The notes under the pieces were generated by a model. It had not been told where the DNA came from, did not search any database, and saw only the letters and a list, made by a program, of their open reading frames with translations. DNA of 36,489 bases from the IMG/VR virus record IMGVR_UViG_3300047552_000441, positions 1 through 36,489 of that record; one strand, 5' to 3'. How positions within the stretch are numbered: the first letter of the stretch is position 1; each line of letters starts with the position of its first letter. Both the position numbers and the translations under genes were made by a program. This document shows positions 1 through 36,489 of this stretch, in pieces. This DNA comes from a virus.

Positions 1-79
1 GTACAGGAAGACCTAAAGAAATCCTCCTGAACCTTTCGCGATTACGAACAAAGCTATCTAAATTAGTCTTATGCGACAT
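1..79 (-). CDS. 5' end of a leftward phage gene, cut by the window edge
   Basis: Reading leftward from ATG at 79, 26 codons stay open to the edge, giving a basic peptide starting MSHKTNLDSFVRNRERFRR. The start lies 11 bases inside the end of the preceding gene, the overlap style used all through this window. It follows the small terminase gene by one short gene, so a packaging or head protein, possibly the large terminase, is a reasonable guess from position, but nothing in 26 residues identifies it. Confidence 0.65.
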   Translation of the reverse strand, partial: MSHKTNLDSFVRNRERFRRISLGLPV

Positions 80-380
80 TCTTAATAATGGTGTAGTTAT
101 ACGTAGAGGTGTCACTTGCAGTGCCAGACACAGTAAAGCCAACACCAGCAGTGATGGTTTTAATAGAAGGTACAGCGCCTACAGTACCACCTACGGTATT
201 GAGAGAGATAATAATAGCATCTGTAATTGCTACAGAGGTGTTATTAACAGTTACAGCAGAAGTACCGTTGCATACAAACGTGCCTACAGAACCGTTGGTG
301 CCGCGCTTAAGAGAAAGCGTAGATGCAACAAGGCTTTTGAGACGTTTGCGGAGTTGGATGCGAGAGAAAGAGGTAGACAT
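69..380 (-). CDS. Small phage structural-type protein, 103 aa
   Basis: Unknown function. The first 30 residues are basic (SRIQLRKRLKS, LKRGTNG). The rest is Gly/Thr/Val/Ser rich and beta-like, ending in the pattern ITAGVGFTVSGTASDTSTY, a composition I associate with short phage virion or fibre-related proteins. A clear ribosome site (AAGGA, 7 bases before ATG) supports the start at 380. It lies directly after the small terminase gene and overlaps the next gene by 11 bases, so it is co-transcribed with the packaging genes. A role as decoration or fibre accessory protein is inference. Confidence 0.75.
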   Translation of the reverse strand: MSTSFSRIQLRKRLKSLVASTLSLKRGTNGSVGTFVCNGTSAVTVNNTSVAITDAIIISLNTVGGTVGAVPSIKTITAGVGFTVSGTASDTSTYNYTIIKNVA

Positions 381-384
381 TTAT

Positions 385-780
385 TTATCCTTTATTTTTA
401 GGTGGAATAATTACAATACCATTATCGGCCTGTACATTCATTTCCACAATTTCTTTTTTAACAACACCAGCCCTATCTAAAATAGTAGTGGCTGCTTCTA
501 AAATTCTACGAGACCCGTCTTTAGTTGGGTCTGTCAGTACCCCAGTAACTTCAGTAATAGCTTGGGGAACTGATAATACTAGGCGTGCTTGGCAACGGCG
601 TGCTAATTCATCTTTAACTACTTCTAGGATTTTATCAATAGAATAGTTATCAGAATAGCCAGCGGCAGTCTTAGCAAGGCTGGCTGCTAGGTTTGTATTT
701 GCACCCTTAAACGCTTCATCAATATAGGTATTAATGAAAATGTCTTGTTGCCGTGTATATTTGCCTATTTCATCAGTCAT
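385..780 (-). CDS. Terminase small subunit (putative)
   Basis: 131 aa. Small terminases recognise the packaging site on phage DNA and regulate the large ATPase/nuclease subunit. The N-terminal half resembles the helix-turn-helix part of this family (KTAAGYSDNYSIDKIL). The C-terminal half has ILEAATTILDRAGVVKKE and ends in GIVIIPPKNKG, a tail often seen in phage small terminases. Length is normal for short versions. The ATG at 780 follows a perfect sigma-70 -10 box by only 5 bases, so its own transcript would have almost no leader and no ribosome site. The expected large terminase does not follow directly: a 103-aa protein comes next. Assignment is by pattern, not by search. Confidence 0.65.
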   Translation of the reverse strand: MTDEIGKYTRQQDIFINTYIDEAFKGANTNLAASLAKTAAGYSDNYSIDKILEVVKDELARRCQARLVLSVPQAITEVTGVLTDPTKDGSRRILEAATTILDRAGVVKKEIVEMNVQADNGIVIIPPKNKG

Positions 781-785
781 AATAT

Positions 786-814
786 ATTATACCATATTAT
801 TTAATATTTGTCAA
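786..814 (-). promoter_or_regulatory. Consensus sigma-70 promoter before the small terminase gene
   Basis: Leftward. The -35 TTGACA (814-809) and -10 TATAAT (791-786) are perfect, with a 17-base spacer ending in TGG (extended -10). The -35 overlaps the TGA stop of the upstream gene. The start codon begins 5 bases after the -10, about where transcription should start, so the message is probably leaderless. Seen directly in sequence; activity is inferred. Confidence 0.85.
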
Positions 815-1119
815 GCATTTTCTGCATTTAAATAATAATTTTCATTATCATGTGGCAGCGTAGCTTCAATTTCAAGATGATTTAACAGTTCCTCGTCTAA
901 AAAAGAGCCGTTGTTAAATGCTGCCCACCAGGTATTAAACTCAGCCCCTGTGTAAGTAAGGGTCTTTTCTTGGCCTGATATTCTTTTGCCATCTTCATCA
1001 AATACGCCGTACATAACTTCGGCTTGGCCTTTGCCGTTGTACCAGTTAAGGCGTGCCTGAATAACTTTGTAGTTTTTTACTTCAGATAGAACCAAAGGTT
1101 CGTTAATTGTAATAGGCAT
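811..1119 (-). CDS. Unknown acidic phage protein after the tail fibre, 102 aa
   Basis: Not recognised. An acidic protein (VFDEDGKRI, SFLDEELLNHLE, PHDNENYY) with several aromatic residues (FNTWWAAF) and no membrane segment. The start at 1119 has a ribosome site (AAAGGAAA, about 6 bases away). It follows the fibre gene after 11 bases, so a fibre-assembly or tail accessory role is possible but unsupported. Its stop codon is shared with the -35 box of the promoter for the small terminase gene. Confidence 0.75.
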   Translation of the reverse strand: MPITINEPLVLSEVKNYKVIQARLNWYNGKGQAEVMYGVFDEDGKRISGQEKTLTYTGAEFNTWWAAFNNGSFLDEELLNHLEIEATLPHDNENYYLNAENA

Positions 1120-1130
1120 AGCTATTTCCT

Positions 1131-3791
1131 TTAATGTTTAATTACTGTTGCACGCCATGTTGCTGACGCTGGGTCAACCGCACCGCCTGACATGTTATGA
1201 ATACGAACTGTTACAGTGTCTGCTGCCGATACCCACATGGAAAAACCAATACCCGCTTCTAGCGCGGCAGGCGCACCTGGAATAACCACACTTCCAGTTG
1301 TAGCCCCAGTAACAGTCATGGTTAAGTCAGCGTAGGAATTGTGCGCGATAGATGGGAAGTCTAGCGTAGCTGTTGCGGTGTAAACCTTACTTATTGCAGC
1401 CGAGCCAGCGCCGATTGTCGTTGCTCCTGCGTTATCCACGTTGAATACCGTAGTGCCACCAACAGCCCATTTTGCTATGTTTTTAGCCCCTGAACCAGTG
1501 GCTGTTTCAGTGACGTTGATGTTGGAAATAGTATAGCCAGCCGTGCCGGATTGATTGATTGACGGCGTAGAGCTGATAAGATTTGTCACGCCAGAGGTTG
1601 CTGTTGAAACAGTCCCATTGCCAAGGCGAATCAGTATATTGTTTGCTGTGGCCGAAGCGTTTATGTCGTAGTCGATAACTGTTGCAGCGGTGCTTGCATT
1701 ATAAATTGTTTTAGCACTGGATGAACCCACAGAGGCAAGGTAAAGCGAGCCAGTTGCACCCATAGCACTTGTGCCGATTTGCAAGATACCAGCAGAATTG
1801 CGCGATAGGTTTACGTCAGGAGTTGCTCCGATAGCGGCGTTGTTAGAGGCAGTGAAACCGTAATAGCTATTTGCGCCACCAAGGAATACGCCGCCGTTAC
1901 CAATGACAACCATGCCAGTTGCAGATTGCACGGCCTCGCCGTTGGCAACAATCCTGCCCGCGGAAAATGTGGCAAATGAGCCAGCATCGTTGGCAAGGAT
2001 ACACTGCATTGTTGTGCTGCTGCGCTTTAATGCTACATGCGATGATGTATTGCCACCAAGTCGAATAATTGGCGTTGCATTTGATGAACCAAACATTGCA
2101 TCGCCAGAAGTGTGGAACTGATAAAGAGGCGTTGTTATGCCGCCTATGCCAACACGTTGGTTAGATGTATCAATGTTTACTATGCTACTGCCAGCAGCGT
2201 TCTGGAAGTTATAACCAGAAGTCGTATTGGCCGACGGTCTCCATGCCATACCAGATGTGCTTGCAACCGTATTAAGAACATACTTTGTGGCATCCCAGCC
2301 AAGTAATAGCTGGGAATAGGTAGTAGATATGGATTCAAGCTTTGCAAATGTGGGATAGGTTAATGGCGTGTCCGTAATAGCAAATTGGCCTGTGGTATTC
2401 CAAGTAACGTATCCACCAGCTAAATAACCACTTCCGCCGTTATAAGCCCTGATATTATCGCCGCCTAATGTAGCAGAACCATCAGCATATGCCCTAAATG
2501 CAACGCGATTTTCATCACCATATCCTGCAATAATTTCGCCAATAGACAAGGTATCATCGTAGCCTGTACCGGTGTCGTAAACGTTGAATAGCGGCCATGT
2601 GTTGTTAAACGAATCGCCCTGAATCTGGATACCAGAATTAAACGTCATGCAGACAGGCTGGCCACCCTGTGCAGCAACACTAAAGGACGTGCCGTCAAAA
2701 CTCATGCCAGTGCTGTTGACGGATGGGTCAGCACCAAAGAACGGCTGGCCTAGCCCATAGCTATAGCCAACAAAGAAAGGATTACCGTAGTACGCAAGAC
2801 CAACTCCGGTCAGAGCATCGTCGTACATGTGCGCTGTCGGTGAGCCGTAACCAATATAGAAGTTTGGGGCAAGCATACTATTGAAGGCAGTGAAATCGCC
2901 GCCATCAAATATACTTACGTTGGTAATATCATAGCCGTTGAGGTCAACTGAACCAGTTGCGCCGGAGTAGGGGACGTAGCCAGTATCTAGGTAGTTTATA
3001 AGATCGGTTTGGTCGGTTATTGTGCCTGTGATGCTGCCCCATACAGCGCCAGTAGAAGATATAGTAATAGAGCTACCATCATCCGTAAAGGAGATATTAG
3101 AGCCTGCTACAAGGCTTTTAAGCGTAGCTGCACGAGGTTTAGCTGCTTTAATAAGGCTAGTACCAGTTGCTACAGAATCAAGTACAAACTTAGATCCGCC
3201 ACCAATTACAAACCTATCTTGGGCATCTTTGCCAGATTTACCTTCTGGACCTTGTAGATCCATAAAAGTAAAGCCAGGCTCGTCTTCACGACGAATACCC
3301 AGCTTAGTGCCTTCCCATGTATATACTAGACCAACACCATCGGTGCCGTCTTTACCTGCAGCTCCTGCATCCCCCTTGGGACCAACAGGACCAGTATCGC
3401 CTTTGTCACCTTTAGGACCAGTGTCACCATCTCTACCAGCAGCACCACGAGGACCTTGGGCACCTTTGAGTACCACACGCTCTTTGTAGTTTTCTAAGAA
3501 GTCTGCAGGAGATTCTTCTGCTTTAGGAGGTGCCACATGCACCAATGCTTCTTGCAGTTTCTTAAACTGTTCTAGCTGTTCTTTGGTAGATTTCTTAACT
3601 TCTTTTTTTACAGTAAGTTTTATTTCTGGTACAGGTGCAGGTGTAACAATTTCTTGTTTTACTACCTTGCCTTCTTGCCAGCACTTGTGTGTACCAGGCT
3701 CAACACCCTGACATGCAGACATGCAGGTATATTCCTTGCCACCATGGACACAGGTATCACCAGGTTTGTAAAAGGTTTTTTTATTGTACAT
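1131..3791 (-). CDS. Tail fibre with N-terminal Cys-rich domain and collagen-like repeats, 886 aa
   Basis: Probable receptor-binding or tail fibre protein. Residues 1-45 hold a small domain with four cysteines (YKPGDTCVHGGKEYTCMSAC, then C37 and W38) that resembles chitin-binding type CBM5/12 modules. Residues 50-108 are charged and proline-containing, probably helical. Residues 110-154 are 15 Gly-X-Y triplets (GPRGAAGRDGDTGPKGD), likely a collagen-like triple helix; a short GPEGKSGKD follows near 181. From about 225 to the end the protein is Gly/Ser/Thr/Asn-rich beta structure with the phage-fibre segment WGSITGTITDQTDL. The C-terminus (LEAGIGFSMWVSAADTVTV) looks like a fibre-tip beta domain. 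I see no S74 chaperone. The start overlaps the upstream stop as TAATG. Confidence 0.85.
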   Translation of the reverse strand: MYNKKTFYKPGDTCVHGGKEYTCMSACQGVEPGTHKCWQEGKVVKQEIVTPAPVPEIKLTVKKEVKKSTKEQLEQFKKLQEALVHVAPPKAEESPADFLENYKERVVLKGAQGPRGAAGRDGDTGPKGDKGDTGPVGPKGDAGAAGKDGTDGVGLVYTWEGTKLGIRREDEPGFTFMDLQGPEGKSGKDAQDRFVIGGGSKFVLDSVATGTSLIKAAKPRAATLKSLVAGSNISFTDDGSSITISSTGAVWGSITGTITDQTDLINYLDTGYVPYSGATGSVDLNGYDITNVSIFDGGDFTAFNSMLAPNFYIGYGSPTAHMYDDALTGVGLAYYGNPFFVGYSYGLGQPFFGADPSVNSTGMSFDGTSFSVAAQGGQPVCMTFNSGIQIQGDSFNNTWPLFNVYDTGTGYDDTLSIGEIIAGYGDENRVAFRAYADGSATLGGDNIRAYNGGSGYLAGGYVTWNTTGQFAITDTPLTYPTFAKLESISTTYSQLLLGWDATKYVLNTVASTSGMAWRPSANTTSGYNFQNAAGSSIVNIDTSNQRVGIGGITTPLYQFHTSGDAMFGSSNATPIIRLGGNTSSHVALKRSSTTMQCILANDAGSFATFSAGRIVANGEAVQSATGMVVIGNGGVFLGGANSYYGFTASNNAAIGATPDVNLSRNSAGILQIGTSAMGATGSLYLASVGSSSAKTIYNASTAATVIDYDINASATANNILIRLGNGTVSTATSGVTNLISSTPSINQSGTAGYTISNINVTETATGSGAKNIAKWAVGGTTVFNVDNAGATTIGAGSAAISKVYTATATLDFPSIAHNSYADLTMTVTGATTGSVVIPGAPAALEAGIGFSMWVSAADTVTVRIHNMSGGAVDPASATWRATVIKH

Positions 3792-4159
3792 TAGCGAGGT
3801 ACAGTTACCAAGGTAAATACAGTATCAGTGGTTGTCTGTGCGGTAGAAGTAACAATCTTTAAGAACTTAACACCCGCAAAGTAGGCAGCTTCAGCATCAG
3901 ACAGCGCTACGTATTTGCTTGCAGCTACGGTAAAGGTAAGCGCAGCACCAGCAGCAGAAGTGATAATTTGGTTGTAGGTACCGCCAGAGCTGGTAGCAGT
4001 TTGGAAAGTAATCTGTGTACCGTCAAATGTTGAAGGGATATGGATACCAACTAAACGTTTAGCACCAAGATCAGCTTCGCTCGAAACGGTGGTCGAGGTT
4101 GCAATAACTACCGAGAGGTTCTGTGCTACTGGGTAGTTTGAGTATTTTTTATCGGTCAT
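3791..4159 (-). CDS. Virion structural protein candidate, 122 aa
   Basis: Unknown. Predicted mainly beta: Ser/Thr/Ala/Val rich, with HIPSTFDGTQITFQTATSSG and a C-terminal strand region (TTTDTVFTLVTVP). This resembles short phage proteins encoded next to fibre or head-decoration genes. No membrane segment and no cysteine. The start at 4159 has an AAGGT ribosome site about 6 bases upstream. The stop overlaps the tail fibre start (TAATG), implying translational coupling. A virion role is inferred from composition and position. Confidence 0.75.
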   Translation of the reverse strand: MTDKKYSNYPVAQNLSVVIATSTTVSSEADLGAKRLVGIHIPSTFDGTQITFQTATSSGGTYNQIITSAAGAALTFTVAASKYVALSDAEAAYFAGVKFLKIVTSTAQTTTDTVFTLVTVPR

Positions 4160-4353
4160 AATTTACCTTGAGGTTTATATGGAGGAGGTGATTTTTTAAT
4201 CTTAGGAAGACGTTTAGCAGGACGTCCTAAAGGCTTCATTACAGGTTTAATTGATTCAGCCTCCTTAGGTAATACTTTAGTATTCTCTACAGGAGCTACC
4301 TTAGAAGGTTTTACTTTAGGAGCTTTTGATTTAGTTTTCTTAGTCATCTTCAT
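4156..4353 (-). CDS. Small Lys/Pro-rich basic protein, 65 aa
   Basis: Not recognised. Very basic and low in complexity (MTKKTKSKAPKVKPSK, LPKIKKSPPPYKPQG), with one AT-hook-like GRPAKR core near residues 43-48. It could bind DNA or other polyanions, or be a disordered virion component. Two in-frame ATGs are possible (4353 and 4347), neither with a strong ribosome site. Both lie inside the end of the upstream gene, so translation is probably coupled. Its stop overlaps the next gene by 4 bases. Confidence 0.6.
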   Translation of the reverse strand: MKMTKKTKSKAPKVKPSKVAPVENTKVLPKEAESIKPVMKPLGRPAKRLPKIKKSPPPYKPQGKL

Positions 4354-4549
4354 CTATTTCATTTTTAATTTCATAATCAAGTAATTTTGAAGCTACGCAT
4401 TTAAATTCAAAACTAGCTTCAGTTTCTAAAACAATTACTGAACCGTCCTTAAGCTTAACGATACAGACCATTTCATCTAGATCATCAGAATCTAGAAATA
4501 CAGATACAGCATGTTTAAGTTGTACGGGTAATTTATGTATATTGGACAT
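4340..4549 (-). CDS. Small acidic protein at the head of the leftward operon, 69 aa
   Basis: Not recognised. Acidic (VFLDSDDLDEMV, EIKNEIDEDD), no membrane segment; MVCIVKLKDGSVIVLETEASFEF suggests a small beta fold. I chose ATG at 4549. It touches the -10 box of a perfect promoter, so a transcript from that promoter would begin inside the gene; this start is only usable on messages from further upstream, for example the promoter at 4960-4988. There is no ribosome site. A TTG at 4561 is a less likely start. Confidence 0.5.
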   Translation of the reverse strand: MSNIHKLPVQLKHAVSVFLDSDDLDEMVCIVKLKDGSVIVLETEASFEFKCVASKLLDYEIKNEIDEDD

Positions 4550-4578
4550 ATTATAACACAAAATAAATTATTTGTCAA
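4550..4578 (-). promoter_or_regulatory. Consensus sigma-70 promoter for the leftward structural genes
   Basis: TTGACA (4578-4573), 17-base spacer ending TGT, and TATAAT (4555-4550), all on the minus strand. Upstream lies AT-rich DNA and a GGGAGGTA element that recurs at the same distance from the leftward promoter at 4960-4988. This appears to be the main promoter for genes 4549 down to at least 1131. Confidence 0.8.
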
Positions 4579-4610
4579 GTATTATTTTAAGTACCTCCCA
4601 AAATAATTCT
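4571..4610. repeat. Duplicated promoter-upstream element, copy 1
   Basis: The plus-strand run TTTGTCAAG-Y-ATTATTTT followed by TACCTCCCAAAAT occurs here and again at 4981-5020 with a few substitutions and small gaps. On the minus strand each copy supplies the TTGACA box and its upstream DNA for a leftward promoter, so the promoter region seems to have been duplicated. Confidence 0.7.
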
Positions 4611-4781
4611 AGTACGGACCCGTAGGGGACGTTGTCTAGAGGGATAGGTACGGGATATGGTTTAAACGCATTTAAAGGGCCTTTTTAGAAGAGGAAGGGT
4701 ATAAAGATAACTACAGGTAGCTTAAACTACTCAAATCTTCTAAAAACAGTGTTTAAATTAAAAATACAGATTGTATCTGCC

Positions 4782-4958
4782 TACTAAAGTTATACTAAAG
4801 TATTATTTACTTTAAGAATATATTTTAGTATTATTTTATTTAGTAATTATACTTTAGTATTTTTTATTATAGTATTTATACTTTAGTATCTTTTACTTTA
4901 ATAATATACTTAAGTATTATTTCTATTATAATTATACTATAGATATATACTTAAGTAA
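4782..4958. repeat. Cluster of 12-bp palindromes ATACTTWAGTAT
   Basis: Exact copies of ATACTTTAGTAT, its complement ATACTAAAGTAT, or ATACTTAAGTAT lie at 4792-4803, 4849-4860, 4878-4889 and 4906-4917. Near copies lie at 4782-4790, 4820-4831 and 4947-4958. The last 25 bases (4933-4957) recur exactly at 14224-14248. The final copy begins right after the -10 box of the leftward promoter at 4960-4988, where transcription would start. Operators for a phage-encoded regulator are the simplest reading; an origin-binding role is the alternative. No obvious regulator gene was seen in the window. Confidence 0.8.
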
Positions 4959-4959
4959 T

Positions 4960-4988
4960 AGGGTAGCATACTTTTTAAGTTTTGTCAA
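4960..4988 (-). promoter_or_regulatory. Leftward promoter with operator-like palindrome at its start site
   Basis: TTGACA (4988-4983), 17-base spacer ending TGC (extended -10), then TACCCT (4965-4960). The -10 keeps only the three most conserved positions of TATAAT. Just downstream is ATTACTTAAGTA, one of the palindromes. The same arrangement, with the same unusual TACCCT, occurs at 14264-14292, which argues for function. Confidence 0.6.
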
Positions 4989-5020
4989 GCATTATTTTTA
5001 TACCTCCCAAAATTATGGGT
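4981..5020. repeat. Duplicated promoter-upstream element, copy 2
   Basis: Second copy of the element at 4571-4610, sharing TTTGTCAAG, ATTATTTT and CCTCCCAAAAT. It contains the -35 box of the leftward promoter at 4960-4988. Confidence 0.7.
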
Positions 5021-5176
5021 TAATTGGAGTAGATCTGCTGTTTTTTATTAACAAATATTACTGTTTTAGGTAGTGAGTTGATGAGTAAAATTAACTATTT
5101 ATTAAAATTTACCATAGGGTTAGTTAATATTTGGTAGTAGGTTGATAGACCATTTTAGATAGTTTTGCAAGCTAAG

Positions 5177-5241
5177 GCATACCCTAACCCATACCCTCCC
5201 CTATGCCCTCGCATACCCCTAGGCTAACCCTCACTTTCCCC
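5177..5241. other. C-rich/G-rich tract with possible G-quadruplex on the minus strand
   Basis: The plus strand carries repeated ACCC, CCCT and CCCC runs (GCATACCC twice, CTAACCC twice). The minus strand therefore has at least eight runs of three or four G within 65 bases, enough for a G-quadruplex, in DNA that is otherwise AT-rich. It lies between the palindromes and the DnaA boxes. Confidence 0.5.
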
Positions 5242-5508
5242 ATATTTATACTTTTCTATAGTCCGTACTAAGTTAGTCAACTAACTAACAAACTACTCAA
5301 ATTATAACATAGTAAGTAATTATCTAGTAATATCAAACACATGACTTATATATACCCGTAGTTGTACTATAGGCTACTTTTTTCTAATACGATTTCTCTT
5401 GACTGTGATAAAAATGTCACACCATTAACAGAAGATTAACACAACATTAAATTTTTGTAATGTTCAGTAACATTGTTGTAATATTTTGTAACAATTCGTG
5501 ATTGATAC

Positions 5509-5529
5509 TGTGGATAAACCTGTGGATAA
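5509..5529. promoter_or_regulatory. Two perfect DnaA boxes, 12 bp apart
   Basis: TGTGGATAA occurs at 5509-5517 and again at 5521-5529, the complement of the strong E. coli-type box TTATCCACA. Same orientation with a 12-bp period is typical of paired boxes. Single matches inside coding genes near 12260, 13184 and 25550 lack this pairing. This suggests recruitment of host DnaA at an origin or regulatory control. Confidence 0.65.
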
Positions 5530-5719
5530 CTTCAATAAACTACTGTTTTATATACGCAATATGGTTATTTTCTAGTGAGTAAGGTGATAGTTATGGTTAA
5601 GCTATTGATATTAAAGGATTATATGCCCTAGTAACAACCTCAACTATACACTAACCCATTGATAATTAACAATACACCAAAATAACTCAATAAAATGCGC
5701 TTGGTTGATAAAATACCTC

Positions 5720-5748
5720 TTGCATACCTGTTTTGTGTGTGTTATGTT
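5720..5748 (+). promoter_or_regulatory. Rightward early promoter
   Basis: TTGCAT (5720-5725), 17-base spacer ending TGT (extended -10), and TATGTT (5743-5748). The predicted start, near 5755, lies about 40 bases before the first gene of the early operon at 5794. This is the only good promoter I found upstream of the 5.8-10.9 kb block. Confidence 0.6.
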
Positions 5749-5793
5749 GTAGTCATTAAGGCAAAACACTAACCACTAACTAAGGATACACAC

Positions 5794-5973
5794 ATGTCAC
5801 ATTATATATCAGATGCAGAGCTTTCTAGGGTTATCCGCCAACGCATAAAGCAAGCTACGGAGGAGCTAGGTGGAAATAAAACACTTGCGCGTAAAGAGGC
5901 TATTAATTACATTGAGGAGCTGTTAGCAGAATTAATCACTGAGGAAAGGAATAAACCATGCTTGAACAAATGA
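5794..5973 (+). CDS. First early gene, small helical protein, 59 aa
   Basis: Not recognised. A short charged helical protein (AELSRVIRQRIKQATEELGG, then YIEELLAELITEERN). The start has a good ribosome site (AAGGA, 7 bases away) and lies about 40 bases after the early promoter. Its end overlaps the next small gene by 16 bases. Position as the first rightward gene suggests an early host-takeover role; this is inference from position only. Confidence 0.7.
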   Translation: MSHYISDAELSRVIRQRIKQATEELGGNKTLARKEAINYIEELLAELITEERNKPCLNK

Positions 5974-6038
5974 TTTTACTTTCGTTTCTAATTACGTTAC
6001 TAGCTGGTTGGCTAGTATATGAAGTTTACTCACTCTAA
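5958..6038 (+). CDS. 26-residue membrane peptide
   Basis: One predicted transmembrane segment (MILLSFLITLLAGWLVY) makes up most of the peptide. ATG at 5958 follows AGGAAAGG inside the end of the previous gene. Unknown function; similar mini membrane peptides recur downstream at 8564, 8890, 8997, 21190 and 31124. Confidence 0.6.
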   Translation: MLEQMILLSFLITLLAGWLVYEVYSL

Positions 6039-6057
6039 CTATAAAGGATACAATATT

Positions 6058-6279
6058 ATGACTACTTATACAATCGGCTTTGAACGTGAATACGGCGATT
6101 TTCAAGTGCTTGTAACACTCAATAACAATGACGAGCTAATGACGCCTGTACAGTTTAGCACTTTACGCTTGCGCACTATCACGCAGCTTAAAAATGCGTT
6201 AGGCGATGATTACGAAATTGTGTGCTTAGAGCGACAAGATGCACCGGACTATATTGATTTTGAAGAAACAGCAGAATAG
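6058..6279 (+). CDS. Unknown early protein, 73 aa
   Basis: Not recognised. Begins MTTYTIGFEREYGDFQVLV and ends acidic (YIDFEETAE), probably a small alpha/beta fold. I prefer ATG at 6058, which has AAAGGA 9 bases upstream, over an in-frame ATG at 6019 that would overlap the previous gene and has no ribosome site. Confidence 0.75.
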   Translation: MTTYTIGFEREYGDFQVLVTLNNNDELMTPVQFSTLRLRTITQLKNALGDDYEIVCLERQDAPDYIDFEETAE

Positions 6280-6292
6280 GGAGCATAAGACA

Positions 6293-6574
6293 ATGACAAT
6301 CGGAAAACATGCAACAAACGTATATTACAGTGAAGAAGGTGTTAAGGTTATCTATCATTCAACCGCAGTTGTTGAGGTATTCAATGACAGGGTAAAGCTT
6401 AACACCGGAGGCTGGTTTTCAAACACCACTAAAAAGCGTATGAATCAAGCTAGCGATGCCTTTAACCTTGGTTATTCTGTATTCCAGAAAAAGGGCGTAT
6501 GGTATGCTAACTACAATGGCCAGAATCATCAATTTGAAGGCAATAGCCTGTTATTATTCAGAAAGGCGGCATAA
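6293..6574 (+). CDS. Conserved-type phage protein with LNTGGW...TKKRMNQ motif, 93 aa
   Basis: Function unknown, but the core LNTGGWFSNTTKKRMNQ followed by VFQKKGVWYANY matches a short protein type I associate with many phages. The N-terminal half (ATNVYYSEEGVKVIYHST) is beta-rich; the C-terminal helix region is basic. Start chosen at ATG 6293 with AGGGAG upstream. Conservation across phages is recalled, not checked. Confidence 0.8.
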   Translation: MTIGKHATNVYYSEEGVKVIYHSTAVVEVFNDRVKLNTGGWFSNTTKKRMNQASDAFNLGYSVFQKKGVWYANYNGQNHQFEGNSLLLFRKAA

Positions 6575-6575
6575 T

Positions 6576-6689
6576 ATGGAATTAGAGCTAAAAACACCCG
6601 CAGAAATACACTCAGATTGCTGCGTTGGCTTGTGCTGGAATGACGGTGTAACGCTTAATGGTGACGAGTCAGAATTTTATATAGGATAG
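6576..6689 (+). CDS. 37-residue unknown protein
   Basis: Not recognised. Contains a short cysteine and tryptophan segment (SDCCVGLCWNDG) that could bind metal, and an acidic end. AAAGGCGG lies upstream of ATG, one base after the previous stop. Confidence 0.6.
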   Translation: MELELKTPAEIHSDCCVGLCWNDGVTLNGDESEFYIG

Positions 6690-6700
6690 AAAGGGATTTT

Positions 6701-6853
6701 ATGCCACCAACAAAACAGGAATTAGAAACAGCTTTAAACATTCTACGCATTGCGCGTAAAGAATCTTCACAAGCGTTTTTAAGGGCTTCCTATAGTAACC
6801 AAGTGCAATCAGTATTTAATTACTATGACGCTAAGGAGGTGCTAGAATTATGA
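6701..6853 (+). CDS. Unknown small helical protein, 50 aa
   Basis: Not recognised. Helical character (KQELETALNILRIARKESSQ), ending YDAKEVLEL. AAGGGA lies 5 bases before ATG. Its stop overlaps the next start (ATGA), indicating coupled translation. Confidence 0.65.
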   Translation: MPPTKQELETALNILRIARKESSQAFLRASYSNQVQSVFNYYDAKEVLEL

Positions 6854-7146
6854 AAAAGTTTTTTACTAAAAAGGGCTGGTTAACGCCTTACGCCCTAGCT
6901 TGTGGGTATTTGCACCAAACGCAACTACTTGATGGAGTGGTGTATCTGCGTAGCAATAACCCTGAGCTTAATACTTACGATGTGCAGAAATTCTTTGCAG
7001 ATGGAAGCGTAGCTAGGGTATGGGAAACGGTAGAGGGCATAAAGGATGCTAGAAAGCTTTATAGTGACTTGTGCGCAGGGCAACCAATGCGCAGGGATAG
7101 AAAGAGTTTTGAGCCTGTAACAATGCCGCAAACAGTTTACGCATAA
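6850..7146 (+). CDS. Conserved-type phage protein KKGWLTPYALACGY, 98 aa
   Basis: Function unknown. The N-terminus (FTKKGWLTPYALACGYLHQ) is a signature I associate with short proteins in many phages of Gram-negative hosts. A central beta part (VVYLRSNNPELNTYDVQKF) is followed by a helix (GIKDARKLYSDLCAGQP) and a basic RRDRKS end. The start overlaps the previous stop as ATGA, with AAGGAGGT just upstream, a strong ribosome site. Confidence 0.8.
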   Translation: MKKFFTKKGWLTPYALACGYLHQTQLLDGVVYLRSNNPELNTYDVQKFFADGSVARVWETVEGIKDARKLYSDLCAGQPMRRDRKSFEPVTMPQTVYA

Positions 7147-7161
7147 GAAGGGAATAAGACA

Positions 7162-7305
7162 ATGCACCATAGCACATATAAAGAGGTTGAAATTTACCGC
7201 AACACTGAGCAGGGCTATAGCTTGCGCTGGTATAGTATAAGCCCGCGCCTTGCCGCGGATACATTACAGGGATTAAAGGAATTGATAAAGGAGGCTAGAC
7301 AATGA
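7162..7305 (+). CDS. Unknown small protein, 47 aa
   Basis: Not recognised. MHHSTYKEVEIYRNTEQGYS leads a predicted strand-loop-strand, then a helix (LQGLKELIKEARQ). GAAGGGAA lies upstream of ATG. The stop overlaps the next start. Confidence 0.65.
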   Translation: MHHSTYKEVEIYRNTEQGYSLRWYSISPRLAADTLQGLKELIKEARQ

Positions 7306-7664
7306 AAGAGAAAACCTATTGCATACCTTACTTGTATGTTTACAGTGAGGAGGATAACTACGAAAATGGTTGTGTACATAAGTCCGGCAAGGATTCGCTA
7401 CTATCCTATGGCTTTGAGCATAAGACTCAATCGGAGCTTGTAAAGGCTTTGTGCGGCTACTTAGAAGTTAAGCCGGAGGAGATAGACTTAAATGCTTGTG
7501 ATGAGGCAGGAAGGGTAGATATTAGCAGGCTAGAAAACAATGCAGGCCATAAGGCAAGTGAAGCAGAGATAGAGCAGTGGAAGCAGGGCTTGTGCCGCTT
7601 ATTTAACGTCACCTACACCGGATACTTACACCTTAAAACACCTGTAGAATTTGAAAGGGCTTAA
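7302..7664 (+). CDS. Unknown early protein, 120 aa
   Basis: Not recognised. Acidic soluble protein: YSEEDNYENGCVHKSGKD, then a helical centre (QSELVKALCGYLEVKPEE) and a hydrophobic C-terminus (NVTYTGYLHLKTPVEF). Strong ribosome site (AAAGGAGG) inside the end of the upstream gene. No motif suggests an enzyme. Confidence 0.75.
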   Translation: MKEKTYCIPYLYVYSEEDNYENGCVHKSGKDSLLSYGFEHKTQSELVKALCGYLEVKPEEIDLNACDEAGRVDISRLENNAGHKASEAEIEQWKQGLCRLFNVTYTGYLHLKTPVEFERA

Positions 7665-7665
7665 C

Positions 7666-7863
7666 GTGCTATTTTTGTATGAGATTACCTATTGCAATGC
7701 ACTTGCAGAAATGCTAGTTGCTGCATGTACTGAGCAGGAAGCTATAGAGATTGCTACTAGCTGGCTAGTGAGCAGTAACAAGCAAGCCCTAGGTAACGAT
7801 TATACTATTTATCTGCTATGTAAACTAGAAAAGGGAGTATTACACTATGACTACGGAAATTGA
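7666..7863 (+). CDS. Unknown protein with GTG start, 65 aa
   Basis: Not recognised. I choose GTG at 7666 because AAAGGG lies 7 bases upstream; the in-frame TTG at 7651 has no site. The product begins MLFLYEITYCNALAEML and has a helical region (CTEQEAIEIATSWLVSS). It may be a small globular or membrane-peripheral protein. The C-terminus overlaps the next gene by 17 bases. Confidence 0.6.
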   Translation: MLFLYEITYCNALAEMLVAACTEQEAIEIATSWLVSSNKQALGNDYTIYLLCKLEKGVLHYDYGN

Positions 7864-8068
7864 TTTTGCAAATTGTATTCTTAAAGCCCTAGACTGCATA
7901 GACAGGGAAAACGATAAAACTGCTTTGCTACTACCTGCATGTAAGGCAGCAATGGAAGCGATAGAAACTGCAACAGATACTTTAGACAAAGAGTCACCAG
8001 AATATCTAACCTTGTGTGGTGTTTTGGTGCAATTAGAGGAAGCAATCAACAAAGCAGAAGGGAATTAA
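7847..8068 (+). CDS. Unknown helical protein, 73 aa
   Basis: Not recognised. Almost entirely helical and acidic: FANCILKALDCIDREND, then LPACKAAMEAIETATDTL and LVQLEEAINKAEG. Three or four helices with spaced cysteines suggest a small helical bundle. AAGGGAG lies before ATG 7847. Confidence 0.7.
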   Translation: MTTEIDFANCILKALDCIDRENDKTALLLPACKAAMEAIETATDTLDKESPEYLTLCGVLVQLEEAINKAEGN

Positions 8069-8069
8069 T

Positions 8070-8405
8070 ATGCCAAGCAATGAATTTAGAGAAATTACCA
8101 CTCCTGCACATAGGGACGAAGAACTTAGAGGAGGCACTATACCCCTTGCGGAGCAGGTAGCATATAAAACGCACAGGGACAGAGCAAGTAGAACCAACGC
8201 TGGTGTTCTTGTAGCTAACTATCCTGTAAAATCTTATTTATCTAAGGAATATCATGAAAATAATGGATGGAAAACTGCTAATGTGGATATTGTCTATAGA
8301 CTACAGGACGTGCCTGTACTCACTAGAAAATGCCAAATAAATATGCCGCCAGATAAAAGCGAAGCAACAATAGTGAGCTACGAATGGTTTTTGCGGATGT
8401 TATAA
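8070..8405 (+). CDS. Unknown early protein, 111 aa
   Basis: Not recognised. Charged N-terminus (EFREITTPAHRDEELRGG) followed by a beta-rich domain (VDIVYRLQDVPVLTRKCQI, SEATIVSYEWFLRML). Ribosome site AGAAGGGAA precedes ATG 8070. No motif or cofactor site is visible. Confidence 0.75.
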   Translation: MPSNEFREITTPAHRDEELRGGTIPLAEQVAYKTHRDRASRTNAGVLVANYPVKSYLSKEYHENNGWKTANVDIVYRLQDVPVLTRKCQINMPPDKSEATIVSYEWFLRML

Positions 8406-8482
8406 GTAGGGGAGGTGATTATAAGTCAATTCTTATAACAAGAGAGCAGTTTGAAGTATTAAAAGAGCTGTTTGAATCATGA
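8384..8482 (+). CDS. Possible 32-residue protein
   Basis: Reads MVFADVISRGGDYKSILITR then EQFEVLKELFES. The amino-acid mix looks coding, but there is no ribosome site and its first 22 bases overlap the previous gene. It may be a real mini-gene coupled to its neighbours. Confidence 0.4.
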   Translation: MVFADVISRGGDYKSILITREQFEVLKELFES

Positions 8483-8619
8483 TAGAAAACGTAAATATAA
8501 AAAGGCTAATGCAGTGCTGCAATCTGGCATTGGGTATTGTCACACTTAAAGTAAAGGCTAAGCATGAAAGCACTATTACCGCTTGTAATATGGCTAGGGA
8601 TAATTCCCTTGGCTGTTAA
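8479..8619 (+). CDS. Possible 46-residue protein
   Basis: ATG overlaps the previous stop (ATGA). Contains two cysteine groups (MQCCNLALG and the C-terminal C) and a basic centre (LKVKAKHE). Its last third overlaps a better-supported gene at 8564, so only one of the two may be made in quantity. Unknown function. Confidence 0.4.
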   Translation: MIENVNIKRLMQCCNLALGIVTLKVKAKHESTITACNMARDNSLGC

Positions 8620-8695
8620 ACAGCACTATGAAACTACAAACTATTACACATATGGAAAACCAATAGAGGAGAAAGTATGGATATACTACAAATGA
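8564..8695 (+). CDS. 43-residue protein with N-terminal membrane segment
   Basis: MKALLPLVIWLGIIPLAV is a clear signal-anchor or signal peptide, followed by a polar Tyr-rich tail (YETTNYYTYGKPIEEK). Good ribosome site (AAAGG). The small tail would face the periplasm if this is an anchor. Unknown function. Confidence 0.6.
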   Translation: MKALLPLVIWLGIIPLAVKQHYETTNYYTYGKPIEEKVWIYYK

Positions 8696-8887
8696 CAATC
8701 GGCCTAGAGTCTTCAGCCTTTGAGGGTGAGGGGGCTAGGGCTGGAATTAGAAAGGCTGTTTTTAGAGCTTGCAGAGCGTGTAAAAGACTTTAATGCTACT
8801 AACCTAGCAGGAGAGTCTAAAAAGCTCTACATTAGGGATATAAACGGCAATACGGTAGGTAATTTACTAGTACATATAGGGGATTAA
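8677..8887 (+). pseudogene. Frameshifted conserved-type phage gene, about 69 aa when repaired
   Basis: From ATG 8677 (strong site GAGGAG) the frame reads MDILQMTIGLESSAFEGEG, then leaves its coding character and stops at 8793. The next frame continues sensibly as LELERLFLELAERVKDF to INGNTVGNLLVHIGD and stops at 8887. Removing one G from the run of five at 8730-8734 joins the halves into a single protein. The repaired pattern (TIGL..SAFEGEG, a LERLFLELAERV helix, then DINGN.VG) matches a short protein type I associate with many phages. Causes could be a sequencing error in a homopolymer, a real mutation or recoding; the sequence alone cannot tell. Confidence 0.65.
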
Positions 8888-8889
8888 TT

Positions 8890-8994
8890 ATGTGGAAGTT
8901 TTTGGCATGGTATGCAATCGCCTGGGCAGTGTCCATGGGATTGTTTGTTGGGGCTATTGTTTTGTTACGTAACTTTTATAATTATGTGGGGTAA
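8890..8994 (+). CDS. 34-residue membrane peptide
   Basis: One transmembrane segment (WYAIAWAVSMGLFVGAIVLL) with a short basic and aromatic tail. AGGGGA lies upstream of ATG. Unknown function. Confidence 0.6.
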   Translation: MWKFLAWYAIAWAVSMGLFVGAIVLLRNFYNYVG

Positions 8995-8996
8995 GT

Positions 8997-9104
8997 ATGA
9001 AAAATGTTATTTTTGCTATTGTGACTACTATGCTTGTGTTTAGTGGCCTGCTTAATTGGATGCTATGGACAGGTAAATTAGTGCTTGCTGGAGTGTGTAT
9101 GTAA
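8997..9104 (+). CDS. 35-residue membrane peptide
   Basis: Hydrophobic throughout (NVIFAIVTTMLVFSGLLNW), probably one membrane helix, possibly two short ones. GTGGGG lies before ATG. Its stop overlaps the next ATG. Unknown function. Confidence 0.55.
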   Translation: MKNVIFAIVTTMLVFSGLLNWMLWTGKLVLAGVCM

Positions 9105-9256
9105 TGTTTAGAGCAAGGTATATAAACTTATGTACAAAGAAAGTATATTGGCGTACTATATGGGCGGATTCGCTTAATGAGGCGGATCGACTAGCACGCA
9201 GATATTGTCGCAAAGGTTTTATGCTTGCATTTATTGAAAAGGAAGGTTATGTTTAA
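9104..9256 (+). CDS. Unknown basic protein, 50 aa
   Basis: Basic protein beginning MFRARYINLCTKKVYWRTI and continuing ADSLNEADRLARRYCRKGF. It could be a small nucleic-acid-binding protein. ATG overlaps the previous TAA; no independent ribosome site is obvious, so translation is likely coupled. Confidence 0.6.
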   Translation: MFRARYINLCTKKVYWRTIWADSLNEADRLARRYCRKGFMLAFIEKEGYV

Positions 9257-9404
9257 ATACTGGTTGAGTATCGCGCACTTTGCATTGTCTAAAGTCATGG
9301 TAGATATGAATGACACTACCTTTATGACTAACAAAGACAAGTCAATGGTGACAGAAGTTTATTATTTATTAGGTGACGTTATTGCAGATATGGAGGGCAA
9401 ATAA
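9249..9404 (+). CDS. Unknown protein, 51 aa
   Basis: Begins MFKYWLSIAHFALSKVMVDM, amphipathic and methionine-rich, then NDTTFMTNKDKS and an acidic helix end (LLGDVIADMEGK). GGAAGG lies close to ATG. Not recognised. Confidence 0.6.
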   Translation: MFKYWLSIAHFALSKVMVDMNDTTFMTNKDKSMVTEVYYLLGDVIADMEGK

Positions 9405-9578
9405 ATGGCTAAAGTAATACCACTACACAATAAATACTATTATCAGTGTTTGCATGACGTTATGCAGGAAATGTGTGTGCCAGCAGCTATAGACTACGCT
9501 GGGCAGATTGTGCTGTTTTCTGAAGTATGCGTAGCGTTAGAAAACTATAAAGCAGCGGAGGGCGTATGCTTAGAGTAA
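9405..9578 (+). CDS. Unknown protein, 57 aa
   Basis: Helical and cysteine-containing (YYQCLHDVMQEMCVPAAID, VLFSEVCVALENYKAAEGVC). GGAGGG lies upstream, with ATG right after the previous stop. It ends inside the start of the next gene. Not recognised. Confidence 0.6.
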   Translation: MAKVIPLHNKYYYQCLHDVMQEMCVPAAIDYAGQIVLFSEVCVALENYKAAEGVCLE

Positions 9579-10078
9579 CAGATTATAGCGAAACGCAAAT
9601 ATATATAAGTAGTGAATATGTTGCCTTGTACATCCATAAAACAGAGCGGGATGCAATGGTGGAGTTCTTATGTCAGATTCTTTCTGGTACGGAAGAAGTA
9701 TCTGTACATCCATTTAAGACTACATCAACTACCCGCTTTTTCTATAGTGGAAAAGAAGGTTTTATTGAATGTTATACACCATGTCATGAGGAGAGTAGGG
9801 AGCTTATACTAGAGCTTCTTAAAATACCAAATACAGTTCGTGATCTGGGGACGACTCGTGAGCTGGCGGCGGCGGCGCGCTATGTACCTATTCATGTGGG
9901 TGTTCCGGCGTATCGTGGGGTGGGAATGTCTGCTACTATTGTAGCTAGTGCAGTAGATACGTTTATTAGTAATGATGTACCGCCTAATATAGTGCAGGAT
10001 CTGGCTATACCACAAGAGGCGTATAGACAGGCGCAAGAGCGTATTGTGGCTGGGTTGGAAAGAAATGTGCCATTTTAG
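9566..10078 (+). CDS. Unknown early protein, 170 aa, first of three tandem paralogues
   Basis: Residues 1-92 share a pattern with the next two gene products: an AMVEFLCQILSG helix, beta strands, then YTPCHEESRELILELLK. After residue 92 comes a distinct extension (TTRELAAAARYVPIHVGVP, then a helix-rich end), encoded by DNA visibly richer in G and C than its surroundings (near 9845-9930). This suggests a fused or recently acquired C-terminal part. GGAGGG lies upstream of ATG. The paralogy is my alignment by eye. Confidence 0.75.
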   Translation: MLRVTDYSETQIYISSEYVALYIHKTERDAMVEFLCQILSGTEEVSVHPFKTTSTTRFFYSGKEGFIECYTPCHEESRELILELLKIPNTVRDLGTTRELAAAARYVPIHVGVPAYRGVGMSATIVASAVDTFISNDVPPNIVQDLAIPQEAYRQAQERIVAGLERNVPF

Positions 10079-10117
10079 ATAGGATAGTGTATGAATGTAT
10101 TAAATGGAGGTTTTCTG

Positions 10118-10369
10118 ATGTATCTGATGTACGTGCAAGTTAATCCAGACTATAAGACTAGTAATTCTTTAGTAATAGAAGAACTACTGCTAACGTGTAT
10201 AGGGATATTGGCGGGGTTGTATGGAGAAAGAGAGGGAGATACTGTACGGTTGGCAGCAGATCCTAGAGTAAAATTTATTTATACTACTGAAAACGTGCGT
10301 AGGATAATAATAGAATGTATTAAGTGGAGAATTTATGCTATACCGATTAGACGTACCCATGCGTGGTAA
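10118..10369 (+). CDS. Unknown early protein, 83 aa, second tandem paralogue
   Basis: I choose ATG 10118, which has GGAGG 8 bases upstream, over ATG 10091. The pattern is VIEELLLTCIGILAGLYG, a strand region with LAADPRVKFIYTT, then ENVRRIIIECIKW. It aligns with both neighbours at ILAG and at the YTxENxRxxIxExIK-type helix. Function unknown. Confidence 0.7.
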   Translation: MYLMYVQVNPDYKTSNSLVIEELLLTCIGILAGLYGEREGDTVRLAADPRVKFIYTTENVRRIIIECIKWRIYAIPIRRTHAW

Positions 10370-10544
10370 CTATACACAATATATGTCTGTTAAAGATCAT
10401 TTTACGCACAATTATATAGTCAGAGGGCTTACGAGTATTTTGGCAGGAAAAAACCATTCGGTTGAATATACTTTAAATCTTACACAGGATGCAGAAAAGA
10501 TTAGATGGTTACTATTTGACGCAATTAAGAAGGAACTAAGATGA
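10335..10544 (+). CDS. Unknown early protein, 69 aa, third tandem paralogue
   Basis: Same layout as the two genes before it: IVRGLTSILAGKNHSVEYTL, then LTQDAEKIRWLLFDAIKKEL. GGAG lies 6 bases before ATG. Its stop overlaps the next start. Function unknown. Confidence 0.7.
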   Translation: MLYRLDVPMRGNYTQYMSVKDHFTHNYIVRGLTSILAGKNHSVEYTLNLTQDAEKIRWLLFDAIKKELR

Positions 10545-10660
10545 CAGAAAGGCAACAAAAGGAATTGCTAGGGCTACTCAACATGGCAGCAATAGCACTA
10601 AAAGAAACACCACTAGGAATAGCTATTAACAACTATTTAAAAAAGATGGAGGCATTATGA
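10541..10660 (+). CDS. 39-residue helical peptide
   Basis: MTERQQKELLGLLNMAAIAL then a basic helix (NNYLKKMEAL). ATG overlaps the previous TGA and the stop overlaps the next ATG. Not recognised. Confidence 0.6.
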   Translation: MTERQQKELLGLLNMAAIALKETPLGIAINNYLKKMEAL

Positions 10661-10866
10661 TTTTAGCGATTACAGATAATTACATTGTAAAGAACTTTGG
10701 TGTTGACACCTATCACATAGAAGATTATAATACTCTCGATCAGTGTGTGCTACAAGGGATTGATGGTAGTATTTTTAAATGCGAAGTTGATTCTATTGAT
10801 GCTATTGCAAAAACACCAGAAGAAAAACTATCACGCATAGATACTCTGTGCATGTCTTATCTATAA
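10657..10866 (+). CDS. Unknown protein, 69 aa
   Basis: Beta strands first (MILAITDNYIVKNFGVDTYH), acidic centre, then a helix (KTPEEKLSRIDTLCMSYL). GGAGG lies upstream of ATG. Last member of the small-gene block before the amidoligase region. Not recognised. Confidence 0.65.
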   Translation: MILAITDNYIVKNFGVDTYHIEDYNTLDQCVLQGIDGSIFKCEVDSIDAIAKTPEEKLSRIDTLCMSYL

Positions 10867-10876
10867 GGAGCTGTAT

Positions 10877-11353
10877 ATGAAAATCGTTACACTACCAGAG
10901 GGCTTATACAATAATCTTGTAGAGGCTATTAAAAAGATTGAAAATACACCGCAGCGGCTATCAGAAGAGCTGCGTAAAGCGGCTGAGTATATTGCCAGCG
11001 CAAGCGGTGATCCGAATAATGCAAATGCTTTGTGGTTTTTTCAAAAAGCTGATGAAGTAGTATCTGATGTAAACGTAAAAGACAAACTGCTACATAAGCT
11101 AACTACTAAGACTGGGCTTATTCTCCTGCAAAAAAACGAAAGAAAGCTAATTAAACCAATACTTAATGATATTCAAATTGATTTTTCTCATATCAATAAG
11201 TATTCTAGCTTGACAAACGTAACTAATAGTAATAAGTTTAACGGATTCCCGTTACTACAAAGGAAAATTAGAGAGAAGATAAACAAGATACAAGAGGAAC
11301 TAGCAAGTCTTTGCACTTTAGATCAAGATGTTTTTTTACAAAAAGGAGAGTAG
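10877..11353 (+). CDS. Unknown helical protein upstream of the amidoligase, 158 aa
   Basis: Not recognised. Strongly helical and charged: LYNNLVEAIKKIENTPQRLS, SEELRKAAEYIASASG, a C-terminal coiled-coil-like IREKINKIQEELASL. The middle holds a polar Asn/Ser-rich link (NKYSSLTNVTNSNKFNG). GGAGC lies 9 bases before ATG. It ends one base before the amidoligase start, so it is co-transcribed with that gene and may be its partner or target; that link rests on position alone. Confidence 0.75.
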   Translation: MKIVTLPEGLYNNLVEAIKKIENTPQRLSEELRKAAEYIASASGDPNNANALWFFQKADEVVSDVNVKDKLLHKLTTKTGLILLQKNERKLIKPILNDIQIDFSHINKYSSLTNVTNSNKFNGFPLLQRKIREKINKIQEELASLCTLDQDVFLQKGE

Positions 11354-11354
11354 T

Positions 11355-12305
11355 ATGTACGCCCCAGAATTAGGAAAAGTCTATGCCTATAGCACTAATC
11401 CGTTAAGTTATCTACAGTTTATTCATCTTGAACATGAAAAAGATGGTGAATTTGAGCCACTTACATATTATGGCGTAGAGCTTGAAGTAGTGCCTAAACG
11501 CGCACCAATTACTACCTATAAGAAGATCCACTCTGCACTTGGTGCTGATTTTGCTATACTGAAAGCAGATTCTAGCCTACCAGAAAAAGGTGTAGAAATT
11601 GTTACCGCACCTGCAACACTTGATGCGCATAAAAAGCTATGGAAACCGTTTTTTGATAGTGCTGCATCTTCTTTAGTAGAAAGCTATGCAAGTAGCTCTT
11701 GTGGTATGCACGTACATATTAACAACGATTCTTTTGCAAATGCTAACCACCTGGGCAAAATGATTGCTTTTTATAACTGCCCAGTAAACAGACAGTTTAT
11801 CACCCGCATTGCAGGTAGAGAGTCAGGTTATGCACGCTTTAATAGTGCGTACAATGCGTACTCAGCAAAACTGTTACTAAACCAAAAAAGCACTATGCCA
11901 AATGCGTATATGGGTGGCGGTGAGCGTAGGAGTGCAGTTAATGTTACGTCTAAAGGTACAGTAGAGATTCGTATCTTTAAGGGCAATGTAGCACGTATTG
12001 GATTCTTTAAAAACCTTGAATTTGTAGATTCTGTAAAAGAATACTCAAAATTAATTTGGTTTAGTCCCCTTAGTGAGCGTAGGGCAAGGGAGGTGTATGA
12101 TCCTAAACGTGAAGAAACCCATTCTTATAGCTTGTTATTTAAGGATTATTTGGCATGGCTTGAACGCGATAAGACAGGTCGCTATACAAACCTTAAACTG
12201 TGGCTGTCTAAGAATGACTTAACCAAGCCTATCCAACTTAGATACACAGAGAAAACACCTGTGGATAAAATTATTACTGATGAAAATATCTTAGCTGTAG
12301 CGTAA
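11355..12305 (+). CDS. Amidoligase-like enzyme (COOH-NH2 ligase family), 316 aa
   Basis: Probable ATP-dependent ligase that forms an amide bond between a carboxyl group and an amine. Motifs fit the phage amidoligase family (Amidoligase_2 type, related to glutamine synthetase): YYGVELEV at 38-45, KADSSL at 70-75, VEIVTAP at 80-86, SCGMHVHIN near 115-123 and TVEIRIFKGN near 202-211. Alternating Glu and His/Arg residues in these strands are the expected metal and ATP ligands. ATG 11355 has GGAGAG upstream; an in-frame start at 11328 is less likely. A class II glutamine amidotransferase follows 11 bases later, a partnership described for this family and consistent with ammonia taken from glutamine. 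Substrate unknown. Confidence 0.8.
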   Translation: MYAPELGKVYAYSTNPLSYLQFIHLEHEKDGEFEPLTYYGVELEVVPKRAPITTYKKIHSALGADFAILKADSSLPEKGVEIVTAPATLDAHKKLWKPFFDSAASSLVESYASSSCGMHVHINNDSFANANHLGKMIAFYNCPVNRQFITRIAGRESGYARFNSAYNAYSAKLLLNQKSTMPNAYMGGGERRSAVNVTSKGTVEIRIFKGNVARIGFFKNLEFVDSVKEYSKLIWFSPLSERRAREVYDPKREETHSYSLLFKDYLAWLERDKTGRYTNLKLWLSKNDLTKPIQLRYTEKTPVDKIITDENILAVA

Positions 12306-12316
12306 AGGAATATAAT

Positions 12317-13351
12317 ATGTGCTTAATTGTTGTAAAAGATACTAAAAAAGGCGTTTTTACTGACGCTAATTTCAATGCCTCGTATAATCGTAACTCTGAC
12401 GGTATGGGTATTATGTGGCTAGAAGATGGGCGTGTAAAGGTAGAGCGTGTATTAGGCACACTTGCTCAGCAACGCTTTGTGTGGAACAAACATAAACATA
12501 AGGATATGTGGGTACTACACCAACGCTATGCTACGCATGGATCAAAGGCTAAGATGCTAGAAAACTGCCACCCGTACAAGATTATGGATATGGATGATGG
12601 TGACGTTATGGACATCTACATGGCGCATAATGGTGTTATTAGTGATACAGAAACTACGGATGCCTCTATGAGTGATACGTGGAACTTTATCGAAAACCAT
12701 ATTAAGCCTATTGTTAAGCATAATCCTGAGCTGCTGTGGAATGATGCATTTCAGATGATGATTAATAAATACATTGGTAGCGGTTCTAAGCTAGTGGTGT
12801 TGTCTAATCGTAAAAAAGATCCTATGCTTATCTTTAATGAAGAGGCAGGTACTGTGGTAAATGGCTGTTGGTTGTCAAATACTTACAGCATTACCCCAAC
12901 AGTAACTACGCATAAGCCTATTGCTGCTCCGTACAGACATACTAGCTCGTATCTTAGCAATTACGCTAAGCCAACTGAAAAGGCGTTTTGTATGCCTGAC
13001 ATTACTGCCTGGAAAGAGGATTGCAAGCAGGCTGTATTAGAAGGTACTCTTGATATTGAAGATGTTAAATCCGAATTTACAGAGGAAGAACTTAACTATT
13101 TAGAAGTAGAATTAGACGAACTTGAAGATCAATTTGATAGTGAGTTTGTAGATTCTATTAATGCTGTGTACGATCCAGAGAATGTGGATAAAGACCAGCT
13201 AAAAATACTCGTCGATAAAATCGCTAAAGAGTTTAACTATGTTGACTTAGAGCGACTTATTGACGTGTTACCGCAAGTTGCAGCGGATGTGATGGAGCAT
13301 TTGCTCTCATCATATGTAAGCAACCAGCTATTTGACGAACAAGCTGCTTAA
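12317..13351 (+). CDS. Class II glutamine amidotransferase-like protein, 344 aa
   Basis: N-terminal nucleophile hydrolase fold that releases ammonia from glutamine. Cys2 follows the initiator Met (MCLIVV), as needed for an N-terminal cysteine nucleophile. NSDGMGI (26-32), HQRYATHG (68-75; compare RWATHG in GlmS) and AHNGVI (103-108) are the expected glutamine-site motifs. After about residue 220 comes a C-terminal part not typical of GlmS, very acidic (SEFTEEELNYLEVELDELED) and probably helical; there is no sugar isomerase domain. It sits 11 bases after the amidoligase with a good ribosome site (AAAGGA), so the two probably act as one ammonia-using enzyme system. Confidence 0.85.
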   Translation: MCLIVVKDTKKGVFTDANFNASYNRNSDGMGIMWLEDGRVKVERVLGTLAQQRFVWNKHKHKDMWVLHQRYATHGSKAKMLENCHPYKIMDMDDGDVMDIYMAHNGVISDTETTDASMSDTWNFIENHIKPIVKHNPELLWNDAFQMMINKYIGSGSKLVVLSNRKKDPMLIFNEEAGTVVNGCWLSNTYSITPTVTTHKPIAAPYRHTSSYLSNYAKPTEKAFCMPDITAWKEDCKQAVLEGTLDIEDVKSEFTEEELNYLEVELDELEDQFDSEFVDSINAVYDPENVDKDQLKILVDKIAKEFNYVDLERLIDVLPQVAADVMEHLLSSYVSNQLFDEQAA

Positions 13352-13378
13352 TTATTAACAAACCTATAGGAGTTAAAC

Positions 13379-13630
13379 ATGACTGTTTCTTATAACTACG
13401 CTACCACCGAACAACCAGTAAAATACGCAACTGTAGTAAATCCAGAAGGTTACTATGACTTGATTATTAATAAATCAAAAAATGGTAAAGCTATCCGTAT
13501 TTCTAACCGTATTGGATCTGACAGTGTAAACGTAGCTGTTGAAAATGTTGGTAAATTTATTGAGGCACTCACTACCGTACAGAATAAAGGTGTGAATACC
13601 TCCGTAAATGACCTACCATACAATCAATAG
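13379..13630 (+). CDS. Small beta-rich protein after the amidotransferase, 83 aa
   Basis: Not recognised. Beta-rich (KYATVVNPEGYYDLIINKSK, GKAIRISNRIGSDSVNVAV), then a helix (VGKFIEALTTVQNKG), ending NDLPYNQ. AGGAG lies 7 bases before ATG. It is the last gene before a terminator, in one operon with the amidoligase and amidotransferase. It could be an accessory protein or even the modified substrate, which is speculation. There is no glycine-terminated tail of ubiquitin type. Confidence 0.7.
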   Translation: MTVSYNYATTEQPVKYATVVNPEGYYDLIINKSKNGKAIRISNRIGSDSVNVAVENVGKFIEALTTVQNKGVNTSVNDLPYNQ

Positions 13631-13639
13631 CGAGGTCTT

Positions 13640-13660
13640 GGGGAGGCATGTAGCTTCCCC
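13640..13660 (+). terminator. Rho-independent terminator after the amidoligase operon
   Basis: Stem GGGGAGGC (13640-13647) with GCTTCCCC (13653-13660), eight pairs including one G-T, 5-base loop, then a T/C-rich run. It begins 10 bases after the stop codon. The T run is weak, so some read-through is likely. Confidence 0.6.
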
Positions 13661-13707
13661 ATCCTTTCTCTCTTAAAAACACGGTTTAAATTAGAATGTG
13701 AGGCATT

Positions 13708-13980
13708 ATGGAAGGGGTAGAGAGGTTGGCAGTAGCTATAATCAAGCAAGCTGTTGCAGATGCGTGTAAAGATACGGACAGAATAAAAAACACTATCAAG
13801 AAAAAGATTGCAGAAAAAGAAAAATACGAAGCTACTAAGTTTTTAACTACAAGGAATGATGATCTTAAGTATTGGTGCAATATAGCTAATTTAGATTTTG
13901 AGGTGTGTTATGCTGCGGTTAGTAAAGTCAAAACTGAAAAGTCTTTTTGGAAGAAAATCCTTAAAGAAATTGAGGCTTAG
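13708..13980 (+). CDS. Unknown basic helical protein, 90 aa
   Basis: Not recognised. Lys-rich and helical: VAIIKQAVADACKDTDRIKN, KKKIAEKEKYEATKF, ending KSFWKKILKEIEA. GAGG lies before ATG. The sequence 5' of the gene (about 13673-13694) resembles 4741-4760, next to the palindrome cluster, so a shared control element is possible. It overlaps the next gene by 71 bases. Confidence 0.65.
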   Translation: MEGVERLAVAIIKQAVADACKDTDRIKNTIKKKIAEKEKYEATKFLTTRNDDLKYWCNIANLDFEVCYAAVSKVKTEKSFWKKILKEIEA

Positions 13981-14182
13981 TAATGCCTCTAAGTATGGGG
14001 TGGAATTTTACTCTAACTATGTGTATTCTGAAGCTAGGATACATACAGCAAGTGGATATTGGACATATTCTGAGCTAAGATTGCCCATAAACAATGTTAC
14101 TGATGAAGAGCTGGATAAATACATACAGGAAATTATATACAAGCTACTTGTTTTAAAATCTTGCTATACGCTACTTAAGTAA
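13910..14182 (+). CDS. Unknown basic protein, 90 aa
   Basis: Not recognised. Start chosen at ATG 13910, with GAGG 6 bases upstream; ATG 13898 lacks a site. The N-terminus is basic (LRLVKSKLKSLFGRKSLKK), the rest is mixed alpha/beta with many aromatics (GVEFYSNYVYSEARIHTAS). The long overlap with the gene before it is unusual even here. The first 23 codons might be an artefact, but the frame after 13980 is free and looks coding. Confidence 0.6.
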   Translation: MLRLVKSKLKSLFGRKSLKKLRLSNASKYGVEFYSNYVYSEARIHTASGYWTYSELRLPINNVTDEELDKYIQEIIYKLLVLKSCYTLLK

Positions 14183-14260
14183 TTACTATAGTATTTATTC
14201 TTAAGTATTATTACTATAATAAATATACTATAGATATATACTTAAGTATTACTTAAGTAA
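14172..14260. repeat. Second cluster of ATACTTAAGTAT-type palindromes
   Basis: Palindromes at 14172-14181 (TACTTAAGTA), 14184-14193 (TACTATAGTA), 14197-14208 (one mismatch), 14238-14249 (exact ATACTTAAGTAT) and 14249-14260 (TTACTTAAGTAA). Bases 14224-14248 match 4933-4957 exactly. As at the first cluster, the array ends at the -10 of a leftward TTGACA/TACCCT promoter. Read rightward, it lies directly before the primase gene. Operator array is the leading interpretation. Confidence 0.8.
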
Positions 14261-14263
14261 TTT

Positions 14264-14292
14264 AGGGTAACACATAACTTTTATTTTGTCAA
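14264..14292 (-). promoter_or_regulatory. Leftward promoter-like element, antisense to the upstream genes
   Basis: TTGACA (14292-14287), 17-base spacer ending TGT, TACCCT (14269-14264) on the minus strand, with a palindrome at the expected start. It matches the element at 4960-4988 in every part. It points away from the primase and would make RNA antisense to 14182 and below. The -35 lies 2 bases before the primase ATG. Confidence 0.5.
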
Positions 14293-14294
14293 GT

Positions 14295-15077
14295 ATGAAA
14301 ATAGATATTTTAGCAAATTCTGTACAAGATGGTGAATCTAGGCGTTTTGATTGCCCGTTTTGCGGTGGAAATCAATCACTTAGTATTTCTAAGAATGGTA
14401 ATAAGATCCTGTACAACTGTTTTAGGGCTATTTGTGCTAAAAACGGTAGTGTTGGGTATGTACCGTCTTTAGATGCCTTAAAATCACGTTTAAATGCACC
14501 AAGCAAAGCAGAGGAGAAGTTTTTTATACCTGACTACTGGGTACATGGTGTTTCTTCTGAAAAGACCATTAAAATGCTTTTAAAGACTAATTCGTATGAA
14601 GCATACAAAAACGGTAACTTTAGGGTTGCGTATGACCCTAGGGAGGATAGGCTTGTATATCTCGTACAGGATGTACAAGGTAGCATGGTAGGTGCTGTAG
14701 GTAGAACTTTATCCAATGCTGTACCTAAAACGTTAAACTACCCAGGATCTGCGCCTGTACCTTTTAATGCTTGTGGTAAATCCTGTACAAAGCTAGTTAT
14801 TGTTGAGGATTGTGCATCAGCTTGTGCTATATCTGAAATACCAGGGGTACGAGGTATGGCGTTGCTTGGTACATACTTACGCAAAGATTATATACCCTTT
14901 ATGGCAAGGCATCTTGATGTGTACATAGCATTAGATTACGATGCTAGAAAAAAAGCACTTGACATGAAGCAAAGATTGCTGTATTATTGCAAAAAAGTAA
15001 ATGTTATTATTTTAGATAAAGATATAAAAGACATGACCTTGAACGAAAGAGAGAACCTATTTTATGCACCACGATGA
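14295..15077 (+). CDS. DNA primase (zinc ribbon plus TOPRIM), 260 aa
   Basis: Makes RNA primers for lagging-strand synthesis. An N-terminal zinc-ribbon pattern, C20-x2-C23 (DCPFCGG) with C42 and C47 (YNCFRAICAKN), resembles the template-reading finger of T7 gp4-type primases. The TOPRIM core is visible: VIVED at 168-172 (catalytic Glu), LLGT near 190-193 and ALDYDA at 212-217 (metal-binding Asp pair). It lacks a helicase domain; the helicase is a separate gene at 19967, so the T7 gp4 functions are split here. ATG 14295 is preferred; there is no ribosome site, and the palindrome cluster with a TTGTCA run precedes it, so translation may be unusual. Confidence 0.85.
   Translation: MKIDILANSVQDGESRRFDCPFCGGNQSLSISKNGNKILYNCFRAICAKNGSVGYVPSLDALKSRLNAPSKAEEKFFIPDYWVHGVSSEKTIKMLLKTNSYEAYKNGNFRVAYDPREDRLVYLVQDVQGSMVGAVGRTLSNAVPKTLNYPGSAPVPFNACGKSCTKLVIVEDCASACAISEIPGVRGMALLGTYLRKDYIPFMARHLDVYIALDYDARKKALDMKQRLLYYCKKVNVIILDKDIKDMTLNERENLFYAPR
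14959..14987 (+). promoter_or_regulatory. Possible internal promoter before the NAD genes
   Basis: TTGACA, 17-base spacer, TATTAT, inside the end of the primase gene and about 75 bases before the Nudix gene. No extended -10. Coding constraint could create it by chance. Confidence 0.3.
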
Positions 15078-15576
15078 ACTATACACTGGCAAATTTCTAA
15101 GCATCCACAGAACTCAGGAAGGGTACGAATATGCTGAACGTAAAGGTAAAGATAGCGTTGCTTTTTTGCTTTATGATTCTAGTAATAATACCGTTGGTTA
15201 TCGCAACGAATACAAGCCACCTGTAGCTACGTGGGTACTTGGTGCGTTTGGGGGGAGTATTGATAAGCAAAAATCCCCTGTTGATATTGTGATTGACGAA
15301 GTTGCTGAAGAGGCTATGTACAATGTGTCACCAAAAGATGTTAAGTATCTAGGAAAATACCTTGTATCCACACAAATGAATCAATGGTGTATGCTGTACG
15401 CAGTAGACGTAACAAATAATGAAGGTGACTATTATAGTGAGCAATCTTTTGATGTTTTAGAGAGCTTATCTGATACAAGCTGGCATAGGGCAGACAATAT
15501 TCCTACTGAGTGCTGGAAAGCATACGTAATTTTAACTAAGATGTTTGAGAAAGGTTTGGTAAAGCGTTATGTATAA
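15064..15576 (+). CDS. Nudix-like hydrolase, possibly acting on ADP-ribose, 170 aa
   Basis: Nudix fold by pattern: strands SVAFLLYDSSNNTVGYRNEY, a Gly-Gly turn (FGGSIDKQKSP) and a helix with VIDEVAEEAMY. The Nudix box normally reads REUxEExGU; here it is DEVAEEAM, keeping the metal-binding EE but with Asp for Arg and Met for Gly, and the first Glu of the box is not evident. Activity may be altered or lost. It overlaps the primase end and the NAMPT start, so it belongs to the NAD operon. ADP-ribose pyrophosphatase activity, recycling the product of NAD-cleaving defences, would fit the location but is inference. Confidence 0.7.
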   Translation: MHHDELYTGKFLSIHRTQEGYEYAERKGKDSVAFLLYDSSNNTVGYRNEYKPPVATWVLGAFGGSIDKQKSPVDIVIDEVAEEAMYNVSPKDVKYLGKYLVSTQMNQWCMLYAVDVTNNEGDYYSEQSFDVLESLSDTSWHRADNIPTECWKAYVILTKMFEKGLVKRYV

Positions 15577-16888
15577 TTTAATCATGCTTACAGATTCGTA
15601 TAAACTTTCTCATTTCGATCAGTATCCTAGCAAAATGCGGGGTATGCAATCATACCTAGAGGCACGTGGTGGTGCGTATAAGGATATTGTGTTCTTTGGA
15701 CTTGATTACATCATCAAAACGTACTTTACGCAGATCACTACAGGCATGATTGATGAGGCGGAAGCCTATGCAAATGCCCATGGCCTGCCCTTTAATCGGG
15801 AGGGGTGGGAGTATATTGCCACTTTGGATGGTTTACCTGTACGAGTAGTAGCAAAGCCTGAAGGTACTATCTGTAGTGTAAATGAGCCTTTGCTTACTAT
15901 TGAAAGCACTGATGAGAAGGCTGTGTGGCTTGTAAACTACCTTGAAACTCTGCTAATGAAAGTGTGGTATCCTTGTACCGTAGCTAGTAAAGCACTGTCT
16001 GTACGCAAACTACTAACAAAACATTACGAAAAAACTGGGGCTAATACAGATGCTATTGCTTTCTCTTATCATAATTTTGGTGATCGTGGAGCTACTTCAG
16101 TAGAGGCGGCTGCAATCGGCGGTGCTGCACACTTACTTACATTTTCAGGTACAGATAATTTTAACGCTTTAAGACTTATTGACAATACTTATATTAACAG
16201 TGATTCTGGTATTGGCTTTTCTATTCCTGCAACAGAACATTCTACAGTTACTTCCTGGGGTAAAAAGAATGAATTTTCTATGTATGATAATTACTTAGAA
16301 AAGAATAAAGGTAAAAATATTATTGCGTGTGTTATGGATTCGTACAATATCTATGATGCAGTACATTATATTACTACTACACTAAAGCGTAAAATTGAAT
16401 CTGTTGAATATCCTACTTTTGTAATTCGCCCTGATTCAGGCAATCCGCTTGACGTAATTCCTTCTATTATAGGTATTATGGAAAGTAATAATGTAGCTTA
16501 TAAAGAAGTAGGAAGCTACAAACTATTTGATAAATATAGAATTATTTGGGGAGATGGAATTTCACCAGAAGCTATTGACAAGATACTTGATCTTGTGGTA
16601 TCATTAGGCTACTCACCAGAAAACATTGCGTTTGGTAGTGGTGGGGACTTGATGCAGAAGTTAGATAGAGATACGTGCAAGTTTGCCATCAAATGCTGCG
16701 CTGTACGCACAGAGAGTGGAGAATGGGAGCCTGTATTTAAATCGCCTTTGCATGATGGCTTTAAAGTGTCAAAGGCAGGCTACCAGACAGTAAAAGAGGG
16801 TGTTGTATATTATGAAAACGGATGGATCAATACTCAACATATTTCATTTGTAGACATTCGCCTGCAACTACAAGGAGGTTTAAAATGA
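15569..16888 (+). CDS. nadV: Nicotinamide phosphoribosyltransferase
   Basis: Joins nicotinamide and PRPP to form NMN, the first step of two-step NAD+ salvage. Full length (439 aa). Family motifs: LTDSYKLSHFDQYP (7-20), YLEARGG (29-35), SYHNFGDRG (166-174), SIPATEHSTVTSWG (218-231) with the catalytic His at 224, VIRPDSGNPLDV (285-296) and FGSGGDLMQKLDRDTCKFA. All active-site residues I can place are present. It overlaps the Nudix-like gene by 8 bases. Paired with the NMN adenylyltransferase at 19456 it completes nicotinamide to NAD+, the combination known from phages as an NAD+ reconstitution pathway (NARP2 type). Confidence 0.95.
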   Translation: MYNLIMLTDSYKLSHFDQYPSKMRGMQSYLEARGGAYKDIVFFGLDYIIKTYFTQITTGMIDEAEAYANAHGLPFNREGWEYIATLDGLPVRVVAKPEGTICSVNEPLLTIESTDEKAVWLVNYLETLLMKVWYPCTVASKALSVRKLLTKHYEKTGANTDAIAFSYHNFGDRGATSVEAAAIGGAAHLLTFSGTDNFNALRLIDNTYINSDSGIGFSIPATEHSTVTSWGKKNEFSMYDNYLEKNKGKNIIACVMDSYNIYDAVHYITTTLKRKIESVEYPTFVIRPDSGNPLDVIPSIIGIMESNNVAYKEVGSYKLFDKYRIIWGDGISPEAIDKILDLVVSLGYSPENIAFGSGGDLMQKLDRDTCKFAIKCCAVRTESGEWEPVFKSPLHDGFKVSKAGYQTVKEGVVYYENGWINTQHISFVDIRLQLQGGLK

Positions 16889-17085
16889 TACCAGCTATAG
16901 CATTAGTAGATAAATATATTTCTAGTGATGGGTTTCGCATTGAACGTCTAGTCAAAGGTGTCCGATACCTTATTTCTAGTGTGCATTATGGAAGCTTGTT
17001 ACGAGAAGGTGCAATTGCTCCAGCAGATTCCTGCGCTGTAGCTTGTATATTAGCTGGTGCGGGATTGCATGAGGAGGAAGTATGA
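16885..17085 (+). CDS. Unknown small protein, 66 aa
   Basis: Starts at ATG 16885 (AAGGAGG, an excellent ribosome site), overlapping the NAMPT stop. MIPAIALVDKYISSDGFRIE, then beta strands and DSCAVACILAGAGLHEEEV. Not recognised. First of nine small genes inserted between the two NAD enzymes. Confidence 0.7.
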   Translation: MIPAIALVDKYISSDGFRIERLVKGVRYLISSVHYGSLLREGAIAPADSCAVACILAGAGLHEEEV

Positions 17086-17255
17086 TAGAAGAACCTAGAA
17101 TTACAGTACGGTATTTAACTAAGCAGAATGGTAAGCGTGTTTTGCAGACGTACGTTGGTGCAAAGATGTTACAGAACTCTACTGGACTATCCTGGACATC
17201 AGCAGAGGGTTGGGTAGATGTTCCTGAGTTTATTGAGAAGGTGGAGGAAGTATGA
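17082..17255 (+). CDS. Unknown small protein, 57 aa
   Basis: Beta-rich N-terminus (PRITVRYLTKQNGKRVLQTY), ending EGWVDVPEFIEKVEEV. GAGGAGG lies close to ATG; both ends overlap neighbours as ATGA. Not recognised. Confidence 0.65.
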   Translation: MIEEPRITVRYLTKQNGKRVLQTYVGAKMLQNSTGLSWTSAEGWVDVPEFIEKVEEV

Positions 17256-17551
17256 GTGCTATAGACAGATATGCAGTTGGAAAGGTTTTTCATGGCGAGA
17301 AGCAAAGACTAGCGGATAAAGTGTGCAGAGATATAATGAATCTCAATATTGCCGACAGTTTGTGGAAAGAGATTGTAGATGAATCTTCTCTTGAGGTTGT
17401 ACGAGATGTTGACTTAATGGCATCAGCATCATCAGCAGCCCCAGATATTGTGATTCGTGATATACATAAAATTATTTGCGCTGTTGGATATTATTATCAG
17501 TCTCGCTACGGAATTACGTTTGTGAAAGTGGCACAAAAGGAGGAAGTATGA
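17252..17551 (+). CDS. Unknown helical protein, 99 aa
   Basis: Helical, charged (GEKQRLADKVCRDIMNLNI, LWKEIVDESSLEVVRDVD), ending YGITFVKVAQKEEV. GGAGG lies upstream of ATG. Repeated GGAGGAAGTATG junctions across these genes suggest duplication of start regions. Not recognised. Confidence 0.7.
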   Translation: MSAIDRYAVGKVFHGEKQRLADKVCRDIMNLNIADSLWKEIVDESSLEVVRDVDLMASASSAAPDIVIRDIHKIICAVGYYYQSRYGITFVKVAQKEEV

Positions 17552-17799
17552 GTGAACTAGCAGATAGCATTAAGCGGTTGCGTGAAAATTGCTTGCCAGA
17601 TTCTATCGGTATCCAAACCATCAACCAGCTTGTTGAGCTTGTGGCGGAGATGCGTACCGCACTGGAAACGGCAAGTCACGAAATAAAAATGACAAAGTAT
17701 GAGCTAGAGGGGAACAACCCAAAGGGGCCGTATATTGAAAAAGCGTATATTACATACAGATTAGCCAAAGCCGCACCAATAGCAGCACTGAAGGAGTAG
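17548..17799 (+). CDS. Unknown coiled-coil-like protein, 83 aa
   Basis: ATG 17548 with AGGAGG upstream. Helical heptad-like pattern (ELADSIKRLRENC, INQLVELVAEMRTALETA), ending RLAKAAPIAALKE. Similar short proteins with a LxELVxEMRxALE helix are common in phages. Function unknown. Confidence 0.7.
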   Translation: MSELADSIKRLRENCLPDSIGIQTINQLVELVAEMRTALETASHEIKMTKYELEGNNPKGPYIEKAYITYRLAKAAPIAALKE

Positions 17800-17802
17800 G
17801 GT

Positions 17803-18006
17803 ATGACTGTAAAAGAATTAATTGAGATTTTGCAAAAACACCCGCAAGATTTGCAGGTTGCTCGCGGATTGTTCAGTGAGTATTGCATTGTTGTGGAAGC
17901 AGATATTAGCGTAGGGGTGGAGTGTGAGCAAAGGCCATATGGGTGGGTTCCCCTTAGACGTCCTGATAAACCGCTGCAAACTTATTTATTAATTAGAGGA
18001 AACTAG
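17803..18006 (+). CDS. Small phage protein MTVKELIEILQKHPQD, 67 aa
   Basis: The opening helix TVKELIEILQKHPQDLQV is typical of a short phage protein type with unknown function; the rest is beta (SEYCIVVEADISVGVECE, LQTYLLIRG). AAGGAG lies about 9 bases before ATG. Similarity recalled, not checked. Confidence 0.7.
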   Translation: MTVKELIEILQKHPQDLQVARGLFSEYCIVVEADISVGVECEQRPYGWVPLRRPDKPLQTYLLIRGN

Positions 18007-18008
18007 CC

Positions 18009-18395
18009 ATGAACACACAAAAACAAAACGCAATTTTGGTAAGGGATGCGCTGGTACACGCTGAGAAACTTCTTGAGAAGCAAATTATAAACCTTGGCAT
18101 TACTGAAGTGATACCAGCACACTCTGAAATATCACGCGCAATCCCCGCAGCGCAAGCACTGGTGGATGGGGTGGGTGATGGGTGGCAGCCGATTGAGACT
18201 GCGCCGAAAACGGGAAAGACCATAATACTTTACGGAAAAACTCGTCATGCTGACTTTGACCATGTTGGTGTTGGCCACTGGTACAAAACCTATAACAGAT
18301 GGGCTTACGATGGGTATCTTGGTGATGAGCCAAAACAACCAACCCATTGGATGCTACTTCCGAAGCCACCAGCTATGAAAGGGAATAATTTATGA
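18009..18395 (+). CDS. DUF551-like protein, 128 aa
   Basis: The C-terminal half has WQPIETAPKTGKTIILYG, VGVGHWYKTYNRWAYDG and PTHWMLLPKPP, the arrangement of the DUF551 family found in many phages and prophages; function unknown. The N-terminal half is helical (AILVRDALVHAEKLLEKQI). The coding DNA is richer in GC than its neighbours, which could mean recent acquisition. Confidence 0.75.
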   Translation: MNTQKQNAILVRDALVHAEKLLEKQIINLGITEVIPAHSEISRAIPAAQALVDGVGDGWQPIETAPKTGKTIILYGKTRHADFDHVGVGHWYKTYNRWAYDGYLGDEPKQPTHWMLLPKPPAMKGNNL

Positions 18396-18952
18396 CATAC
18401 AGTTTTTCAAAACAAACACTAGAAGCAATAGATACAATTAAGCGCATGGACTTGAAGATTGCTGTTCCGCAAAAATTTACTCATGTATCACTTAATGATA
18501 GCGGAATCACAACTGACGTTTCACAAAAAACTATTCACGTCCCAAGTATTTTTACTTCTTACGAGTTAGCCATCATGTCATTGCGGGCAGAGATAGCGGA
18601 TACAAAAAGAGCAATCGCATTATTGCTAGATATAAAAAGAACGAAGGGATATATTATGAAAGATTGGGAAAATTGGCATATTACAGGTACACATCATCTA
18701 GAAAGATATGTACCTGGCACAGATGTTACTTTGCTGTTTTCTGATGGATCTAAAACAAGGCAGTTTAAGGACTGGCGCGGTATTATTACAAGCATTGTGT
18801 CGGATATGGGGACATATAAGAACGCAAGTATTGAATACGCCGGTACTATTTTGTTATTTGAGGCATGGAAAGATGCAAATTCGCAAATAATAATAGAAAC
18901 ACTAGATGAAGCAATGAACAACCCTTTATATAAATACTGGTGGGGAAAGTAA
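18392..18952 (+). CDS. Unknown protein, 186 aa
   Basis: Not recognised. Helical N-terminus (SKQTLEAIDTIKRMDLKIAV), a central helix (ELAIMSLRAEIADTKRAIAL) and a C-terminal part with WENWHITGTHHLERYVPG and GTILLFEAWKDANSQIII. An internal ATG at 18656 with AAGGGA upstream could give a second product of 98 aa (MKDWENWHITG...), or two original genes may be fused. The start overlaps the previous stop (ATGA-like), with AAGGGAA upstream. Confidence 0.7.
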   Translation: MTYSFSKQTLEAIDTIKRMDLKIAVPQKFTHVSLNDSGITTDVSQKTIHVPSIFTSYELAIMSLRAEIADTKRAIALLLDIKRTKGYIMKDWENWHITGTHHLERYVPGTDVTLLFSDGSKTRQFKDWRGIITSIVSDMGTYKNASIEYAGTILLFEAWKDANSQIIIETLDEAMNNPLYKYWWGK

Positions 18953-18953
18953 T

Positions 18954-19298
18954 ATGCCGTGGATACAAAAAACTGACCTAACACCTGCACACTATAGAGT
19001 ACCAAGCTGGTTATACATACCTAGCAGTACGCAGGTAGATGCTGCTAAACAGCTAAGAAAAGAGGCTACTCAGCACAGAGAATACGCCCTAGAGCAACAA
19101 AAAGCTGCTGCTAAAGAAAAGAACTTTGAAATTGCAAAGCATTTTAGTTTAGTTGCAGCAGAAGTGCTAAAAGAATATAGAGGATACGATTTAGCTATTC
19201 GCTGGATAGAGGGAGATACGACGATGCAAGAGCATGTAAGCGAACCTATTGCAGTATATGTAGATCGCGCTTTTAGCAACATAGATTTAGTGGAGTAA
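18954..19298 (+). CDS. Unknown coiled-coil protein, 114 aa
   Basis: Not recognised. Long Ala/Lys/Glu/Gln helix (AKQLRKEATQHREYALEQQK, AAKEKNFEIAKHFSLVAAEV) of coiled-coil type, ending in a short beta part (EPIAVYVDRAFSN). ATG one base after the previous stop, with GGGGAAAG upstream. Confidence 0.7.
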   Translation: MPWIQKTDLTPAHYRVPSWLYIPSSTQVDAAKQLRKEATQHREYALEQQKAAAKEKNFEIAKHFSLVAAEVLKEYRGYDLAIRWIEGDTTMQEHVSEPIAVYVDRAFSNIDLVE

Positions 19299-19300
19299 TT

Positions 19301-19459
19301 ATGGTAGATATTGCAAAATGCGCTAACGAAAGCTGTAAGCTAAAAGATACCTGCTGGAGGTATACAGCACCGCCAGGATACTGGCAAAGCTATGGAGGAT
19401 TTTCTCCAGACAAAGATGGTAACTGTGATGCGTACTGGAATGTAAAGGATAGAAAATGA
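19301..19459 (+). CDS. Small Cys-rich phage protein, possible zinc binder, 52 aa
   Basis: Cysteines at 7, 12, 18 and 42 (KCANESCKLKDTCWRYTAPP) and an aromatic QSYGGFSPDKDG stretch. I associate this pattern, C-x4-C-x5-C-x-RY, later QSY and a final Cys, with short phage proteins of unknown function. Four cysteines could hold a zinc ion. TGGAG lies upstream; the stop overlaps the next start. Confidence 0.7.
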   Translation: MVDIAKCANESCKLKDTCWRYTAPPGYWQSYGGFSPDKDGNCDAYWNVKDRK

Positions 19460-19986
19460 AAAAATATGGAATGTTTTTAGGCAGATTTCAGCCTTTTCAC
19501 GTAGGGCATGAAGCTGTGGTACATGAAATTATTGCTGACGGTAGAGAGCCTGTATTGGTTATTGGATCATCAAACGTAATCAATGAAAAGAATCCATACA
19601 CACCTCAGCAGCGTAAGGATATGATTCATTGTGTTTTTCCAGAAATATCCGTAATGACTGTGCCTGACTGTCCTGATGATGAAAAGTGGGTACAAGAACT
19701 AAAATTTATTGAAAACTACCTTGACAGTAACGATATTACATGGTACACTACCTACAAGATTTCCGATAGATCTTTGTACACATATAAAAACACTATCTAC
19801 ACTTACTATCAGCACTTTCTGACAGCGGAAGGACTTTCTGTGACAGAGGCTACCTATCCGTCAAAGCTAGGCATAAAGATTTCTGCTACTGATATAAGAA
19901 AAGATATTGACGAACATAGACACTACTTAGACAGCCGCGTATATAAATATTTAAAGGATACATATAATGTCAAAAGAGCTACTTAA
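19456..19986 (+). CDS. nadM: Nicotinamide-nucleotide adenylyltransferase
   Basis: Joins NMN and ATP to form NAD+, the second step of the salvage route begun by the NAMPT at 15569. 176 aa, the usual length for NadM-type or NadR N-domain enzymes. Nucleotidyltransferase motifs: GRFQPFHVGH at 9-18 (HxGH at 15-18), NPYTPQQR at 46-53 and ISATDIRKD at 142-150 (ISxTxxR). ATG overlaps the previous stop. It is followed by the helicase, with 20 bases of overlap, so NAD synthesis and replication genes share a transcript. Confidence 0.93.
   Translation: MKKYGMFLGRFQPFHVGHEAVVHEIIADGREPVLVIGSSNVINEKNPYTPQQRKDMIHCVFPEISVMTVPDCPDDEKWVQELKFIENYLDSNDITWYTTYKISDRSLYTYKNTIYTYYQHFLTAEGLSVTEATYPSKLGIKISATDIRKDIDEHRHYLDSRVYKYLKDTYNVKRAT
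19721..19749 (+). promoter_or_regulatory. Possible internal promoter before the helicase
   Basis: TTGACA, 17-base spacer ending TGG (extended -10), TACACT. It lies inside the adenylyltransferase gene, about 220 bases before the helicase. It matches the architecture of the window's other strong promoters, so it may be real, but coding sequence could produce it by chance. Confidence 0.4.
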
Positions 19987-21193
19987 AGCATTATTAGATT
20001 ATGAGTTCTATGACAAACATAAACACCAGCTACCAGAAAATAGCTTTAAAGATGCTAACGCAAAATGTATCTACCAGACTATTGTAGCGCACCATGACAA
20101 GCACGCACAAAGCCTGTCTGTACCTGAGCTTAAGGCACTGCACTACGCCCACAATCCGGCTATTACCCACGCAACAAAGACTAACCTTGCAATCTTATTT
20201 GACGAGATTGAAAAGATAGATATTTCTGCTGCTGTAGGTGAAGATCTTGTACTTGCTCACTATAAACTAAACCAGTTTACAGAGCTTGCACAGATGGCTA
20301 TGGATGGCGGGGACATGAAAGAAGTGTCTATCGAAAAAATGCAACAGGTGCTTGACAATATCCGTACAGCAGCTATGCCAAATTCAATGCTACAGGAGGA
20401 GTATGTCACTGATAATATTGATGAGCTTTTTGATGAGCTTAGTAGAGAGTACAAATGGAGGTTTTTGCCTCCCCTTGCTGAAGCAGTCGGTGGCATCGGT
20501 GAAGGCGTATTTGCTTTGGTTAGCGCAAGGCCAAACTGCGGTAAGACAGGCACACTAGCCGCTCTTGTATGTCAGCCAGGAGGGTTCTTAGCACAAGGTG
20601 CTGTAGTCCACTTTCTAGGTGTGGAGGAAAAGTCCGTACGAACAAAGATGCGTGCTATTTCTTCCTATACAGGCATGACTAAAGAAGAAATTATGGAGAA
20701 TCGTGGCTTTGCTGCTAAGAAATGGGCAGAAGTAAAGGATCGGTTTTTCCTTAAGGATGTGGTGGGGATGGACTTGACAGAGCTTGAAGAGTACGTCAAG
20801 ACACATAAAATGGACATCCTTATCATCGACCAGTTAGATAAGATTAAAGTAAGTGGCACATTCTCAGGAAACCACGATAAGTACGGATTCTTGTATGTAT
20901 CCATTCGTGAGATGGCTAAGAAATACAATATTGCTATTATTGGTGTGTGCCAGGCATCAAATGACGCAGAAGGCAAGCTGTACTTTGGTATGGATGCCCT
21001 AGCCGATTCTAAAACCTCTAAGGCAGCAGAACTTGACCTATGTATCTGTATTGGCAAAGAAAGTTTTGGTACTAATAGTGGCGAACGTGATGTTGGATTC
21101 CGTATGGCTAACATAGCGAAAAACAAACTTACGGGTACGGAAGAATCTATTGGTTTTGTACTTGACAGAAACTTAAGTAGGATTACACCATGA
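19967..21193 (+). CDS. Replicative DNA helicase (DnaB/T7 gp4 type), 408 aa
   Basis: Ring helicase that unwinds DNA at the fork and works with the separate primase at 14295. RecA-fold motor: Walker A ARPNCGKTG (187-195), a catalytic Glu region (HFLGVEEK), Walker B ILIIDQLD (284-291), a sensor-like IIGVCQAS and a C-terminal FVLDRNLSR. Residues 1-150 are a helical N-terminal domain (SVPELKALHYAHNPA), as in DnaB-type proteins. AAGGATACATATAATG gives a good start. No zinc finger or primase domain is present. Confidence 0.88.
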   Translation: MSKELLKALLDYEFYDKHKHQLPENSFKDANAKCIYQTIVAHHDKHAQSLSVPELKALHYAHNPAITHATKTNLAILFDEIEKIDISAAVGEDLVLAHYKLNQFTELAQMAMDGGDMKEVSIEKMQQVLDNIRTAAMPNSMLQEEYVTDNIDELFDELSREYKWRFLPPLAEAVGGIGEGVFALVSARPNCGKTGTLAALVCQPGGFLAQGAVVHFLGVEEKSVRTKMRAISSYTGMTKEEIMENRGFAAKKWAEVKDRFFLKDVVGMDLTELEEYVKTHKMDILIIDQLDKIKVSGTFSGNHDKYGFLYVSIREMAKKYNIAIIGVCQASNDAEGKLYFGMDALADSKTSKAAELDLCICIGKESFGTNSGERDVGFRMANIAKNKLTGTEESIGFVLDRNLSRITP

Positions 21194-21264
21194 CATATCT
21201 TGCCATAGCTTGCATATTTAATACTCTTTCTATTATTATACTTACACTAGGAATAAACAAATGA
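21190..21264 (+). CDS. 24-residue membrane peptide
   Basis: Almost all one membrane helix (YLAIACIFNTLSIIILTLG). ATG and TGA overlap both neighbours. Unknown; resembles the mini membrane peptide after the reductase gene. Confidence 0.55.
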   Translation: MTYLAIACIFNTLSIIILTLGINK

Positions 21265-21656
21265 CAGAATTAAACTTACGTTGCCACTACCAAATGGTTC
21301 GCCATAAAAGCATGTATGGTGAAGAATACACTGTACATGAGGCTTTCTCTTTCCAAAGTGGTGGATTGTACATGGTATCGCCTATTCCTGTGTATATTGC
21401 AGGGGAAACAGTAGAAGAGGTGCTAGAGCTTGCTTCTATGCTTGAAAAGGCAGAGATTGAGAAATACGGTATTGTAGATATTGATGATATTTCAGACAAA
21501 ATTGATAAGTATATTGACTATACCACTGTACACATTACGGTAGAGCCAGACTATTCTACTGAAAATTTAGACGATAGTGACTTGCCAGAAGAAGATTATT
21601 ATACAGAAGAAGATAAGGTTCTTGACCTTGTAGAGTATATGAAAAGGAATACGTAA
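21261..21656 (+). CDS. Unknown acidic protein, 131 aa
   Basis: Not recognised. Beta-rich first half (LRCHYQMVRHKSMYGEEYTV, GGLYMVSPIPVYIAGE), a helix (VEEVLELASMLEKAEIEKYG), then a strongly acidic tail (LDDSDLPEEDYYTEEDK). The acidic end could mimic nucleic acid or bind a basic partner. Overlaps neighbours at both ends. Confidence 0.7.
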   Translation: MTELNLRCHYQMVRHKSMYGEEYTVHEAFSFQSGGLYMVSPIPVYIAGETVEEVLELASMLEKAEIEKYGIVDIDDISDKIDKYIDYTTVHITVEPDYSTENLDDSDLPEEDYYTEEDKVLDLVEYMKRNT

Positions 21657-22186
21657 TGCTATACTTTATTTCAGACACACATTTTTCACATAGCAAGATC
21701 TTGACGTTTAAACGCAATGACGGTACGGCTCTACGTGAGTTTGCCTCAGCAGAAGAGATGGATGAAGTTATGGTGAATAATTGGAACTCTGTAGTAAAGC
21801 CATCAGATAAGGTGTATCATTTGGGTGATGTTGCGATACATGCAAAAGCTTTGCCTATATTATCACGCCTTAACGGACACAAACGTCTTGTTAGAGGCAA
21901 TCATGACATATATGATACAAGCGAGTACCTTAAATACTTTGAAGAAATCCACGGTGTTAGGGTATTTAGGGAGGAGGGAGCCAAGTTTGTATGTTCACAT
22001 GTACCGCTACACCCAGATAGTGTAGATAGGTGGGAATTTAATGTACACGGACATCTACATGCTAACTTAGTTATGAAAAGTTTACACCACCCAGACCCAA
22101 GGTATATTAATGTGAGTGTAGAGCAAATTAATTATACACCTGTAAGCATGGATCAAATTAGAGATATTATAAAGGCTAGAGTATGA
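21656..22186 (+). CDS. Calcineurin-like metallophosphoesterase, 176 aa
   Basis: Two-metal phosphoesterase. All motifs are in order: ISDTHFSH near the start (D and H), HLGDVA, VRGNHDIYD, CSHVPLHP and NVHGHLH. Length fits small phage and YfcE-type members, which hydrolyse phosphodiesters or nucleotides; the substrate cannot be read from sequence. A role in nucleotide or nucleic-acid turnover fits its place just before the DNA polymerase. Confidence 0.88.
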   Translation: MLYFISDTHFSHSKILTFKRNDGTALREFASAEEMDEVMVNNWNSVVKPSDKVYHLGDVAIHAKALPILSRLNGHKRLVRGNHDIYDTSEYLKYFEEIHGVRVFREEGAKFVCSHVPLHPDSVDRWEFNVHGHLHANLVMKSLHHPDPRYINVSVEQINYTPVSMDQIRDIIKARV

Positions 22187-22515
22187 CTGATGCAGATATA
22201 AAAAAACAGCTATACAAACGGCTTAATACCGCACTTGAAGCGTGGTACAAAATTATCAGTACAGACCATCACAAGACTAGGGATTGTAATTTTTATATCA
22301 CTACCGTCTTTTGCTGCTTTGAAGAGCCTAAGTTTTTCTGGGAGCATAATGGCTACTTGCTTGGTGATTGTATGGGTGAGAGAAAGGATACCTATATAGA
22401 GGCATTACATGATCTAGTAATGTGGCTAGAAAAGGCTGTTGTAGACGAGGCTGAACATAGAATTAGACGGGCACAAGAGGACGAAGAATATGAACGGGAA
22501 ACCTACACGAAATAG
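22183..22515 (+). CDS. Unknown protein, 110 aa
   Basis: Not recognised. Helical N-terminus (IKKQLYKRLNTALEAWYKII), a central cysteine/aromatic part (FYITTVFCCFEEPKFFWEHN) and a long charged C-terminal helix (EHRIRRAQEDEEYERETY). Overlaps the phosphoesterase stop (ATGA). Confidence 0.7.
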   Translation: MTDADIKKQLYKRLNTALEAWYKIISTDHHKTRDCNFYITTVFCCFEEPKFFWEHNGYLLGDCMGERKDTYIEALHDLVMWLEKAVVDEAEHRIRRAQEDEEYERETYTK

Positions 22516-22759
22516 CAAAAAGGCATCTGAAATACCTTACCCATGCCTGTGGGATACTACTGTATATACTTCCTTATCTATAGTTAGTTGGTTTACTACA
22601 CGTAGACTAGAAAGAAAAAAGGAGTTTCAAAAGGGTTGGTTTAATTATGATACCAATAGTTTTGAAGTGCCAAAAAAAGACTGGGATATACTTAACAAGA
22701 ATCCAAAATTTGCCACAGACTTAGCAATCATCAAGAACATAGGGTATAGTATTATATGA
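22490..22759 (+). CDS. Unknown protein, 89 aa
   Basis: Not recognised. Basic N-terminus (NGKPTRNSKKASEIPYP), a moderately hydrophobic stretch (TTVYTSLSIVSWFTT), then RRLERKKEFQKGW and an end rich in Lys and Asn. GAGGACGAAGA lies upstream. Overlaps both neighbours. Confidence 0.65.
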   Translation: MNGKPTRNSKKASEIPYPCLWDTTVYTSLSIVSWFTTRRLERKKEFQKGWFNYDTNSFEVPKKDWDILNKNPKFATDLAIIKNIGYSII

Positions 22760-24846
22760 AAGTGGTATTAGACATTGAGACTACCTTTACGAAGGATGGT
22801 AAAAAGACAGACCCTTCACCCTACCATCATGCTAATAAGCTTGTATCGTTTGGTATGCAGGTGTTTGATACGTATGATTTTAAAGAATATTCCGACTATT
22901 ATTTTGTGGGACATAAGGAGCGTAAAGATGATACCGCTTCTTTTGAGCTACAAACACACTTAGGTAAGGCAACTCTAGTTATCGGGCATAACCTTAAGTT
23001 TGATATGTCTTGGCTACTAGAGTGTGGGTACAGATATGCAGGTGAATATTGGGATACGATGATATTTGAGTATATCATTGCTAAAGGGCTTAAACCTGCA
23101 CTATCTCTTGCTGCTTGTTGTGAGAAGTACGGACTGTCTAAGAAACTAGACAATTTCTCCACACACATGAAGGCTGGGTTAAATACAGATGAAATGCCTA
23201 TAGATGAGTTAGAAGAATACGGTAGGGCTGACGTACAAGCTACTTACGAGCTGTATAAACGCCAGATGCAGAGGATTGAGCAGGATCCTGAGCTTCAATC
23301 TATGCTACCTGCTATCAAGCTATCTATGCAAGTTTTGCCAATTCTTATAGATATGGAACGCTCTGGTATCAAGATTGATACAGAAACCTTATCGTCTGTA
23401 GAACAAGAGTACAGGGAAGAGTCTGCACGTCTAGAGAAGTTACTTACTGACATGGCGGCAGAAGTTATGGGGGACAGGCCAATTAACCTCAATTCCCCAG
23501 AACATTTATCTTGGGTTATTTATAGCCGTAAGGTAAACGATAAGAAAGCCTGGGCTGAATTATTTAATATTGGTACAGAAGAACGAGGTTCCGTAACAAA
23601 ATCTAAATATGTGCGTAGGTACAAGCCTACGACATTTAAGAGAATTGTTTTGGATAATATGACAACGTTGCGACGACTAGACGCAGAACAGTGTTCTGTA
23701 TGTGAAGGTCGTGGCTGGATACAGAAAGTGAAAAAAGATGGTACAAATCATAAGCGCACTAATGCTTGTAGTTCTTGCTCTGGGTCTGGGTTTTCTTATT
23801 TGGAGAGATCGGACATAGCTGGGTTTAAAGTACAACCCTTATCATCAGAATATGCAACAGTCAATGGCTTTGCTGCTGATAAAACTACTATTCAAGACCT
23901 AATTGCTGCTGGTAAACTTAGCCCAAAAGCTAAAGAATTTTTAGAGTGCTTAAGTCGCTACAACGCAATACAAACCTATTTAAGTACATTTGTAGAAGGG
24001 ATACAAAAGAATGTTAGGTATGACGGTCTGCTTCATACTACTTTTAATCAGTGCGTAACTGCTACAGGAAGATTATCATCATCAAACCCAAACTTCCAAA
24101 ACCTGCCACGTGGAAAGACATTTCCTGTGCGTAAGACTATTACAAGTAGGTTTAAGAATGGCTATGTATTAGAGGCAGACTTTGCACAGCTAGAGTTTCG
24201 TGGTGCAGCTATGTTATCTGGATGTAAAGTAGCATTGAATGATATTGTAAACAATGTTGATATTCATAGCTTTACTGCTGCCGTATTGACAGAGGCTGGA
24301 CAGGATACAGATAGGCAGGGAGCTAAACAACATTCGTTTAAGCCCTTATACGGCGGATTATCTGGTACTGATGCAGAGGTGACATACTACAAGGCGTTTT
24401 TAGATAAGTACACAGGCATTAAAGCCTGGCACGAACGGTTAGTAAATAGTGCTATTGCTTTTAAGCAGATACAAACCCCATCTGGGCGTATATTTGCTTT
24501 CCCAAATGCCCGTAGGATTTCTTCTGATAGAGTGACTGGAAAGACACAGATAGTAAATTATCCTGTACAGTCTTTTGCTACAGCGGATATTGTGTGGCTT
24601 GTTATACGAGAAATTTATTTGGAGATGAAGCTTAAGGCTTTGAAATCTAAGCTTGTATTACAGGTACATGATTCTATTGCCGCTGATGTTTATCCTGATG
24701 AAGTAGATATTGTTAAGCAAATATTTGTTGATTCGTTTAATAAGACACCAGAATTACTAAAGACCTACTTTAATTTTCATACTGACGTTCCTATTGGGTA
24801 CGAGATTAAGCTAGGTAAAAATCTTATGGAAATGGAGGCTGTCTAA
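22756..24846 (+). CDS. DNA polymerase, family A, T7-like, with DnaJ-type Cys insertion
   Basis: Replicative polymerase, 696 aa. 3'-5' exonuclease domain: VLDIETT (4-10), VIGHNLKFD (75-83), YGRADVQATYEL (155-166). Polymerase motifs: A ADFAQLEFR (474-482), B R520-x3-K524-x7-YG with Phe528 at the site equivalent to T7 Tyr526 and E. coli Phe762, C VHDS (637-640; the usual Glu is Ser). Between the domains lie two CxxCxGxG repeats (CSVCEGRG 313-320; CSSCSGSG 338-345) like the DnaJ zinc finger, probably a metal-binding insertion near the thumb. T7 polymerase has a thioredoxin-binding loop, not this finger. Start overlaps the preceding stop. Confidence 0.93.
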   Translation: MKVVLDIETTFTKDGKKTDPSPYHHANKLVSFGMQVFDTYDFKEYSDYYFVGHKERKDDTASFELQTHLGKATLVIGHNLKFDMSWLLECGYRYAGEYWDTMIFEYIIAKGLKPALSLAACCEKYGLSKKLDNFSTHMKAGLNTDEMPIDELEEYGRADVQATYELYKRQMQRIEQDPELQSMLPAIKLSMQVLPILIDMERSGIKIDTETLSSVEQEYREESARLEKLLTDMAAEVMGDRPINLNSPEHLSWVIYSRKVNDKKAWAELFNIGTEERGSVTKSKYVRRYKPTTFKRIVLDNMTTLRRLDAEQCSVCEGRGWIQKVKKDGTNHKRTNACSSCSGSGFSYLERSDIAGFKVQPLSSEYATVNGFAADKTTIQDLIAAGKLSPKAKEFLECLSRYNAIQTYLSTFVEGIQKNVRYDGLLHTTFNQCVTATGRLSSSNPNFQNLPRGKTFPVRKTITSRFKNGYVLEADFAQLEFRGAAMLSGCKVALNDIVNNVDIHSFTAAVLTEAGQDTDRQGAKQHSFKPLYGGLSGTDAEVTYYKAFLDKYTGIKAWHERLVNSAIAFKQIQTPSGRIFAFPNARRISSDRVTGKTQIVNYPVQSFATADIVWLVIREIYLEMKLKALKSKLVLQVHDSIAADVYPDEVDIVKQIFVDSFNKTPELLKTYFNFHTDVPIGYEIKLGKNLMEMEAV

Positions 24847-25016
24847 TGGATTGGCAAATTAAGCTCTACGACTTTGGGCACTACAGACTAAATCGAAAGG
24901 TAGCACATGAAGATAAAGACCAGCCACTAACTAATAGTGTGTTCTTTCGGAGAAGTGAAATACCTGAGATAATAGAATTACTTAAGAAAACTTATGAACG
25001 GAGACACTATGAATAA
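24846..25016 (+). CDS. Unknown small protein, 56 aa
   Basis: Begins MDWQIKLYDFGHYRLNRKVA, continues SVFFRRSEIPEIIELLKK, ends basic (YERRHYE). ATG overlaps the polymerase stop (TAATG); the stop lies inside the ligase start region. Not recognised. Confidence 0.65.
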   Translation: MDWQIKLYDFGHYRLNRKVAHEDKDQPLTNSVFFRRSEIPEIIELLKKTYERRHYE

Positions 25017-25836
25017 GCCCATGCTTGCAACACCCTGCCCAGTATCCTTACGAGGGCTGGACTATCCCGTTGCAGTAGAACATAAATTTGATGGTGTACG
25101 TTGTATTGCCATTAAAGATGATCTTGGAGAAGTTCGACTATTTTCACGAAATATGAAAGAGTTTGAGAACTTTGAAGAGGTTGTGCAGTTCTGTAAAGAA
25201 CACATGGAACCTGGTACTGTTTGGGATGGTGAAATAACTTCTGAGGATTTTCAAAAGCTTATGACACGTACCCATGCTTCTACTGGGCTAAATGATGATG
25301 TAGCTATTATGTACAATGTGTTTGACGTTATCCCCTTGCCAGATTTCTACGCAGGTAAATGTAGTACGCCGTACCACGAGCGCAGGCAATCGCCATTTAT
25401 TACAAATGGTTACGGAATAGCACATACACAAGAAGAGTTACTTGAGTTCTACGATTCTGCAATTAAGGCGGGGTTTGAGGGCGTTATGGTAAAGAACCTA
25501 TACTCACACTACGTATCTGGACGTACACGGCAATGGTTAAAGCTAAAGCCTGTGGATAATGCAGACTTATGCGTGGTAGGGGTAGAGGAAGGTAAAGGAA
25601 AACACAAAGGCGTTCTTGGGGCGTTACTATGTGAGTACGGCGACGTGTTTGCTAGAGTTGGTACAGGCTTTACCGATGCTCAAAGAAAGCGTATGTGGGA
25701 AGAAAAAGACAGGATTATTGGAAAAATAGCTGAGATTGAATATCAAAGTATTACTAAACCTAATAAAAAAGGTATAAAATCTCTTAGATTTCCGGTGTTT
25801 AAGTGTATTCGCCTTGATAAAGATGATAATGCTTGA
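25009..25836 (+). CDS. ATP-dependent DNA ligase, small T7-like type, 275 aa
   Basis: Seals nicks between Okazaki fragments and during repair. Nucleotidyltransferase motifs: I VEHKFDGVR with the adenylated Lys at 26, III YNVFDVI, IV EGVMVKN, V WLKLKP; then an OB-fold domain (GVLGALLCEYGDVFARVGTG). Length fits minimal phage ligases without extra domains. ATG 25009, with GGAG upstream, is preferred over ATG 24994. Its end carries the -35 box of the SSB promoter. Confidence 0.92.
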   Translation: MNKPMLATPCPVSLRGLDYPVAVEHKFDGVRCIAIKDDLGEVRLFSRNMKEFENFEEVVQFCKEHMEPGTVWDGEITSEDFQKLMTRTHASTGLNDDVAIMYNVFDVIPLPDFYAGKCSTPYHERRQSPFITNGYGIAHTQEELLEFYDSAIKAGFEGVMVKNLYSHYVSGRTRQWLKLKPVDNADLCVVGVEEGKGKHKGVLGALLCEYGDVFARVGTGFTDAQRKRMWEEKDRIIGKIAEIEYQSITKPNKKGIKSLRFPVFKCIRLDKDDNA

Positions 25837-25861
25837 CACGTACTACTTACTATGCTATACT
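25833..25861 (+). promoter_or_regulatory. Promoter for the single-strand binding protein gene
   Basis: TTGACA, 17-base spacer ending TGC (extended -10), TATACT. The -35 overlaps the TGA of the ligase gene. A 40-base leader follows with a small CCCA-GTT-TGGG hairpin and a good ribosome site (AAAGGAA). A dedicated promoter fits the high demand for SSB. Confidence 0.8.
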
Positions 25862-25902
25862 ACGTATCCCAGTTTGGGTAATTTAACTTAAAGGAACATA
25901 AA

Positions 25903-26703
25903 ATGACTAAACCAGAAAAGCAGAACGAAGCAGATCTTCTCATTGAAGAAATGTCAAAAGGCAGTGCTTCAACTGCGCCACAAATTCCGTACCTTGTTAT
26001 CAATATTGATAGCGAAGATGCAGAAGGCAACACAGTACCAGCACGCACTTTTAATATTAAAGGCACTGCTGAATACAGTAAAGAAGTAACTATTCGTCCT
26101 GTACGCTTTGTACAGAAGCTAATTGCCATGAAACAAGATGGCAAAACTTGGAAAACCACCAATGAGACCGTGTTCTATTCTTTCCCAGAACAGCCTTTAG
26201 ATGCCCGTGGTGGTATTTCTTGTGGTCGTTTGATGGGTAAGGCTATTCCAGATTCTTGGTCTGAGGAACAGCGTCGTGCAAATAAAGCAAAAGCAAACTT
26301 CTATGGCTTTTTGTTTGGTCTTGTAGAATTTCCAGGAAAAGCCCCAGAACTAGTAAACTTCCGCGTACCAGCAGGTAAAGCAAAGCAGTTGGCAGATGCT
26401 ATGCAAGCTTTGGCAGCTCATGGTAAGCCACAGTGGTACAAACTTAAGCTGACACTTAAGAAAGATGATAAAAACAAGTCATCGCCACATCCTGTACTAG
26501 ACATTTCACTAGATATTAGCCAAAAACTTCCTACAGAAGGTTTGACACCTCATCTGTTGGCTACAAACGAGTATGTAAAGTCTCATAATGACCGTATCTT
26601 GACACAGCATAAAAACGCTGTTACAGCACGTCGGTCTTTGGTAGACGATACAGCACTTGTACAAGCTATCGAAGTTGACGGCAGCGACGAGATCCCTTTT
26701 TAG
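25903..26703 (+). CDS. Single-stranded DNA-binding protein with acidic IPF tail, 266 aa
   Basis: Coats unwound DNA at the fork. The C-terminus GSDEIPF matches the acidic DDIPF-type tip that bacterial SSB uses to bind partner proteins; T7 gp2.5 also has an acidic tail with a terminal Phe. The central region has OB-like strands (YLVINIDSEDAEGNTVPART, WYKLKLTLKKDDK) and basic/aromatic patches. Length is nearer to phage gp2.5-type proteins than to E. coli SSB. It has its own promoter and a candidate structured RNA after the stop. Fold assignment is from the tail, location and strand pattern. Confidence 0.8.
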   Translation: MTKPEKQNEADLLIEEMSKGSASTAPQIPYLVINIDSEDAEGNTVPARTFNIKGTAEYSKEVTIRPVRFVQKLIAMKQDGKTWKTTNETVFYSFPEQPLDARGGISCGRLMGKAIPDSWSEEQRRANKAKANFYGFLFGLVEFPGKAPELVNFRVPAGKAKQLADAMQALAAHGKPQWYKLKLTLKKDDKNKSSPHPVLDISLDISQKLPTEGLTPHLLATNEYVKSHNDRILTQHKNAVTARRSLVDDTALVQAIEVDGSDEIPF

Positions 26704-26707
26704 GGTG

Positions 26708-26825
26708 AGTAAGGGGTGCGGGTCTCAGCGTATCTGGGAAGTGTGTGGATTGAGGGTCGTAATTAGGCCACACGAACTAAAGGTGACAGACCTAGCCTAG
26801 TGGGTAAAATCCCATCCCCCTTACT
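26708..26825 (+). ncRNA. Candidate structured RNA after the SSB gene
   Basis: A gene-free 118-base segment that folds by inspection. P1: nine perfect pairs, 26708-26716 (AGTAAGGGG) with 26817-26825. P2: 26720-26725 with 26788-26793 (GGGTCT/AGACCT, one G-T). P3: 26743-26748 with 26768-26773 (GTGTGG/CCACAC). P4: 26801-26804 with 26811-26814 (TGGG/CCCA). Bases 26764-26768 (TAGGC) in and next to the P3 loop could pair with 26795-26799 (GCCTA), a pseudoknot. A T-rich run follows P1, so P1 could also terminate SSB transcripts. It is GC-richer than its surroundings. It fits no tRNA or riboswitch I recognise. A regulatory RNA, ribozyme or attenuator before the next genes are options. Confidence 0.6.
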
Positions 26826-26853
26826 GTTTTATTATTAATATCAAGGAGAAATT

Positions 26854-27072
26854 ATGTCTGAATTAAAATTACAAGCACTAGCTATTGCAGATTCTTGGTT
26901 GTCTAAGCGCACACAGGAACTATTTAATACCCCATATTCTATTCGTAACGTACAAGAACTTGCTGGTTTTATTTTGAAATGGGCAGAAGAAGATGAGGAT
27001 ATTATGACGCAGATTGCAGCTACAATTCCTCAACCAGAAGCTACTAAAGATAAAAAACGTAAGGCAAAATAA
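26854..27072 (+). CDS. Unknown small helical protein, 72 aa
   Basis: Not recognised. Helical (LKLQALAIADSWLSKRTQEL, ELAGFILKWAEEDED), ending in a basic tail (TKDKKRKAK). AAGGAG lies 6 bases before ATG. Overlaps the nuclease start (TAATG). Confidence 0.7.
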   Translation: MSELKLQALAIADSWLSKRTQELFNTPYSIRNVQELAGFILKWAEEDEDIMTQIAATIPQPEATKDKKRKAK

Positions 27073-27941
27073 TGCACATCATAGAACAGCAAATTTTTGA
27101 ATACATGGAACAGGTTGGTGCTGGCAACGCCGAGCTTCCTGAAGATCTTTTGGAAGAGTTTGCACAACGCTGCAAAGCTGCTCTGAAAGATAGAATATCT
27201 GAAATCAAAGAGCGTGAGTTTAAGCTTCGTATGTCAAACATAGGAAAGCCACTCCGTTCACTAATGTTAGATAAGGAGTACGGATACGCCCCACCAACAC
27301 CTGACTTTATTCTTAAAATGCTGTACGGATCTTTGTATGAAGCTTTGACGCTAGTATTGCTAAAAGCATCTTCAGTTAATATTACAGACCAAGATAAGCC
27401 AGTAAAACTACGTATTTCTAATACGGAAATTGAAGGTACGCTTGACGTAATTATTGACGACAAGGTATACGACATTAAGACAGCTTCCCCGTACTCATAC
27501 GAACGTAAATTTGCTTCCTATGATACGCTGGCTGCTGATGATTCATTCGGCTACACTGGACAGGGATTTGGCTATGCGAAAGCGGATAACCGTAATTTTG
27601 GAGGGTGGTTTGTTATTAATAAAGCCACAGGTGAGTTTAAGGTTATTGAAGTCCCTGCCAGTGAGCACGATACCCTTATGCAAAAGAGTCTTGATGAAGT
27701 CACTAAAAAAGTAAAACATATTGAGCAAAATCTCCCTATGCCACCTTGTACAGGTGAAGTAGATGAGACTTACTACAAAAAACCTACAGGTAACAAAGTA
27801 TTAGGTAGCAGTTGTAGGTTTTGCCCACATAAGTTTAAATGCCATCCAGGAGTGCAATACAAGCCTTCTGTGACTGGTAAAGCAGAAAGTCCTAAATACG
27901 TCTATTATACACATTTAAAGGAGAATACAGATGCCACTTAA
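27072..27941 (+). CDS. PD-(D/E)XK exonuclease, Cas4/RecB-like with Cys cluster, 289 aa
   Basis: Likely DNA exonuclease for replication or recombination, in the place where T7-like phages have gp6. Core: GSLYEAL (E90 region), then [10 protein letters not shown] (D125) and VYDIKTA (D134-x-K136), the PD-D-x-K site. The C-terminus has cysteines at 226, 248, 251 and 257 ([22 protein letters not shown]), the four-Cys pattern that binds a [4Fe-4S] cluster in Cas4 and AddB-type nucleases. No CRISPR genes are nearby, so a phage recombination role is more likely than spacer acquisition. Confidence 0.85.
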
Positions 27942-28071
27942 AAAGGGTTCAAGCGATAAAACAATCAGTGCAAACATCCGTAAAGAGATTAAAGCAGGCA
28001 AGCCACAAAAGCAGGCTGTTGCAATCGCTCTTAGTGTTGCTGGTAAACCTCAGAAAAAAGGTAAAAAATAA
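27931..28071 (+). CDS. Small basic phage protein MPLKKGSS type, 46 aa
   Basis: Begins [20 protein letters not shown], contains [17 protein letters not shown] and ends in Lys residues. This matches a short basic protein I associate with many phages and prophages (DUF6496-like). Function unknown; nucleic-acid binding is possible. AAAGGAG lies upstream of ATG, inside the nuclease end. Confidence 0.8.
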
Positions 28072-28343
28072 TGTTAGCACGTGTATATATTCCTGACTAC
28101 GTTGTAGACAATCATAAAAACCATATTGACTTTGGATATGGCGATGGTGGCGTATTTCTTAAAGTAAAGAATGTCCGTACTTGGCCTATCTACACCCAGC
28201 CAGACATTAACTTTTCTGGCAAGTGGGATGGCATTAACATCCTCTTTGGTGAAGATACGGATAAAGAGTTTGAAATTGCTATTGATGCCAAAGGTGCTAA
28301 GTACCTCATCAAACAACTAGAAAATGCCTTGAAAAAACTTTAA
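28071..28343 (+). CDS. Unknown protein, 90 aa
   Basis: Not recognised. Beta-rich (VYIPDYVVDNHKNHIDFGYG, INILFGEDTDKEFEIAID) with a C-terminal helix (AKYLIKQLENALKKL). ATG overlaps the previous stop. Lies just before ribonucleotide reductase. Confidence 0.7.
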   Translation: MLARVYIPDYVVDNHKNHIDFGYGDGGVFLKVKNVRTWPIYTQPDINFSGKWDGINILFGEDTDKEFEIAIDAKGAKYLIKQLENALKKL

Positions 28344-28355
28344 TAAGAGATAATA

Positions 28356-31127
28356 ATGACATATTTACCAACAGCATACGAACAATTTATCTATAAAAGC
28401 CGATATTCTCGCTGGCTCCCTGAAGAAAACCGCAGGGAAGAATGGGAAGAAACGGTAGCACGCTACTTTGATTTCTTTGACAAACGCCTTAAGAAAGAAA
28501 ACAACTTTACTCTCACAAAAGAATTACGTGCTGAACTAGAGCAAGCAGTGCTGAACCTAGAGGTCATGCCATCTATGCGTGCCCTTATGACAGCAGGCCC
28601 AGCTCTAGAGCGGTGTAACGTAGCAGGCTTTAACTGCTTTAGCGGCTCTACGCAATACATGACTAAAGAAGGTTTAAAAACCTTCAAAGAAACTGCCAAT
28701 ACTACTCAGACTATTCTTTCTGGTACAGGCAACTGGGTAGAGGCGCGTATTCATGAATATGGCGTACAGAAGCTTAACCGCGTTACTCTCAAGTCTAGTA
28801 AAAAGACTAATGTTCGCCGTTTTATACTAGCTACTGCTGACCATAAGTGGATTACTGCTCGTGGGGAGACTACCGCACTTGAAGTAGGGGACGTAATCCC
28901 GTTCCAATCTGCACCGTACGAGTTTGATTTAGAGCAATACATTGCTGGTATTGGTTTTGGTGATGGAACTCTAGATACACGAGGTCGTGCTAGAATCCGC
29001 TTATGCGGGGCTAAAAATAAGTTGTTGCCTTATTTTGAAGAGTACGGCAATAGTTCTATTATGTATCCTCCTTCATATGAAGGTGATGCGTTAGTAGTAT
29101 TCCATAAAGGGTTTTTTGAAAATTGGAAAGAGCTTCCTAAAACACCATCAGCGTCTTGGTTCGAGGGATATTTGGCCGCAGACGGACATAGCAATCCTGT
29201 GCAACCAGGTGTCTTAACACAAAGCGGTGATGTAGCAAAGTATATATATGACAATTCGGCATATGCAGGGCTTCTGTGTACAGGTATGCACACCTATATG
29301 TATGCGCCTACTTCTGTTAAAAATACTACACCACTACATCGCCTTTCTTTACATGATACTGGTTCTTTCTATGTAGAATCCATTGAAGAAAACGTAGCTG
29401 AGGAAACTGTATACTGTGCGCTAGAGCCTACTACTTCTAGCTTTACGCTGGCGGGTGGTGTGGTAACAGGCAACTGTTCGTACTTACCTATTGACCATTT
29501 GCGTGCGTTTGATGAGTGCTTGTACGTACTTATGTGTGGCACAGGCGTTGGGTTTTCTGTAGAAAAATCTAACACAGACAAACTGCCAACTGTAAATGAG
29601 CATTTTGAAAAGTCCTCAACAGTTATTGTTGTAGAAGATTCAAAGCAAGGTTGGGCAAAAGGTTTGCGCGAACTTATTGCACTTTTGTACTCAGGCCAAA
29701 TTCCTACATGGGATTTGTCTAAGCTACGTCCTGCAGGGGCACGTCTTAAGACTTTTGGTGGTCGTTCTAGTGGCCCAGAGCCTCTTAACGAACTGTTTGC
29801 CTTTGTTGTACAGAAGATTATTGCTGCTAAAGGTCGTAAGCTTACTCCACTAGAGTGTCATGACATTGTGTGTAAAATTGCAGATGTTGTAGTGGTTGGT
29901 GGCGTACGTCGCTCAGCACTCATCTCTTTGTCAGATCTAAGTGACCATGCAATGCAGGAAGCTAAGTCTGGTATGTGGTGGGAAAATAATAAGCAGCGTG
30001 CTTTGGCCAATAACTCTGTAGCCTATACAAGCAAACCAGACCTTCTTACGTTTATTAAGGAATGGGAAGCTCTTATTCGCAGTCAAAGTGGCGAGCGTGG
30101 TATATTTAATCGCGAGGCATCTGCAAAGTTTGCAAAGCGATTTGGCCGCCGTGACCCAGATCAGCCTTGGGGAACTAATCCATGCGCTGAGATTACACTA
30201 CGTCCGTACCAATTCTGTAACTTGACTGAAGTTGTAGTACGTTCTGACGATACGTTTGAGTCACTTAAACGCAAAGCTCGTATCGCCTCTATTCTAGGCA
30301 CGTTCCAAAGCACTCTTACGGACTTTAAATACCTCCGTAAAGTTTGGACTACCAATACAGAGGAAGAGCGTCTACTAGGTGTTAGCTTGACTGGTATTCT
30401 TGATAACGCATTTATGGCTGGAAAGGCAAAGGATGATACGCACACTCTGGAGAGCTTTTTGGAGGAACTTAGATTGGTGGTTGTTGACGCTAACGCTGAT
30501 TTTGCTGCAAAGCTTGGTATTTCTGCTTCATGTTCTACTACTTGTGTTAAGCCTTCTGGCACAGTTTCTCAACTTGTCAATTCAGCTAGTGGTATTCATA
30601 CTCGTCACTCTAAATACTATATCCGCACTGTGCGTGGCGACAAGAAAGACCCGTTAACACAGTTCCTTATTGCTAAAGGAGTTCCGTATGAAGATTGCGT
30701 ACGTAGTCCAGATACTACAGCGGTTTTCTCATTCCCAATGAAAGCACCAGAATCTGCTCTTGTACGAGAAGACTTAACGGCTATTGAACATTTGGAGTTG
30801 TGGAAAACCTACCAGCTATATTGGTGTGAACACAAGCCATCTATTACGGTGAGTGTAACTGATGCAGAATGGCTAGACGTTGGTGCATGGGTATACAAAA
30901 ACTTTGATGATGTAAGTGGCGTAAGCTTCTTACCATTCTCAGAGCATACATATAAGCAAGCACCTTATCAGGAATGTGACGAAGCTACGTATCTTGAATA
31001 CAAAGCACGTGTTCCTGAAAACATTGACTGGAAGGCACTATCTGATTTTGAAAAAGAAGATACTACTTCTGGAACTCAAACTATGGCTTGTACAGGTGGC
31101 GTGTGCGAGATTGTAGACATCACATGA
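28356..31127 (+). CDS. nrdJ: Class II ribonucleotide reductase with intein, 923 aa
   Basis: Makes deoxyribonucleotides using adenosylcobalamin; no separate radical subunit is needed. The ends joined across the intein give 643 aa. Key residues (precursor numbering): C374 in NCSYLPID and C621 in FCNLTEV (redox pair; L. leichmannii C119 and C419), C610 in NPCAEITL (thiyl radical; C408 there), and the C-terminal shuttle C912/C917 (ACTGGVC). An intein occupies residues 94-373, so splicing joins N93 to C374 and restores the catalytic Cys. Cobalamin dependence implies a host with B12. The ribosome site is weak (AAGAGATAAT). Confidence 0.95.
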   Translation: MTYLPTAYEQFIYKSRYSRWLPEENRREEWEETVARYFDFFDKRLKKENNFTLTKELRAELEQAVLNLEVMPSMRALMTAGPALERCNVAGFNCFSGSTQYMTKEGLKTFKETANTTQTILSGTGNWVEARIHEYGVQKLNRVTLKSSKKTNVRRFILATADHKWITARGETTALEVGDVIPFQSAPYEFDLEQYIAGIGFGDGTLDTRGRARIRLCGAKNKLLPYFEEYGNSSIMYPPSYEGDALVVFHKGFFENWKELPKTPSASWFEGYLAADGHSNPVQPGVLTQSGDVAKYIYDNSAYAGLLCTGMHTYMYAPTSVKNTTPLHRLSLHDTGSFYVESIEENVAEETVYCALEPTTSSFTLAGGVVTGNCSYLPIDHLRAFDECLYVLMCGTGVGFSVEKSNTDKLPTVNEHFEKSSTVIVVEDSKQGWAKGLRELIALLYSGQIPTWDLSKLRPAGARLKTFGGRSSGPEPLNELFAFVVQKIIAAKGRKLTPLECHDIVCKIADVVVVGGVRRSALISLSDLSDHAMQEAKSGMWWENNKQRALANNSVAYTSKPDLLTFIKEWEALIRSQSGERGIFNREASAKFAKRFGRRDPDQPWGTNPCAEITLRPYQFCNLTEVVVRSDDTFESLKRKARIASILGTFQSTLTDFKYLRKVWTTNTEEERLLGVSLTGILDNAFMAGKAKDDTHTLESFLEELRLVVVDANADFAAKLGISASCSTTCVKPSGTVSQLVNSASGIHTRHSKYYIRTVRGDKKDPLTQFLIAKGVPYEDCVRSPDTTAVFSFPMKAPESALVREDLTAIEHLELWKTYQLYWCEHKPSITVSVTDAEWLDVGAWVYKNFDDVSGVSFLPFSEHTYKQAPYQECDEATYLEYKARVPENIDWKALSDFEKEDTTSGTQTMACTGGVCEIVDIT
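28635..29474 (+). other. Intein with LAGLIDADG endonuclease motifs, 280 aa
   Basis: In-frame within the reductase gene. Cys1 (CFSGSTQYMT), block B TADHKW (residues 160-165 of the precursor), two LAGLIDADG-like motifs YIAGIGFGDG (195-204) and WFEGYLAADG (268-277), C-terminal FTLAGGVVTGN with final Asn, then +1 Cys. The penultimate residue is Gly rather than the usual His, which occurs in some active inteins but can slow splicing. Both endonuclease motifs keep an Asp, so homing activity may persist. Confidence 0.9.
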
Positions 31128-31192
31128 TGTACATAGCCATAGCAACTATTGCTACCTATGCGTTTGTAAAATACCTAATTTTTAGTAGATGA
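31124..31192 (+). CDS. 22-residue membrane peptide
   Basis: MMYIAIATIATYAFVKYLIF is one hydrophobic helix with a basic end. The start overlaps the reductase stop (ATGA). Unknown function. Confidence 0.5.
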   Translation: MMYIAIATIATYAFVKYLIFSR

Positions 31193-31193
31193 T

Positions 31194-31331
31194 ATGCTGT
31201 CACTTGACCAAATTAGAATGTGGGTTCGTATTATTCGCCGCACTATACAAAATCCACATACTTCTGAAGAAGAGCTTATTCGCATTATTCAGAAGGATTT
31301 AGAAACGTGGCAAAAAAGAGGGCGTGTATGA
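31194..31331 (+). CDS. Unknown basic helical protein, 45 aa
   Basis: Helical and basic (IRMWVRIIRRTIQNPHTS, then EEELIRIIQKDLETWQKRG). ATG begins one base after the previous stop; no clear ribosome site, so probably coupled. Not recognised. Confidence 0.55.
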   Translation: MLSLDQIRMWVRIIRRTIQNPHTSEEELIRIIQKDLETWQKRGRV

Positions 31332-31379
31332 AATATACATGCACTTGTAGATCTTGTAAAATTAGAAGGGACATGCGTA

Positions 31380-31739
31380 ATGGTAGCGAAGACAGTAGCA
31401 TCAAGGAAAGCAAAGGGGAGGAAACACCAACAGGAGATAGTAAAAGCAATCCTGGAGTTGTTCCCAGAGCTGGAACCTGATGACGTTAAAAGCACTGGCA
31501 TGGGGCAATCGGGGGAAGACATACAGCTTTCCCCGAAAGCTCGAAAGCTTCTTCCTGTAGCGATAGAAGCAAAATGCCAGGAGACACTTAATTTTTGGGC
31601 AGCATACGAGCAGGCTAAGGTAAATTCTAAAAACAAGTATATACCTGTAGTTGTTGCAAAACGAAATAGAACAGAACCTATTGCTGTATTAAGCTTTACT
31701 TCTTTTTTATGGTTAATTAGACAACTGAAAGGCGCATAA
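31380..31739 (+). CDS. PD-(D/E)XK endonuclease, phage resolvase-like, 119 aa
   Basis: Likely nuclease for branched DNA or host DNA breakdown. Pattern: basic N-terminus (ASRKAKGRKHQQEIVKAIL with E19), SGED (D47), VAIEAKCQ (E-x-K, Lys65), later IPVVVAKRNRTEPIAVL. This fits a common phage endonuclease type, with LFPELEPDDVKSTGMGQSGED as its recognisable stretch if read from position 26. Position near exonuclease and polymerase genes parallels T7 gene 3. AGAAGGGA lies upstream of ATG. Confidence 0.75.
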   Translation: MVAKTVASRKAKGRKHQQEIVKAILELFPELEPDDVKSTGMGQSGEDIQLSPKARKLLPVAIEAKCQETLNFWAAYEQAKVNSKNKYIPVVVAKRNRTEPIAVLSFTSFLWLIRQLKGA

Positions 31740-32495
31740 ATGACTAAATCACCAAAAGTGCTGCTGCTTGACGTAGAAAGTCTGCCGAATATTATGTACG
31801 GCTTTGATCTATGGAATGGTAGTAAGCCATCAATGCTTATTAAAGAGCGTGCTATTGTGACTTTTGCCTACAAATGGGTAGGTGAAAAATCAGTACACGT
31901 TGTAACCACACACGATTTTCAGAAAGGTAAATATGACCCGTATAATGACAAAGGTATTGTCGAGTTTATCGGAAAGCTCATTACGGACGCGGATTATGTT
32001 GTTGGTCACTACAGCGACAAGTTTGATATGCGTCTCATACGTGCTAGGACTCTTATCAACAACCTGCCACCCCTTCCACCTGTCGCAACAATCGACACCT
32101 ACAAGCTTGCAAAAAAATACTTCTATCTAAATGCTAATAGGTTGGACTATTTGGGTAAATTGCTAGGTCTTGGTGGTAAAATTGGTACATCATGGACTCT
32201 GTGGCAAGACTGCGCAGAAGGTTGTACAAAGGCACTAAAGAAGATGGCCATTTACAATAAGCGTGACGTAGACCTTTTAGAAAAAGTGCTAAACAAGCTT
32301 AAGCCATACGTACAGTCTCCACTAAACCACGGACTATTTGATAGTAGTGGGTATGCTGTATGTCCTCATTGTGGCAGCAAAGAGCTGCAGAAACGGGGTA
32401 CAATTGTCTCTCGCCTTGCTAAAAGGCAGCGTGTACATTGCCAAAAATGTGGTTCTTGGTCGTCTATTAAATTGAAGGAGAGTGCTAATGGATAG
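31740..32495 (+). CDS. DEDDy 3'-5' exonuclease with C-terminal zinc ribbon, 251 aa
   Basis: RNase H-fold exonuclease. Exo motifs: I LLDVES (D11, E13), II VVGHYSDKFD (D96), III YNKRDVD (Y182, D186). Residues 218-247 form a zinc ribbon with C218-x2-C221 (CPHCGS) and C244-x2-C247 (CQKCGSW). No polymerase domain, and the polymerase at 22756 carries its own proofreading domain, so this is an extra nuclease, perhaps for RNA, DNA turnover or repair. The ribbon is unusual for a DnaQ-type enzyme. ATG follows the previous stop directly. Confidence 0.85.
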   Translation: MTKSPKVLLLDVESLPNIMYGFDLWNGSKPSMLIKERAIVTFAYKWVGEKSVHVVTTHDFQKGKYDPYNDKGIVEFIGKLITDADYVVGHYSDKFDMRLIRARTLINNLPPLPPVATIDTYKLAKKYFYLNANRLDYLGKLLGLGGKIGTSWTLWQDCAEGCTKALKKMAIYNKRDVDLLEKVLNKLKPYVQSPLNHGLFDSSGYAVCPHCGSKELQKRGTIVSRLAKRQRVHCQKCGSWSSIKLKESANG

Positions 32496-32727
32496 AGATT
32501 TACCTTGGGTACAAGTTTACGAGGAGGCAACAGATGATAGTGGCTATGAGTACGTTAATCCTAATGTTATTATGTCAGCCGCGATAGTTGATTCTGAAAT
32601 GCTGAATGATGGCACAGAATTGATTATTGTTGAGGTGGTTAATATGGATAACAACTGCCGACAGTTCCCATTTACCTCTGTAAAAGAAGCACAGAGATTT
32701 ATCAAACGTCTAGGGGGAGTTGACTAA
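32488..32727 (+). CDS. Unknown small acidic protein, 79 aa
   Basis: Not recognised. ATG 32488 with GGAGAG upstream. Acidic (MDRDLPWVQVYEEATDDSG), beta-rich middle (ELIIVEVVNMDNN), ending KEAQRFIKRLGGVD. Overlaps both neighbours. Confidence 0.7.
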   Translation: MDRDLPWVQVYEEATDDSGYEYVNPNVIMSAAIVDSEMLNDGTELIIVEVVNMDNNCRQFPFTSVKEAQRFIKRLGGVD

Positions 32728-32984
32728 TGAAACCTTGGGAAGATGGTAAAATTGAAACCTGTGCTGTAAATAGCCCATTACACTACAAGCATAATCACAA
32801 AGGTATTGAGGCTATTGATGCTATAGAGGCGGCTATGCAGCCATCACAATTTAAGGGATACCTTAAGGGTAATCTTCTTAAATACATTTGGCGATGTGAT
32901 TATAAAGGGCACGCTGTACAGGATTTAAAGAAAGCAGAATGGTACCTTAAACGACTTATTGCAACCTATGAGGCTGAGATATAA
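32727..32984 (+). CDS. DUF3310 protein, 85 aa
   Basis: Pattern of the family: VNSPLHYKHNHKGIEAIDAI, FKGYLKGNLLKYIWRCDYKG, DLKKAEWYLKRLIATYE. Common in phages, sometimes labelled nucleotide kinase without proof; function not established. Nearby MazG and ThyX fit a nucleotide-related role. AGGGGGAG precedes ATG. Confidence 0.9.
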   Translation: MKPWEDGKIETCAVNSPLHYKHNHKGIEAIDAIEAAMQPSQFKGYLKGNLLKYIWRCDYKGHAVQDLKKAEWYLKRLIATYEAEI

Positions 32985-33421
32985 TGAAGCACCACATAAG
33001 CTACCTACATATGGGTGCGTATCCAGTAAACTTAGGTATAGCTCTGTCTGAAAAAGAGTTTTATGCGGAGCTTAAGGCACTAGGTATACCTTTGGATACT
33101 TACTTTGTACGTAAGGACGCTGCAACACACTGCTATATTAGCGGTAAATGTATGCCTGTTATTATTATAGCTATTGATGCAGAAGCTAACAAACGTACAC
33201 CACTATCACAAGTATTCTCACTTATATGCCACGAATCTGTACATGCTTGGCAGATGTTATGTGAACATATAGGAGAGACACGACCAGGAGAGGAATCTTC
33301 AGCCTACAATATTCAATGGATTTCCCAATTTTGTATAGACAAATTTCAAGAAAGGATACAGCGTGCTAAGACATCTACACTTAATTCTAAACCTAGACGT
33401 AGCAAGACCACCAAGAGATGA
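32984..33421 (+). CDS. Putative zinc metallopeptidase, HExxH, 145 aa
   Basis: Contains LICHESVHAWQ with the zinc motif H-E-x-x-H, followed about 20 residues later by GEESSAYNIQWI, where a Glu could be the third zinc ligand as in gluzincins. The catalytic Glu is the one after the first His. Phages of Gram-negative hosts often encode this protein type; the target is unknown. No signal peptide, so it acts in the cytoplasm. The C-terminus is basic (PRRSKTTKR) and overlaps the SpeD-like gene by 59 bases. Confidence 0.75.
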   Translation: MKHHISYLHMGAYPVNLGIALSEKEFYAELKALGIPLDTYFVRKDAATHCYISGKCMPVIIIAIDAEANKRTPLSQVFSLICHESVHAWQMLCEHIGETRPGEESSAYNIQWISQFCIDKFQERIQRAKTSTLNSKPRRSKTTKR

Positions 33422-33809
33422 GATTGAGGTAGAAGCGTTCCTATCCTTCCTTATCAAACGCGTAGATATGAATATTGCTAAATCTCATACTCTACCAAAA
33501 AACCCAATGGCCTATTATTGTGATATGTCTGGCAATCGTGGCGCAACAGGAGTGGGTATCCTAGAGACCTCTCACTGTGCATTACATAGTTGGGATGAAG
33601 GTGCCCCTGCTAAACTGGCCTTTGATCTGTATTCATGTGCAGACTTTAAGCTAGAAGATGTAGTACATCTGTGCAATACTTTTGGTATCCTAGCTGGCAG
33701 CTATATGCTAATTGATCGTGATACAGAGCTATATGTTAAAAGTAGAGGCGTTATTGACGCTGGTGGCGTAATTCATGAGGAAAAGAGTCTAACCTATGAC
33801 GAGAGATAA
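33363..33809 (+). CDS. speD: S-adenosylmethionine decarboxylase-like proenzyme
   Basis: 148 aa with GTG start (AAAGGA 6 bases upstream). The family self-cleaves at a Ser to make a pyruvoyl group. Conserved here: GATGVGILETSHCALHSWDE, with Ser70 as the likely pyruvoyl precursor, His75 and Cys92 (FDLYSCADF) matching T. maritima Ser63, His68 and Cys83. Length is that of short (class 1b) bacterial enzymes. It would feed spermidine synthesis, but no spermidine synthase is seen. Some phage-encoded SpeD homologues are reported to act on ornithine or arginine instead, so the substrate is uncertain. Confidence 0.88.
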   Translation: MLRHLHLILNLDVARPPRDEIEVEAFLSFLIKRVDMNIAKSHTLPKNPMAYYCDMSGNRGATGVGILETSHCALHSWDEGAPAKLAFDLYSCADFKLEDVVHLCNTFGILAGSYMLIDRDTELYVKSRGVIDAGGVIHEEKSLTYDER

Positions 33810-34167
33810 TCGTATGGTAAATTGTGTATTGGAGTTTAATAAGAGCTTCCGTGTTGGGGATAAAAAGCGAGAGCTGTATATGACCCTTATTGAAGAAGAG
33901 TTTAACGAGTGGTTGGAGGAAGCTTATGCTACAAAAAAAGCCCCAGACAAGGAGCTTAAAGAACTATGTGACTTGCTTTATGTCATCTTTGGGTACAGTA
34001 TTCAGCGTGGCTGGGATATTGTTACTGCTTTTAACCGCGTTCATAGCAGTAATATGTCAAAGCTTGATTCTGAAGGCCGTCCTATATTCAATGATGCTGG
34101 TAAAGTATGTAAGGGACCAAATTACAAAATTCCTAATCTCAAGGACTTGGTAGATGAACGAAGCTAA
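33796..34167 (+). CDS. mazG: MazG-like NTP pyrophosphohydrolase, 123 aa
   Basis: All-alpha pyrophosphatase that hydrolyses NTPs or related nucleotides. Metal-binding motif: EEEFNEWLEE, then ELKELCDLLYVIFG (ExxE and ExxD pairs), followed by HSSNMSKLDSEGRP and GKVCKGPNYKIPNL, common in phage members. ATG 33796 overlaps the SpeD stop; ATG 33814 is an alternative. Could lower alarmone or dUTP-type nucleotides. Confidence 0.85.
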   Translation: MTRDNRMVNCVLEFNKSFRVGDKKRELYMTLIEEEFNEWLEEAYATKKAPDKELKELCDLLYVIFGYSIQRGWDIVTAFNRVHSSNMSKLDSEGRPIFNDAGKVCKGPNYKIPNLKDLVDERS

Positions 34168-34774
34168 ATTAATATCTGTAACACCTAATGCCGAGTCTAT
34201 TATGGCGTATTGCGCCAGAGTATCCTCTAACAATCAAGACAATCCAGAGTACGAAAAGCTACTAAGCTATTGTGTAAAACACAAGCACTGGTCTGTATTT
34301 GAAATGGCTGATATGTGTGTAGAGATTGTCACTTCTCGTGCTATGGCACAGCAAATTCTACGCCATAGAAGCTTTCATTTTCAGGAGTTTAGTCAGCGGT
34401 ACGCAAATGCCGCTACGTATGTTCCTTGTGAAGCTAGAGAACAAGACACAAAGAATAGGCAAAACTCTACAGATACACTTAGCGAAGACATAAAAGCTAC
34501 GTGGCTTACAGTACAAGCTGCTAATTGGAACGCTGCTATTGATGCCTATAAATGGGCATTAGATAATGGCATTGCCAAAGAAACGGCTCGTATGATACTT
34601 CCTGTACAAACAGAGACTAAGTTGTACATGAAAGGTACAGTACGTGACTGGATTCACTATATTGCCGTACGTACAGATCCTTCTACTCAGAGGGAGCATA
34701 GGGATGTTGCTGAAAGTATTAAAACTATTTTCATAGAACAATTCCCAACTGTAGGCAAGGTAGCCTTTAATTAG
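34154..34774 (+). CDS. thyX: Flavin-dependent thymidylate synthase
   Basis: Makes dTMP from dUMP using FAD and methylene-folate. The ThyX signature RHRx7S is intact: LRHRSFHFQEFSQRY, with R70-H-R72 and Ser80. Later motifs RMILPVQTETK and RDWIHYIAVRTD fit the FAD/dUMP site. 206 aa, close to the usual size. It overlaps the MazG gene and is the last rightward gene before a strong terminator; with the reductase it supplies thymine nucleotides. Confidence 0.95.
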   Translation: MNEAKLISVTPNAESIMAYCARVSSNNQDNPEYEKLLSYCVKHKHWSVFEMADMCVEIVTSRAMAQQILRHRSFHFQEFSQRYANAATYVPCEAREQDTKNRQNSTDTLSEDIKATWLTVQAANWNAAIDAYKWALDNGIAKETARMILPVQTETKLYMKGTVRDWIHYIAVRTDPSTQREHRDVAESIKTIFIEQFPTVGKVAFN

Positions 34775-34782
34775 GACAAAAT

Positions 34783-34808
34783 AAAAGGGGAGCTTTCGCT
34801 CCCCTTTT
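34783..34808. terminator. Strong bidirectional terminator between convergent operons
   Basis: Perfect 11-bp stem, AAAAGGGGAGC with GCTCCCCTTTT, 4-base loop TTTC, T runs on both strands. It ends the rightward replication operon and the leftward lysis operon. Confidence 0.92.
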
Positions 34809-34813
34809 TTGTA

Positions 34814-34867
34814 TTAGCAGCCTTTTTTGCCGCCTTTACCACTTTTAACAGTCTTCTTCTTTTTCAT
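34814..34867 (-). CDS. 17-residue Lys/Gly-rich peptide
   Basis: MKKKKTVKSGKGGKKGC. Strong ribosome site (AGGAG, 6 bases before ATG) embedded in the end of the spanin gene, then a stop 6 bases before the terminator stem. The site and the highly biased composition argue for real translation. It may bind nucleic acid or membranes; unknown. Confidence 0.6.
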   Translation of the reverse strand: MKKKKTVKSGKGGKKGC

Positions 34868-34870
34868 AAG

Positions 34871-35338
34871 TCACTCCTGCTGGTTGAATTCCTTGGACAT
34901 TTTACTGATCCAAGCCTGGCACGCAAGTAGCTGTTGTGTTTGTAAGTCAGCATACTTCGTAAGCTCTATAATATCTCTTGTAGCCTTTTTAGAAAGTCTG
35001 TTTGGGCAGGTTTTTGCATCACGTCCTGTGGTGGGGTCGGAAATGCTGGGCACTCCCTCTGTATCATAGGCTTTGTACAGGCTGTCAAGAGCAACAGCGT
35101 ACTTATCATTAATAGTTTTGAGTGACAGTTGGTAATCATTAGATACCTCTGAGGATAGTTTTAGGGTATTTCTTTCAGTAGCAAGTATACTTGTTTTAGA
35201 TGCTACAGAGCGTTCTAGCTCAGCTACATCCCATGCAGACTGTACTACAGACTTGCCATGAAAGTATCCGGCACTATATAGCCCGACTACGCTTACGAAC
35301 AGGAGTATCTGTTTCCAATGCTGAAGTAGAATCCACAT
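34871..35338 (-). CDS. i-spanin (Rz-like), 155 aa
   Basis: Inner-membrane spanin that joins an outer-membrane partner to disrupt the outer membrane at lysis. N-terminal membrane segment (ILLFVSVVGLYSAGYFHG), then a periplasmic coiled coil (VAELERSVASKTSILATERN), and a C-terminal region typical of Rz (CPNRLSKKATRDIIELTKYA, QQLLACQAWISKM). GGAGG precedes ATG. I did not find a clear o-spanin (Rz1) in another frame. It supports a Gram-negative host. Confidence 0.82.
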   Translation of the reverse strand: MWILLQHWKQILLFVSVVGLYSAGYFHGKSVVQSAWDVAELERSVASKTSILATERNTLKLSSEVSNDYQLSLKTINDKYAVALDSLYKAYDTEGVPSISDPTTGRDAKTCPNRLSKKATRDIIELTKYADLQTQQLLACQAWISKMSKEFNQQE

Positions 35339-35537
35339 GTTTGCCTCCTAATTTTCCTGACAATTTGCCACCTACATAGCCAAGTACGTACGCACTTAGG
35401 TACCAGCCTAATACTTCTGCACTTTTAGTGGCAACAACTACATAAGACGACGGGATAAATGTAACAAACACCGACAGGCGTGCCATAGATAGCCTGCCAT
35501 TATCCCCTTCAAAAAACTCAGGAAACCTACTAAGCAA
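35274..35537 (-). CDS. Holin-like membrane protein, 87 aa
   Basis: Likely pore former that times lysis. TTG start with AAGGAG 7 bases upstream. Two hydrophobic segments: LSVFVTFIPSSYVVVA and VLGWYLSAYVLGYVGG, then a basic C-terminus (PVRKRSRAI). NGRLSMARLSVF at the front is typical of a short phage holin type. It lies between lysozyme and spanin, overlapping both, as expected for the family. Confidence 0.75.
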   Translation of the reverse strand: MLSRFPEFFEGDNGRLSMARLSVFVTFIPSSYVVVATKSAEVLGWYLSAYVLGYVGGKLSGKLGGKHVDSTSALETDTPVRKRSRAI

Positions 35538-36009
35538 GGAATAACTCCTTCTCCTTTTGGCGGCGTGCTACAAGCCCAGGCAATACTTTTTTCTTAGCGT
35601 ATACCCATTTGGTGATCTCGTTTGCAGCAGCGTGCATATTGCCAGCATTTAAATGCTCTAGTAAGCTAGATTCTTTAAAGTTACCTGCACCTACGTTAAA
35701 TACAAAACTTACAAGAGCTGAGAATTGGTTTTCAGTAAGTTCTACTTTTACATATCTACGTACAGCAGCTTGTGCCTCTTTAAGGTCAGATCTAAGTAAT
35801 TCTTCAGCTTTTTCTTTAGTCACACTACCAGACACACCTTTAGTATGTCCGTAACCTACAGTAAGTTTACCAGCAGGACACACGTAAGGCTGGCTACTAA
35901 ACCCTTCAGAGGTTTTAATAATATCTAGTCCTTTTGCGTTAATTTCCATAGGTATACCTATAAATATAGTTACTAAAAGTAGTCTATTTATCAAGTCTCT
36001 TAGCTTCAT
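35530..36009 (-). CDS. Phage lysozyme (endolysin), GH24, 159 aa
   Basis: Cleaves peptidoglycan. Catalytic triad spacing E-8-C-5-T: E35 (KTSEGFSSQ), C44 (YVCPAG), T50 (LTVGYGHT), with Cys in place of the Asp of T4 lysozyme, as in some lambdoid enzymes. An N-terminal hydrophobic run (LINRLLLVTIFIGIP) could be a signal-arrest-release anchor or a signal peptide, which would let it reach the periplasm without a large holin pore. Later motifs (FVFNVGAGNF, GLVARRQKEKELF) complete the family. Confidence 0.93.
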   Translation of the reverse strand: MKLRDLINRLLLVTIFIGIPMEINAKGLDIIKTSEGFSSQPYVCPAGKLTVGYGHTKGVSGSVTKEKAEELLRSDLKEAQAAVRRYVKVELTENQFSALVSFVFNVGAGNFKESSLLEHLNAGNMHAAANEITKWVYAKKKVLPGLVARRQKEKELFLA

Positions 36010-36489
36010 AGTAATCTTTCAGGTTTTGGCGTACCTTTTTAATTGAGTACGGGCGTCCATTAGGATTAAAATACATTGCTCTATTTGCTTTTGCATGGTC
36101 TGGTAGCAGGGCTGCTGCTGGTTTAGTTTGATTTTTAGGATCAAGTAGCTTCATAGCACCACCAAAACCAGAGTGGTAAGCTGTGTACACCAAGTATTCT
36201 GGTGGGCGTTTGCCAGTAGCTGCTTCAAGCCTATCTTCTAGGGATTTAGCGTAAATAACACCTGCAGTCACGTTATCACGAGGGCTATTACGGTTTAGTT
36301 TTCTACCAGCAAGCTTTTCAGCATCCTTAAATGCAGAATCTGTAAGCTGCATTAAGCCTTGTGCAGACGAAGTACCAGCCTTGGCATTGTGCTTAAAGGT
36401 AGACTCAGCATGAATAAAATTAAGTGCTTTAGTAGGACTCCACTGCTGTGCTACAGACTCAGCAATAGCCATCTCAGCTATTTTCTTTT
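35984..36489 (-). CDS. Transglycosylase (SLT) domain protein, 5' end outside the window
   Basis: Lytic transglycosylase domain: IHAESTF with catalytic Glu (23 from the first Met), GTSSAQGLMQLTDSAF, VTAGVIYAKS and YTAYHSGFGGAMKLLD. The frame stays open upstream of ATG 36472 to the window edge (codons for KKIAE), and that ATG has no ribosome site. The gene therefore probably begins outside, and this may be the C-terminal domain of a larger virion protein that opens the cell wall during DNA entry, rather than a second endolysin. It overlaps the lysozyme by 26 bases. Confidence 0.8.
   Translation of the reverse strand, partial: KKIAEMAIAESVAQQWSPTKALNFIHAESTFKHNAKAGTSSAQGLMQLTDSAFKDAEKLAGRKLNRNSPRDNVTAGVIYAKSLEDRLEAATGKRPPEYLVYTAYHSGFGGAMKLLDPKNQTKPAAALLPDHAKANRAMYFNPNGRPYSIKKVRQNLKDYYEAKRLDK

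Follow-up and report, generated by a model that had tools for sequence, protein, structure and literature searches.

The window (the whole stretch of viral DNA that we analysed, 36,489 bases, which is the entire IMG/VR record IMGVR_UViG_3300047552_000441) contains a cassette of four genes on the plus strand, within a run of small genes that precedes the DNA primase (14286-15077). In order, these are p158, which encodes a probably helical orphan protein of 158 amino acids (10877-11353); an amidoligase of 316 amino acids (11355-12305; we took the ATG at 11355 as the start, and the mechanical open reading frame begins at 11328); a class II (Ntn) glutamine amidotransferase, or GATase, of 344 amino acids (12317-13351); and p83, which encodes 83 amino acids (13379-13630). 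A check of the open reading frames (ORFs) bore out a preliminary description of this DNA as to the positions and common strand of the four ORFs, and also as to the spacing of the two enzymes: 11 nt separate the amidoligase stop (12305) from the ATG of the GATase (12317).

A sigma70-type promoter match, TTGACA-17-TATAAT, which agrees at 12 of 12 positions, lies at 10703-10731 on the plus strand, inside a small ORF (10657-10866) and 145 nt upstream of p158. There are three perfect matches in the 36.5-kb window (the other two, at 786-814 and 4550-4578, are on the minus strand), and matches with at most two mismatches number 17, where 8 are expected. For the units that have perfect promoters, the phage seems to use the host's sigma70-type polymerase. 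At the other end, the terminator that had been proposed to close the cassette was found at 13639-13661 (plus strand) as an intrinsic-terminator-like hairpin of 9 pairs with a folding z of -3.0, although its T-tract is weak (the tail is TCCTTTCTCT, in which the T-run is interrupted by a C). Because the promoter match precedes p158 and the hairpin follows p83, we read the four genes as one putative transcription unit. The cassette lies before the replication genes, which points to expression early or midway in infection.

The DNA polymerase of the window is nearest to those of HMO-2011-type phages of marine bacteria (44% identity to Pelagibacter phage HTVC033P). Genomes of HMO-2011-type phages are about 53-55 kb. 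Given this larger size, and since the window record had no match to phrog_2 (a large PHROG family that we take to be the large terminase) and no portal or capsid gene among the larger ORFs that we scanned, the record is probably a genome fragment. Elsewhere in it, 1131-3791 (minus strand) encodes an 886-amino-acid tail-fibre-like protein with collagen-like matches. The interval at 4780-5500, between two divergent gene blocks, is very AT-rich and gene-poor and contains imperfect tandem repeats of 28-29 nt (TATACTTTAGTATTATTT...) along with several inverted repeats; it is a candidate for an origin of replication or a control region.

The amidoligase had been assigned to its family from the motifs GVELEV, CGMHVHIN, and TVEIRIFKG, and this assignment holds, as the protein passes the cutoff for PF12224 (Amidoligase_2; 26.9 bits versus a cutoff of 22). 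Searching PDB sequences with the amidoligase profile gave no match. An AlphaFold2 model built on 59 aligned sequences (pLDDT 83) matched YbdK (Z 12.3), plant glutamate-cysteine ligase (Z 11.8), and glutamine synthetase (Z 11.5); the matches to these proteins, several glutamine synthetases included, span Z of about 10-12, and Dop is among the Foldseek matches. From the model, we predict a fold of the glutamine-synthetase/glutamate-cysteine-ligase (GCS2-like) type. Residues E42, E44, E81, H119, R155, E204, and R206 are kept in at least 98% of relatives (146 sequences). Most of the relatives have a long N-terminal extension that the window's amidoligase lacks. In 109 of 140 relatives, this extension carries at least two CxxC motifs, and the window's protein has none; the motifs suggest that the extensions are probably zinc-binding domains, which in turn suggests a targeting module that is absent from the window's enzyme.

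The GATase begins with MCLI, so that the putative nucleophile, a cysteine, directly follows the initial methionine. An MC start could be placed in 144 of 146 relatives, and C2, R70, T73, H74, G75, N105, G106, and D120 are nearly or fully invariant (145 sequences). As a single sequence, the protein scores 17.2 bits against GATase_6, which is under the cutoff of 27, and it matches TIGR01135 (glmS) with E = 1e-6, which is under the equivalog cutoff, as expected for one domain. The family profile matches the glutaminase domain of GlmS (1xff) with E = 1.6e-10 and aligns through HxRxATHG, NxHP, and HNG. All the glutaminase residues are kept, and we regard the earlier family call (from MCLI, HQRYATHG, and HNGVI) as confirmed. 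We take Arg70 to correspond to the site in GlmS that binds the alpha-carboxylate of glutamine; Asp120, which lies beyond the printed profile alignment, presumably corresponds to the site that binds the alpha-amino group. Because these two residues occupy glutamine-binding positions of GlmS, free glutamine is the expected substrate. Both the amidoligase and the GATase are probably active enzymes, as their catalytic residues are almost invariant across 145-146 sequences. The GATase also has an acidic C-terminal tail (residues 240-344, with 30 D/E and 6 K/R), which had been described as unusual. The tail is real but not special to this phage: tails of about 100 amino acids are the norm among 149 relatives. 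It is rather long and rather acidic for the group, with 18 relatives having a tail that is as long or longer and 7 having one that is as acidic or more so.

We scanned viral contigs with profiles of each protein and obtained 80 amidoligase loci and 80 GATase loci, which are partly non-independent (68 amidoligase clusters at 75% identity). A GATase adjoins the amidoligase at 79 of the 80 amidoligase loci, and at the sole exception the contig ends 93 nt past the amidoligase. Conversely, an amidoligase adjoins the GATase at 78 of the 80 GATase loci (an initial model recognised 75, and an improved one added three). One of the other two GATase loci begins at a contig end, so only a single locus (L087) has no amidoligase within 5 kb. 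The order is always amidoligase and then GATase, and the genes overlap or are separated by 30 nt or less in 142 of 156 cases (median 2 nt). All five loci from cellular genomes have the adjacent pair in the same order. The evolutionary distances of the two proteins are also correlated (r = 0.89 across 128 loci, or 0.54 among distant pairs, versus 0.07 or less in permutations), but this co-divergence would also follow from plain co-inheritance. Overall, the amidoligase and the GATase behave as a single unit. The near-obligate pairing, the predicted fold, and the catalytic residues are all results of this analysis.

The preliminary description had stated that pairing of these families in phages was already predicted from genomics, and this is correct: among known phages, phiEco32, LUZ24, tf, RIO-1, phiM6, and MEP402 carry the pair. 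One paper reports it in MEP401 and MEP402 and in more than 30 viral genomes of marine origin (PMC10580990). A peptide-bond module of COOH.NH2 ligase, amidoligase, GATase, ATP-grasp, and GGCT in phiEco32, LUZ24, and phiM6 is credited to Iyer et al. 2009 (as cited in PMC10580990, PMC5498523, and PMC11318856). In our comparisons, the pair in LUZ24 (gp18-gp19), phiEco32 (gp84-gp83), and phiM6 is part of a larger module that also includes ATP-grasp and GGCT genes. LUZ24 and phiEco32 have the COOH.NH2 ligase, and the phiM6 record had no match to PF14395. As in the window, the amidoligases of these three phages belong to PF12224, the GATase comes shortly after (as the next gene in LUZ24 and phiEco32; in phiM6, an ATP-grasp gene lies between the two), a small gene follows the GATase, and everything is upstream of the DNA primase. 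Profiles of the window's families detect the LUZ24 pair with E = 8e-5 and 2e-7. MEP402 and the podovirus MW202733.1 also resemble the window in having an adjacent pair in the same order, at 26-31% identity, and in MEP402 the pair is ahead of the DNA primase. In contrast to the window, the amidoligases of these two phages are about 520-550 amino acids with N-terminal extensions, and there is no p83. The window also differs from the phiEco32, LUZ24, and phiM6 system in that its amidoligase lacks the long extension. Because the COOH.NH2 ligase, ATP-grasp, and GGCT genes are all absent from the window's record (which is probably a fragment), the window holds the core pair already described in phages and not the full phiEco32-type module, and for the same reason the putative multi-step peptide pathway is incomplete in this record.

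A single family of ATP-grasp genes, related to LUZ24 gp21, is present at 44 pair loci including LUZ24, mostly directly or soon after the GATase. ATP-grasp-like examples are at 5725-6483 of locus L155 and 5902-6663 of locus L137; the example in L155 matches nothing in Pfam and is only weakly similar to ATP-grasp peptide maturases. The co-occurrence of the GATase with GGCT and ATP-grasp peptide ligases in phiEco32, LUZ24, and phiM6 fits ligation by the amidoligase of an amino acid or peptide, instead of ammonia, to a carboxylate on a protein or peptide. The Ntn enzyme would then hydrolyse the product, removing or trimming it, in a make-and-break arrangement like that of Pup ligase and Dop. Dop and GCS-type ligases are indeed among the fold matches, and the GATase might be a hydrolase of gamma-glutamyl linkages. 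One paper places the GATase, together with GGCT, among degradation genes (PMC5498523). However, the GATase retains near-invariant glutamine-binding residues, as a glutaminase should, and a removal enzyme need not sit one-to-one beside its ligase, with overlapping genes, at nearly every locus. We consider this arrangement unlikely, if still a serious alternative.

The nearest relatives of the window are two IMG/VR contigs, L007 (3300033067_000202) and L008 (3300020021_000011). They share its gene order, with identities of 46-48% for the GATase, 34-37% for the amidoligase, 40-44% for p83, and 35-39% for the primase. Because the L008 record holds a COOH.NH2 ligase and GGCT, the window's close kin belong to the phiEco32-type theme. 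In both L007 and L008, the p83 homologue directly follows the GATase, with an identity comparable to the primase's or higher. Of the other small genes around the cassette that we compared, none had a match in these two contigs. We did not find p83 outside the window, L007, and L008, and neither MEP402, MW202733.1, nor two HMO-2011-type phages without the pair have it. Pfam and PHROG searches with p83 returned only matches above E = 0.02, and its predicted model (pLDDT 42) was not used for fold. We judge the linkage of p83 to the pair, seen in three phages, to be real, and p83 is probably a lineage-specific accessory of the pair.

For p158, we detected no homologue anywhere we searched. Short matches to DUF2096_N (just under the cutoff) and Cas7c were taken as chance. 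L007 and L008 lack p158, and instead their amidoligases have an N-terminal extension of about 440-490 amino acids. We rejected p158 as a split-off version of this domain, as the BLAST alignment spans 25 residues and the hhalign score was equalled by 1 of 100 shuffles. In LUZ24 and phiEco32, a gene for about 190-205 amino acids precedes the amidoligase, and homology of p158 to it was likewise rejected (best E = 0.07). More broadly, the small proteins that flank the pair in LUZ24, phiEco32, and RHph_I3_11 show no homology to those of the window. Thus, of the two small proteins that had been proposed as partners in the cassette, p83 stands, with the same place in L007 and L008, and p158 does not; as for whether they always travel with the pair, p83 does so in the two nearest relatives only. 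It seems doubtful that in this phage lineage a dedicated p83 (as adaptor, carrier, or substrate) joins the core pair in a compact system for amidation that differs from the phiEco32 module, with p158 replacing the relatives' fused N-terminal domain.

That p83 follows the GATase in each of three divergent phages would also fit a pair that amidates a phage-made substrate, with p83 or p158 as the substrate or carrier, or else a DNA base. But nearly every pair locus lacks p83 and p158, so neither is a general substrate, and we recognised no base-modification gene among the genes scanned, in agreement with the doubt already expressed about DNA-base amidation. We find this explanation very improbable.

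The window also encodes an apparent NAD salvage set (15064-16888 and 19456-19986), which comprises NAMPT (15569-16888; phrog_448, E = 4e-119), a weak nudix-like gene, and an NMN-adenylyltransferase-like gene (19456-19986). Sets of this kind could counter a NAD-depleting host defence. A search with a library of defence systems matched nothing to the amidoligase or the GATase. Since glutamine-dependent amidation is the chemistry of NAD synthetase, the pair could amidate a small metabolite or nucleotide, such as in a nicotinate-to-nicotinamide type of step that feeds these NAD genes. Yet NAMPT already begins from the amide, and it is present in just 1 of 50 other pair-bearing records, which indicates that the pair is independent of NAMPT. 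We dropped the link to NAD on this count and give metabolite amidation very little credence.

Near-invariant glutamine-binding residues, together with fixed one-to-one adjacency to an ATP-dependent carboxylate ligase, argue for a glutamine-dependent enzyme with two subunits. GatD/MurT and CarA/CarB are two-subunit glutamine amidotransferases of this kind, in which a glutaminase works with an ATP-dependent partner that activates a carboxylate. The proposed division of labour is the same, but one or both folds are unrelated to those of the window's pair (a class I GATase, and a Mur-ligase or ATP-grasp synthetase). With moderate confidence, we propose that the pair is a glutamine-dependent amide-forming enzyme whose target is most likely a peptide carboxylate, with the cell envelope as the leading guess, and that it is probably made early in infection. 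The N-terminal cysteine of the GATase would strip ammonia from free L-glutamine, and the amidoligase would use ATP to turn a carboxylate into an activated acyl phosphate, both activities being those expected of the families. The ammonia, perhaps channelled from the GATase to the amidoligase, or else an amine, would then attack the acyl phosphate to give the amide. The carboxylate would most likely be on a peptide, and the peptidoglycan stem peptide is the leading published guess; amidation of the envelope might alter the infected cell against superinfection. Four papers (PMC5498523, PMC6256558, PMC10580990, and PMC11318856) cite Iyer et al. 2009 and Hardies et al. 2013 for the proposal that the pair changes the peptidoglycan or cell surface to resist superinfection. 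The envelope as target is a guess taken from the literature, and we found no experimental test or measured activity of any member of a phage pair in the literature that we searched.

The new points here are modest: the strength of the linkage, the compact form of the window's pair, and p83 as a lineage-specific companion. The window's copy has a ligase without the long extension, no ATP-grasp, and no cyclotransferase, so it may be an easier copy to express and assay. The pair is common in phages and tightly conserved; knowing its target would tell why so many unrelated phages carry these genes.

Follow-up and report, generated by a model that had tools for sequence, protein, structure and literature searches.

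The DNA analysed here (the window) is a stretch of 36,489 bases from a virus record and represents a fragment of a phage genome. Rightward genes occupy 5.8–34.8 kb, and leftward genes, which include tail, small-terminase-like and lysis functions, lie at 0.07–4.56 and 34.9–36.5 kb. The gene set of the HMO-2011-type podoviruses (primase, DnaB-like helicase and PolA) is present, and the primase and DNA polymerase have their nearest counterparts in this group, for example in Pelagibacter phage HTVC033P and the Roseobacter phages CRP-212 and CRP-3, at about 28–44% identity. Because identity to the cultured members is low (24–34% for the primase and 38–45% for PolA; the helicase reaches 39% with related contigs), the phage is, judged by these proteins, a distant relative of the HMO-2011-type podoviruses. 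BLAST comparison of the window with cultured phages gave no match, the window ORFs scanned included no recognisable phage RNA polymerase, and no Rfam families or tRNAs were found. We note also that genes for an amidoligase-like protein and a class II glutamine amidotransferase are adjacent at 11328–13351, and that the two are paired in two other contigs (L006 and G004) as well.

Two similar promoter-plus-palindrome modules flank the early block (5.8–14.2 kb), module 1 on its left and module 2 on its right, next to the primase gene (Table 1). The initial annotation had pointed to a 25-nucleotide exact match between 14224–14248 and 4933–4957; this match is real, exceeds every other non-self repeat of the window in length, and is contained in a longer block of 91% identity. 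In 5,000 Markov-1 simulations of both AT-rich regions the longest common substring had a mean of 10 and never exceeded 19. The identical TTGACA-N17-TACCCT layout, pointing leftward, is also found at both loci as had been described (14292–14264 and 4988–4960), both promoters have an extended −10 (TGn), and the hexamers and 17-base spacing conform to a sigma70 pattern of TTGACA and TAnnnT separated by 16–18 bp. Both hexamers are the same in the two promoters although their spacers are not, a pattern suggestive of selection on the hexamers.

Table 1. Features of the two modules and their surroundings in the window.
Feature	Position	Strand	Remarks
Late-arm promoter	786–814	−	Consensus TTGACA-N17(TG)-TATAAT; no operator at +1, unlike the modules
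Late-arm promoter	4550–4578	−	Consensus TTGACA-N17(TG)-TATAAT; no operator at +1, unlike the modules
Module 1 operator array	4782–4957		Sites at 4782, 4793, 4821, 4850, 4865, 4879, 4894, 4907, 4935 (weaker) and 4948; period about 28–29; 87.5% A+T
Module 1 −10, TACCCT	4960–4965	−	Preceded by TG
Module 1 −35, TTGACA	4983–4988	−	
Small ORF, phrog_7024	13708–13980	+	No function assigned; antisense to the leftward module 2 transcript if this passes 13972
Small ORF	13898–14182	+	Antisense to the predicted leftward module 2 transcript; stop codon within the first palindrome (at 14172)
Terminator-like hairpin, weak	13972–13989	−	GAGGC/GCCTC, −7.2 kcal/mol; could end a predicted RNA of about 290 nt from module 2
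Module 2 operator array	14172–14259		TACTWWAGTA-like sites: exact at 14172, 14184, 14239 and 14250; one mismatch at 14198 and 14212; weaker at 14226; 85% A+T
56-nt repeat block	14196–14251 and 4905–4960		91% identical; contains the 25-nt match
Module 2 −10, TACCCT	14264–14269	−	Preceded by TG; start predicted from the spacing at about 14257
Module 2 −35, TTGACA	14287–14292	−	Overlaps the primase TTG start codon (14286–14288)
DNA primase	14286–15077	+	phrog_47, E 1.2e-21; closest to HMO-2011-type primases

Downstream of each −10 lies an array of palindromes, the first of which covers the predicted start site in both modules. Module 2 has seven sites (four exact copies of TACTWWAGTA, two with one mismatch and one weaker), so that the five palindromes previously counted were a fair estimate, and module 1 has ten (five exact, four with one mismatch and one weaker). 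About 0.1 exact sites would be expected by chance in each region, and beyond the two arrays the exact sequence occurs just once in the window, in coding sequence at 4273. RNA of the arrays folds better than shuffled sequences (z about −3 to −3.7), but we set leader structure aside as evidence, as palindromes force good folding. Inspection for CtrA boxes revealed one TTAA-N7-TTAA where two palindromes are 11 bp apart, which is not general across the sites, and this reading was dropped. To the left of each module lies a second shared element (TAAAAACAnnGTTTAAATTA, at 4739–4763 and 13672–13696), which has only these two occurrences in the window; its alignment score only equalled that of the best-scoring of 300 shuffles, and it may be due to chance. 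A strong rightward terminator-like hairpin (13632–13661, about −19.5 kcal/mol) lies between the early block and the pre-primase genes, and the interval from it to the primase yielded no good rightward promoter. At the perfect TTGACA-N17-TATAAT promoter at 786–814 the predicted start coincides with the ATG of the ORF at 385–780, raising the possibility of a leaderless message.

Conservation of position in related phages, which the initial annotation had proposed as a check, is not seen among the cultured HMO-2011-type members, whose examined stretches have no such palindrome array upstream of the primase. No palindrome cluster is present in the stretches examined of HMO-2011, HTVC033P, CRP-212, CRP-3, CRP-345 and CRP-1, and the module as a whole is absent from the examined genomes or stretches of these six and of HTVC115P, HTVC103P, CRP-143, HTVC109P, SIO1, VpV262, ICBM1 and Alteromonas phage R8W. 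BLAST of the module gave no match, and short consensus matches were weak and were discarded, the one in Vibrio phage 1.138.O being located within a coding ORF. A full-text literature search, of incomplete coverage, recovered no relevant phage paper on the TACCCT motif, and the main paper on the HMO-2011-type phages makes no mention of promoters, palindromes or operators (PMC9038755).

Copies of the module are present in contigs of unrelated uncultured phages, frequently next to replication genes. A first loose scan (TACTTAAGTA-N{0,12}-AGGGTA) yielded clusters in few of the matches listed. A scan of IMG/VR for TTGACA-N17-TACCCT-N(0-14)-ACTWWAGT identified 73 contigs, which reduce to 42 distinct sequences once duplicates are removed; most of these 42 belong to one related phage group and are hence not independent, with copies present in at least three phage groups besides that of the window. 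The query accepted anything from 0 to 14 bases between TACCCT and the operator, yet the observed distance is nearly fixed, being 2 bases in 32 of the copies, 3 in one, 5 in two, 13 in five and 14 in two, and chance matches must therefore be few; in the copies with a distance of 13, an imperfect operator occupies the usual position. Alignment reveals that the −35, TGn, −10 and operator are conserved and that the spacers have diverged. Most contigs have the promoter within the 3′-terminal part of a small gene for a zinc-ribbon protein (ending, for example, in DYDTLY and a stop), so that part of the conservation may be coding; this context is apparently not shared by the window or by L226, L234, L272 and L273. 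When the −35 was omitted from the query and TACCCT with two operators was required, nine contigs were recovered, six of which have TTGACA or TTGACT at 17 bases; the other three (L408–L410) are close relatives that have TACCCT and an array with no recognisable −35. Because the −35 recurs at this distance in matches retrieved without it, we consider it very likely that the module contains a genuine promoter. In 257 billion bases of bacterial and archaeal genome sequence the layout of promoter and operator is nearly absent, with four scattered matches.

The palindrome is not confined to arrays. Relaxing the −10 to TAnnnT extended the scan to at least 120 contigs, in which the number of operators depends on the type of promoter that they accompany. 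In the 150 bp following a TACCCT promoter there is a mean of 5.0 further operators against a Markov expectation of 1.4, with at least three in 95% of cases, and operators are found predominantly downstream (5.9 per 150 bp, compared with 0.57 upstream). TATAAT and TATACT promoters are followed by a mean of 0.9 and a median of 0, so that the total is about six operators after TACCCT and usually one at TATAAT or TATACT; the six TAATAT promoters have arrays too. One group of contigs is referred to here as Zobellviridae-like, a name inferred from a gene order (primase/helicase, DNA polymerase, Cas4-like exonuclease, endonuclease, RNR) that matches SIO1 and ICBM1. Among contigs of this group selected by TACCCT alone, nine of the ten that hold a gene starting MTPELETY show, before this gene, a sigma70 promoter whose +1 carries one operator. 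The gene is near the scaffold and capsid genes, and its promoter is a late one. Because a single +1 operator is found here also, the operator, as far as its placement indicates, takes part in the transcriptional control of several promoters of these phages. The late promoters of the cultured Zobellviridae SIO1 and ICBM1 are similar in having TTGACA-N17-TATAAT and a common motif at the start site, but that motif is AGTCTTAACAAGTCT rather than ACTWWAGT and there is no array; the promoters at 37512 and 8612 in SIO1 (L413) and at 39888 and 29377 in ICBM1 (L415), all on the minus strand, share TATAAT-AGTCTTAACAAGTCTCCC.

The direction of the promoter relative to neighbouring genes varies among phages. 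In the Zobellviridae-like group it reads into genes for an ssDNA-binding-protein-like product, a primase-helicase and a polymerase. In three other contigs (G003/L272, L234 and L273) it is back to back with a TATACT promoter of terminase or tail genes, facing away from them, and in G003 it aims at the replication genes if the contig is circular. G004 (L226) has a leftward TACCCT promoter flanked on both sides by rightward genes, and its −35 overlaps the start codon of the gene to its right (ATGTCAAG), the same arrangement as module 2 has at the primase. The constant feature of the module is its position at gene-block borders, not its direction. The antisense orientation originally described for module 2 is thus real in the window and in G004, but antisense RNA is not the general purpose of the module, because the promoters of the Zobellviridae-like, G003, L234 and L273 contigs face replication genes or away from late genes. 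The accompanying proposal of a coordinated switch survives in part: the positions at gene-block borders and the promoter geometry conserved elsewhere fit coordinated control, and it is the antisense direction that does not generalise.

Profile searches identified no small DNA-binding protein common to the window and the other module-bearing phages, and the proteins shared between phage groups are mainly of metabolic, nuclease, structural, terminase and amidoligase types. Sharing of phrog_7024 and phrog_554 was not convincing, and a profile link between the window ORF at 6239–6574 and an early family of the Zobellviridae-like group (8.8e-6) is not specific evidence; neither was retained. A small ORF with a sigma-region-4-like HTH (EEIAKALGISRAQVQVIE) accompanies the module in no more than 23 of the 52 contigs that carry it. 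In Zobellviridae-like contigs it lies some 520–830 bp upstream of the module (for example, L056 3065–3253), and it is a candidate regulator in that group.

We favor, with a probability of roughly 0.55, the explanation that the module is a regulated sigma70 phage promoter gated by a multi-site palindromic operator at the borders of gene blocks. Host sigma70 RNA polymerase would use TTGACA-N14-TGn-TACCCT, a promoter expected to be weak owing to its GC-rich −10. A palindromic operator, ACTWWAGT (usually TACTWWAGTA), would lie across the start site and be followed downstream by about five more, mostly in steps of 11–14 bp, such that the putative binding sites would cover the start site and the first 85–180 bases. 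A dimeric and probably phage-encoded regulator may bind the array cooperatively and hide the start site; a protein centred on a start site normally represses. The bound array may also form a roadblock to polymerase arriving from the other side, and that of module 2, which would lie in the path of rightward polymerases bound for the primase, could gate transcription into the primase and replication genes. When free, module 2 would produce a short leftward RNA antisense to the ORF at 13898–14182, and module 1 would drive transcription of the leftward late arm. In favor of this explanation are the near-constant operator distance, the recurrence of the −35 in matches retrieved without it, the arrays downstream of TACCCT, the single operator before the MTPELETY gene, the rarity of the layout in cellular genomes and the start-codon overlap common to module 2 and G004. 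The sequence, spacing and conservation and the link of arrays with TACCCT are thus observed, and from them the regulator, the direction of its effect, the roadblock and the RNAs are inferred. Against this explanation, no binding protein emerged from the profile searches, the late promoters of the window are without operators, and the L408–L410 array is without a −35. A more speculative and doubtful extension is that the module is a portable cassette, consisting of a slow-melting TACCCT promoter and an operator array for a phage protein, that is exchanged between unrelated podoviruses and times the move from early functions to replication, possibly by itself being a site where replication begins.

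Many copies of one short phage operator are a feature shared with the stoperators of the cluster A mycobacteriophages L5 and Bxb1, some of which are in promoters and some of which can stop elongation (PMC6550527). Stoperators are asymmetric 13-bp sites, oriented with transcription, dispersed through the genome and bound by an immunity repressor, whereas the module sites are palindromic, mostly 11–14 bp apart, and clustered after a TACCCT promoter at one or two loci. The ORFs scanned in the window, itself a fragment, gave no match to a repressor.

The suggestion that the two modules are origin-like sites deserves weighing in the form of a transcription-primed replication origin, in which host polymerase starting at TACCCT makes an RNA that primes the leading strand, the AT-rich array either melts or is bound by an initiator, and the two modules are two origins. 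In T7 the primary origin, situated upstream of replication genes, consists of a promoter with an AT-rich stretch after it, and the module resembles this, with an array of 85–88% A+T downstream of a promoter and adjoining replication genes in the window, in the Zobellviridae-like group and, if circular, in G003; a varying orientation to neighbouring genes also suits a cis-acting DNA element. It departs from T7 in that the promoter is of the host sigma70 type, palindromes in an ordered array make up the AT-rich stretch, and no phage RNA polymerase was recognised in the window ORFs scanned. Two perfect DnaA boxes lie in the same 1.2-kb noncoding region as module 1, but none are present at module 2 (the nearest is at 13183), GC skew does not change at 14.2 kb, and the single operator at +1 of the Zobellviridae-like late promoters is not something an origin needs. 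We therefore see no direct support for two origins and regard this explanation as unlikely, while noting that lytic phages need not show a switch in strand composition at an origin. GC skew does change near 5–5.5 kb, where the genes also switch direction. The DnaA boxes (TGTGGATAA, at 5509 and 5521) span 5509–5529, are 12 bp apart and about 550 bp from module 1, and lie in the divergent noncoding region beside a 21-nt tandem repeat (5451–5493); this only such pair, as a candidate identified by motif, is a better origin lead than either module.

Alternatively, module 2 could act chiefly as a convergent antisense promoter, one that modulates rightward transcription into the replication genes and is controlled by the palindromes. 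Its promoter, which faces rightward transcription, overlaps the first replication gene at the start codon, a weak leftward terminator-like hairpin follows (13989–13972), and G004 has the same layout. The nearest described arrangement, for module 2 only, is that of lambda pO/oop: in the part of one account that describes it, pO opposes pR from a position at the start of gene O and has an influence on the initiation of replication, its loss affecting replication, and no operator array is found there (PMC3985674). Most relatives of the module have a promoter codirectional with the replication genes, module 1 is without a mapped convergent partner, and the hairpin is weak, and we consider this explanation rather improbable. 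It is very unlikely that the palindromes bind something non-transcriptional, such as a segregation, packaging or host nucleoid protein, with the promoter an accidental neighbour; the L408–L410 arrays with no recognisable −35 would suit this, but the fixed distance from TACCCT, the downstream-only sites and the conservation of the −35 argue against it. Functionless drift of low-complexity sequence has in its favor that the region is noncoding and very AT-rich, but it seems extremely unlikely, and is already disfavoured by comparison across phages, given hexamers and operators conserved in several groups while spacers diverge, and the Markov controls.

For abundant uncultured podoviruses that seem to depend on host RNA polymerase, little is understood of how replication is timed. 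A conserved and easily searchable promoter-operator signature would predict which genes are co-regulated and could provide bait for the regulator, and it would be testable in a laboratory strain in place of the native hosts.
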